This document shows, in pieces, positions 1 to 64,000 of a DNA stretch of 64,000 nucleotides (position 1 is its first letter; each line of letters begins with the position of its first letter). The position numbers and the translations under genes are program-made. Source of the stretch: Owenia fusiformis. Lineage: Eukaryota; Annelida; Polychaeta; Sabellida; Oweniidae. The notes beneath the pieces are model-generated. The model was not told the DNA's origin. It searched no databases and saw only the letters and a list, made by a program, of their open reading frames with translations. The stretch covers positions 23,313,375-23,377,374 of the forward strand of contig CAIIXF020000005.1 in assembly GCA_903813345.2 (NCBI GenBank), written 5' to 3'.

Positions 1-3000
1 TAAAACAACAATAATATTGTCTTGCCAGGGTGACTTAATTAATGAACTGCCTGTACTTAAAAAATGTCAGCATGTTCAGACTTTTTTCTACATTGTTGGT
101 CTTCAAAGCTCCAAAATGTCAATTAAATGCCCAATTTTCTTGTATTTCTATACAGTTTAGAGTGTCATGACTATGCCTGTAAACCTATAAAGTTGTGAAG
201 CATATTGTAAGTGTGCTAATGTATCAGTATTCTAGCCACATATTGTACACTCCTAATAACATTGCCTTAGAATGGATATTTATATGTCCATAAATAAGAA
301 CTGACAACGAAAATCAATTGGCCATCAAAAAATGCATCAAAATTGCTCTGATTAATGGAAAAATATAATAGAAAAATGACATCTGAAAAGCTTGTGATTA
401 GCTCTTGAATAAAGATGTAATCAAGGAGTTTGCCTTGTTGGAAATATGGCTTAAAGTAAAGAAATGAGAGGAATAAAAAAGAAATAAAGGAAACAGGCAT
501 GACATATCAAACATGGAAAAGGATTAAGAAAATTTGCTTCATTTAATGAGATAATAATGAACCAATATCATATGATATATGAGTAAAGGGTAAGTCACTA
601 TGGCAATTTATGAATGGGGAAAGTAAATATTAACAAAATGTCACTCCTTAGAAACATGGCAATTTCTGTGAACTAATTGCAACTTTTAGTTTCATTTCAG
701 AGCCATTCATACTTTCATTCAAATATATTGCTTTGAGATCTTGGAGTTTAACTGTGATATCCTTTCTATTATTGAGCATTCTAACGTTTTATGCTTTGCT
801 AGGATTTAATGTTTTTTACGACGTGTTTTTGCCAATAACTTGGATAATTTAGGAAAATACATCCTCGGTTAAATTAATGATGTGTCACAAAATGGTGGAA
901 AATAGTGTCTGACTCAACTAAAAAAGCTTATCTTACTATCTCCTTTTTTACCTTTTTGGACCATTCAGTATAAAGTTTCTTCATTGTATATTTTACGTCT
1001 GGGAATTTCTATAAATTATTAAGTCACATACCTCCTCCATATTTTCTAAAGTATTCTATCCTTTTATTGTGTAAAAGTCATTGATTCATTGTTCAATGGA
1101 TGCCAAGCTTATCTGGATTATAACTGACAGAACTTCCAATTACATGCAAGAATAAAACACAGATCAGCTCTAAAATTCTACAATATAAAGGAAAACTGCA
1201 AAACAGTGATTTAATTAGAAGCGGGCAACTTGGAATTTTCTCCAGTTCATTTCTACCCAAGTCTCCCATTGTGTTTGACAAAATTTGCAACTTTTCCAAT
1301 TCCATGTCAAAATTGTAATTCATTTTGCCAGTTGTTCAGAAATGTTAATGAAACCCAACTGACATTAAACGAAAAAAGGCTTAAAAACAAAAATACTCTC
1401 AACAAATCTAAAAACAAATCTTTTGATCAATTTTAATCCACACCTTGAGCCTGGGTATTAGCAAGGGCAATTGAAAATGATCTGTTTGGTATCTCTACTC
1501 TACATCAGTCACAATTAATGGAAACAGATCATGCTTCCATCCTATTAGGATTTACAATAATATTAAACCAGGATAAATCAGGTAGTTGGAATTGTATAAA
1601 AAATTCATGATCACTTTTCATTTATGTGGGACTAGGGGCCCATATGTAATCCCCTAGCTTTTGCTGAACTAATTCTGAAACATACACCAGGTCATGGTTA
1701 ATTTCACAGTTTTTTTTAATGATTGAATAAAGTACTTGATTTTCGTACAAAATTGTACAATTTTGAGCATGTACTTCATGTGTGTTCATTTTATTAAATA
1801 CAAATGTCATCCTTTCTAATCCATTTTATATCTTAAAAACTTGACCATCTTGACAATTAACTTATTGGTAGTGGATTTTATATCTCTGTTTGTATCATAA
1901 GTCTTGGATCAGACTTGGATATAATAAATGTTAGTGTCATTGTGATCCCTCTAATGCCCATGAGAAATCCCTCTTAGAATAATCTCATAGGATAAATGTA
2001 ACAATTTGGCAAACCCTAAGAAAAGTAAGATATACATAGAAATGAAAATGTGAAATAGAGAGAAAAGGAATGGTTTGTTCAATCAGTATATAAAGCTACT
2101 ATACTGGCTACTGTACAATATACATCTACATGTATACAAATTATACATCTACATGTATACAAATAGGTTCAAAACTTGTTATACTTCGCCCTTTTAATAT
2201 ATAATCCTATGGCATTGTGTTTGAATTCATGTACAAAATGTGCACCTATCGCATACCTGTATACAGGTGAGTTGTTGCAAAAATGTCAAGATATTTTGGA
2301 CAACCCTCACAATGAAAATGTCCACATCATTCAGTATTTGAATAATAATTATTCAGGAATTGCTTTATTTAGTACGTATTCCATTCTATATAATTCAACT
2401 TTTCAATGTTTTATAACATGGTTGGTTAGATGTAAGATTCTCAAGTCAGTTCATTCATGGTTTGGGTTTATTACTAATCTTACAGATCATGATATAAATG
2501 TTACAAGAGTACATACTAAATTTTGAATCATTGAATTCCTGAAACTGCAGTTCATATTTTTGCTTCATATTACAACAACCATTAAAAGCATGAAAAATCA
2601 TAAAGATCATTTGATCTCGCTTACCTTTGTGATTGATACATTATTCTCTGAAGAAAAAACTCCACTCCAGTAGGTTTGATAAACGACCAGTGAACAGTCT
2701 ATTATAGCAAATGTCAAAAATGTTGATAAATGGATTTATATGATTGTGTTTATTTATGTATTGATGAATCCATGTACATATATTATATATAGCTGTTCTA
2801 TTGAGTATTTACATATTAGCTTTCATACAATTACTCCTGTATAAACTATGGTGCTGAGGAATATACCATCAAGGTGGTGAGGGAAGATCACATATTGTAA
2901 ATCCAAATTAGCCTCTTTAATAGTTTGTTTTCAGCTCTTTAAAAGTTTTTAATCCACACAATAATTTCTACTGGGCTTCAAGGCTAAGTTAACCTTTATT

Positions 3001-3503
3001 TCATTGCTGGATTCGTGGTGATCGGTTGATATTGTTCCAAAGTATTTCATTGCAATTGCATGAATTTAAACACTTACTTATTGCCAGTGATATTCCACAT
3101 ATTCATATTCTTATGTTAGTTAGCATTTATTATGTTGACAAAGTCGAGACCACCTCCGGTTAGCAACTCTCTAATACAAGCTATAGTCTTGTAATATTTC
3201 ACAATCATTTGAACTTCAACACCATTTGTTAGAGTAGGAAGTGTTTACATTTCTGATAAATAAACTTTGATAATCTGTGTATAAGTTAAATTGTTTCCAT
3301 CCTGCAGAAAGTAATACATTACCTTATTCTATGTTATTACTCTTTAATTTCTCTTCTATGTAATCAATAGTGTGCATTTCATGTCTGATCTCTTCATTCC
3401 TTGTTTATTTCACTCTATCTGATTATATTTTAAAATTCATGGAATTGTCCACCATTAAATTTTATCATTGGTTCCAGATTACAATTAATCAACATTAAGT
3501 TCC
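1..3503. other. non-coding A+T-rich stretch
   Basis: I see no supported gene here. Open frames are at most 116 codons (2176-2526, +) and lack domain-like composition or convincing splice partners. A 24-bp unit (ATACATCTACATGTATACAA core) is directly duplicated at about 2117-2164. Confidence 0.6.
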
Positions 3504-3740
3504 ACTTGTTACCGTACATGTATTTAGTATTTACTTGTTACTGTACATGTATTTAGTATTTACTTGTTACTGTACATGTATTTAGTATCTACTTGTTACT
3601 GTGCATGTGTTTAGTATTTACTTGTTACTGTACATGTATTTATTATTTACTTGTTACTGTACATGTATTTAGTATCTACTTGTTACTGTACATGTATTTA
3701 GTATCTACTTGTTACTGTACATGTATTAAGTATCTACTTG
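3504..3740. repeat. 29-bp minisatellite, about 8 copies
   Basis: The unit begins ACTTGTTACTGTACATGTAT and recurs every 29 bp from 3504. Copies differ by a few substitutions, for example GTGCATGTGT in one copy and ATTAAG in the last. The array decays after ACTTGGTATT near 3740. The reading frame shifts each copy, so the open frame across it (3593-3784) is a by-product. Confidence 0.95.
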
Positions 3741-5001
3741 GTATTACGTCAATATTTCTCCTTGAAATAAATTGTTATTTCTGAAGTGTCAATTTTGTTG
3801 AGTTATATCATGACTGAGTAGTCTACAATCAATCTCCCTTTTGATAAAAAATATCTAAAAAGTCCTTTCTATATTTAGGCCCCATTAGATGATAATAGTT
3901 TTGTGCAAACACTATGTGGTATTGGTTTTGGCCCAAGGTCTAAACAATATACAAATCAAATATGGTACATACAGTGAAACTTGTATTCAATTTAGTTGAA
4001 TATATTATGAGCACCTCTCCAAATTTGCCTTTCACATTTGCAACCCCTCTTCTACCTCCCAGCCCTCAGATATATATACCTTTTCCAAGAGAATTTTTCC
4101 GGAGAGAGCTTCATTTTAATGTATTAAGATCTATTTTTATGCTTGTATCATATATTGAGAGATAATCTGCATATTATAAGTAAATATATTATTTATATTT
4201 CAAAATAATAACAATTCAAATCCCTATGCATTTCTTTTGGAAACATTATGAAATTTCACAAATGAAAACATTAAGTAATTTATCATAAGCCACCTAAAGT
4301 TAAGAAAATAACCATATTTTATAACTAATCCCATGTTGTTATCATATCTTGGCACAGTTTGACAGTATGGTTTGTTGGACAATATATTGGATACATCTAC
4401 TTTGTAAAGATAAAACCATCTAAAAGGACCACAACTGTGGCTGATGTGTTACCTTGTGAATCAATAAGACATGAGATAAAAAGCGTCAGAATAGTGATTC
4501 CAACATTAAGAAAGATTGCTATGAGCCCATGAAGACCCCCCCCCTTCTCTAGAAATCAAGTGACATTATGTCACAAAGTAATATCAGTAGAGAGTGTGAA
4601 GAATTATAATGAATTTTGCAAGCCTTATTTTGAGAAATCCACCGCCTCCCCCATTTCTATTAGTCAATGTATAATATCACTTACCTTAATATATAAAACT
4701 GTTCCAATATGTTAAAGATCAGGAAATATTGATCATGTGTAATTCAGAGATGTATTAAACTGCTGTACATATAACAATATCCTCACAGATGAAATCCATA
4801 TGACTATAATTTATAATTATGATAAAAGTGTAAACATTCTATATTCACCCATGAGTAAAATATCCTAGTTGCCATGATTTTGACTCAAAAAGAATGAAAT
4901 AGAGAGAATTTAGATTTAGAAATAAAGCTGACTGATGTAGTTTCTTATCTCAGTCGAATAAAAGTGCCAAAAATTGACTGGTAGATGTGCTGCTTATACT
5001 G
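3741..5001. other. non-coding stretch
   Basis: No gene or structured element seen. A run of nine C lies near 4539-4547. Confidence 0.5.
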
Positions 5002-5237
5002 TAGAGTATAGTTATAAACTACCCTCTGCCTAGTATAGACTAGTTGAGAAGTTGATGCAAGTCTGATTTTACATGAGTTAATGAAATCTGTCCTGTGCAG
5101 TCAACCATGGAAGGATTTTGAATCTGCTGGTGGCAAATTAATCAAAAGAGCTTGCTCTTTATGAAGTATATTTTAGGGCAATTAATATATTTAAGAATAT
5201 TTAAGAAGCAAAGTTGAAAACAAATGCAAAGGGTATA
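5002..5237. repeat. dispersed element, diverged copy 1
   Basis: The left end (about 5002-5040, containing CTCTGCCTAGTATAGAC) matches about 6718-6757 (CTCTGCCTAGTAGAGAC). The right end (about 5200-5237, containing ACAAATGCAAAGGGTA) matches about 7024-7060. The order and orientation of the two ends are the same, so these are two copies of one short element, while the middles differ. Confidence 0.5.
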
Positions 5238-5639
5238 CTAACTACTGATCATCCATACTCTTTCCTTGCTATTAATTCAAGTTTGATAAGATAGTCTATA
5301 AATATATTGGCATCACTAATTAAATTAGTATGCTTGATAGCAGTCCAGAAGTGATCACAAATACAGTAAAAATGTTGAAATAAGATTGGAATGTACGATT
5401 TAAAGTATACATCTTGCAAGCAGGGTATTTTCATTTCATTTGTCTTCCATCTTCCCCCACACTAAATATGCATGTTCCACACAAGGGTTTGGAAAGAGAT
5501 ATAGAAATAGATTTTATGCAAGGCTGCGATTTATTCATGGGCTGTAAGCCTTTTGACATTCACATAAGTCAAAATATGCATTGCATAAGAATGTTATATT
5601 ATTATCACTGCCATAGCTAGGATTTCACAAAGTAGGTGC

Positions 5640-5735
5640 AATGAGGTAAATGTTTTATGTCAATGAGGCAAATCTTTTCTGCCAATGAGGCAAAAAATCA
5701 TTGGTGAGGCAAAATCTGTTGGTGAGGCTATTTAC
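5640..5735. repeat. degenerate short tandem motif (AATGAGGCAAA)
   Basis: The motif AATGAGGCAAA or GGTGAGGCAAA recurs four to five times at irregular 18-25 bp spacing. It is probably part of a decayed repeat. Confidence 0.5.
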
Positions 5736-6717
5736 TGTCCTAATCTGCATAGGCAAACACCCATAGCGACCCCCTGGCAATGGTAGTATGCATATTTTAC
5801 ATGTTCATAGTACTGTAAATGTGTTTTATGTGTGTATTAAGTTTGAATGATTGAAAAAATATCATTTTTATGAATTCAATTTACATCACATCAATTCTTT
5901 TGTTAAACTCTTGGCATGCATTAACAAATATTACAGTTTTACTTTGATACCATCTTAGAATCCAAGGCACTATTTGTACATTTTCTCAAATGTGAAAAAA
6001 GAAACTAACAACAATATTATCAGATTTACAGTTAAACTAATAAGTATGGGGAAAATATACACAGTTCTTTGGGTTTATGGCTGTTAAGTGATTTGTATTC
6101 TCAATTAAAAGGGAAAGTTGTTACAATAGATTGGCACATCTGCATTAACCTATTGAGCCTATGTCCCACTGGCAAAGTATCCTTTGAATAAGCAGTCATG
6201 CTGGAGAAAACAAATAAAGTTTAAAAGAGAGAAATTAGCAAGGAATAAAGAAAAAAGACATGAAGTACACGCTCCATAGTATATAAAAAAGCTAGAAAAT
6301 TGAAGGGTTCATTCAATTTTTAGAGAGGAATCACATGTGATAATGATGACCTGGTGTAACAATTTGTCATGGGTTGTATATTTGATTTACTCTGCTAATG
6401 TACATGTCTGCACTTTGAATATCATAGCTTTTAATAGACATGGATCCATCCAAGTTACTGTATAAATAATGCATATTTCAGACATGCTATAATCTCCTGT
6501 GTTTCTATGTTTTATAAGGTCAGGAAAATAGTGTATTCTATAGAAGAAATAAAGGAATAGAGATGTGACTTGCTAAAATTGTATTTTGTATAAAATGCGT
6601 ATTCACATAAAAGTCTTGTCAGAATTGAAAGATCAATCATTTCAATGTACATGTAAGTACAAACAACAGAATATAACATACCTAATGAAATATATAATTT
6701 TGTCATACCCTGCGTGC
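5736..6717. other. non-coding stretch
   Basis: Nothing recognisable on either strand. Confidence 0.5.
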
Positions 6718-7062
6718 AGAGTCTAGTTAAACTACACTCTGCCTAGTAGAGACCATATTACAGTTTAGTAGCCCCGCCCCCACGACGGGTACCGGTGACA
6801 GTTTGGGTAATAAATCACTTCTCTATGCGCTGAACCTTCTTCCTTCGAGCTTGAAGAAACATACGCCAAATGCGTTCTAATTAAAAATATGCATGTCATT
6901 GGTCAATTCCGGGCTCAACGATGACGTCAAAAGGAATGACCATATTTAGAACCGACGAACACTGATTGGCGCGGTGAGTTCACAGGTTTATTTTAGTTTG
7001 AAAGAGTGAAGACGAAGCTCTCTTTTAAGAAGTGAAGTCAAACAAATGCAAAGGGTAATTTT
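6718..7062. repeat. dispersed element copy 2 with GC/CRE/CCAAT-rich core
   Basis: The ends match the element at 5002-5237. The middle (about 6765-6975) is much richer in G+C and CpG than its surroundings. It holds a GC box (CCCCGCCCCC), a palindromic CRE (TGACGTCA) and inverted CCAAT boxes (ATTGGTC, ATTGGCG). This could be a promoter or the regulatory part of a transposon. No open frame is attached to it. Confidence 0.45.
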
Positions 7063-8040
7063 GTCACAACTTTATTTGAAATTATCATCAAAGGATTCAT
7101 TCAATTAAAGCTGCTTAAATTGAAGATACGTGTATTAGTGGTCTGGAAATCTCTATCATCTACTTTAAAATGCAGTTAATAAATAAGATAATATAACTGG
7201 CAAATAGAAAATATTCTCATAATGTTTACCAGGTACGATCTCATAGAAACTGAAAATTGTCAGGGTAGAAAAATCTCTTACCTGCAAGTCCTGCATGTAC
7301 TTTTAAACTGAGACTGGATATTTAACTTTATTCATCAATCCACGTAAACTTTTAAGACTTAACAGCTATTTATTGATTTATCATACGTGTTATTTTTAGA
7401 TGAATTTGAATATAAAAAGATGCTTTGAATAGTATTGATTGAACTGAGTCATGACATTTTACTCATGTTTTTAACCATTAATTCTTTTCTGTAACTGAAT
7501 TCAAGTTGAAAGAACAATTTGGTTTTCTTACATTTGGTGTGTGGGTTACAGTACTTGGTTGTATTGATAATTTCTTCTTAGATTCTACTTTTTTGTATTC
7601 TATTTCATATTTTAAATCATAATCTCCTGACATCATTTATAAGAGTAAGTTTTGTAAAGTAATATGAATGATTTCATAAATCATCCACAGGGGCAACAAA
7701 TGCTAGAAAGCAACAGGGGCAACAAATGCTAGAAACCAACAGGGGCTAACAAGGTGGAATAAATAAAGCAAAGCATAAGATTGCTTTTTTTGCACAATCT
7801 AAATTACTGAATACTATTATCTCAGCATCTCATACATATTTATAGTACTCTTGTCACATCAAAAGGCAACGTTTGTAATAAAGGAAGCTGAAAAATATAT
7901 AAACCTTCATTAAATATTCTTTTGTTTTAATACATTATTTTATTACAATATATGGTTCATCTTTCATCAGGCCTGTAGTCATGGAAGTTTTGTGGGTTTA
8001 AGTGAACATGGGTCTGTACATTTTGTGTTTAACTTTTAAG
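7063..8040. other. non-coding stretch with a short direct repeat
   Basis: No gene seen. A unit of about 30 bp containing CAGGGGCAACAAATGCTAGA is repeated directly between about 7689 and 7750 (two full copies plus a partial third). Confidence 0.6.
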
Positions 8041-8278
8041 GACTTTTAGACATGGTCAGAAATATACCTATGTATTACATACCCAGCGAAGCATTTGTAT
8101 TGAAGTCAATGGAGCTGAAAGTCGGCTATATATTCCTGTATAGCCGCCAAACCTTTTACCATGACAATCTTATGACGTCATCGGGACGTCATGTTTCATT
8201 TCTTCCTAATTTCACTCGCACACAGACACGTGGCATCATTGATATAACGTAGCCATGATATAAAAGTATGTAATACAA

Positions 8279-8396
8279 CAGTTATGTCCGTATCATTGAA
8301 TATATGCCTTCGGTCTGTCGTAATATAACCCTCGCAAGCTCGGGCTATATTGGTGACAGACCTTAGGCATATATTCAATGATAGGGACATAACTGC
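8279..8396. repeat. long palindrome (hairpin) with CGCAAGCTCGGG centre
   Basis: The left arm starting AGTTATGTCCGTATCATTGA is matched by the reverse complement of the right arm ending AATGATAGGGACATAACT. Pairing runs through to a centre (CTCGCAAGCTCGGGCTATAT) that is itself near-palindromic. Arms are about 55 bp with few mismatches. Likely a fold-back MITE; 8050-8278 may be part of the same element. Confidence 0.85.
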
Positions 8397-8476
8397 TAAA
8401 TATAGCTTTGTTGGAATTCTATGTTGTTTTAATGAAATAGAAAATTTTAGAGAATCTTTTGAAATGAACATGACTC

Positions 8477-8560
8477 GGCCAGCCGATTGAGTATTTTGTT
8501 CAAAACTGAAACAATTTTGAACAAAATACTCATTTGGCCAGACGCTGGCTGATGAATCGG
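8477..8560. repeat. second palindrome of the 8-kb cluster
   Basis: The arms TTGAGTATTTTGTTCAAAA and TTTTGAACAAAATACTCA flank a loop of about 9 bp. Looser pairing outside (GGCCAGC / GCTGGC) extends the inverted repeat. Confidence 0.8.
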
Positions 8561-11500
8561 AGGAAATGTGATTCAGGCATTAGAGGAGGGGCATTTATAT
8601 CAGGGTTTCTTCCGCCTCAACTAATCTCTAACAAATGTGATTGCAAATCTCAGAGATTCACTTGTATCGAGGCATGACAAATACCTAATTTTCCATTAAA
8701 TCTCTCCATAATTTGATGCTATCTGACAAATCTATCTATGAATAGGATTTCATTGTGGTCATGTTTTAAAAGAGAAAATGATTACAATAGTGAGAAATAT
8801 GAGGCAATAAATCTGACAGGCATATAGTCAAGCCTCTCATACTAAATAGAAATGAAAAAAATAATGTTGTTGAAGAGAAATGGCATTAAATAAGCTGAAC
8901 AGAAAGGGAAAGTAAACTGGCAAATGAAACTGTTACAGACACAATTGATCAAGTCTTGAAGCTAATGTGACACAATGAATGAATATATGAATACAATTTA
9001 CCAAATGACTTTCTTTTTTGTGCAAAACTTCTCACCTCAGTCTGTCAAAGTAGATTCACGTTTTAATTAGCGTAAAATAAATGTGACAGCTGAACGGTTC
9101 AATTGTTAAACTATTTTCACTTTTATTCATCGTTTGACATCTCATCAATATGTATCATCAATAAATTAGAGAATTTTGTAATAATTTAAACAACATGATA
9201 CTGTAAACAATATAATGGTGATGGTAATATGTATGTATGAAATAAAACAGTGGGTTTTGCAGTCATACCCAATTCTAAAGAGTTTTAGAGTCAGAAAATT
9301 GAAAGGGATACTAAGAAAATTAAATTGGGCCATTTGAAATTTGAGGATATATTTAAATGTGAAATAGTTGAATGATAGTGTTTATAACTCGAGCACATCT
9401 CAAACAATAAAATGAATATTACATCTATCTATTAATGATTGGTATTGAAATGCATGCCTCATACATTACAATACAATACATTACAATAAATAACACTTGC
9501 ATCTGGTTATAATTTGAAATTATTGTTGCAACCCAGGTGATATAATAGAAATTTGATAACCCTTGTTCAGTAAAATATGAATCAAATTAAAATACAAAAT
9601 CATTTATGATGATATCTGTTTCTTTGAAAAAGTGAAGTAAGTGAATATCAAGCCTGCCAAAAAATGTATTTTGCATTCAAAAAGTTCGTCAAAACCCAGT
9701 AGGTCAATTTTCACATTTTTTGATTTTTTCTTCATTCAATATTTTGGTTGTAAATCATTATTAGATACCAAAAAATAATATATAAACAATATCTTACCTT
9801 TTGGCACCAAATCTCATTTTTCCAATAATGATCTTTCTTTGAGGATATATGTCAGTATGTAGCTTGCTTTCCAGGTCTCTATGCACAATTCTCTAAGGTT
9901 CACTGTAACTTTAGTTCATCACTATAAAACTCAGTATCTGATTCTAATAGCAGGAGGACATCTCTTTCGCATGCATATTCTCTTTTTATTTGATAATGAG
10001 AAATCTCCTGTCAGCTTTCCAAAGAATTTCAAATCCTCCTTAGTTTATTCTTGAGATGCCTGCCATTCAAAGCAGCCCTCTTAATCTAATAAAACATTGA
10101 TGAGCTCCTGCAATCAATAGGAAACTTCTGCTCTTTATTTCTCACTCGCCACACATATTCCTTGTGATTTCTCTCTAAAATTTGAAAGAAGTGTCTGATT
10201 TTACGGTAGTTCTCTGCAATTTGGAGTATTTACACCATCTCTTTGTATTTCTCTTCGTGATAATTTCTTTCTTTATGACTCTATTTTGCATTTTAAAACC
10301 CAACTCCATGATATTTTCTTTAAGGGATTTTTAAACTCTTGGTCCTATAATTGTATAAATGTTGTTTGCTGCTTACCAAAATGGTACAATGGTAGCAATT
10401 ACACCCCTATTACCAATGGGTTCATCAATTTCTACATTGATTAATACTAACCAGCCGATTTTTACTCAATTTCAAACTATTTAGTGCCCCAAACCTATAA
10501 ATGAAATATTAAAACTTTTAAGTGATGGATATGATGAGAAATTGGTTGTGATGGGTCTAAAAATCTAAAATGGGTTGAAAAGTTAGATACATCTGTACCA
10601 GACTGTGACCACTGAAGATATGGAAAATTTTAGTCCATTGTCAAAGCAATATAACGTCCCATGATTCCTGCAAAGGAGATCTGCTTCCCAGGTTACCACA
10701 TGTTTTTGGTCAAAAGGTCTAATTTAGTTAGAAAGTTCTTGGATAATTCTTGTAAACTTAGGATTTAATATTAGTAATCAGGTCTAGATGACTTATACAT
10801 GTAGTATGCCATAATTCATGTAGATTAAATTTGAATCCAGAAAGTAATAAGCTGGATGAAATTCAGAAGGATATCATAGAATATAGAAGTTGCTATTTCT
10901 CTGACTTCCTCATATTACAATTGTTATGTCATTCTGTCACTCTATAAGCATTTCAACATGTGCTATTCATACTCCTAAGTGGCACTTCAACTCCAAAAAT
11001 TAGAAACAGAATTGAATCAAATATGTATTACCAGGAAATATAGAAAGTATTGGTACAGGAGTGGATCTGGAAATTGGCTTAAATCTTTTTTTTGAAAGTC
11101 CAAGTCCCTCTTTGGAAAATGTTTTGAAATTCTAGACCAATTTTCCCAAAGTTGAGGCTCGTTTTTAAGAAATTGGACCTAATTTTGAAGTGAGCTATTT
11201 TAAGGTCCAAAATGAGAATAAGTTGTTGCCCCCTGATCTGCTTGTGGGATAAGGCTGCTTAGATTGACATCAGAGATTGGCAAACACATTTCAGCTAGAT
11301 ATGCTGCAAATTGTTTGACCCTCTCACCTCCTTTGGTATAAATCATAACTTCAGATGTATCAGTCTGAAGCCAGTATTTAGTACTTGGAGTAGTAATATA
11401 AAGTCTTGCTAGTAAAATTATGGTTGGGATTTGCAGCGATTTATTCAGTAGAACCATTAGTTGAGCAATCATATGGATTTGTCGAGTTGACATTATACTG

Positions 11501-13033
11501 TTTATTTTTGAAAAATGAATGAAGAAAAATAGCTCCACCATTTGCCAAATTAATCTTTATATAAATTAACTATCAACATATAATTTTACTCTTACTTTTT
11601 TAACAATTCTTTTGCTATATTGTTCAAAATAAGAACAAGAGACATGATGAACTTGACAGTTGGATCCTTAAGTCACCTCTCAACTATAGGATAAGAAATG
11701 ATCTGTACAAGGAGTAAATAGATACCAATATATTAGACAGTGGTGTTTTAGGAAAACTGTTTTATTTAGTCCAGTAAAGTCCCTCAGCGATAAAACAATT
11801 GAATTGTAGATCTGTCGACCTACTGATTTATCATACCCTATAGACTACATAGTCTTTCACTACATTGAAATAAAAAATATCTTTTGGCTTGCTAGAATTT
11901 ACCAATAACCTCATTTCAAAAAATAAACATTGTGAAAATCTTGGCCCTTCACCCTTGCTGAACTGAGGTATTAAGTATTATCACGACCTACTGAAAACTA
12001 TGTACAAACTTGTTATTCACCCAGGACCAGGGCACATAATGACAACTATGGCCCATCCATCGGTCAAGTCAATATAGTAAAATAGAAGCCTTCTAAACTA
12101 GTACTAAGTCTAATACCCTGAGAATAGTCCTAGCAAGGTGATGATAATTAAAGCCTATAATCATCTATTGGTGTATTCTCCACAGAGTTAATTCTCAGTT
12201 TATAGTGCAAGAGAATACAAAATGTTCAATAGATTTTCTTAAACTTGCTAGCATATGTAATAAGTGTATTAATCACCTTTTAAAAATTGAAAAGATGTCT
12301 TTTATCTAGTCAAGCTGCTTAGCTCTACAAATTTTGATATTTAAAGAAAGACATCAAAAGTTTTATATCAAGGTCTATTTATTGTGTAAGTTCTACAAAT
12401 TATTTATGAATCAGAAACCTTTTAGAGTGATTTAGGGTCGGACACTGGCCTTCGTAGAATATCCTTAATGATCAATTCTGTGTGTATATTATAAATGCAT
12501 GAAGAAGAAAGATAGAGGTATATAGTGGGAAGCAGAATGTGAAAATGAAATTATTAAATGTTCTTTTTGTTTTGCTTAAACATGATTATGACATCAACAT
12601 TGTCCATATTATAAGATACTGGTTAAACCTGTCTATCGCTTTTTGGATTTAGACCCTGGTCATCCACGTTGCAAGCAAGTATTCTGGCACAGACCACTGA
12701 GTTATTCAATAATCCCAAGAGTAATGTGATGCACATTATTTGAGAGGTCCTTATTCAGTTTTGACGTAATATTCTAAATTTAAATTTGAATTTGAAATTA
12801 GAAATCATGAGTGCGTATCATTTTCATTCGGTGGCAGTCTGTTCTTGCTATTTCAGCCCTGGGCCTGCTGAAATGAGGTTATCGGTATATTCTTTCATTA
12901 TAGCTCAAAATCTTACAGTTAACCCCCAAACAACCCAAGATTGCGTCTTAAAGTGATATGCAGCTTTGTAAAGAAGTTGTTAGTGGATAGAGTAATTTAT
13001 TTATTACATATGATTTATTCTATATATTTCCAG
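8561..13033. other. non-coding stretch upstream of the DD3-3-like exons
   Basis: I looked for the missing upstream exons of the DD3-3-like gene and found none. There is a small TACATTACAATA direct repeat at about 9463-9490. A minus-strand open frame of 113 codons at 11200-11541 is unassigned and has no recognisable domain. Confidence 0.45.
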
Positions 13034-14696
13034 GGTCAAACAGTCACAACAATGGCAACCCAGGAGGTGATGGTCAAACAGGAGATGCAGGGGAAGGAAC
13101 CGGAGGTAAGTTATACCCATATTTCTTTCACCAAAAGATGGTTCCTTTTGATTAAGTTTCAATATATTATGCCATCTTTTGTTCAATAAAAGAATGATAA
13201 ACTGATATTGCCCTGCAGATGCTTGCACAGAAGTAGCCTACTTTAATATGAAATTAATTCAAAATGGCCACCACTGCCATTTTAATACATGAAGTGACTA
13301 GACCTTTAAAAAAGGCATGTTCTTATGATATACATCGTGCACATACAGGTTACTATGATTTTAGGAATATACTTTGAGCTATTTAAAGCTTTTTAGTATG
13401 CATTTTGTAGAATGAAAGTAAATATGTGAATGTGAATATGTGAACTAATTTTTTGTTTGGATGAGGAGTTAACCTTCAGCAGAGTGAAAAGTGGTATTTT
13501 AACAATGAAACAGAAGAAACAGTAAATAAATTTGTAAAAATAAAAAAATAGAGCAAAAAGAAACAAACTTTTCAAATGCCCTTGTACATCAAGATTAGTG
13601 TGACAGTAAATGATATCATGTTTACACCAAAGTTAGTGTGATTTGATGCAGCATTTGTGACCTCATACAATTCACATGACCATTGTTAAACTCTGAAGTT
13701 AAAACAGTTAACAGTTGATTGTTGAAATCCAAATCACCCAACTGAGGTTATAAAAATTGTGAAAAATTGTGATGATTTGACCAGTTGTGAACACTTCTTA
13801 ATATGAATATGAAATCATTCTACCTAGATGTGACGAATATTTGAGACACTTCTATCATTTCAGGAACTGATCGTAGCAATATCGTAGAGATTCTTGATAG
13901 GAATGACAACTTCCCAATACCATTTGAGAATACAAACATGTGGACTGGGGCAGAGATAAAGTGGGTCCCCAATGCTGGAAAAACAGTAACTGCAGAGGAC
14001 CTTGCAGTTAACATGGCCTCTTCTGGATATTACCAGTAAGTGTATCTATGACCTAAAAAGCAGAATAATTATAAACATTGTTTTTTTCTGGTTGTTATCA
14101 TATTAGAGATGCTAACATAAACAATAGTGAGTAATGTCTATTGACAATATACATCTCAAGTGCAAACAACCACTATTGTTTATGTTAGCATCTCTCAGTG
14201 TGAACTCTTTAGTTTGGCACATCAGTGTTCCATTAGTGCTCACTTACGTATATTTAGATTATCTTTAAAAATATGTTTACATTTGATTTAATATATGTTG
14301 ACTCACTCAGCACATTTTAGTGAAGTCGTGACATCGGTTGATGTTCGGCATTTGGTTGGCATTCACCGTTCGGTGATCAGCATCTGTAACAAATGGCAGG
14401 TGCTGACATTTTTCATGTTAATGCCTTGATCTATTTTATGTTTTATCTGGCTCTCTTCATTCTATGTTCATTTGACTTATGTTCATTTTACTTTTAGGTG
14501 TATGAATGCTGCAACTTGCCAGGGTGAGAGTGTCCAAAACAAGGCCCAATTAAACAACCTCCTGAACAATGCCCCTGCATCATATGAGGGGGCTGTGGTG
14601 AAGTTCAAAGAAGGACTTCATCAATACATGAGTACACGCAATAATAACTTTTCAAACCGCAGCCAGAAAGGTGGTATTAATGTAAATAAGAAATAG
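13034..14696 (+). CDS. DD3-3-family secreted protein, C-terminal exons (partial)
   Basis: Three exons are spliced in frame: 13034-13105 (enters in phase 1), 13864-14035 and 14498-14696 (stop TAG 14694-14696). All have AG/GT borders (GTAAG, GTAAG). They encode about 147 residues. The first exon is a Gly/Asn linker ([20 protein letters not shown]). The second carries FENTNMWTG and the [14 protein letters not shown] motif. The third has [10 protein letters not shown] and [16 protein letters not shown]. This order and these motifs are those of the C-terminal region of DD3-3-type proteins, first known from Dictyostelium and widespread in invertebrates. They are secreted and of unclear biochemical role; the last part resembles a cupredoxin-like fold. 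Family assignment is by recall of motifs, not by search. The gene's 5' exons (signal peptide and most of the protein) were not found in the upstream 13 kb, so the start lies outside the window, in unrecognised exons, or is missing. Confidence 0.8.
14105..14195. repeat. perfect 25-bp inverted repeat in an intron
   Basis: The arms 14105-14129 and 14171-14195 (AGAGATGCTAACATAAACAA start) are exact reverse complements around a 41-bp loop. The element lies in the last intron of the DD3-3-like gene. It looks like a young short MITE. Confidence 0.9.
14335..14430. repeat. fragment of dispersed repeat B
   Basis: The segment with CATCTGTAACAAATGGCAGG followed by TTCATGTTAATGCC matches 30670-30715, where it follows a TTATGTCACCACC start. 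See the copies at 16559 and 30566. Confidence 0.5.
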
Positions 14697-14737
14697 TGCC
14701 TGTACTTACTTCTTCAATTCAAAGCTGAGCCACTTGG

Positions 14738-14775
14738 TCTGTCTGTCCGTCTGTCTGTCTGACTGTCCGTCTTGA
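14738..14775. repeat. (GTCT/GTCC)n microsatellite
   Basis: A run of GTCTGTC / GTCCGTC tetramers lies just downstream of the DD3-3-like stop codon, in presumed 3' UTR. Confidence 0.8.
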
Positions 14776-14889
14776 TACGCAAACATCCTGAAATACTTGG
14801 GTTTTTGAAATTATATTTTATTTTGATACAAAACCAGAAAAATGGTTTACAAAGATTTTCTCCTTCAAATGAAGAAAAACATGTCATAT

Positions 14890-15082
14890 ACAGTTATCTC
14901 CCCAGCATTAAAGCAAGTGGGCGCAGCACCCACCTGAGATTTTGAAAATAGGCTGGCACCCACCTGAAAATCCATTTGCACCCACTTGACAAATCATGAA
15001 AAATTGGCATATTTTGACCAATTTTTATCTGGATTGTGAAATTTTTCACCCACCTGAGAAAAAATCATTGGGAGATCACTGA
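14890..15082. repeat. short element with repeated CACCCACCTGAGA motif
   Basis: CACCCACCTGA occurs three times, with a CACCCACTTGA variant. Imperfect inverted ends (CAGTTATCTCCCC against TCTCCCAATG read from the other strand) suggest a small TIR element about 190 bp long. Confidence 0.4.
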
Positions 15083-16558
15083 TATAAGGAATTTTATCCC
15101 ATTGGTATTTTGCCGGTTCATTGACTTGGTATATATTTTTGCAGCATTTCTTTTGTCATATTATGTATAATTTTTTATTCTAACTCATGCTTCATTCATT
15201 CTTTCTACCCAAGGACATCGTGCTACTAAACCTGAATTAGTGATAAACCCATCAAGTATTATAAGCAAAAGTTATTTATGCTGAAGCATTGTTGATTTGG
15301 CCAATCTGTGTTAAGCAGATTTAAGTTAGTTGTGTTATGATATTTTGATATTTTTCACATCTATTGGCAAGAGCTCAAACACTTTAATGATAATTCTATG
15401 TAATATTTTATTGTTGTTTTACCTGTTGAATGTTTTGTGTTATTAAATAAGTTTAATTACTGAAACTTTTAATTAAGTTGATTTGCAAAATACAAATGAC
15501 AAAAAAATATAATAATATGTAGCAATACAATACATAACCCAGTATTTTGTTTTTGCAAAGTAGAACTTAGATTTAATATAAAATGTGAACACTTCATGCA
15601 TAATTATTAAACACATTCCTAGTTTCTACTTTCTTAAAATGAATTTTGCTTTATACACATAACTTTACTATATTATTGTCATTTTGTACTTGCAAATCAA
15701 TTTAAATTACAAATTAGTTAAAAGTTAAGTTCTGAAAGTGTAACTATGAGTGTAAAGAAGCATCTTTATCTGTCATCAAAATAAGGAAATACTCAATTTA
15801 TAACTACTAATGTTACATAAATGTTTAGAGTACATTAATTTTTCGTACTTTTTGTACTTGTTTTGAAACCATGGTGGATCCCTGGAGTACCCATGTGTTT
15901 CATAAATGAGAATGAGATGCTCTAAGCAGTCATATATCTTTATTGTATAATAAAACATATGTACTAATAGCTTGAAAGTGTATTTGATGAATCTGCTGGA
16001 TCAGATGGGAAAGCTATATTTGTATTGCTGTAAACTATATGTTAATATATGTATATAGATATGGTACTGATGATGCAATATTAATACATTCTTTTATTAA
16101 TTAAGATTTTTGTTATTTGTTTTTTATTTACATTTCTTTGTTGAAATGTTGCTTAGAAGCCCGGGGGGTTCACTAAATAATTTGGGTAGGTATGTGCAGC
16201 ATGGTCAATTTTGGCTTTGGGCATAAACCATGGAAACTGGCAAATCTGGGAGGAAAGAAACATGGGAAAATCATCTAAGAAAGTACCCTTTTGGTCAAAA
16301 TTCAGTTTTTCTTCAAAATCACTGGAACAATTCACTGGAAAAGTGAATTTATTTGTCAATTTATCAATATTTAGGGAATTTTAATCTCAACAAAGAAATG
16401 CTCAAAAAGTGGGTCTTTGGTGCGGCACATAGGTATTAAGAGGTATATTGGAGTGAAACCCTCAGGCTTAGAATAGATGTTGCCCACTTAACATTGTTAA
16501 GGATGAGTCAGGGAATATGCCCTTTTGGTCCCTCACTTAAATTGATGTGAAATATGGT
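15083..16558. other. non-coding stretch
   Basis: Very A+T-rich. No gene or element recognised. Confidence 0.5.
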
Positions 16559-17110
16559 TTTTATGTCACCACCAAAAATTGGTGACCTATGGTCTCCATC
16601 TTTTGTGACGGCGATCTGAGGTTGGTGGTTGGCTATCGGCTTCTGTAACAATTTCTTACAACTTCCAATAACTTGACAAATGCTGTTTAGACTGACTTCA
16701 ATTTTGTTTTGAAAATCATGAACAAGTTTTCAGAAGTTCAAATTTGACTCTAGAATGAGGATTTGACCTTCTTAATGACCTTTTCAAGGTCAAAAAAGGT
16801 TAAAGAAGGTATTTTTTCAACTTGCTTCAAATTGACCAATTTTCTTATTCAAAATCATCTATAAGTTCTCAAAAGTTCAAGTCTGAATATAGATTTGACC
16901 TTCAATGACCTTCTCAAGGTCAAAAAGATATTTTTCAACTTACTTCAAATTGACCAATTTTTTCAAAATAATTTATATGTTCTCAGAAGTTCAAATCTGA
17001 CTTTAGATTTGAGATTTCACCTTCAATGACTTTCTCAGGGTAAAAAAACCTTTTTCAAAATCATCTGCAGGGCTCTCAGAAATTCAAATCTGACTTAAGT
17101 TTGAACTCAT
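16559..17110. repeat. dispersed repeat B with internal tandem of about 115 bp
   Basis: It starts ATGTCACCACCAAAAATTGG. About 16625-16800 aligns with 32520-32690 (GACTGACTTCAA, TGACCTTCTCAAGGTCAAAA). From about 16740 to 17100 a unit of about 115 bp (TTCAAATCTGAC, then ATTTGACCTTCAATGACC, then CAAATTGACCAATTTT) is repeated three to four times with drift. Confidence 0.7.
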
Positions 17111-17556
17111 AATATTGTGAGCATTTTAATGCCTTGTTATTACTGTTCTAGTTATACTTGAAGTACATGTATATGCACTTTTTCATGAGTTTTGAAGCAA
17201 AATGAACCTGCTGCTGAGATGTGCATCCTAACAAAAACATAGTCAATAAATATATATACAAATATTTATTCTGTAATACCATGTTTTCTCTGGGAAATAA
17301 ACTGGGAATAAAAGTGATACTCAAGAAACTCAATCAGATCCAGTATCAGCCAAAATCCCTTATCAGATCTCGTGGCATATTATGATATATTATTATTAGT
17401 ATTATGAATTATTTTTATTTTAAAAATTGTTAATAAAAGTTGAAAATGTTATTTGATGAATTAAACTGTAGCATTTAATGTCAACATCATTGGGTGACGA
17501 CATACAAAACAAGTTTCAGAAGAATATTATGGAATAAATAGGTAATTGATTGTCGT

Positions 17557-17700
17557 GATGGAATATGAATTTTTTCCTCGAGAAAATATGATATTCGCCT
17601 CGGAAAACATCATATTGACACTCGGGCTGTCACCCTCTGTCAATGATATTTTCCTTGGTCAATATCTTATTTTCCCTCGAAATAAAATTTATATTCCATC
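17557..17700. repeat. 144-bp palindrome
   Basis: The ends GATGGAATATGAATTTT and AAATTTATATTCCATC pair, and pairing continues through the CCTCGAGAAAATATGATATT arm to a CTCGGGCTGTC centre near 17628. A fold-back MITE with a CTCGGGCT centre like the one at 8.3 kb. The 114-codon open frame across it (17546-17890) is an artefact of the arms. Confidence 0.8.
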
Positions 17701-18089
17701 CCTCCCATTAAATAACCTCTATATATACCTGGCATTACCATACATAAAAAACACAAATGACAACATGTATGAAACACAAAGTAGAAATAACTTAAAAACC
17801 CATGAAGAATTTAAAAGAAAACCATACATCTGGAATCGAATACGAATGGCACTGACCTGCTCAGTTTGTGTACAACTGAAATACCCCTAGACCTACAATC
17901 AAAATTTCAGAAAAGTTGACCAGCCTAATATATCCATATAGTTTTGATGAACATGGGTAGAATGTCATCTTAATAATTATTTTAAAATTTGAATTAGATG
18001 GCTACACTTTGTGCACTTTGTGTTCTTGTACAATTTTGTCAACACTTTCATTATTGACATTCATTAACACCTTTCATTAACACGATTCA

Positions 18090-18099
18090 GTATATAAGA
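18090..18099 (+). promoter_or_regulatory. possible TATA box of the six-cysteine-domain gene
   Basis: GTATATAAGA lies about 90 bp upstream of the ATG at 18181. This is a plausible distance for a TATA-driven start with a short 5' UTR. In such A+T-rich DNA a TATA match is weak evidence alone. Confidence 0.35.
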
Positions 18100-18180
18100 A
18101 TATGATTATTTTGTATATCATATTATTATTACTATTATATTTTTATCATCTGGTTCATCAAATTGGATTCATTGTACAAA

Positions 18181-21100
18181 ATGAAGACGTTCTTCCTATT
18201 ATACTTAGGTAAGTTATTCTGATTGTTTAAACTTTTCATCATCAAATAGCAATTTGTAAAAATAAAATACCATCTTGAATGAAAATCATCTGAGCCACTT
18301 TATGGCAATCTGTTAATTTAAAATTGGTTGGTTCTGTTGAAAGTCAGTATGAATCTGATTATTTAGATGATAAATTTTCAAAGTAACGTTGTGTCTAGCA
18401 AGGCCACCTTTGTGCCTGGATTTCCATTAATTGACAACCTCACATACTGGCAAAATTCTACAATGAAAGTCATATACATGATTTTGGTTCAACCAATGTT
18501 CAAAAAATGTTTTTCTGAGCTCATTTAATGTTTTCCTTTTGGCCACAGTGTCTACCTTAGGTTTAATAAGATTCATTGCTTTTTCACAACAAGTTGATGG
18601 TTGGGGGATGGGACTTTCACTTGTAAAATGCTACATGTATATGGATTTCCTTATTGTGATATTCATTGTGATATTCCATTAATTTTTCCCTTTTTAGTTT
18701 GCAGTTGTAGTGTTGTGAATGGTCTAAGAAAGGGGTGTTATAGTCTTGGATCCATTGTGGCATGTTTCATACCTGTGTTGGAAGGTGTTACTGAGTTAAC
18801 AGAGAATGATGTCCTCAGTGGTGCCAATGATGAGATAACAGCCATAAGAGAAATATGCAGGTAAATATACAAGTATTATTGTTTTTAGCTCACATGTCCA
18901 TCTGTCTGTAAACAATAAGTTACTTGGTTTAAAGCTTGGGTCAGTAGGGTTCCCATTTTAAGTTATTTTGGTTCATCGTCAATACAGAACCCCCTTATGA
19001 ATCCCGTTTCAAAAGCTTGCCTATTTTCAAAATGGCCACCAATTTAGTTGCAGAAAATTCACTTTTCGACCAATTAGCTTTATAAATAATTTCAAGTGTC
19101 CTACATTGTAAAAGCCCATGTCACTGTAAGTTTTATGAGATAATTTTGTGAAAAATCAGCAAAAATATCTACATTTTAATTGTCAGCCACTTTGGGATTT
19201 CCATCATAAAATCTTGTCTATGAAGGCTTGTCTACAGGTTTCAAGCAAATCCTCTTTTGATATGATTCTAGATTTACGTTACTTATGTTAATAACCAATT
19301 CAAGAAAATCATATGACACCTAGTTCAAAAGCTAGGCTATTTTCATTTTTGTGCAAAAATCACTTTTGGCCATTTTCAGTTGGGGAAAATTTACTTTACT
19401 ACTATTTAGTAGCCTTATAAATAATTTCAGATCCTGTATTGTAAAAACCTATGCTACCGTGAATAGTAAGTTTATGTAAAAGAAATCTGCAAAATTTACA
19501 TCATGTGATCCCAGTACCCACTGTACTATTTATGTATTGACGTGTCGCAAAAAGGTCGCACACGCATTGTTACACATTTTCGCTTTTTAACACCACAAAA
19601 TGTGACGTTTTTTGAGAAAAATGTACACATATGGAAATCCTTTCGTCCTCCACATTTGCCTCTATATCTCAAAATATTTAAGGCGAATAACTCTGATATC
19701 GTATATGTATTAACAATGGGATAGGAGCATCATAAAATACGAATCAATTGATATTTTAGGTGAAATAAATATACGTGTTGCTGTGCTTGAAAATAGGCGA
19801 ATGGCGTAAGTTAGCCCTATTTTAATGAATTTTGAAAACCTTTCGTCCTCCACTTTTCCACATACAACGGAAAACACATACTTTTGCGAACAAAATCAAC
19901 TATTTATTAATAAACTAGAGTTTAAGAGCAAAATAATCATATATGATTTATTAAAAATTGATCTCGTATTTTTTGTTTAATGTACACCTGAAAAGTTGAA
20001 GGTAACAAAAAATGAGCAAAAAGGTCGCTGTCAACAGATTCTATTTTTCAAATTCTATGACGTCACAATATGGGATGCTTACTAAAATTCATCCTTTGAA
20101 ATAAAACTTCCATCTTCTTTTATCAAGACGAAAATAAGTATAATAGTCATATATTGATTGAGTTATGAGCGTTTAAAGACGAAAAATAATACAAAATGTA
20201 ACATGTCAACAGGGGATATTTGCAAGATGTTTTGGTAAAAAACTCTTTTTTAAAAAAGAACGCGCAAGAATCGTGAACGGAGTGTAGTTGATCTAAAAAC
20301 GTCATCGAAACAGCTTTAAAATGATATATAACTTTAATTAGAATATTATCTTATAATCCGGAGAATCAAAGTTACATTCACGCGATACCCTTAAAAAACA
20401 AATGCGCCACCTTTTTGCGACACGTCATTGAGTTTTAGAATTTGTCTTGAGGCCAGTTTGACCATCAATTTAAGCATTTCGTGTGTTTCCTCCTTCACAT
20501 TTGGTATTTTATGAAGCAACTGGGCAACAGGGTAATATATTAGCAGGGCATTTAGTTATGACCAACATGCTTGAACATAAGATGGATGTCAGAAACAGTC
20601 TGTCCAAATGAAATTGCTTGGTACAACAATGTACTTTACTGGATAATGTGAATTCATTGCAGCTTGTATGAAAAAGGAATGAAGTGTCTTAAAGAAAAGC
20701 AGAACACGTGTGAGCCTCCCACAAAACATGAAAATGAACAGCTGAACATATTCTTGGAACAGGTAGTTCGCCAAGGAGTCATCAAATTCTGTGGAGAAGA
20801 AAGAGTTATGAATGGTAATATATATTTATTTGGGTTAACCCTTCTTAATTGCTCCATACTTCTAAATGTTTGGTATATTTCAATATACTAGATGCGAGTA
20901 GAAATAATCCTGATTTACTTCATTAAATATTCAAAATTCAGTTAAACCCATGTCGTGGAATAGTTAATTTTCTTTGGTATAACGAAACATATGAGTTAAA
21001 AAATAATTTATGAAGTATTCTTAGTGTTTTTATGAAAAATAGCATGCTCCCCCAAGCTGGACAAATCTTCCGATCACTGGGCATGAGCATGGCGTATTAT

Positions 21101-22804
21101 TAATGTTCATTTTTCTTCAAAACTATATTACAGCTTATATAGTGAATGCCAAATGCCTGTTTGACAATCAGAACTACACTCAAAATTGTTTGGTGAGAAC
21201 TCAAAAGGCTTTCAAACATGTGAAGATACAAAGTGAATTTTCTACATCAAATGATGGTTCCATGGAAAAACTTTGCAGGTGAGACTTTACATATGTGATT
21301 GATTTCAATGTTTAAAGTACGTAGACGTATACGATAACATAAGAGGTGCGGCTAAAGTATAAAAAGAAAAAATCCCCGATTAGTGTTATGGGCAAGCCAT
21401 AAAGGTGTTGAAAAAACATCATGTGTGGATTTTGAATGTAGATGTAACCACATAAGTTACATTACTGAAATTTTAAATAACTGTTGTGTAAATTCTGAAT
21501 ATCAACTTGTTTGGTCGCTAAGAATGAAATGGCCCATTTTGATTATGCTACGCAGGGAACTTTACTTCCATTGGTGTACACAAAAATACAATATGTACAT
21601 GTGTTGAACAGCTTTATTATCCCAACAAATGAAGTTCAGTAGGGATATAGTGAAGCCCTTCATCCATCAGTCAGTCAGCCAGTCAGTCAGTCAGTTACGG
21701 GAAATTTTTTTTTCAAGAAGCCACCAGTTTAAAAATGGCGGAAATTTATCTATCTATTTCAACACCTATCTATTTCAAATATATCCCATGTTTTTCACCA
21801 TGACCCCCAGGGGCCGTTTGGGGGTTCGGACAGAAATTTGCATTAATTTTTAGATGTCAATGAAGTATAGCTTTATTATACTCAAATGAAAGGCAATTTA
21901 GAGTAGTTTGGGATTTTGCAATTATTTTCTGATCTCTTAAAAGTATGGCCATATTATACTCAAATTGAAAGAATTTTAGAGTAGATGGCTACCTAGAGCG
22001 GAAATTCGCCATTAATTAGAGCTATCTTGAAAGTATGGTTACATAATACTACAATGCGCTCAAATATTTATTGAAGGGAAGAGTAGATAGTAAATATTAC
22101 ATTGTAATTGTACAGATTCATGATTTATATAGTGTTAGTTGGGATTTGCTACTCTGTGGAGTTGCCATTTTCTAGTTTTGTATTTGAAGGACTTGCTGTT
22201 TTGTACAGGATTACATCATTGCTTAATACTCAACCATAAAAACAATTCTAAGGATGGAATCATTACATGGCATCCAATGTAATCAAGAACTTATACATAT
22301 AATCATTTTTTTATTTATTGTTTTTTCTATTTTTCCCATGATATATTTTAAAAGTATCCTAAGTTTTGGAGATATTCTTATTGTTTCCTGATAATCTAGT
22401 GTTCAACATGTGATCATGCTGTTACCTAAAACTTTGAGAATTTTACTTTCTTCACTTTCAGGATAATCACAAAAATGTTCAAATGTGGATCTGAAGCCCT
22501 GGAAAATCGATGTGGAAAACAAGCTGGTCAGTTATTTGTTCGTATAGCAAGTGACTTTCTTCCTCAGGAGATCACAAATAAGTGTATAAAAGGTGGCTAC
22601 ATTCCTGCTTCAGTTCTTACAGGGCAACATAGAATAGCCACAACTATGTTTATGACATCATCATCAGTTGCATCCAGCACTTCTGGTTGCTCAAATCTAA
22701 AAACATTGACCAAATGGCAATCGTGGACTTTATTTTACTCTGCATTTTTGTGCATATCAATAGGTATTTGTAATTTATATGTTGCATTTATGTATGATTA
22801 TTGA
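18181..22804 (+). CDS. secreted/membrane-tethered protein with two six-cysteine domains, family not recognised
   Basis: Five exons splice in frame to 276 residues plus stop: 18181-18208, 18698-18860, 20663-20814, 21134-21278 and 22462-22804; all introns are GT-AG. Residues 1-18 (MKTFFLLYLVCSCSVVNG) are a signal peptide. Two tandem domains follow, with cysteines at 23, 32, 63, 72, 80, 107 and at 122, 133, 162, 171, 180, 204. Spacings are 8-30-8-7-26 and 10-28-8-8-23. In both domains an intron in the same phase (after TGC AG) falls directly after the third cysteine, so the gene grew by duplication of a two-exon unit. A Ser/Thr-rich spacer and a hydrophobic end (about 250-276) suggest membrane or GPI anchoring. 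The six-cysteine helical pattern recalls extracellular families such as the nematode T20D4.11-like (DUF19) domain, but I cannot name the family. Function unknown. Confidence 0.75.
18885..19500. repeat. dispersed repeat A copy in intron 2 of the six-cysteine gene
   Basis: It starts with CATCTGTCTGTAAACAATAA and contains TTTCAAAATGGCCACC, shared with 23236-23260. Within it TTATAAATAATTTCA, then ATTGTAAAA, then TGTAAGTTTA-like strings occur twice (about 19080-19170 and 19410-19490), so it is internally duplicated. Confidence 0.55.
19538..20427. mobile_element. 890-bp TIR element (TGACGTGTCGCAAAAAGGT ends)
   Basis: The termini are perfect 19-bp inverted repeats (19538-19556 and 20409-20427). GCAAAAAGGTCGC recurs inside (about 20016-20029) as a subterminal copy of the end motif. 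CCTTTCGTCCTCCAC is directly repeated at 19639 and 19841. No long open frame is present (best 60 codons), so the element is non-autonomous. The target duplication is unclear: ATT borders both sides, but a longer duplication is not visible. It sits in intron 2 of the six-cysteine gene. Confidence 0.85.
21625..22100. repeat. dispersed repeat A-like copy with (AGTC)n
   Basis: The segment AAGTTCAGTAGGGATATAGT is close to 23055-23072 (AAGTTCAGAGGGATATAG). It is followed by a CAGTCAGTCAGCCAGTCAGT run (about 21667-21695). It lies in intron 4 of the six-cysteine gene. Confidence 0.6.
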
Positions 22805-23971
22805 CCAGTTTTATAACTTTATCAAATCTCTTGTACAACTGTTATAAATATCTTTTTGTGACAGACCAAATAGCAAGACTGAATTATTTTCAAAATTCTA
22901 AATGATAACGTTTGAAAGGTTGGTAGAATATTGACAAATGTTTGTATTCGTTGATGTTTGGTTTGAATTAAGATTGATACAAAATGAATTGAAGTCATGC
23001 AAGGTTGCAAGAATTTATGTTTGAATGATATATTAAAGTTATCCCATCGAACAAAGTTCAGAGGGATATAGGGAACGCCTCTGTCCATCTGTTCGTAAGT
23101 ACTTCCTTACGTACGTACATATGTCTGTTCGTCCGTCCGTCCAGTCATTAACTCAAATACCATTGGCCCGATTTTGTTCATATTTTGTACACATATACCC
23201 AATGGGGGTGGAAGATCTGCTCGAAAGCTAATTTTCAAAATGGCCACTCATTTAAAAATGGTGGCCATGTTAGTGCAGATTTTTCCGTAATTAAGGTAAA
23301 ATTGTAATAGCAATATGTTTTAAATGTGAAAAAATTATATAGGACATTTATTAAGCTAGAAATGTAGATATCGAAGATGCTCATGGCAGCCATGTTGAAA
23401 AATGGCGACCTTTACACGCTATTTTACGATTTTTGCTGTGACTTGAAAAGTAGTGGAGCGATTTTGTTCATATTTGGTATGTGAATACTACTGAGCTTAC
23501 TACATAACATCATTTTGGGCTGGGCCGATTTAGGAACAGAATTACAGACTACTATGATACGCAACTTGGATGATAATATACTAAGAACTTGCAATTTTAA
23601 AGGGTTTAAGGCTGGCGGCTGAAGGGATTATAGATGTGCTTATATTAAGACTGAATGAGTGTGGTAGCCCAAATTCCCAAAGCTAGGATACAAGAAGTGA
23701 CTGCATTGAATAACCCACAATTCATTGAGTCAGTGCTGGAATCCCTTTTAAACATTGCAAAAGATTTTGTAAAATACTGTTAAAAAGAATGGAATTAACC
23801 ATTAACATTTTGCAAGGGTGCAAGATTTTAATTTTTGACATTTTTACCTCCATAAGCACCTTTCTTGCAATAAGTTATGAAACTACAATATATCATTTTT
23901 CAATAAACTGTCAATTCAAAGTAATAAGGTTCACTGAATTTTAAAATAATAATAGTCATTCACTCCATTGT
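22805..23971. other. intergenic, mainly dispersed repeat A (about 23040-23560)
   Basis: No gene seen. Repeat A here runs from AAAGTTCAGAGGGATATAG through a GTCCGTCCGTCC run and TTAACTCAAATACCATTGG, then ATGGCCACTCATTT. Confidence 0.5.
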
Positions 23972-24674
23972 AAAAGGATATGGAGAACTGAATTCAACAA
24001 TGTTTTTCTCTTAAACCAATCATTGAAAACATTCCGTAAAAAACACAGTATTTTATATAATGTTGACTGATTGACAACAATTTATTGCGAAAACTTTTTA
24101 GAAATATTTTATATAACTGTTTTTGTGAACATTTTTTGTTTTTTAGTGCAATTGTTTTTGCTCCTTTCTACCAATTCTTGAGAATGAAATAAAATGTCTT
24201 TCCGAACCTTGTTGGAACAAAATAGCATATACAACATGTTTTTAGACCTCTCAATATTATAGTTATACAAAGGAATTTTTGGTTGATTTTAAAAAAGTAT
24301 TCAAAAAATTAAAACAAAATCCCCCCAAAATATATAAAAATTAAGATAACCCTTTTATTTCATTAACAAGATACTTTTTTTAAATCAACCAAAATTTCTT
24401 TTGAACAATTACAATATAGAGAGACCTAAACATGTTGTGTTTATGTCATTTTGTTTATGAGGTTTGGAAAGATGTTTAATTTCACTCTGAAAACATGTGT
24501 TTGATGTGTTTTCTAAACAATATAGATGAAAGTATATATATATTTTCAAATTATATTGTTAGCATTCAAAAGATGACCGACCATTAAACGATGTGTAAAA
24601 TTTTTAGATTTTTTTATGACTGGTTTAAGAGAAACTTGTGTTCAAAAAGTTCTCCATATCGATACCACTCCTTT
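23972..24674. mobile_element. fold-back (long inverted repeat) element, copy 1
   Basis: The whole 700-bp segment is a near-palindrome. Its left end (ATATGGAGAACTGAATTCAA, TCTCTTAAACCAATC) pairs with its right end (GACTGGTTTAAGAGAAAC, GTTCTCCATATCGATACC). The inner parts (CAACATGTTTTTAGACCTCT, TTTTTGGTTGATTTTAAAAA) also pair across a centre near 24330. A second copy lies at 44062-45232. There is no coding potential. The left end lacks about 9 bp present in copy 2 (TTGGTATCG). Confidence 0.9.
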
Positions 24675-25424
24675 AGAATGTATATTTTTAAATTCCATGT
24701 TCTTATATTGGCTGAAATTTGATTTATCATTTGTGTGAATGTACAAAACAATTATTATTTGTATGGTTATGTCATTCTCTTAGAATTCCTGCATTACAAG
24801 CAGTGCAGCAATGTAAATAAAAGTAAATAAGAATAAATTGAAGAGGTATGATTGGGTATTATCTCAAGAGAACAGCTTCTGTTTCCTCAATATCCTTTGC
24901 TAATTAGACTGCTAATTGGATTGACATAATTTTGTTTGTTTGAAAAAGGTTGTGGATAAGCAATCAACAGGATGCTCTTCAGTAGTGTCCAAGTATGGTT
25001 TTCCTACAAATGAACCCATTTTTCAAACTCAATTCCATCTCCATATATTTCATGTAACCTTTCAGTACGATCAATGTCTGATTCTCATTTATATATTCCA
25101 ATAAAGGGTTTGATATTGTGCCTTAAATGGTATTCCTTGATAAATCTACCATTCTTAACTCAGCATATTACAATATGACCCATACTGTATATATTATATT
25201 TGAGGGACATGATATCATATTACTTCTTGATTTTGAATTATATAGCTGGACATGTTAGTTTGGCACATTAACTTTTAGATGCTCATTGTAAGGTTTGAAA
25301 TAAGGATCATAAGGTGTGAAATTCTAAATACCAAAATTTAAACAAGTGGGGACTATAATCTAATGTAATAGTACACAGATGATTATTGTTGGATGTTGTA
25401 TTGTCAAGCAGATTCAGAATCAAA
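24675..25424. other. upstream region of the stabilin-like gene
   Basis: No element or clear promoter seen. A TATA-like string (GTATATATTATATT) at 25187-25200 is about 230 bp before the ATG and is not a strong candidate. Confidence 0.4.
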
Positions 25425-25875
25425 ATGTTTCATCAATTTTATATCATTGGGATAATATTTACATGTGTGATAATTGTATGTATGGATTTTGCTAGAGCGC
25501 AAACTAGTAGTACTAACAGTGGCAGCAACAACAGCAACAGTACAAAAAACAGATTTTGTTATAAATATCAGAACATAGAATTCCGGTCAACTTATTGTGT
25601 TTATCCTTGTCGGTATTCAAAAAAAAGTTGCCCACGAGATTCTGTTCAAACAGGTCGCCAAGAGGATTGCCATGTAGTACAGGAATCAGCATCTAGATTT
25701 TCACGTCCTTTTGATCTTCTATATAATCATGATCTACTATATCCCATATGGAGACGTCTACAACAACAAAATCCCCGTCCCAAAACGGAAGGAATGTTAG
25801 GGTGTCGACATGTATGCAGAAAGAAAATGCGGGTAATGGACTGTTGTGATGGCATGTGGGGTGATCAGTGTGAGG
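25425..25875 (+). CDS. stabilin-like exon 1: signal peptide and N-terminal Cys module
   Basis: 150 residues plus one base. A hydrophobic signal ends at an ARA|Q-type site. An S/T/N-rich stretch with several N-glycosylation sequons (NNS, NST) follows. The Cys module has CYKYQ, YCVYPC, GCRHVC and finally CCDGMWGDQC, the CC-G-W/Y-G-C signature before the first EGF repeat of stabilins. Donor G|GTAAG. Confidence 0.8.
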
Positions 25876-28800
25876 GTAAGTGTTTGTATTTATTAGACAG
25901 CTTTGTATAGCATTGGGTGTTCCAAAAAAAGTGAACCTCTTTTCTCAGCAATGGATAAGCTGAATTCTTTGAACGTTTTTTTTGTGGAACTAAATGAAAG
26001 ACATTGGTTACTTAATATCTGAGTATTTTCAGATAAAAAAAAACACGGTATTGCAAAATATCCAATATCAATGGAAAAGTCACTTATTTCAGTTTGAAAG
26101 TTACTTTCTGTTTTTCCAAGCAGAAATGCTTTTTTGTATTTCTTTCAACAATATCGCTTCCCATGACATAATTAATCCTGTCCTTAGTGACAGGATTAAT
26201 TATTTGTCATTATTTATCACTTTTTGGGGACACCCAATACAGTGTATGTAGATTATATACTGCAGCTATGTAAATATAAAACCTTATTATGTTATTCTAA
26301 AATATTCATTATAGTCAATTAAATATTCTTGTTGAATTCGTAAAAGGAATGACACACATTCCCTTCCAAAGCAGAAATTTTTTTAATTGCAGACTGTCCT
26401 CAAACTAATGGCGAGGTGTGTTCAAACAGAGGCACTTGTTCAGATGGCATGAAAGGGGATGGGACTTGTCATTGCATGGTAAGACATTTCACTTTTTGTA
26501 AGAATTAAATTCAAATAAACTCAAGATTTTATGAGCTGATGCCTTACATACAGGCTGTTTCGAGATGATTGCTGAATTCAAAATTGCCAATAAATTTTTA
26601 CAAGAAAAATAATTTTTCTGATAAGACATTAAAAGTTGTTGAATCTGGATTGTCAGATCAGGGAATTCTACTTAAGATGGAATCTCTACCTGGTTATTAT
26701 TTCTATGATCTGAAATGTTAAAAATGATTAATGGTTTGATAAAATATTTTTTGTTCACTGGGATTTACTTTTAGCTATTTTCTTTATCGTTTTAGATGAC
26801 TGAAAGTAGAGGTTATAAGACATACATGTATATTAATTATAATCCATACTGTCAATTATTAATCAGAATTGACAGAACAGGCAACACCTTTGTTAAGAAT
26901 TTCTCACTTTATTGCATGTTATATATTTGAAGATTTGCAAAACTCTTGTAATTTGAGTTGACTTATTAACTTTAAGTTAATAAATTTTTCCTAAATTGAA
27001 AATCTGGTAATGTTATTTCAGTCTGGCTTTGGAGGGACTGCATGTGAAATGTGTAAACATAACAATACATTTGGCCAAGAATGTTCTCAAGGTTTGTTGT
27101 CTGCTCCATGTTGCATATGAATATATCAATGTTGCATTTGAATATATCAATATTGCATATGAATATATCAATGTTGCATTTGAATATATCAATATTGCAT
27201 ATGAATATATCAATGTTGCATATGAATATATCAATGTTGTATATGATATCAGAATAGAGCAACTTGAGAAATATCAATTATGAAAGGAACTGTTGTCTAG
27301 CTGAGATTGATGTACATGATACTTTGTACATTTATTAGTGTTGCCTTTTGTCATTTGAGTGTTATGCCCAAGTACAAGTATAAGTACACTCTATATATAT
27401 TTTCATTAGAATTGATAAAGGGAATATCCCTTAAAATTATGAGGACTATCATGATATAAACCAAAAGTCAGAACTAATTTTTAGATGCATAATCATATCT
27501 TGCGAATTTGAGAGTTGAATTAATTTTGTTTTGACATATTTTCAAACTTATCCTCTACTTGCTCATATCCAATCCAGCTGTTAGATTGAATTGATGCATT
27601 TACATAATCATTGTTTATGCTTCCAGTTTGTGCATGTATCCATGGGGATTGTGACTCAGGTTTGAATGGTACAGGGAAATGTGATTGCCACTCTGGCTAC
27701 ACTGGCGAGATCTGTGATCAATGTAAGTTGTGTAACACATAACCTTGTAGATGCAGTTTTATCAGATCTGATTTGTATGATGTTTTTTATTGTTTCTTTT
27801 TGATTTTATTATTGTATGATGTTTTTTAATTCGTATTTGTAGAATTAACATCAAGATCTTTTACATCTCAATTGTATAATTGTTTGCTAGATTTCTGTTT
27901 GTATTATATTAATGCTTTGAATGTTTTTGTCTTTCAATCCTAAGAATGGTTTGTTGTTTGAAATGTTGTTTGATGGATCCAGGAATAAGTCTAACACTAT
28001 CCATTTTGTAATAACCATTCTACTTACCATGTAATTCCATAACAATATCCATGTTTCATTACTTAAATGGTTATTGTTGTTACAGTGATTTCAGGATGTG
28101 CTAATATCACTTGCCATGCTTTAGCCAAATGTGAATCTAAAGGAGGGAAGGCTGTTTGCAATTGTAAACATGGTTATGAGGGCAATGGAACAGAAGTTGG
28201 TGGCTGCACACGTATGTTATACTTCATATTGTCCTAATGTTTTGTTTATAGATACCGCATGAATGTATGATGTTTTTTAATTAGCATTTGTAGAATTGTG
28301 GTATGATACACATACAGGACATGTAAAATTATGAAATTATGTAGTGTTGCCTCGATTTTGTAGAAAGGCCTTATGTAGTATGACAGGCCTATACTAGAAA
28401 ACTTATTTATAGGTCTCTCTGATACATCTTGTTGCTAAAATATTATAAAACTGATACATATAACACATATAACAATTAATCAGATGAGTATTCTAATCTG
28501 TATGTTTTTTATTCTCAACATGAAATTTCAAATGAAAGTAAATGAACCATATACATTGTCAATCTTCTGCTCTAGCAATCAATGCTTGTGAGAGGTCACC
28601 ATGCCACGACAAAGCTCTATGTACTAATACTGGCCCAGACATGTATAAGTGTGATTGTTTAAAGAACTATGAGGGTGATGGGAAGTATTGTCAACCAATC
28701 AACCCATGTGCAACAAACCATGGTCAGTGTCCTAGAAATACTACTAAGTGTCTCCATGATGGACCTGGATTGGTAAGTTAGCAATTTTAAATCAACAACA

Positions 28801-31800
28801 TCCATGTAAATGTTGATTGTAATAAAAAAAATCCAGAATATGGAATTTGAAAATTTAACTATTATACCATTAACAATATAGTAAACATTCAATGATAAGA
28901 AAACAAGCCCCAACATCCTACCTGTGATTATTAAACATACAAAGAAGCATTGTCAAATGAGACTCGATCAACAGAGAAATCACTAGAACATAATTCAAGA
29001 ATCAATAACACTAGTTATCAAATCAATTAATAAAAGTAAATTAAAAGTAAAAGTAAATTGTATATGATTATTTTTTTCATGCTTTTTGTAATACTCTACT
29101 CTTTCCCCTTGGACTTACATATTTACTTAATACATATAACATGTTTATGAAATTAGAAAACTGCAAAGTCAATGATTTATGCCACAATAGCTATGATATT
29201 TATTCATATGCTGCTGATATAAAAATGAGAGCAAACAATGATTAAAAATTGTATTTATTTTTAAAATTAGCACCACTGTGAATGTTCATTCGGATATGAA
29301 GAATATATAGATGGCATTGGATGTAGCTTGATCGATATTTGTCTGACAAATAGCAGTGATTGTGACAAGAATGCCAATTGCACAACAGTGGCCCCAAATG
29401 TAATGAGGCAAGTTATTTTTTTGTATTTCAGTAAAATGTTTGAAGGGTGATACATAAATAGAACTTTTCCTAGGCAAGCGAAATCATTTTGTTACATGCA
29501 ACATCAATTGCTATGGCAGCTCAGAAAAGGGCTTAATGAAACAGTCAATGATCGAGTGTTCAGAATGCTTGTAAATTTTGCTAAATTGTGAAAATTACCT
29601 ATTCAATGACATTTTATAACATATAAAGCTTTTCTGGTTTTAATGCTTGCCCACATGATATCCTAATGTTTTTTTTTAGTTGTACATGTAATGACGGTTA
29701 CTTTGGTGATGGATACTACTGTTATGGAAACATTTTAGAACGCATCAAGGAGATTAATCTTGAGGATACCTCCTATGCTCAAAAACTGACTTTCTCAGAA
29801 AATCTATTTAGTACTGTATACCCAGAGGGCTTGCAATCAAAGGGGCCATTTACGGTGTTTGTACCACTGATAAAGCCATACTTCAGTGATATCTCAACAA
29901 GCAGAAAGGTAAGCTTTGGTATGATTTTCAAAAATATTTCAGTGCAGTGACTGAATTCTATTGTTTTATGTCATCACCAAGAAGTGAAATATATCAACAG
30001 CCACCATTTTGTGACTGGTGTTTGACATTTGTTGCCAGCAGCATTGACTTCTGTGGTTATCACACTTTGTCATATTAACTGGTTAGTTAATGAAGATATT
30101 TCAATTCTAATGAACTAAGACATCTCTTCATATCAATAACTATAACTCACATGTTATAGTGCTGTATTAAAAACATTGGCAGGATTTTGGAAAGAATGCT
30201 TAAACAACATTCCACACTCTTAGTCCTTTATGATTGCTTCAGTCAATCAAGAATTGGTTCAGGAATGTAGTAGATGTAATGTTCTTTATGTTTCTTCAAA
30301 CAAATATTTTAGCTAGCTGAATTTCTACGTGAAAGAGAGTTTGGACAAAGCCTTGCTAACACAAACATTGTTCCTGGAATTCATGCAGTCGAAAGTCTGA
30401 AGAACAAGTCCAGTTTCTACTCTTTGAGTGGCACCCCTGCACAGATTTATGTTAAAGAGGTCAGTTGTATTTTAGTCTGGACTTGTGTTTTGGTATGTCC
30501 AAAAGTTGGCCATTATTCTCATTATATGAATATTCTGACAGTATATATTTTCTTATTTCATTTTTTATGTCACCACCAGAAGTGGTGATATACATGTATT
30601 GTTAAGTCTCCAACTTTTTGTGCATGGTGTTTGGCTGTCGGTGTTTGGAAGTTGGTGCTTGGTGGTGAACATCTGTGAAAAATGGCAGGTGGTGGCATTT
30701 TGCATGTTAATGCTTTGTACATTGTAGCACTAATATGTATAGATGTAATCTGAATTGAAATATTTTGTGACAGTTGTTGGAATATTGCCTTTTTTGTGGT
30801 TAAGGAATGTACAATTGTTAGAGGCACTTGCCTTTCATCCTTTACACTAGCTGGGTTAAGTTTTGAAATGAAGTGGTTCATTGTTTGGAGAATTGTATAT
30901 ATCATGTTATAGTATTTATAATATATTATACAAATATTGATCCTTTAGCCCAAAAAAGCAAGTTATGCAAGCTAGATCCTCAAATATTAATTTAAAAATT
31001 GATCGATATAATTTTAGGATGATGTAAGATATCGACTTCAAGGTCAAAGTCAGGCTGATAAGGTGACAATTCTAGCAGGGAATTTTCAGGCTTCAAATGG
31101 ACTGATTCATATTGTGGATAAATATGTTCTTCCTGTAAGTATTCATTGATTTTGACAAAATGCTATATTATAGTGTATTCTTTTATTGCACTGACATATA
31201 CTGGTTCAAATAATTGATCGGTTGGCAAGCATGCACAATGTAGCATGGCAACCAAAAGCATGTTAAAATTATTTGCTTGTTGACGCAAAAAAACTGGGCC
31301 GAACAATCTTGAATAATTTTTAAAATGACAAAATAACATTATTATTTGAATGCACATATTTTCACTATTCAAAGGGCATTTAGAAAGTGGGCCCATGTTA
31401 TTTTACTGGTGAATGATGGGAGTGAATACATGTAGTCTGTTGAAAACCCATGGTATGAGTAATTCCCAAAATGTTGATATGAAATAATACTTCGCAGAAT
31501 TGTCCAATAAATACATAGAATATTGGTTCAATGATTGAAGGGGATATGTTTGTTTCATTCTTAGTTATTCAAATTAAAAGACATTTAATATATTGGGAAG
31601 CAGTTTTTCTTATCATATTCAGCTGAAAAGAAAGCATTTCATTCTAAATCTAATTCAATATCTGTGGACCTTATTTCTAAATCTGTATGTCATCATTATT
31701 GTTCCGTTAGGGCCATTCTTGTAAACTAAACAAAATATATGTTGCTCTAAGTTGAAATATAATTGTTTTCAGACTGGTAGAGATGTGTCCTGGTTCAATT

Positions 31801-34800
31801 CTCAATCAAAGGTGAGCATTTTTAAGGAGAAGCAGTCTTAGCCTCTTTAATATTTAAAAATATGCATAGTTTCAAATTACTTTAAAAAGCAGCATAATAA
31901 ATTAAATATAAAAATATAGTACTGTTGATTAAAAATATATTTGAATACTTTTTTGTTTTTTATGTAATATTATTCTTAGTGATATTAAATATAGACTAAA
32001 CTTAACAGATACACATAAAATACACAAATCAACATGAACATAAAGTACATAATATTATTTTATTGTAGAAAACACTCACTGAAAGCATCAAAAATGATGG
32101 AAAATATAACAGATTTGAAGCATTGTTAACTGTGAGTGTTTATAGTGTTTATGTAATTTCAATTATTTTACAATTTAGAGGCACTTTATATAAGAACTTA
32201 GAAATAGAAACTTAAGCTGCCTGGTTATAACTTATAGTATCATGAACAAGTTCATCAAAATGGAATGATTTGATAATGAATATTTTTTTTTTTTATTTGG
32301 ATTTGTAGTTGGAACAAATTGTACTTACCTTTTAATAATTTTTATGTTGTAGGCTGCTGGATTTGGTGACTTCTTGTCGGGGACAGGGCCTTACACTGTA
32401 CTTGCTCCAAATAACAAAGCTTGGGATAGACTACCCAAGGATTACACACAGTACCTGTATTCACCAGAGGTTTGTTTTCAGTTTCTGTCTTCAGTTTAAA
32501 TTCGTTTTTTGTGATTGCAGATGGCGGCTGGCGGCTGTAACAAATTCTCACAACTTCCAAACAAATACTGTTTAGACTGACTTCAAAATTCTTCTACAAG
32601 TTCTCAGAAGGTCAAAGCTGACTTTAGATTTGAGATGTGACCTTCACTGACCTTCTCAAGGTCAAAAAGGGTTAACCAGGCTAACCACTTGATGGATTGA
32701 TTTCAAATTGTCAGGGATGATTCCTTGTATGAAAATCTAAATCCAATTACTTTTGGGCATTCTTGATTAAATGTTAAGGTGACCATTTGGATGTTTTGTC
32801 CTAAAATCTTGTTTCTTCAACTGATTAATGTCATGCATTCAGGATTATAAATCTATAGAGTATCTCCCATTATAATTTGAAATGAATGTCAAAATGTGAG
32901 GAACTTATAATCATATATTAAATGCCAGAGTAAATGCTTAACATCCTTTAGCTTTCTGAAAATATTTCATAGGGTAAGGATAAGCTGATTCAGCTGCTGC
33001 AGTGCCATATAATGAATGATACCATTCGTGCAATAGACTTAGTTTCTGGGATGCAATCTACATTTACCACCATTGGGGGAGTGATGCTCAATGTACAGAT
33101 TCAGACACAGGTAAAACTTGGATTTATATAAAGATAGAGATGGGAGGGGCATATTCATTGTCACGCATTGTTATTTTCCTGACCCGAATTGCAAATATAA
33201 GCCTTTGGGAAATTGATACGCTATGCAAATTATATACATATGTACATGTCACACTCATATTTGCCAAATGTGGGACTGCATCTCAAGGTACAACGGAAAC
33301 ATAATTGTAAAGAGTAAAAGGCCTTTGTGTGTAAACCATTGCTTCTGGAGCACAAATATGCTACCTCTCTCAGTGTATAAAACTTAAATTGCAGACAATA
33401 CAGTTGATAAGGCAGATCAACTTATAACAATCATTGAAAATAAGAGGAGCTTGAATTAAATCATAATGTACATATTATGGAGCCATAACTCAAACCTTTA
33501 TTCTTATAACTATTTTGGTCCTGAACATGTCTATAAATTTTCAGTAATTCAATTTCAGTTCAATTCAATTGTTTTCATCATTTGTAAATATCATACACTG
33601 ATAGTATACCATAAGACACCCAGAGGATTGCTTATGGATACATGTACGAGGGGTGATTCAAAAGTAATGGACAAAATTTTATTAACTAATTGCAAATACA
33701 TTTTGAGATAGAGCACTTCTCTTGGATCATGGTGCATACACCCGGAATCCATTTTTAAGGCTATTTTCATCATAATAACAAATGGATTTTCAATGAAAAG
33801 TTTGCTGGTGCAATATATTTTGCAATGCAAGATGTATATGAAAAGCATATCGCAGTAAGTTCAATAATAATCCATATCATTCCTTATTATTCCTGATGAT
33901 CATTCATTTGAATTATATTCAATCCTCAGTGTATTCTCCTCCAAGTTCAATTACTTTCTTCTGTCGGCGCACCCATGCAGAGAACACATGCCCAAATCCA
34001 TCCAGCAGCCATGGTGTTCAGCTGTTTTTGTACAGCCATTTGCAGCTCAGCTAATGTCTGAAAGGATTGTCCCTTTAATGCCATCTTAAGGGTGGGAAAA
34101 AGATAGAAATCACAAGGAGCAGTATCAGGGCTATATGGAGCATGTGGAAGTTGAGGCATGTCCATGAATGCTGCAAGAGTATCCTGAACTAGCTTGGACC
34201 TGTGTGCTGGGGTATTGTCCATGTGTAACAAACGATTGTCTCTTGTGTCTTTCCTTTTCTTTTGAAGTGCCTGTCCAAGATTGCATTCTAGAACCTGAAA
34301 GTGAAATATCATTATTTATTTATTCATTCATTTATTTATTTATCTATTTTCAAATTATTAATCTTGCTTAAAGCTATTATGACTTCATTCTCTCCTTTTA
34401 AATTGACAATGATTAAAACGGATGAAAATATCATGTTTACCTTGGTGAAGTATTTCCCTGTGATAGTCTGATGAGGAGGAACATAGTGGGTCAGGATCAC
34501 GCCATCATAATCGAAGAAGGGAACAATCATCACTTTGTCAGAGGATCTGCTTTGCCTAGCCTTTGTTGGGCGCCGCTCACCCTTTTTGATATACTGTGTA
34601 GATTGTAGTTTAGTTTCTGGATCTCTAAAGTATAGCCATGATTCGTCAGTAGTGATTATACGCTTTAGGAATCCTTCTCCTTCATTGTTGTATTGCTTCA
34701 GAAAATCCTGCGCAACTTCGACACGTTGTTGCTTTTGTTCTTCGGTAAGAAGCTTAGGAATCCACTTGGCATACACCCTTTTCATATTTAGGTCGCATTT

Positions 34801-36305
34801 TACATGTGAGTCTTGCTTGACAATTGCATTACCATGCTTGTTAGACATATCATGTGTGGTAATTGAGTCATTAAAACGAAATCAAGCAAAAATGACAAAA
34901 ACATTCAATTATCATTAAAAAACCAATTCCACCCATGCTTACCCTTGTTACCATGGTTACACATAGCTGAAACAATTTCAAATGCATTTAAATGAGAAAT
35001 CGACACAAAGTAGAGAATTGATTGATCTATTCACTGTGAAAAAATTAGACTGATTGGGTGAAATTTAGTATGCCTATAAAATTCTGTCCATTACTTTTGA
35101 ATCACCCCTCGTACAATGTATGTGTCTGGTTTAACAGAAATGAATTATAACTTTATTGAGACTACATTGTAAAGCAAGAACCTATATCATAAATATACAT
35201 CTACTATGTCATTAATGTTAAAATCCAGGGCCTTATCACCATTGAGCAAGATTCTGCAATCGTGGAGAGTGACATACCAGCAAGCAATGGTATATACCAT
35301 CATGTGAATGGTGTAATAATGCCTAAGGCTATTCTTCCATTACTTCCAAGTAGATGTGACATTGATAATACAGTAGTTGTAATGGGAAAATGTGGACCTT
35401 GTGATGAGCCACTTGTCTGTAGATCAAGACATGATGTTTCAACAGTAAGTATTATGTGCTTGTACTCCTTTTTATTGCTCTATTGTTTTTGAGAAGATGA
35501 TTGCCATTACTTCAGTGATCTATACATAAAATGTCATATGTTGAGATCTTTTTATTTCTATTAATCTTGATGACCTGATGTTTGATTTTCTTAGCCTTTA
35601 CTACTGTATATATTGTTTATATAATCTGAGATTTTTCTGGTTTGCAGAATAAAACCAAAGGAGGGTGCAGGTATTGGGGTAAAGTGGGTCAAGGTCAATA
35701 TCGGGCTTATATAGGATGCTATGTTCAATGTAAACGATCATATACCATCCTTAAATGCTGTCCTGGGTTCTTTGGAACAGATTGCATGCCTTGTCCTGGG
35801 GGGTTCAAGACCCCTTGTAACAACAATGGGAAGGTATATTTTTATTTTTTTAATGAATATGATAAAAATGATTTATTTTAGAATAATGCATACATAGTAT
35901 ACTTTCTTAGTTGAATTAGTATCCTGGGTGATAAAAAGCATGATTAAAACTACTGATCTTGTAACTTGGTACGGATGTTCCCCAAATATTATATAAGATT
36001 AATGACTCAAGTATTTGATTTAACAAAATCATGGTTGCCATGGTAACCCAATACATTAACAAGACACACTCACTGCTAGGGATTCATATTCTTAATAAAA
36101 TTTTTAAAGAAATCACAGTCAGAATAATTACCACTGTGGATAGAAATCCACATTAGATTATGTTCACAGATCTTTAATTTTTTACTGCAGTGCCTAGAGG
36201 GGATGTATTCAGGCAATGGTACATGTATGTGTGACGTAAATTTTCGTGGTGCAGCTTGTCAACTCTGCAAAAAGGACAACAAATTTGGAAAAAACTGTGA
36301 TCAAA
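25425..36305 (+). CDS. stabilin-like EGF/FAS1 receptor, 5' part (17 coding exons, 3' incomplete)
   Basis: Exons: 25425-25875, 26393-26478, 27022-27091, 27627-27722, 28086-28211, 28576-28772, 29271-29407, 29680-29908, 30313-30459, 31018-31134, 31773-31811, 32069-32131, 32353-32469, 32973-33110, 35229-35444, 35648-35833, 36191-36305. They join without a frame break into 843 residues. Order: signal peptide (1 to about 25), Cys module ending CCDGMWGDQC, EGF repeats (about 151-404), FAS1-1 (about 405-552), FAS1-2 (about 570-715), second Cys module (CCPGFFGTDC) and EGF repeats (about 720-843). This is the layout of the N-terminal half of stabilins, scavenger and adhesion receptors that also carry further EGF/FAS1 units, a Link domain and a transmembrane segment. 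Exon 17 ends in phase 1 at a good donor, so the protein should continue, but no next exon was found. The start is the first ATG of the frame and directly opens a signal peptide. Confidence 0.85.
25913..26237. mobile_element. short TIR element in intron 1 of the stabilin-like gene
   Basis: The ends TTGGGTGTTCCAAAAAAAGTGA and TCACTTTTTGGGGACACCCAA are imperfect inverted repeats of about 22 bp, in the style of Tc1/mariner termini. A perfect inner hairpin (ATTAATCCTGTC / GACAGGATTAAT) lies at about 26170-26200. There is no coding. A TA follows the right end but the left flank reads CA, so the target duplication is not clean. Confidence 0.7.
26393..29407 (+). CDS. stabilin-like exons 2-7: EGF-repeat block
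   Basis: Six exons (residues about 151-387) encode successive EGF-type repeats. Recognisable signatures are CSNRGTCSDG...GDGTCHC, SGFGGTACEMC, CIHGDCDSGLNG...CDCHSGYTGEIC, CNCKHGYEGNG, CDCLKNYEGDGKYC and CECSFGYEEYIDG. Intron phases run 1-0-1-1-1-0-2. Introns between these exons are 0.3-0.6 kb and, apart from the 21-bp minisatellite, hold nothing recognisable. The block probably mediates ligand or cell contacts as in stabilins. Confidence 0.85.
27108..27247. repeat. 21-bp minisatellite in intron 3 of the stabilin-like gene
   Basis: The unit TTGCATATGAATATATCAATR occurs about 6.5 times. Copies alternate between CATATG and CATTTG and between GTTG and ATTG starts, so a 42-bp double unit is visible. 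Because 21 is a multiple of three, it makes false repeat proteins in three frames (VAYEYIN on +). Confidence 0.95.
29408..29679 (+). other. GC-AG intron (intron 7 of the stabilin-like gene)
   Basis: The exon ends ATG AG and the intron starts GCAAGT, the strong GC-donor consensus AG|GCAAGT. The acceptor is TTTTTTTTAG at 29671-29679. Only this donor keeps the frame: the nearby GT (AAT|GTAATG) would give TTG TAC ATG TAA after splicing. Confidence 0.85.
29680..31134 (+). CDS. stabilin-like exons 8-10: end of EGF block and FAS1 domain 1
   Basis: Exon 8 finishes an EGF repeat (CTCNDGYFGDGYYC) and opens FAS1 with the typical L/F-S-x-L start and GPFTVFVPL. Exon 9 has TNIVPGIHAV, and exon 10 ends SNGLIHIVDKYVLP, the H2 region of fasciclin-1 domains. 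All three introns are phase 0. Length about 148 residues, normal for FAS1. The domain is expected to act in cell adhesion or ligand binding outside the cell. Confidence 0.85.
30566..30720. repeat. dispersed repeat B copy in intron 9
   Basis: It starts TTATGTCACCACCAGAAGTG (partly palindromic: TCACCACC..GTGGTGA) and contains ATGGCAGGTGGTGGCATTTT, shared with 14390-14415. A related start is at about 29968 (ATGTCATCACCAAGAAGTG). Confidence 0.6.
31773..35444 (+). CDS. stabilin-like exons 11-15: FAS1 domain 2
   Basis: Five phase-0 exons. Exon 12 has SIKNDGKYNRFEALLT, exon 13 GTGPYTVLAPNNKAWDRLP (H1 region, TVLAP-N-AW), exon 14 LLQCHIMND and exon 15 SNGIYHHVNGVIMP (H2 region). About 145 residues, a normal FAS1 length. 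Exon 15 then runs into a Cys pair (CGPCDEPLVC). The intron between exons 14 and 15 is enlarged to 2.1 kb by a mariner element; the one between 13 and 14 carries repeat B at 32518-32690. Confidence 0.85.
32518..32690. repeat. dispersed repeat B fragment in intron 13
   Basis: GGCGGCTGTAACAAATTCTC, then CTGTTTAGACTGACTTCAAA, then ACTGACCTTCTCAAGGTCAA align in order with about 16630-16795. Confidence 0.75.
33900..34848 (-). pseudogene. mariner transposase remnant (catalytic domain only)
   Basis: The first segment, 34848-34441, encodes 136 residues with the clamp/linker motif WIPKLLTEEQKQ and the first catalytic Asp in TTDESWLYFRDPETK (residue 68). The second segment starts at 34294 with LECNLGQALQKKRKD, has the second Asp in LLHMDNTPAH (162) and the third in APYSPDTAPCDFYLFP (198). 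By my count 35 residues separate the last two Asp, against 34 in Mos1. The frame is lost near 34015-34000 by a one-base shift: the mariner-like ending WVRRQKKVIELGGEYTED is in the next frame, while the open frame stops at 33947. The N-terminal DNA-binding domain of about 100 residues is absent; the 230 bp before the ATG do not encode it in any frame. Not functional as it stands. Confidence 0.85.
34295..34440 (-). other. intron-like insert within the mariner transposase
   Basis: On the minus strand the coding sequence reads ACCAAG|GTAAAC and resumes after TTTCACTTTCAG|GTT. Removing 146 bp joins the two transposase segments exactly in frame at the point where other mariner transposases are continuous. 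The insert has several stops and an A/T-rich tract. It behaves as a spliceosomal intron or a splice-site-flanked insertion. Confidence 0.6.
35648..36305 (+). CDS. stabilin-like exons 16-17: second Cys/EGF module
   Basis: Exon 16 holds GCRYWGKVGQGQ...CYVQCKRSY and the CCPGFFGTDCMPCPGGF signature. Exon 17 has CLEGMYSGNGTCMC and NFRGAACQLC..NKFGKNC. In stabilins this module follows the second FAS1 and leads into more EGF repeats. Exon 17 ends CAA A|GTAAGT in phase 1. If the donor is not used the frame stops at TAG 36395-36397, giving a short Lys/Arg-containing tail. Confidence 0.8.
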
Positions 36306-36527
36306 GTAAGTTTTTTTGTTTTCTTTCACAAAGAAGTAGAAATGCATACAATATAAAACAGTTTATTGTACAATGTAACATCTGCCATCTATTTTAGATT
36401 AGACAGATACTGTATTCTACATCCATCGATTGCAAGATATTACTATTGCATTGATTTAAAGATGGCATTCGATTGTAGATTCAGGAATGGACAATGAAAA
36501 GGGCTCTGGGTTATTTTCCTAAATATA

Positions 36528-36903
36528 CAGGGTGAGCCAATAAAAATGTCCATTTTTTTCTTCGCTGGTATGTAAGAAATATCCATAAATTAAAAAGATA
36601 ATTCAATTTCCAACAAAGTAATATATGATTCATAAAATATGACTGGCTATTGGTGACTCTGTGGTCATTTCTGTATCATGTGGTAGTAACAGTTGAAAAC
36701 AACATTTCGCTATGTTTTGAGCTTAATACATAACATTGCATTGCTTAATCAACACTTTAAGGCTTTTACATATGAAGAAAAGGTATTGGAAATATTATTT
36801 TAAAACAAATACTTATTTCTGTGAAATAAATTATATATCATTTTGTTGGAAATTGAATGGTCTTTCCAATGATATATGATTTAAACATTTTTGGCCCACC
36901 CTG
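36528..36903. mobile_element. 376-bp TIR element with TA duplication (CAGGGTG ends)
   Basis: The ends CAGGGTGAGCCAATAAAAATG and CATTTTTGGCCCACCCTG are inverted repeats, and TA flanks both sides (36526-36527, 36904-36905). The inner segments TTCAATTTCCAACAAA (36601) and TTTGTTGGAAATTGAA (about 36843) also pair. Non-coding; a Tc1/mariner-type MITE. Confidence 0.85.
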
Positions 36904-36905
36904 TA

Positions 36906-38920
36906 GATTTTAAGAGATTAGGTGTTCTTAGTATTTATACAAAAATAGGTCGATCCATTATAGGTTAAAAAGTTGAAAAGACCACAGTAAAGAGGGGGAG
37001 AAACCCCAGGGTTCAAAGATGACATACGCTTATAATGTGAATCTGTATTGAGATAACATCGTCGCTGATTGGTTTAGCGAGTCGATCGTTGATTGGTTTA
37101 AAACTAGGTCAATTTGAAATCTTTGAAAACCAAGATGGAGGGTAAACAAATATACGTACTTCCAAGAAAGGAGGTACGCGAAGGAGGAAATTGTATGTCA
37201 TCAATTGAATCATGGGGTTTTCCCTCCTCTTACCACAGTATAAATGGAAAAATACACCCATACTTTACCTGTAAAGGATTTGTATATTTCAGATAAATAA
37301 GTATGACAAATATACTATCTTTGCATGTACACAGTCGCCAGAACAGATGAAAAAGTTGTTCTAAAAAAGAGAACCTAACCCCCGTTCTCTGTGTAGCGGG
37401 CACCTTACATGTAGCACACAGAGAAGATGGATGGATTTTCCTTTTAGGACAACTCTTATACTTGTTCCAATACCTTTGAATTCTCATGTTCATTCTTAAT
37501 ATTACATTCTTATTTTTCACTCTATATGAAATATGACTGGACAGTTGAGCAACATGTGTATGTGAAGGGATATATAAGCACTAGTGCCAAGGGGATAAAA
37601 AAGGGTAGGGTGCTTCCTCTGGTGTGTCTGAGCGTTAACATCAGCTGCCTCTAGTCAGATTGACTAACAAAACAACCTTTTTTGGGGTTTGTGTTTATTC
37701 ATTAGAGTAGATAAACTGATAATTTATATTTGTTTGAGCGTAGTGATTTAAGAATATAAATATTTTCTTTAATGTGCAGTGAAGTTAATAAGACAAGAAA
37801 GTTGTGTTCAAATAGAGTGACGGTTTTTGATTGGTTGGTAGTCTTTAGATATTGAATAGGTTTTCATTCTGGGCTTGGTCGCCGAACGCTAAATTCCAAA
37901 ATTGTAAATAATTTTTTTTGGTTAACATTTTCCATAGTTGAGTAGAGTAGATTTTATTTGTGGATGATCCTGATAGGTTGAGAGGTGGTTCCTCTCCAAG
38001 GGGCATCGACTTCAATCGAACGGCAACTTTGGTTTTAATGTTGACCAACCACCTTAATATCAATCAGATAATTTTTAACATGACACGCAATATGTTTCGG
38101 TCACAATTTCACAGGTTCGCAATCACAGTAGACTTCATAATTATGTACTTGTAGTATGCACAATAAATCTGTAGCGACCACAAGTCAAAGTTTGTTCCAA
38201 ATTAGAATAATTTGTTTTGTTGATATAACGAAATATTATATTGGGAAAAGTTCCATACCACCAAAATATACTTATCCTTGTCTATCAGTATATTAATTTG
38301 CTGAGATTCCGTACATTCAAGCTTCCCAAGGGATTCAGATGATTTATATAAACCTAGTATCCAATCATTTTAAACTTGCCAGAAACACCAGAAAGCATTG
38401 GACAGTATATCATTAATGGTCATTGATTTGTTTTGTCTAGGGACATAATGTACATTAGTTCTATGATTAGGGTTTTGATATATTTAATCCACTGGTCATA
38501 GAAATGTCAATACTCAGCGTAGGCTAAATCTGTCAATTCAGTTGAAATTAGGGCTAAATGTTTTTGAAAGGGTGCACATAAGTTGTGGCTTATCCAGAAT
38601 ACTTTTTAAATATGATACTTTGAGTAGTAGTTGATGATTTTTTCCAACTGTAAATTATTCAACAGGAAATGATCTATAATATGACTTGAATCAGCTGTGA
38701 GAAACATAAATCAAACTATACTCCTACATCTAGTTTGCCTCCTTCTTTAAGTCTCTTGGGTATGATATGTTGACCTTCTCAACGAGTGAGATTAGTATAC
38801 CTATCTTGATCATTCAACATATCTGACTTCTTCACCATACAACAGCTCCTCGTTCGATAAGAATCTAATTTGTTTTCATGTACACGTGTAATTAACCCAC
38901 CAAACGTAGGTCCCATCTGT
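36906..38920. other. intergenic, with a palindrome at 37341-37469
   Basis: No gene seen. The palindrome has arms GAACAGATGAAAAAGTTGTT / AGGACAACTCTTATACTTGTTC and inner arms TTCTCTGTGT / ACACAGAGAA (37385-37425). At 37030-37110 two inverted CCAAT boxes (GATTGG) sit in a CpG-containing patch before ATGGAGGGTAAACAAATATA, but the short frame after it shows no recognisable domain. Confidence 0.45.
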
Positions 38921-38924
38921 CCAT

Positions 38925-39065
38925 TCATTCGTCTGTTCGTTCATCTGTCTGGGCAATAACTCAAATACTGATAGATCGATTTAGTTCAAATTCATAGGGT
39001 GGTGCTTTGTGGGCATAGGACCTCTGCTCGAGAAGAAATTTTCAATAAGAAATGATATAAATCAA
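38925..39065. repeat. dispersed repeat A copy
   Basis: A CATTCGTCTGTTCGTTCATC run is followed by GCAATAACTCAAATACTG and a TTTAGTTCAAATT string, the order seen in the copies near 23.1 and 43.2 kb. Confidence 0.6.
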
Positions 39066-42000
39066 CTGCTAATTATATGTGTATAATTTTAGAGGGATGT
39101 ATGTTGTTGGCAGGGATAAACTTTGTATCAAAAACTGACTGTACATAACAGATGTATTCCATACCTCCCGAGGTTCTCGGTATTTTATACCTCATGAAGT
39201 TCCAAAATTCAAAAATGTACTTAAGATACACATTTTCACACTCATATATTACTGGAGCAGATCAATGATTGATATTAACATTTAGAATATACATGTACAG
39301 CATAAGTTTGAATTTTAATTTTAATTTCGTAAATTGAATAAAAAGCAATTGCTTTTCAAGAGTGGGACTGGGATGTCCTGGCCCCAGCCATTGGCGATAG
39401 CTCCCTTGAAATATATTCCTGCCCATTATGTTACTAGAACCTCAGTAGGTGTGGAATACGATAAAATATGTCATGTGGTGGTGGAATTTTCTGCTCTGGG
39501 GAGTTGCTGTTTTTTTTCTAGTTTATAATATATTGCGAAGTCTTAAGGTGCCTACAGAGCCATTTTTGAAATATTGAAGTTGTAAGAAAGCAGCCATTAG
39601 CATAACAATTTATTAAATCTATCACAAGCTTTATTGCATTATGTTCCACTTGTCACGTAGCTGTAGAGAAGGTATTAGTAGAGTTAGATTCTATAAGTGC
39701 CTTTTAAATACGTAATGAAGAGTGACAACTATAATTATTCATCTCATCCCAATCTATTTTAACATTATCATTTTATCATTCTCACATCAACACATATTAG
39801 AAATTATTTTTTCATCCCAATTCTGAATTTAAAAGTTCAAATCTTTGTTATTCAGAGTTTTCCATAATTTATCTTGCGTCAGTATATATTTAATGACTTA
39901 AAATGACTTTCCACTTGCTACTTGAATTTATTTATATTTTCAATTGTGAATGCATTGAGAAAGGAGTCTTCTTATGTATTAGATATGGAGTTACATATAC
40001 TTATTTTATGTTGTTTTGTATTTTATTCTTGTGAAAATAAATCTGTGTTACTGACATATCTTTTTCTGATTTGTAATGAATATTTTATTAGGATTTTAAT
40101 TCACAATATTTTTATTTCATATAAAAATAATTGTAATTTCAGCAAAAACTTGATAGCCTTGAGTGGCATTTCCAATAACTCAGGTCACTCTACCCTTAGG
40201 ATATCACAAGCAATAACAAGATAAAATGTCTGCCACACTTTTGATATGCTAAAATACTTACTAATGAAATAAACCCAATAGATGCCAAAAAGAGAATTGT
40301 GTAAGGCAATAAGACTACCCATGCAGTTTAACTGCAAATCAATTACATACATTGATCATTATTTCCACATTTTGCCTATCATGGAGCAACATGATCTAAA
40401 TACACTACTTAATGAATCTCCTAATAAACAGGAACTTAATGATAGAGCACTCTCAGATGAATATTAAAAAGAGATTGTATTTATTGTTACTTTTGAGGGT
40501 TTACTTCCCTCTCAGATTTTTAATGACATATCTAGGAAACAGAATTCCCAAATGTATATTAATGCATAAGAATAATCCTCTAAATAAAACATCCATTCGG
40601 GTTGCTAATTATCCTAATTTCTCTCTGTAACTAGAATTATTTGTCTGATTTTCTTGCATCTGATGCAATTCACTGTTTTAATTACTTATATTTGTATTTT
40701 ATTTCTTGCAATATCAATCATTTTCTACTATATTTTGTATTTTTAAAAGATGTCCATTGTGCCACTTTGCTTTGGGGTAATACATATAATTGATATATCC
40801 TTCCTCTTCTTGAAGCTTAAGTGGTATTTAATTTGACAGCTCCAATCTTAAGTATTGTCTTCGTGATATGTAATACTTTTTTGGTAAATTACTTTTCACC
40901 ATTTATTGGCCCAGAGCTGTGATAATATCAATTTGCAGTTTGGAATTTAGAAGGTAATCAAATTCTCATTTGTTTAATGCAATATGCACCAAAGTGTTAC
41001 AGTTAGACACGTGTGCAAAACTCTTTTTTGATTTACATGTATGTATGATAATAGTTTAGTTTATGACAATAAATAATATGGGGCCATATTGTCAGCCTTG
41101 GCACATCCATCTGTCTGTTCGTCCATACATCCAACTGTTTTCTCTAAAATCGCTACAGATATCACCTTCAAATAAGCTTGTCACTTGTATCTTGGCAAAG
41201 CAGAATAATTGACTTTATGATTGCAGCATGTCCTCTTATGGACCTAATTTCCACTTAGAAATTGAGTTACGGATGGCTTCTTTGGGAATTGGGAAGTAAG
41301 GTTATTCAATTAAAATGCTCTTTGTTGTCAAAGAGTCACCTTAATAACTTTATGTTAGTTTATATTCAAATTACTCGTGCGTGTCAACATATAGTAAGTC
41401 ACAAAGAAGAATACTTTACATGAAGATTTTGATTGAGTTTACCCTGACAGCAGAAGTTGAATGGTTGAGACAATTTTACAGTTCAGTGTGCATCGGATCG
41501 CCCTGACTAGTGTTGGGTATCACACCAGGGTCATAAATCAGTTCAATCCAAATGCTAGAATATTTTCTCAACCAATCAGCACGTCACTGGCTCGGTTAGT
41601 TGGGCAGGCCTGTCAACCTAGGAACACCTAAAATAAGTGACTTACAAATGTAACTTACAAAACTCCTTCTTTCAAATTGTGAATACCTTGGTTCAGATTT
41701 TATTGCTCACATTTTGAACATTTTTTTGCGGGGGGGGGTTAGGGACAAGATAAAACAAACCAAATGCGTGATATATTCCTAATTTGTTTGAAATTTCCAT
41801 ATTGTATTCAGGGATTCCCCATTACATCATCTCTTGCATCATCTCCAATCAAATTGCAGAATTTGATGACGTGAACAATCATGAGCATGTGCTCTCTCAG
41901 TGATGCACATGCACAAAGTTAAATTTGAAATTGTGGGAATGGCGGTAACATCAGTTCAACATCATCATTTCAAACCTATGGTAATACTATTGAAGTTACT

Positions 42001-44061
42001 CGATCCATACTTGTAGAGAATACTCATAAAACTACAGTGAACATTAAGAGATACATTTCAATGGCAAATTGAGGCCTGTTTATAAAATTTGTTTTTGAGC
42101 GTGCTAATATGATAGGTCATCTTTGGGAAATCTCCCCCCCTGGGGATGGATTTTAGATTGTTTGCTCGCTTTTTTTTTGTCTTTGTACTGCATTTGTTCA
42201 TAGAAAGATTTCATTTTTTACCTAATTTTATGTTTTGTGCTTGAGTATCTTTTATCAGATGAAGTCCTCATGCCTCCTGATGTATTTTCAAATATCATAT
42301 ATTTTCAAATATCATTAAAGGAAGCTTATCATTTCCGTACTTTTTTTAACCATAGCTATAAAAGGGTATAATATTGTCATCAGCTGTAAGCAGGCAGTGG
42401 CCTCTCACTTTCCTCCTCAGGACATATTCAGACAAATTACTGAAAGACTTATTTAAGTTTGTGGGCATGTGTTTGTAGGTTTATTATTTATAAGCACAAT
42501 AGTGTTCAGGTGTGCCTTGTTACGTTAAAAGTGTTAACTGTACACATTCCTAGTTTATTCATCGCTACTTTGTTCACATCTTTTCAACTATAATTTTCAT
42601 TGACATTTCTGAGATAAATTGCTTCACTTTACCCCTTAATAAATTCTTATTAACCTTTATGATTTATTTTGCCAATTTGCGAAAACCAAAAAGGGAGACA
42701 AGTAGGATGCTAAATATCCCCATGGCTAAGCTTTCTCTCTTATGTGCCTTTATATCTACAACAAGTTTTCTTTTTTTAACATAACATGTTCATAACATAT
42801 GCAGCATATTGTAGATCGCTTTCCTGGCTCCATTAATTGTTTAATATATTTATCACAAGTAGTGAATGCTTACTTGTAAATCATTTGTAATCATCTAGAT
42901 CTAGAAAACAATAGGGATTAGAAAAATCATCATTCATGATGGAAAATGATGTCTGGTTGTCATATTATTCAATAATGAAGTGCAGAAGGTCATTTCTGAT
43001 ATAAGGTGATATTGTAGTCAGTTATTACTAATATAGCCTTGCCCAAGTCGGTATTTTTTACTAATAATCTCATGTAAAATGTACTCTATGATGTGTTTTC
43101 CATTCTGTATCCCCTGAAGCACAAATGGGAAGTCAAAACATCAAACCAACAAAAGTATAGTATTTGATTTTCTTGCATAAATCATTCCACCAAACAAAGT
43201 GCATCCGTCTGTTCATCCATCTGATATTACAAGATGTCCGACCTTTAGTGTGTCCAGGTGATAACTCAAATACTGACTGACATATTTGACTCAAATTTTA
43301 TAGGCTTATGCCGATGCCATATGTGTGTTGTGGTTCCATATTATAAATGTTTTACTAATTTATCCAAAGGCCTTGTTTGTGTAAAATCTAAATGGCCTTC
43401 TCCTTTTCTGGTTTATGGAATGGTTGTCATGTGACATCAACTTTAGTCACAGTAGCATTTGATGAAAATAAAATAATAACATGGACCTCAACATGAAAAA
43501 ATAAAAATTTAGTGTTTTAGAAAATTTACAAAAACATCTTAATAAATAGTTTAAGTTACTAAGTATAACATGATTTGAGCACTCACTTTGTTCTTAAGAT
43601 TGAAACCGCATTTAGGGTTGAGTTTGCAACTTACCCAGTTGAAAAGATTTAAATTAAACTCTGAGGAATAATAAAAACAACTTATACATGAGCTCCTTTT
43701 AACTGTTATGGTCCATGATATATAACTTCTGTAGTATAATTATATAGCCTACTCTCAGTAAATAACATCATAAATCGACAATTTATAGTATGAATTTACA
43801 TGTAATTAACTACACATTTACAATAATCAATTCATAAAATGTAATATTATGCAAACTGCTTCATTGGGAGTAAATTAAAGTTTCCCCAATGAGTAATTAT
43901 TTTTATGTGAAATATGATAAAAAGAATAGTATTTTATAGACAATCCTTTGTCATCTTAACTGAATTTTTGGCTATAACGCAAATGCCTATTTACCAATTT
44001 GGGAGTTGGGTCAAGATATGTAAAATAACATTGCGAAAGTTCTAAATCAAACTAATTACGC
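39066..44061. other. intergenic stretch with repeat fragments
   Basis: No supported gene. Repeat A fragments lie at 41098-41215 and 43195-43330 (ATAACTCAAATACTGACTGA). A solo terminus of the CAGGCCTGTCAAC element family starts at 41606 and aligns with the right end of the 49575-49995 element. Open frames at 39922-40224 and 40282-40630 have no domain features. Confidence 0.45.
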
Positions 44062-44201
44062 AAAGGATTGGTATCGATATGGAGAACTGAATTCAACAAT
44101 GTTTTTCTCTTAAACCAATCATTGAAAACATTCTGTACAAAAACACGGTATTTTATGTAATGTTGACTGATTGACAACAATTTAATGCGAAAATTATTTA
44201 G

Positions 44202-44493
44202 AATTATTATATCACTATCTAGCTAGCGACAGTATGATTGGTCAAAACCGGGTCACATGTCGTGGGATATCTGGCGATATTCAATGGCAATGCTAATCAG
44301 ATAAGACAACCGTGAGATATCTAGCGATATCCCACGCTCCCGGGAATTTTCAAAGAATTTGTTTTCGTTCAGTGTAAATAATTTAGTTCAGTTTAAGTCA
44401 AAATGGCAGACGAATCGAGTAGATTCGTAAAAATATCTGAAGACTTAATGACTTAATAATATTAGGGATGTTTAGCTAGACAGTGATATAATA
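44202..44493. repeat. nested insert A in the fold-back element
   Basis: The ends ATTATATCACTATCTAGCTA and TAGCTAGACAGTGATATAAT are inverted repeats with one mismatch. An inner hairpin (GTGGGATATCTGGCGATAT / GATATCTAGCGATATCCCAC) lies at about 44260-44335. CpG content is higher than outside. Confidence 0.75.
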
Positions 44494-44496
44494 AAA

Positions 44497-44636
44497 CAAA
44501 TATTTCACTCTATTTTCGGTGAATACCTGTAGCACTTTCACAAGGTGATATTCCACTTGCCCTTCGGGCTTCGTGGAATATCACTTGTGAAAGATGTACA
44601 GGTATTCACCTCAATAGAGTGAAATATTTGTTCAAT
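44497..44636. repeat. nested insert B: 140-bp palindrome with GCCCTTCGGGC centre
   Basis: The arms AACAAATATTTCACTCTATT...GGTGAATACCTGTA...GTGATATTCCACTT and their reverse complements meet at GCCCTTCGGGC (about 44560-44570). The two arms are nearly perfect over about 65 bp. Confidence 0.9.
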
Positions 44637-45232
44637 ATTTTACATAACTGTTTTTGTTAACATTTTTTTTGTTTTTTTTAGTGCAATTGTTTTTGCTCAT
44701 TTCTACCAATTCTTGAGAATGAAATAAAATGTCTTTCCGAACCTTGTTGGAACAAAATAGCATATACAACATGTTTTAGACCTCTCAATATTATAGTTAT
44801 ACAAAGGAATTTTTGGTTGATTTTAAAAAAGTATTCAAAAAATTAGAACAAAATCCCCCCAAAAATAGATAAAAATCAAGATAAACCTTTTATTTCATTA
44901 ACAAGATACTTTTTTAAAATCAACCAAAATTTCCTTTGTACAATTACAATATTGAGAGACCTAAACATGTTGTCTTTATGTCGTTTTGTTCCAATGAGGT
45001 TTGGAAAGATGTTTCATTTCATTCTTGAAACATGATACCAAGAACAAAACAAGTGTTTGATGTGTTTTCTAAAACAAAATAGATGAAAGTATATATATGT
45101 TTTTCAAATTATATTGTTACCATTCAAAAGATGACCATTAAATTGACGATGTGTTAATTTTTTAGATTTTGTTTATGACTGGTTTAAGAGAAACGTGTGT
45201 TCAAAATGTTTCCATATCGATACCACTCCTTT

Positions 45233-48200
45233 GTTTGTACACCCGCACACTAAATAAAACAATGACACCATCGGAAGTATTCTTCTTTGTCATTGCTTTG
45301 ATAAACAGTATACCGAGTTTAATCAATAAAAGATTGTACAATGAACAACAAAATTCGGAAACGAGTACTATAGATTTGCTTTCGGACCACTGAACAGATT
45401 GACCTAGATAACAGTGACGCGTCTTCTTTGGTCAACTGCTCAGTCGTTTTTGGGTTTTCAATGTAACTCTATTATGTAATTTAAAGATGAGAACTATTAT
45501 TCAGTTGCAGTTTGTAGTGCGGTAAGATTGGCATGAAAGTGTTGAAAGTCGAATGGAATTGTTTTTTTCCAATATGGCAACTAGTCAACTGATCACGTGA
45601 TTCTCTTCCAGAAAATTTTCTCACTTTTCAGTCATACAGGGTGTTCCAAAAGTAACACGCAATGTAAGAAAAAATAAGTGTTTTATTAAGATTAATAAGA
45701 GATCAATCATTTCTGATAATTCTTTTTGTGCTCTCGTACGGGAATATAAACTAATACATGTATATCGTTTGAAAAATAGGTGTGAAAATCACCATGTTGA
45801 ACCTATGGGGGAAAATAAGGAAGTATAAATTTGTTCCTCCGCAAACTGCATCATGGGAAATATTTTGACCATATAAGGAAAGATTTTTGTGTCTCCTCTT
45901 TTGAAGAGGGAACAACAATCTGCTCAATTAAAGCTGTATAATGTCATTTCACACATTTGCTATAGCTAGTAGTAGGAGAAAATAATGCTCCAATCTTCGC
46001 TTTCCTTTCCATCGTGGCCATTTTATTAGATAAATCAGTGAACATAGCAGTCCAACCTCATTTTCAGAGGTGGCGTAACTGTCATGGTATACCAGGGTGA
46101 TATGAGGAGGTCGCCTTTTATTTGTTAGAATATCTTTTAGCAACACTTTAATGATGGCATGGCCAATAACGCAGATGCGAGTAAGTAGTTACCAGTTTCA
46201 CCACCAGGTGGCTCGTTCGGGTCAGATAGCATGGTGGGTATAGTAGAAAGTTAAATTACATCTGTTTTAGTGGTTCAATTTTCATGTAAACCATTTGTAT
46301 CTAATTGTTATGTAAATTAAAATATGTCCAGTATAAAAGAAAGTGTTATCTGTCCGATACAAGAAAAGATATTTCACTTTTTGTGATTTTGTAACATGGG
46401 GTCTATGGGGAATCAACCCGAACTAGAAGTCCCATTTTCAAAAAAAATTAAATTTTCAAAGTTGATAAACAATTTTCGAAACCATATTTCTAGATGTACT
46501 TTTACATGTAGATTTCAAATATGGCATCACTTTGACTGATTTTTGAATATTTAATGACATAAATCAAGATCATTTTGACTCGCATCTAGTCTATTTGAGA
46601 TGTAATGTCTTGACACTCATTATATGATCAATGGTGTTTGCTGAACCTTGGCTGCTATCTAGGTTTGATCAAAAATGTTCAAAATAGGGAGTGATTTAAA
46701 AATACATGATTTTTTGCATGATGTGCTACTCCATGGTGTAAGTGTTTCTCCAATTTGCCCTTCATTACTGTAATCAATCAATAAATCAAGATAAATGTGT
46801 ATTGTTTTGTGATGATTTTTCAGCAAAATTGAAAAAGAAATGTTTTACTTATAATTTAATGATTCATCACTGATGATTTTATTAACATGAACAGACATAT
46901 ACATAATACATACATATACATGTACATATACATACAGTAAACAGATTCCATAACAGAGTAACATATTTTACAATATAGCATCGACCCTTTAATCAAAATA
47001 CAAAATGTGTAGGGTTTGTAACATTTTGCCACTTCCCTTTCATAAATCTGTTTGAAAATGTCAACACCTTTACTTAAGGATTTAAGCCCTGGACTCAGTG
47101 CATTGTTTGCTGAATCATACCAAGAAGGTGTTGTTTCCAAATATTTGCATGGCCGCGCAGCGGGAATGCAAATTTTAAGGAACAAAGCCTGATTGGAATG
47201 AAGCAGCTACAATGCATTGAGTCTTAAATTCTTTTCACACTTTTGCAAAATAGTTTCACCAAAGTCATCTAAAAGGAACAAAATCACCAAAAGAATACAT
47301 TTTTAATGACATTTTTTGCAAGGGTCAAGTTGGCAAGTCATCAAATCCAATGTGAGAAGTCCATTCATCATCATAACAACTGTTTAACTGAAGACCTTAC
47401 ATGTGTTATTGATATTTCACACACTGTTCATTATGTGAATACTCTGTTCTGATTGGCTGGAATCAGACACACCTTGCCTAGCTATGTGTGAATCAGGTTT
47501 TACCCATACAATTTGGCCATTTAACATGGATAGAATCACACTAAGTACATGTATTATCCTCATGTCAGAGCATCGATATTTTTGTTTTCTGGATGTGGTC
47601 CTGTTCTTGCATTACACAAAGTGGCAATAATTCAAACTTTAACTGATACTGCTCTAGACCTATCATATTGTTATTGCCTTGCAGAGATGTTAAATGGCAA
47701 TAAAAAAAGAATATCGCAAATTATAGCTGAATAATTGCACTTTTGAAATGATCAGCCATGTCTAACACACTTAGCTACTACATTCTGATACTCTTTGCAT
47801 CCATACCAAGAAATGAAGAATGTTGTAATTTTCTTCTTCACTTTCTTAAATGTTAGCCTTAACATAATGGCCATTATATTGTATCATAATTGTCATGTTA
47901 TTAATTTTGCATACCTGCTGTAATTGGTCAAGTGATTTGCAGGAATTCCCCTTTAATGTCAAATCAGGAGATATCATTCATTATGAACCAAGGATTCTTG
48001 TGATTTGGGAAGTACCATTGTTTACCAAATGTTGTCATTGACAATGGTTATTCCATTTATACACTTATTCACTGCATCTGAATATACAATCTTTTTTTTT
48101 AAAATATTGAATAAGAAATTTTGTGATTGCTCTCTCAAAATGATACTGTAACCCTTTTAAGTTTTATTCTTTTGTTCATATGTACATGTATTAAATGATG

Positions 48201-49527
48201 CACATAATATATAAACATTCATTATTATATTACACACTGAATACTATATGCATTAACCGCCTGATGCAAGTATATATTTTTAAAATATAACGCCTGGTAT
48301 GCACAGTCGTACCAGATGGTTGCAAATGGGAAGGGAGCCCCCATACCCTGAATGCACGTTTTTCACTTCACTCAACTCGTATTCCCAATGATGGCATACT
48401 ACTTATAAAAATACCTCTATACACCCATGGAATTATGTGATAAATGTTGCTGTTGTCTCTTATCCTCCTTTTTGACATGTTAGTAGTATAAACCCTGTAA
48501 ATGCTTAAACTCTGGGAAAGTCAGTCCAAACACATCAGATTTCAATTATCATTTTCATTCATTACCTTACACTATGAATAATAATTCTAGCCCAAAAGCT
48601 CATTCTGAGAAAAACCAGGTTGTCAGAAATAAACATCTTTCATTTCATACAAATCATCCCTCTTGGGTACATGATATGATGTATAACATGCCAGATACAT
48701 TTTTCAGATAGCATGAAATGATTGTACAGATATTGTGTCTGTCATAATCTACATTCTACAACATTCATTAATCATTGCAATGTGTACACATTCTTGTTGG
48801 ACATCTGTAGTTTTAAAATACTATCTATTTGTACTCTGGTTTTGCATTTACAGAATAGATAAATGAAAATGGTAAACAACATCTAGTATAATACATAATG
48901 TGTTATATCCTATATGGTTCATTCATTTGTATAACAGCTAGGCCTGTATATCAGACATTTAAGCTCTTTCATGCTATATGACCATTGCCATGATGCCATA
49001 ACACTCCATGATAATTCCAGTAATAATATGATATTTACATTTTTATAATGAAGCACAATTATTCTGAATATAAGGATATATTTCGGTCACAAAAAGTGAT
49101 TTGACAAATCTCAGAGGTGCTGAAGTTTTTTTAAAGATACATTGTTATGACCACATCTGAGTCAGTAGTCATATATTGAGCCATTTAATTATAAATAATC
49201 AAATAACTTGTTGCTTGTTAATTCCTAAATTGATTATGCACCAATACATAACTTACACAATTGGAGCCACTAACCCATTTTCATTTATCAGCAAATACAT
49301 GATATACTGTACAGTCATGGTGATTTCTGAAAATTAAACACATAGGTTAGATGAAAGAACAAACAATCATTTATTCTCTCACAAGTGTATCATTAAAAAC
49401 ATTTCTTTGTTTCATTTAGTATATTCTCTAATTGCTTCTAGGGGTCAGACAGTTAACTAAAACTTCGAAGCTCTGATCGTCATTGGGGTCAGCAGTTTTT
49501 TGTTCAAAAAATTGCTCAGTTTGGTTT
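45233..49527. other. intergenic stretch
   Basis: No supported gene. CAGGGTGTTCCAAAAGTAAC at 45639-45658 follows TA and looks like a single mariner/Tc1-type terminus with no partner found. AGATGCGAGT (46174) and ACTCGCATCT (about 46580) form a possible short TIR pair; the same string occurs at 20892. A CATA-rich microsatellite lies at about 46893-46940. Confidence 0.45.
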
Positions 49528-49529
49528 TT

Positions 49530-50274
49530 AACTCATTGCTGACCAACCCCGAGATATTTCGTCTATGACATTATCAGGCCTGTCAACTGTCCCGCAATTT
49601 GCGTATTTGTCACGCATTTGCTGAAGAATTTGAAGTCACGCCAGTTATTTTTGCGTGACAGAAAATGTCACGCAAATACGCATTTTACCTGGTAATTGTC
49701 AAGCAAAAATCTTTCTGTAGAAAATTTTCTAAAAAAGATCGTCTACACAGCAAAAATACGAACGACGGGAAAAAAACGTACGCATTTCGTTCGGACTTTT
49801 CACGCGAATTACGGATGTGTCACGCATTCCGTTCGATATTTTTCGTAGCTAAATTTAGCTAAATAAAATTTAAACCAAGGTGTTCAAAATTTGGATCAAG
49901 GTGTTCAGATTTGGACCAAGGTGTCCACATTTTGAGGGGAGGTGTTCAACATTTCCAAGTCACTCATGTTAGGTGTTCCCAAGTTGACAGGCCTGCATTA
50001 TAATCATATGTGACCAACCTTGGGGTGCTTTCCAGTAATTGTCACATAATCTGTACCAGTTATCTTATGAAATATTGTAGTGGTCACTAGGGGAACCTGA
50101 TAAGGTGCAATTGAAATATTTTGTCATTGGCTTCACAAATGGCATATAACTTAGCGCATAGGGTGTTGATATAGTCTATTTTATGCTAATGTGAAAACAT
50201 GCAATTTTCAAAATCAAAATTGTCAGCCACCAGCATAAAACCTCAAAAATAGCTTTGGCCAGCAATGAGTTAAT
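49530..50274. mobile_element. TTAA-flanked TIR element, interrupted
   Basis: TTAACTCATTGCTGACCAA at the left and TTGGCCAGCAATGAGTTAA at the right are inverted, 18 of 19 bases matching. If TTAA is a target duplication, as for piggyBac-type elements, the TIR proper is CTCATTGCTGRCCAA. Without the nested 421-bp element it would be about 320 bp. No transposase seen. Confidence 0.55.
49575..49995. mobile_element. 421-bp TIR element (CAGGCCTGTCAACT) with 6-bp duplication CATTAT
   Basis: The ends CAGGCCTGTCAACT and AGTTGACAGGCCTG are perfect 14-bp inverted repeats. CATTAT stands directly before the left end and directly after the right end. The left half is rich in CACGCA / TGCGTG motifs; the right half repeats AAGGTGTTCA-type units three to four times. 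The 65-codon frame at 49665-49862 has no clear homology. A solo end of the same family is at 41606. Confidence 0.9.
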
Positions 50275-52362
50275 GGGAATAACAGGAAAATTACCATTAG
50301 TAACTGCATTTTTGTTAAAATAATGCAGATCAAGAAAATGTCTGATGTTGAGAAAAACATCAATGGATGAGGAAGATATTAGTGTCCAAATATCAGATTC
50401 ACTTGACACATGTATTATTTTAACAGTTTTAAGTGTTCAGCATTACATTCGTGAAATTTCAAGACATACGGTAGCCTATAACATGCTATTAAATACATTG
50501 TAATCTTACAAACTATAGTTTTGTTTTACATTATGTTCAAAGCAGAATATAATAATAATAGCCCAATGAGAACTGAATATCGAACTGAAAACTGAACCGG
50601 AACTGAAATGTTTGAAACTGTCTACCCCTAATTGCTTTGTAAGATGTATATAGGTTTGTTTTATTTTTTGTTTCAATTGTTGCCCTTTGTGATATACACA
50701 ATGAATCATTGTGTTATCTTTAAATATACATGTTTAACATATAGCTAAAATATATACATTTGTAATTCATTTTCAGACTACACGTATATGTTATATTCAA
50801 TCTCATGTCCATATAAGAGTGAGAGACAACAATGAATAATAGTTCTAAATATTCTAATTTGTTTTTCAATAAAAACATCTTTTCGATGTGCTATTTACAT
50901 TGTATCTCAATACAATGTAATATCTTGTAATATTATATATAAATCATACAATAAGATTTAATCATTATACATTGTACACACATCTGAATATATGAATATA
51001 GTATTATAAATATACAGTGCAACTTTCAAATATATCATTGCAGTATGCAAATGTTGCATTATCTTAATATATGATGACCCATGAAGGTTACTTTTGAAAA
51101 TGTAAGCAAAACAGTTTTTCTGAATTGCACTAAAAGTCCAACAAGTTAAGATTGTCTGCTGTATGATGATATTAGTACATTAATGATTAGATTTTTATAA
51201 GCATTTTATTGAGCCCTAAAAATGCAGAATCAACCGGTAGCATTATGAAAATGTATTACTTTGAGCTAATCAGCTGTTATACAACCCTCCAACAAGGAGA
51301 GATGATGCAAGCATTTATACGTTTCTGATTGACAGTATTAGATATTCAAAAAGTCAAGTGATATCATATTTTAAACTTATATATCAATTACATCTTGAAA
51401 TAGGAATCAAAAATTGTTTATAAACTTTGAAATTTTGATTTTCCTTGAAAATGTTACTTCTACAGGTAGGTCATGTTAATTCCATTAGAGCTCATGTTAT
51501 ATAATTTTTTCTTGCTGTATAGGACAGAAATTACTAAATATATTAAAAATATTCTGTACTAATGAGTTTATGGTATTTTTTAACTAAAACTAAATTAAAC
51601 TACCTACTGGCACGTTGGTAATTAAGATTCAGTTTCTTCAAGTAGTATGTGATAATATGTAATGACATTTTGATAAAGCTAGTATTTTCATGCACTCATG
51701 TTTTGCTCACTATTTCCTTGCTCATTGATATTCTCCAGGAATGATTCAAAGTATTTGATATATACAGAATAATATAATAGAAATACAAATATTCTGCAAA
51801 CTCTTAAAGAGCCATAGAATGTGACTTAAGCAATCATATTTGCCACAATAAGAGAAATGCAGGAAAACTGCAGTCCAAGGTGAATCTTTGGAGTGTAGGG
51901 AATGAATTATGAATACTAACATCAATAAGCAGCACATTATTTAAATGTGTTGAAACTAAAGTGTCTTATTTAATATAATACAATCCCCTTCATCCCATTG
52001 TATGTACATGTACCTCACATGTTAAATGGTCATACATATTTGGCCCTCTGTTTTTTTACCTTGTATAGTCCTGTGCCTGTCAAATCATAGCAAATTGCCT
52101 TGATCCTTTAACATGAAGCCTCGCACATTGCATTCTCAGTTACCAGATTGATTTTCAATCGAACGAGTATCATTATACCTTTTAACTATCCAAAAACAAA
52201 CAAGTCATTAATCCAGAACCTGTGACTGCCAATTACAAAATATTATGATTTTGAAGGCATTTCAACCTGTTATGGCATGAAAACATCAGAAGTCTGTCAT
52301 TTGAAATCCAACATAAACAGACTGATATGTTTAACAAATCATCCGTCTTTGATTGAACACAC
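50275..52362. other. non-coding, includes the presumed 3' flank of the GPCR gene
   Basis: A+T-rich. No gene, structured repeat or clear polyadenylation signal seen. Confidence 0.5.
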
Positions 52363-53556
52363 TCACACTGAGGTGTCCCTTGTACTTGTATACACATAGG
52401 AAAAATTTCTGTTGGAGCTTCTTACTGTATTATGCTCACTACTAAAGATGCTGTGGTAGTGATTGGAGCATTTCTGAACACAAACGATCTTTTTAAATGT
52501 TTGCCAGAATTTCTCACTGAACCAACAGTACAAAACAAAGTTAACCGCAGATTTAATAGTGATAAGGAGTTTGGAAACCGACATGAAAGTGAACAAGGTA
52601 GGTGTAATGGTGTTGATAATCCTTGTTTTGTTGAGGTTAAATAGACTAGTGAAGATGACCATAGGAGCTTGACAAATGAAAAAGACAACAATAACACTTA
52701 TCAACATCAGTGTGATCTGAAACTCTTCTTTCTGGATGCTGTTGTCACTGTCATTAAGAGTATTACGGCGCAGGAAACTGCTTGACCTCCTCACTTCACA
52801 AATGAGATAGACATTGAGCACAACCAGAAGAATGAAAGGGAGGACAGTGAAGAGAAGGCCATCTATGATACTCGTATAGATGACCATATAAGTAGCATTG
52901 TCAAACAGTTCAGTATTCTTAACATGTACAAATGTTATGTTGGTTAATGGATCAACTTCAGTCATAATCTGGAATTCAAAGAAACTTGGAATTTTGATGA
53001 TGATTGAAATAGCAAAAATGAGGCAAATGAAGAGGATAGCCCTCTTTACTGTACACATCAACCTTGCAAAAAAAGGTTTACATATCGCAATGTAACGTTC
53101 AACTGCCAGCATTACTGTCACCCAAACTGATGAAAAAAGGAACATGTTCATCACAATGGAAGCAATATGTAAATAAGCTCTGATATAGCTACTTGAATTG
53201 TTTATGAATGCTTTATGGCCAATAAGTATAGTTGAAAGAATCACTAAGAATAAAAGGTCTGCAACTGCTAATGCAGTTAGATATGTATTTGTGGAAGTGA
53301 CCATTGACTTTCTACTGAGCACAATGAGGGTGAGAATAATACCACATATACCAAAGACCACAATTACAGGCAGAATGTGGTCTTCAATAATCGACTGAAC
53401 TTTTGAATGGGTTTCATCTAAATTTGAACCTTCAGATACTGGTAAAACTGAATGATTATAGTAATTGTCATAGTTTTCGTAATAGTCATAGGATTCAAGT
53501 TCTGCTGGTAGGTTCAGAAATTCTGAGCTATTGTATCCTGTTAAGTTGTACTCCAT
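52363..53556 (-). CDS. rhodopsin-class peptide GPCR, FMRFamide-receptor-like, intronless
   Basis: One uninterrupted frame of 397 residues. Seven hydrophobic segments: about 61-83, 91-113 (LAVAD), 126-152, 172-194, 224-253, 282-305 and 316-344. ERY (153-155) stands for DRY, CQAP (295-298) for CWxP and NFVLY (339-343) for NPxxY. The NF-x-x-Y form, TELFDNATYMVIY before TM5 and the PFFARLMCT loop resemble FMRFamide/peptide receptors expanded in lophotrochozoans. The N-terminus has sequons (NLT, NSS, NHS) and a Tyr/Asp/Glu-rich run at 22-33 that could be Tyr-sulfated. C359 and C363 may be palmitoylated. The C-terminus DTSV fits a class I PDZ ligand. The Cys pair linking TM3 and extracellular loop 2 is absent from both positions. 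The start ATG has an in-frame TGA 39 bases upstream. The ligand cannot be told from sequence. Confidence 0.9.
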   Translation of the reverse strand: MEYNLTGYNSSEFLNLPAELESYDYYENYDNYYNHSVLPVSEGSNLDETHSKVQSIIEDHILPVIVVFGICGIILTLIVLSRKSMVTSTNTYLTALAVADLLFLVILSTILIGHKAFINNSSSYIRAYLHIASIVMNMFLFSSVWVTVMLAVERYIAICKPFFARLMCTVKRAILFICLIFAISIIIKIPSFFEFQIMTEVDPLTNITFVHVKNTELFDNATYMVIYTSIIDGLLFTVLPFILLVVLNVYLICEVRRSSSFLRRNTLNDSDNSIQKEEFQITLMLISVIVVFFICQAPMVIFTSLFNLNKTRIINTITPTLFTFMSVSKLLITIKSAVNFVLYCWFSEKFWQTFKKIVCVQKCSNHYHSIFSSEHNTVRSSNRNFSYVYTSTRDTSV

Positions 53557-56500
53557 TGTGATAGTTGTGCCAGTATAGGTCAGTATTGCTGTTCACAGTC
53601 TCTTATGCTTCAAAATGGTTTATTGATGCTTTCATCATTCCTACAAGTGTCAGTCTATTGGGCTTAAATTGTACTCAAGATGTTTATTATTCAGATCTGT
53701 AATACTTTAACTTGGTTCTCTATGGTTGTTATGGTTGTTTTCATTCTCTCAGTACTTTTTCTCATATTGCTTCTGATGCTCTTATCCCCTGGGTCTCCTA
53801 TTCATGAACTGCCTGTAAAGTTAAATTTGCTTATATTTATTCAATATTACAGTTAATCAATTTTATATTTTCCTCTTTTTCAGTGTGTTAATTAAATGTT
53901 TTTTATATTCAGTTCCTTGAACCTTTCTCACATGTTTCTCACTAAGCTATAATGTGTGTCCATGGTAAGATTTTAATAAAGGTCTGCAAACTCATCAATC
54001 TGAATTGATGTCACGATGTTGTATTAATCAGTGCTAATCTCATTGGAATACTGTTTTCAGTCTTTGTTTTCATATCTGCATTCCCCATCATTTATCATGT
54101 ACAATTTGAAGTAGTTTATTATATTCTTGCACTTCTCTAAAATTTAGATTTTGCAGACCTTTGTTGTTTCTTTGATTCTCTAGAAAGTGCACTCCTAAAT
54201 TGTATTTAACATCCCAAAACACAACTGTTGCATTTTACTTGGGGGTATATAATATATAATGGAGCTGAATTGTTGTTCCGTAATGTGTTAATGGGCCCCA
54301 AGCCGGATACTAATGATTTAGTCTATTTGTTCTGTCACTTGTCTTTATTGATATAGATGAACATACAGTGATATATAAACTGTACTGGAAAGTGTCTCCT
54401 CTGGGCAATGTACATTTATTTTGATAGAAGGAATATCACATAATATACCTATTTTTCATTCTTTTGTGATACTTTGTCATGAACTGCGCCTTCAGTAACG
54501 TCTCCAGAGATACTTATTAGTATGATGTATTTTGACTCTCTTTAATGGAACAGTTAATTCACAGCTGTATGTCACATAGTTGCTGCAGCACTATAAATAT
54601 GGTCACCCCCAGGATCTCAGTTGGGAGTAAGTGGTAGTTTAACTTGACTTGATCCAATGATGCTCACGAGTTGCTCTGCGAGACATCAATCTGGAAATAC
54701 AAAATGTGATTGCTGTAGCTGTTTATCGAATTGTTGGTTTATCATTGTGTAATGCGCATTATACTTGGTGACAGATTTCACGATATGCATCTTAATAAAG
54801 ATGATTTAAGATGATTTAATTAAGCTAAATTAGATCACTTCTTGAATTGCTTACTGAAACTGAAAAGACACTGAGTGAAAGTGGAAATGTTGTAAATGTT
54901 AGTGTAGTCAGTCCTCGGGCCCCAAAAAGGTGGTTGTTTACCTGGAGGCCTAAAAGTAAATTTATGATAAAGTGTATATATTTTTATATTAAAATGGCCA
55001 GATATTGTCATTTTAAAATGATCAGGACATAATTATACTTCATAATCAAACAAAAAATGGTGTCAATGACTTTTCTTTTTATTTAAAGCTATAAATTATT
55101 TTGATCCCCCACATTAGGGAATATGAAAGTAGGGGATTAACACACTTTATTATTTCCAAAACTGAATGACAGGATTTTTTCATTCATGCACGTTGGAAAG
55201 TTAAATGAATAAAATTAATTTTAAGAAAGTAAAATCATGGTTACTGACTTGGTTTTTTTTTATTGTTTTTCTCAATTCTCAGGGGATACTATTGTAGAAT
55301 GTCTTGGAATGAGGTTTCTCTATAATATCATCTTACATGGATTCTCATGAACTAAGATCTTGGTTGGAAAGTGATCCATTTTGGCCATTCTAAGGCATGG
55401 TACTTGATTTTCTCAACTGGGGTAACAAAGATGACCTTTAAGGCAAGAAGTCTATTCATATTTTGTTTATATTCCAATTTAAACTATTCTATATCTAATT
55501 CTTGGGTATTTTTGGTATTTTGTTGCATCATGTCATTAAAACCACATCGGACAACACACTTTCTTCTATACTGTGATGATGCATACAGTTACCTTTATTT
55601 TCCATTTCAAAATTACTGTCTCTCGAGACTCTATATAATTGGAGCCTTGAAGCCTAGGGATAGCTACACTCATTTAGAACATTTTCAATTACATCAAGTG
55701 TAATAAGAGTTTTATCAGCAATTTGTATGTAAAATGGTTGATATGAATATATAGGCTATGAATATATTATTAGAATGCAATAAGCTTTATATTTGTTGTT
55801 ATATACAATTTTCTTTGGAATTATATGTTATTCAATGATTTGTTCACAGATCACACCAAATTGTGATATGATAGCAAAACAATAGTTTGATTGATTAAGA
55901 ATTGTTACATTATTGGTCAATTTCACATCAGTTTTGCATGTTTCACCTATTATAATCGTCCACTTGTCTGTCCCATCTGCCTGTCAACACATGGGTAAGC
56001 TAATTCAAAATCCTCAACTTTTAAAATGTGAGTATTATCCATGTAGCATCTTCAACTGTCCCATAAGTTGCATACCGAAAGCTTGCCTTCTTTTACATTT
56101 TTTATTGTGGAAAATCAAGTTTTCAGCTCCACACTCCATGTCCATCATTTTGCTTAAAATTGCCCAGGTGCATTAATAATGTGATCAATAATGTCTGCAA
56201 GTTTCTCAAAATATATTACAAAGATTTAAAATGGCTACCATTTTATTGGTGAAAATCAGGTTTTCACATATTTTGGTCATAACTCCATAGCTATCCCATC
56301 AATTTGCTTCAAAATTGTAATTGTACAGATACCTTAATTTATAGGTTATCAATAATGTCTACAAGTTCATCAAGATTTTATATTGTCGAAATATCACTTC
56401 CTAGCAAAATTCTGTAATGGCCAATCAAGCCAATCAGTATTTCACAGTCTTATCAATTTCTTTATTTTCATTTTGCTATTCATAAATGCACGATTTAACC

Positions 56501-57043
56501 TATTAGGAAGAAATGGTTATTTGTTTTATTGTGAAAATATCCCTTTCCACAAATAGAAAGAGTTAAAGGATATCACAACTGGCTCAGACAGGAAATTGGT
56601 CACTTTAGATTTACCTAATCAATCTAATCAACAGCAAACTGAAAATGGACCTAAAGAGGAAACATGCTAATTGGGGTAAAAAAAGAATGCTACTATGGCA
56701 TCCTCAAGGAATAACTTTCCTAACTTTGTAATAATTTAATTGACCATCACGTAGACACTTTTATGAAATATAATTTTTCAGGACTTAAATAAAAGTCATC
56801 AGATTAGGTTCAGATTTTATGTGCTCATATTTTATAGGCTTGGAGGCATATGACTCTGTTCCAGATAGAATTTTCAAGATGGCTGCTGAATTTTAAATAT
56901 TTTTTAATGATAACGCAAATACTGGTACCATTATTTTGTCAAGATTTTGTCATGTTATGTTCAAAATGATGAGTGATTTGATAAAGTATGTTTTGTTCGG
57001 TGGGATTTGCTAATCCAATGGTTTTTTTATAGTTGCAGATATA
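53557..57043. other. intergenic, upstream of the GPCR; repeat fragments
   Basis: No supported gene. GPCR 5' UTR exons may lie here, but none can be fixed. Repeat A-like sequence covers about 55915-56400 and 56740-57010 (CACTTGTCTGTCCCATCTGC, ATAACGCAAATACTGGTACC). Confidence 0.45.
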
Positions 57044-57891
57044 CAGGGCGTTCATAAAGTCCTTGCAAAAATACTCTAATTTCTTTGTTTCTCAATCAAT
57101 CTGGCTGAAATTGTCACTCAGTATACCTACACTGTCTATATACTTGAATTATAATGAATAGTTCCTTGAGGACCTTGACATCATAGTTGAAATTTATTTG
57201 ATTCATGGCATCACTCATGGTATCATAGTGACCTTTATTGGTTGATGGCATCAGATTTAATGAAAGGCAGTGTCAATTTCATTTTTGTGAAAATGGTTGC
57301 AAAATCAGCAAAAGATGATGATTTGCTATTTCAAATATTCAGTAGCATTGGTATGTATGTTTTTTGGAAAATTCAAGAAAACAAACACTTGAAGATGGGA
57401 AGGAGGCTATGGTCAAAAGAATCATTTACAAAATGGACTAATACATTTACTGATGATAGGACAAATGGTAAGGACAATGTTAATCAGGCCATCCAAGAAT
57501 GAAATCCAGTGAAGATCAGATGATGTTGATGAAAGTCATCCATACAAAGATCAATCGCAATAAATTTTCCAAATGGGTTCCCATATGTTTGAGGAATGGT
57601 AAGTAAGACAGCAGAGGTGTATAGACCATGCTGGACTGGACACTATTTTGAACACCTGTACTCTTGAGATACTGTTATTAAAGTAGATAGGACAAGTTAA
57701 AAACATTTTGAACATTCAAACAAAACAGATCCTTTTGCCTGCTCCGCCTACCTCTGACTCTATAGCAGCCATAACAGCTAATAGGATCTCAATGTATGAA
57801 TAGTGTAGGTATACTGAGTGAATATTTCAACCAGATTGACTGAGATACAAAACTTTTAGAGGACTTTTGCAAGAACTTTATGAATGCCCTG
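57044..57891. mobile_element. 848-bp element with TIRs of about 110 bp and TA duplication
   Basis: The ends CAGGGCGTTCATAAAGTCCT and AAGTTCTTGCAAAAG (right end read on the minus strand, after CAGGGCATTCAT) are inverted and flanked by TA (57042-57043, 57892-57893). Inverted pairing extends inward through CACTCAGTATACCTACACTG (57116) and CAGTGTAGGTATACTGAGTG-like sequence near 57805. The centre has an 86-codon frame (57242-57502) followed by broken frames including HYFEHLY. It may be the remains of a transposase but shows no catalytic motif I can verify. Confidence 0.85.
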
Positions 57892-57893
57892 TA

Positions 57894-58622
57894 TAATATA
57901 TTTATTTTTCCCAGTCTTAAATTGTTCACTCACTGCCAAATATTGGTCTAAAAACTAGTGGTCATATTTGACAATTTAATCATAAAAACTGATTCTTTTT
58001 TCCATTGTTAAATTAGAAGCTACAATAGTGTTCTAACAAAAATTGAACTTTATCTTAGATACAGAGTTTACCTTTACAAAGAGCCAATTATGTTTGGCAC
58101 CTGTTGTATCTGTTGTGCATATTCATATTATCATAATCCTTAATTATATATTATTCTGCGGAAGCTCTGAATAATATACAATTTGTTTTATCACACTGTC
58201 CTTACTAAAAATGTATCTAATAATTGATTATTGATTTAATTGCATCTTTTAATACAGCATAATTACTATGTTTTGTGAATCTGACTTTTAATTGTGATTT
58301 ATTGCTGACTGTTACTTAACAGAGTATTTTTCAATTTAAAAAGTACACTCTCTGATTATTTACTGTTAGGTAATGTTCAACATTTGCAGGATTAATAGGT
58401 TCACATTGTCACATCAACCAGTCGAGACTTGATAAATGAAACAATTCAAGGAAACAATGTAGCACAATCATCATGTCTGAACAGTTACCTTTATCTTTGA
58501 AAATAGAGAAAACAGGTAACAAAATCCTTCTGGAGTGAAAGTTTTAACTCTCGGACCTTTTATTCTGAATAACCTTTGTCAATGTTCAGTGGAATGGAGT
58601 AATTTGAGAAAGTGAGACAAAT
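57894..58622. other. non-coding stretch before the satellite
   Basis: Nothing recognised. Confidence 0.5.
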
Positions 58623-58623
58623 G

Positions 58624-60280
58624 AGTATTAAATGTCACATCATTTGAGAATGAATGCCTAATCTTGTATGAATAGTATTAAATGTCACATTATTTGAGAA
58701 TGAATGCCTAATCTTGTATGAATAGTATTAAATGTCACATTATTTGAGAATGAATGCTTAATCTTGTATGAATAGTATTAAATGTCACATCATTTGAGAA
58801 TGAATGCCTAATCTTGTATGAATAGTATTAAATGTCACATCATTTGAGAATGAATGCTTAATCTTGTATGAATAGTATTAAATGTCGCATCATTTGAGAA
58901 TGAATGCCTAATCTTGTATGAATAGTATTAAATGTCACATCATTTGAGAATGAATGCCTAATCTTGTATGAATAGTATTAAATGTCACATCATTTGAGAA
59001 TGAATGCTTAATCTTGTATGAATAGTATTAAATGTCACATCATTTGAGAATGAATGCTTAATCTTGTATGAATAGTATTAAATGTCACATCATTTGAGAA
59101 TGAATGCCTAATCTTGTATGAATAGTATTAAATGTCACATCATTTGAGAATGAATGCCTAATCGTGTATGAATAGTATTAAATGTCACATCATTTGAGAA
59201 TGAATGCCTAATCTTGTATGAATAGTATTAAATGTCACATCATTTGAGAATGAATGCCTAATCTTGTATGAATAGTATTAAATGTCACATCATTTGAGAA
59301 TGAATGCCTAATCTTGTATGAATAGTATTAAATGAAATGTCACATCATTGAGAATGAATGCCTAATCTTGTATGAATAGTATTAAATGTCACATCATTTG
59401 AGAATGAATGCCTAATCTTGTATGAATAGTATTAAATGTCACATCATTTGAGAATGAATGCCTAATCTTGTATGAATAGTATTAAATGTCACATTATTTG
59501 AGAATGAATGCTTAATCTTGTATGAATAGTATTAAATGTCACATCATTTGAGAATGAATGCTTAATCTTGTATGAATAGTATTAAATGTCACATCATTTG
59601 AGAATGAATGCTTAATCTTGTATGAATAGTATTAAATGTCACATCATTTGAGAATGAATGCCTAATCTTGTATGAATAGTATTAAATGTCACATCATTTG
59701 AGAATGAATGCTTAATCTTGTATGAATAGTATTAAATGTCACATTATTTGAGAATGAATGCTTAATCTTGTATGAATAGTATTAAATGTCACATCATTTG
59801 AGAATGAATGCCTAATCTTGTATGAATAGTATTAAATGTCACATCATTTGAGAATGAATGCCTAATCGTGTATGAATAGTATTAAATGTCACATCATTTG
59901 AGAATGAATGCCTAATCTTGTATGAATAGTATTAAATGTCACATCATTTGAGAATGAATGCCTAATCTTGTATGAATAGTATTAAATGTCACATCATTGA
60001 GAATGAATGCCTAATCTTGTATGAATAGTATTAAATGTCACATCATTTGAGAATGAATGCCTAATCTTGTATGAATAGTATTAAATGTCACATCATTTGA
60101 GAATGAATGCCTAATCTTGTATGAATAGTATTAAATGTCACATCATTTGAGAATGAATGCCTAATCTTGTATGAATAGTATTAAATGTCACATCATTTGA
60201 GAATGAATGCTTAATCTTGTATGAATAGTATTAAATGTCACATCATTTGAGAATGAATGCCTAATCTTGTATGAATAGTA
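58624..60280. repeat. 50-bp satellite array, block 1 (about 33 copies)
   Basis: The unit (AATAGTATTAAATGTCACAT, then CATTTGAGAATGAATGCCTA, then ATCTTGTATG) repeats every 50 bp with very few changes. Variable sites are CATCAT/CATTAT, GCCTAA/GCTTAA, rare CGCAT and rare ATCGTG. One unit has a 5-bp insertion (about 59332), and two units lack one T (CATCATTGAG at about 59343 and 59993). The unit contains stops and is not coding. Confidence 0.98.
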
Positions 60281-60458
60281 TACTCAAGTATCTATTTTTG
60301 ATGCTATGAGTATTGGTTTATCAATTTGTATTTATTCTTCAACATATTGTAATGGCTTCTGTTTGAATGGAATGTCCCTTGGTGTTAGTGTCCTGAATTG
60401 TGATAATGGAACTTGAATGATGGAGAATGAGGGGCATTAGACATTTTTCTTTTCAAGT
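60281..60458. repeat. 178-bp flank, copy 1
   Basis: It starts TACTCAAGTATCTATTTTTG, ends CTTTTCAAGT, and is repeated at 60877-61054 with a single difference seen (GAATGGAATG / GAATGAAATG). Confidence 0.97.
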
Positions 60459-60876
60459 AATCTTGTATGAATAGTATTAAATGTCACATCATTTGAGAAT
60501 GAATGCCTAATCTTGTATGAATAGTATTAAATGTCACATCATTTGAGAATGAATGCCTAATCTTGTATGAATAGTATTAAATGTCACATCATTTGAGAAT
60601 GAATGCTTAATCTTGTATGAATAGTATTAAATGTCACATCATTTGAGAATGAATGCCTAATCTTGTATGAATAGTATTAAATGTCACATTATTTGAGAAT
60701 GAATGCCTAATCTTGTATGAATAGTATTAAATGTCACATCATTTGAGAATGAATGCCTAATCTTGTATGAATAGTATTAAATGTCACATCATTTGAGAAT
60801 GAATGCTTAATCTTGTATGAATAGTATTAAATGTCGCATCATTTGAGAATGAATGCCTAATCTTGTATGAATAGTA
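60459..60876. repeat. 50-bp satellite array, block 2 (about 8 copies)
   Basis: Same unit as block 1; begins mid-unit at AATCTTGTATG directly after the first 178-bp flank. The last full unit carries the rare CGCATCAT variant, also seen once in block 1 (about 58885). Confidence 0.98.
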
Positions 60877-61054
60877 TACTCAAGTATCTATTTTTGATGC
60901 TATGAGTATTGGTTTATCAATTTGTATTTATTCTTCAACATATTGTAATGGCTTCTGTTTGAATGAAATGTCCCTTGGTGTTAGTGTCCTGAATTGTGAT
61001 AATGGAACTTGAATGATGGAGAATGAGGGGCATTAGACATTTTTCTTTTCAAGT
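60877..61054. repeat. 178-bp flank, copy 2
   Basis: Equal in length to copy 1. After it unique sequence (TGGATTATTG) follows in place of satellite, which fixes the right breakpoint of the duplication. Confidence 0.97.
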
Positions 61055-61883
61055 TGGATTATTGTTTGGGATAGTTGGGATTTTTACTGATGACTGGTGT
61101 ATACTTTAACATTTTCTTTTCCTCGCGATTAAAAATGACCTTGCAAAAAAGTAAATTCTATTCAAAACAAAATTGCTAAAACTGAATCAGCTAGCATTAA
61201 TTGATATACTGCATCTATGAACCACCTATCACATTTGTGTGAAATTAGCCATTGCTGTGTCAAATAAGTAGCCTCTGTGGATGATAAAAATGTTATTTAT
61301 TTGGAGGCGTTTGAAAACATTCACATAGTGGATCAAAATGAGGGGTTTTCACACTAATGATCTGATATCTGAATCTGACAATTTGCTTATCACATTGTTT
61401 TTACTTTTATTATTTAGATACAGATTAGAGAAGGGGCATATGAAAATTAATACCATGTGTAGTCAAGGCCATAAAATGGACAAAATGCAATAAGGGGATT
61501 GTACAATTTGTTGAATTTTTCTCACAGAAATCATATAATCTAACCTCTATGCATTTTGTCAGTTTGCAGTCATTGTATTTAAGAAATCCTTTGAGATAAT
61601 TAATGGGCCAACCTTTTTCTGTATACTGTACGAGTGATTTCCTTAAATTACATGACTGTATAAGAGAGAACACAAACCCCAAATCTTTGAAATATCTGGA
61701 TATCAAGCAAATATGATAGGTAGATCAACACTGACAGGAATGTGTTTGTGATGTATGTATTTATCAGAATAATTGAGCAAACGTGTATATCACAACATAA
61801 AAAAATGAGTAAGTAAGAATATATATGCGCAAGTGCCAACAGGAAAATACCAAAATTGGTTATAGCAGCAAGAAGCTGTTCTC
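61055..61883. other. non-coding stretch
   Basis: No gene or element seen. Minus-strand frames at 61425-61706 and 61648-61839 lack domain features. Confidence 0.5.
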
Positions 61884-62406
61884 AAAGGTCCATGTGCAGT
61901 ATGGCAAGTGATTTTAGACGGTCATATCTTTCACCATAAGTACTTTCTGGGTATAAATACAGTGGATTAGGACCCCACCTTGTCACTTTTTTAAAAATGT
62001 AAGGCTTATTTTCTAAAAAAAGGATCTTGTTTTTTTCAATTTAAATATATCAAAAGTTTCTTTTACACTATATTAATAACTTCTGAAAAGGGGATGTGTA
62101 TTGAAATACCATTCAATACCATTCTACTTTTAAAGATGTTTTAGACCCCTTGTTGAATAATCTTTTCATGCAATAAAAATCAGAAAAAGAAGATCCTCTT
62201 TTGAGCAAATAAGTTCAACCTTTTGAAAAAATTGTTGACGTGGGGTCCCTATTTATAATTTTTCGGATTGTTCGATTGATATTTTTATCATCATGGGGAC
62301 TTCAATTGAAAAAAACATGTTGTTTTAATAAAAACCACTGTATTTATACCCAGAAAGTACTCATGGTGAAAAAATGACCATCTAAAATCACTTGCACATT
62401 GACCTT
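61884..62406. mobile_element. fold-back element, about 520 bp
   Basis: The left end (GCAAGTGATTTTAGACGGTC, then AAGTACTTTCTGGGTATAAA, TACAGTGG) pairs with the right end over about 70 bp (ending TAAAATCACTTGCACATTGA). Inner pairs include GGACCCCACCTTGTC against GACGTGGGGTCC, and AAAGGATCTT against AAGATCCTCTTT. Non-coding; a different family from the 24/44 kb pair. Confidence 0.85.
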
Positions 62407-62555
62407 TCTTACAGAAATGCAACTTTTAATTTCAGGAAACGTTACTAACAATGGTATAAGAATGGGCTCCAGGATCCTTTTGTTTATTTATGATAAATCC
62501 AAAGTTTATAAAGATTTTTTTGACATGTTTAAATTTTGAAATGTTAAAAAAAGAG

Positions 62556-62811
62556 ATTTTGCAACTCACTTGAAGCAGGTTTAATATTCGTGTATAATGT
62601 GTAATTTGCAAAATGTTTGATTATATCATCATTTATTGTGCAGCTCTAAACGTCCATAAGTGTGATATTCTTATAAATCATCTTCTATATATAAGAATAT
62701 CACACTTGTGGACGTGAAGAGCTGCACAATAAATGATGACGTAATCAAACGCTTCTTAAGTTATATGTTTTATGGGAATAATTAACATGCTATAAGTGAG
62801 TTGCAAAAATT
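62556..62811. mobile_element. 256-bp palindromic TIR element
   Basis: The ends ATTTTGCAACTCACTT and AAGTGAGTTGCAAAAAT are inverted. The central arms (CATCATTTATTGTGCAGCTC and its complement, GTGATATTCTTATA and its complement) pair around a short loop near 62685. Non-coding. Confidence 0.9.
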
Positions 62812-64000
62812 ACCTTTTACTTACTATCACAAACAAATATAATACAATTAAGCAATACAAATCTATTTTATTTGTTTGTTATATTTGTCAGCATTTCAGG
62901 ACTATATCAACAAAATTAGTTTCTACTCACCTCATTAAAGCCTCCCTAAATTGAATTACCTTTGAATTGAAACAATAACTTGGCTATTAAAGTAATCTAA
63001 GTCAATTTGCTCCTACATTACTGCAGCATTGATTTTTTCTAATTGCTACTATCAGCTCAGTCTTCCTTGATAACACTGAATTGCGACTATGTGCACGTCG
63101 CTTTTATATGAACTACCATTTCTAACACTTTCCCTATTGCATGATTGCTTGAGGAAATTACATTGCTTTATGAGCCCCACATGAATATATTAATTGTTGT
63201 TGTTACTCTTCATGGTGAAACATGAGTATTATTAATGCTTATGTATATTTATGGACTGTGGTAACATTTGAAATATTAGAAGAAAGATTAGGAGAAAAAA
63301 TAAAAATATGCAGTAAACTATAATTCAAATTGCAAAAAGCAATCAATTGATGGAACTTACTCTCAACGTCATGTTATGATACACCAGGAAAAAACAACAT
63401 CAACAGCCATGCAGAATCTCAGAATCAAATTATGCCAAAGCCATTAGTCTAATAATATGTTGGTCTACAGAGAGATCTACCAAATGATTTTAACAAAACA
63501 GATTTAGAAATATAGAGAACAATACTGTAGCCTTTCATGGAGAAATCCCTTGAAAATCATTAGTATTATGTACATTTCTGTTTATCTGATGAAGGAATAT
63601 TCTTGATATTCGCTCATCTTTCAGACAAAAAAGTTAATTATCATTAACATTGAATGATCCGCAGGTCACAATTTTCTGTTTCATTTGGGTACAATATTTG
63701 GGGGTTTGGGACACCCAGTATGATCTCATAAAATGATATCTACCATTTTCCCTCATACATTTCTACCTGCTTTTAAAGCAAATTTTTATGATCATTTTGA
63801 CAGCTGACCCTAGAATTGCATTATGAATCTAAAATCTAAAAATATTTTGATATGGATATTTCTTTGTAATTATCTGCTAAAATGTGATTATTTGTTCATT
63901 TCATTCATAAAAATTGCAAAAACCTGGGAACATGCAAAGTCAACAAGTGAGTTCCAGATATATTTTCAACACTTAATGAGGGTTGTTCAAAGAGGATACT
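62812..64000. other. non-coding stretch to the window end
   Basis: Nothing recognised on either strand. Confidence 0.5.

Follow-up and report, generated by a model that had tools for sequence, protein, structure and literature searches.

What does the five-exon gene predicted at positions 18181-22804 (+ strand) of this region encode, how did the two halves of its product arise, and does it have recognisable relatives? The whole stretch of Owenia fusiformis DNA analysed here, 64,000 nucleotides long, is called the window, and the answer we favour as probable is that the gene would specify an extracellular protein with two probably helical domains in tandem, each with six cysteines, built by duplication of a module and remotely related to the Pfam families CPG4 (PF15481) and DUF1397 (PF07165). 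The first of these is chondroitin proteoglycan 4, a nematode protein, and the second presumably represents the 27-kDa haemolymph glycoproteins of insects.

Joining the five exons gives an uninterrupted frame of 276 amino acids with a start codon, a stop codon and no internal stop, and all borders are of the GT-AG type (donors GT in 4/4, acceptors AG in 4/4), which bears out the complete protein proposed in the initial annotation. The intron phases along the gene are, in order, 1, 2, 1 and 2. The features of the locus are:

18181..18208, + strand: exon 1, carrying the start codon and most of a putative signal peptide (MKTFFLLYL, judged by eye) and ending at a phase-1 donor, GTAAGT
18698..18860, + strand: exon 2, rest of the signal peptide and opening half of domain 1 (C23, C32, C63), re-found by the pattern scan described below; donor of phase 2, with the splice point at the C63 codon plus two bases
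19538..20427, + strand: repeat of 890 bp lying in intron 2 and bounded by 25-bp terminal inverted repeats; not part of the protein
20663..20814, + strand: exon 3, remaining half of domain 1 (C72, C80, C107) with a phase-1 end, also in the pattern scan
21134..21278, + strand: exon 4, opening half of domain 2 (C122, C133, C162), also in the pattern scan; donor of phase 2, with the splice point at the C162 codon plus two bases
21172..21180, + strand: possible N-glycosylation sequon N-Y-T in domain 2, residues 128-130, read from the translation
22462..22804, + strand: exon 5, remaining half of domain 2 (C171, C180, C204), followed by a linker rich in Ser and Thr, the hydrophobic C-terminus and the stop; also in the pattern scan
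22724..22801, + strand: hydrophobic C-terminal segment by hydropathy, residues 251-276, a putative GPI signal or single span with almost no tail

The repeat in intron 2 looks like a non-autonomous DNA transposon. It has at least 40 genomic copies, this one included (40 of 683 candidates were scored), and the 39 other scored copies are 91-97% identical and nearly all close to full length. As a separate observation, transposase remains that we assume to be mariner-like lie at 33950-34881 (- strand) in two open stretches, with matches to Transposase_1 (E 3.5e-10) and DDE_3 (E 8e-4, under its cut-off).

The cysteine frame and the introns recur in the two halves of the protein. Domain 1 has cysteines at residues 23, 32, 63, 72, 80 and 107 and domain 2 at 122, 133, 162, 171, 180 and 204, giving on the 276-aa translation exactly the spacings first described, 8-30-8-7-26 and 10-28-8-8-23. 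The intron that had been placed after the third cysteine in both halves is also there, and in each case it is a phase-2 intron that splits the codon right after that cysteine. Both modules, moreover, begin behind a phase-1 intron.

Pfam scans of this protein found no profile reaching its curated cut-off; the initial view that a family cannot be assigned can nevertheless be improved to a sub-threshold relation with CPG4 and DUF1397. CPG4 was listed for all six unaltered two-domain constructs with E values of 0.0088-0.18 (276 aa, 0.15; 214 aa, 0.18; 206 aa, 0.055; 186 aa, 0.012; 176 aa, 0.012; 175 aa, 0.0088), was the best or joint best match, and in 6/6 consisted of two stretches, one per domain. 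Residues 49-84 aligned to columns 17-50 and residues 132-188 to columns 1-52, so both domains fall within columns 1-52 of the 94-position profile; unlike in CPG4, the second half of the profile is unmatched, and the best unaltered construct (175 aa, E 0.0088) scored 17.0 bits against a curated cut-off of 32.7 bits. Placing domain 2 before domain 1 kept the match (E 0.0048). Cysteine-to-alanine changes in the 176-aa core acted on one or both stretches: C63A or C72A left only the domain-2 stretch, C133A or C180A left only the domain-1 stretch, C162A or C171A removed CPG4 altogether, C23A and C80A changed it little, and C107A and C122A raised it. The match appears to depend on the third and fourth cysteines of either domain and, in domain 2, on the second and fifth as well.

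DUF1397 behaved differently. Listed for two of the six two-domain constructs (176 aa, E 0.012; 206 aa, E 0.062) and absent from the other four, the unaltered 186-aa core among them, it scored 15.5 and 13.1 bits, respectively, below its cut-off of 25.7 bits. In both constructs a single stretch crosses the two domains in order; with the 176-aa construct it runs collinearly from residue 46 to 182 on columns 52-187 of 207, that is, 137 residues on 136 columns, and it is lost when the domains are swapped. Seven of the ten alanine variants of the 176-aa core also lost it (it was present for C23A, C80A and C180A), and some of the losses in the alanine scan may be filter effects, because the HMMER filters make listings near E 0.1 erratic. 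Any likeness to DUF1397 would lie in the collinear cover of both domains and in the loss of the match with most cysteine changes; on the other side stand the sub-threshold score and a hydrophobic C-terminus that is not known to be common to both.

Controls set the scale for these matches. Neither CPG4 nor DUF1397 appeared in any of 20 shuffles with the cysteines held in place (two sets of 10), and neither was listed for constructs containing one whole domain (0/5). Some other family was listed for 8/20 shuffles (3/10 and 5/10), the best being DUF4789 at E 0.027, and one shuffle matched DUF19 (PF01579) at E 0.3. Since several constructs were tried and 8/20 shuffles list some family, an E value of about 0.01 has to be read as marginal. 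DUF19, whose cysteine frame is similar to that of this protein, was not listed for the real protein in Pfam scans at E up to 10, in contrast to the one shuffled control. Weak matches to NgoMIV_restric, crAss_THA, DUF1496 and Dynein_AAA_lid were judged to be due to chance, and matches to solved structures (best E 0.46) were not credible. Among the matches listed in a search of open papers, no title or opening of an abstract described this protein or linked these families.

Closer relatives were sought in the same genome and beyond. Searching the 498-Mb genome with the whole protein and with each domain recovered no second copy in an exon-by-exon comparison of a kind that can miss diverged copies; besides this gene it returned two further matches, both weak (E 3.1 and E 2.0). 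The latter (L010) has two cysteines, eight residues apart like the third and fourth of the frame, and was set aside because the other four are absent. Searches of this genome with the family profiles gave two weak places for CPG4, one for DUF1397 and none for DUF19, none of them above cut-off, and none of the three families gave a match in the control genomes. The loci L005, L006 and L007 were rejected by eye as being without the cysteine frame, and viral contigs and prokaryote genome contigs held no relative.

Given these matches, the same gene with the same duplication could still belong to an independent, lineage-restricted family whose likeness to CPG4 and DUF1397 reflects convergent helical cysteine frames. 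Such an origin would fit the fact that every match stays under its curated cut-off, and the DUF19 and DUF4789 matches illustrate that frame and composition alone can yield weak listings. It accounts poorly, however, for the absence of CPG4 and DUF1397 from every shuffle, for the overlapping CPG4 columns of the two domains, and for a DUF1397 match of 137 residues on 136 columns that disappears on domain swap. From these comparisons we regard convergence as unlikely and a genuine though remote relation to CPG4 and DUF1397, short of membership in either, as rather probable.

We scanned both strands of the window for first-type exons (C-x7..11-C-x26..31-C with a donor directly after) and second-type exons (an acceptor, a cysteine at the eighth codon, x6..9, a cysteine, x22..27 and a cysteine). 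The only first-type exons were the two already known, ending at 18860 and 21278, and second-type exons occurred at the known positions 20663 and 22462 and at one stray position, 3586; 100 dinucleotide shuffles, one strand each, gave means of 0.0 and 0.29, respectively, with a pair in 0/100. The scan pattern was derived from this very gene, and the result is therefore a measure of rarity and not an independent discovery. The locus also holds six + strand open stretches of at least 79 codons, not all of which are exons of the five-exon gene, against a mean of 1.2 and a maximum of 5 in 500 shuffles.

Codon usage lends no such support. With training on 20 GPCR loci and both strands considered, the candidate scored -0.028 against a null mean of -0.029, and 48% of null draws were as high; in synonymous codon usage it is thus no different from other open stretches and scores lower than all 20 reference GPCR genes. 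A version of the test trained on one GPCR was uninformative. In the same 20-locus test, five open stretches of the adjacent EGF/fasciclin region scored -0.005 to -0.052, and because these are low too, the power of the test for genes of this kind is small. That region, at 25383-36391 (+ strand) downstream, has sub-threshold matches to EGF_3 (E 1.1e-4) and Fasciclin (E 0.0015); it is perhaps one modular extracellular gene, presumably of the stabilin type. In addition, an open stretch at 27011-27280 (+ strand) contains INVAFEY / INIAYEY repeats, apparently in tandem, and a rhodopsin-type GPCR occupies one open frame at 52366-53589 (- strand; 7tm_1, E 9.7e-31).

The lack of support from codon usage, together with a possible alternative donor (AG|GT) near 22764 within exon 5, would be compatible with a model that is partly wrong or a gene that is not expressed, through a missed exon, a different C-terminal exon or decay of the gene. 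Against this stand four canonical in-frame junctions, a start and a stop in place with zero internal stops, and a combination of cysteines and introns that shuffled DNA did not reproduce, and we consider an error of this sort improbable.

With the five-exon gene as the working model, several features support an origin of the halves by internal duplication of a two-exon unit: the repeated cysteine frame, the shared intron and its phase, the phase-1 start of both modules, and the placement of both halves on overlapping CPG4 columns. When 12 cysteines were placed randomly within residues 19-204, equally alike sets arose in 30 of 200,000 trials. Once the cysteines are set aside, the resemblance between the halves is not significant: 640 of 5000 segment shuffles and 499 of 2000 shuffles with fixed cysteines were as good, BLASTP of half against half gave E 0.14, and identity is 21%. 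The initial annotation had called the evidence for duplication strong, which is overstated at the level of residues. A single larger cysteine-rich region whose halves resemble each other by chance, with a coincidence of introns, would explain that lack of residue likeness, yet it is very improbable in view of the rarity of the spacing repeat, the agreement in intron position, phase and phase-1 module starts, and the CPG4 columns hit by both halves.

The phases also say what kind of module was duplicated. Class 1-1 modules are the type used in extracellular exon shuffling. Domain 1 sits between introns 1 and 3, both of phase 1, and since the modules start after phase-1 introns, exons 2 and 3 make up a class 1-1 module; domain 2 (exons 4 and 5) has the same start phase and internal phase and runs to the stop in the last exon. 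Like this gene, class 1-1 extracellular proteins have a phase-1 intron near the signal peptide and tandem copies, as described in a study in which the most-used modules are said to be mainly beta and to contain a negligible share of alpha structure (PMC8001218). By comparison with those mainly beta modules, the module described here looks mainly helical in fragment models.

These models were computed from single sequences of contiguous exon pieces and not from the spliced 276-aa protein, which makes them weak evidence. The exon 3 piece (20664-20813, second half of domain 1) is predicted to form helices at 2-13 and 21-43, with C80 in the loop joining the two (mean pLDDT 76, pTM 0.42), and the exon 5 piece (22463-22615) helices at 10-17, 19-32 and 35-43 with a short strand near each end (mean pLDDT 84, pTM 0.55). 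The region between the fifth and sixth cysteines is mainly helical in both; where the exon 3 piece has its first helix, the exon 5 piece has a short strand instead.

Read from end to end, the protein would consist of a signal peptide, two helical domains each held by what may be three disulfides, a segment rich in Ser and Thr, and a hydrophobic C-terminus with hardly any tail behind it. The N-terminus, MKTFFLLYLVCSCSVVNG, is signal-peptide-like by eye, N-Y-T is presumably an N-glycosylation motif, and residues 256-274 have a mean Kyte-Doolittle value of 1.75. Such a protein could be exported and then retained at the outer cell surface through its C-terminus, by a GPI anchor or a single span. 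The cell-surface location suggested earlier is made plausible by the hydrophobic C-terminus, which does not separate a GPI anchor from a short-tailed membrane span. Because the Pfam scans gave no credible match to an enzyme family, a role as a binding or coat protein, rather than as an enzyme, would be most likely.

The literature on DUF1397 and DUF19 proteins offers a further lead, and no more, towards an immune or barrier role. In Galleria, the 27-kDa haemolymph protein is described as having no known function and as being up-regulated after fungal challenge (PMC4224417), a 27-kDa glycoprotein precursor marks an oenocytoid blood-cell cluster of Bombyx (PMC8914287), a table of mosquito peritrophic-matrix proteins includes DUF1397 members (PMC5865745), and two papers on centipede venom list DUF1397 proteins, one of the papers giving them as of unknown function (PMC4379518, PMC5869384). 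DUF19, a large C. elegans family of putative secreted proteins, has 14 of 51 genes listed as up-regulated on infection in one study (PMC3534327).

On its own, a two-domain secreted protein of obscure function is a familiar kind of animal protein, and the helical class 1-1 module is the interesting part. If the remote relation holds, two families of obscure function and this protein would be joined under one fold, and the mainly beta modules of extracellular exon shuffling (PMC8001218) would gain a helical equivalent. We tentatively suggest, as a possibility on the doubtful side, that the module may be a building block of ancient animal origin, with six cysteines, a mainly helical fold, class 1-1 borders and a fixed phase-2 intron after its third cysteine, of which CPG4, DUF1397 and this gene would be scattered descendants too divergent for standard profiles. 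The intron after the third cysteine provides a simple marker with which common descent can be tested in other phyla.
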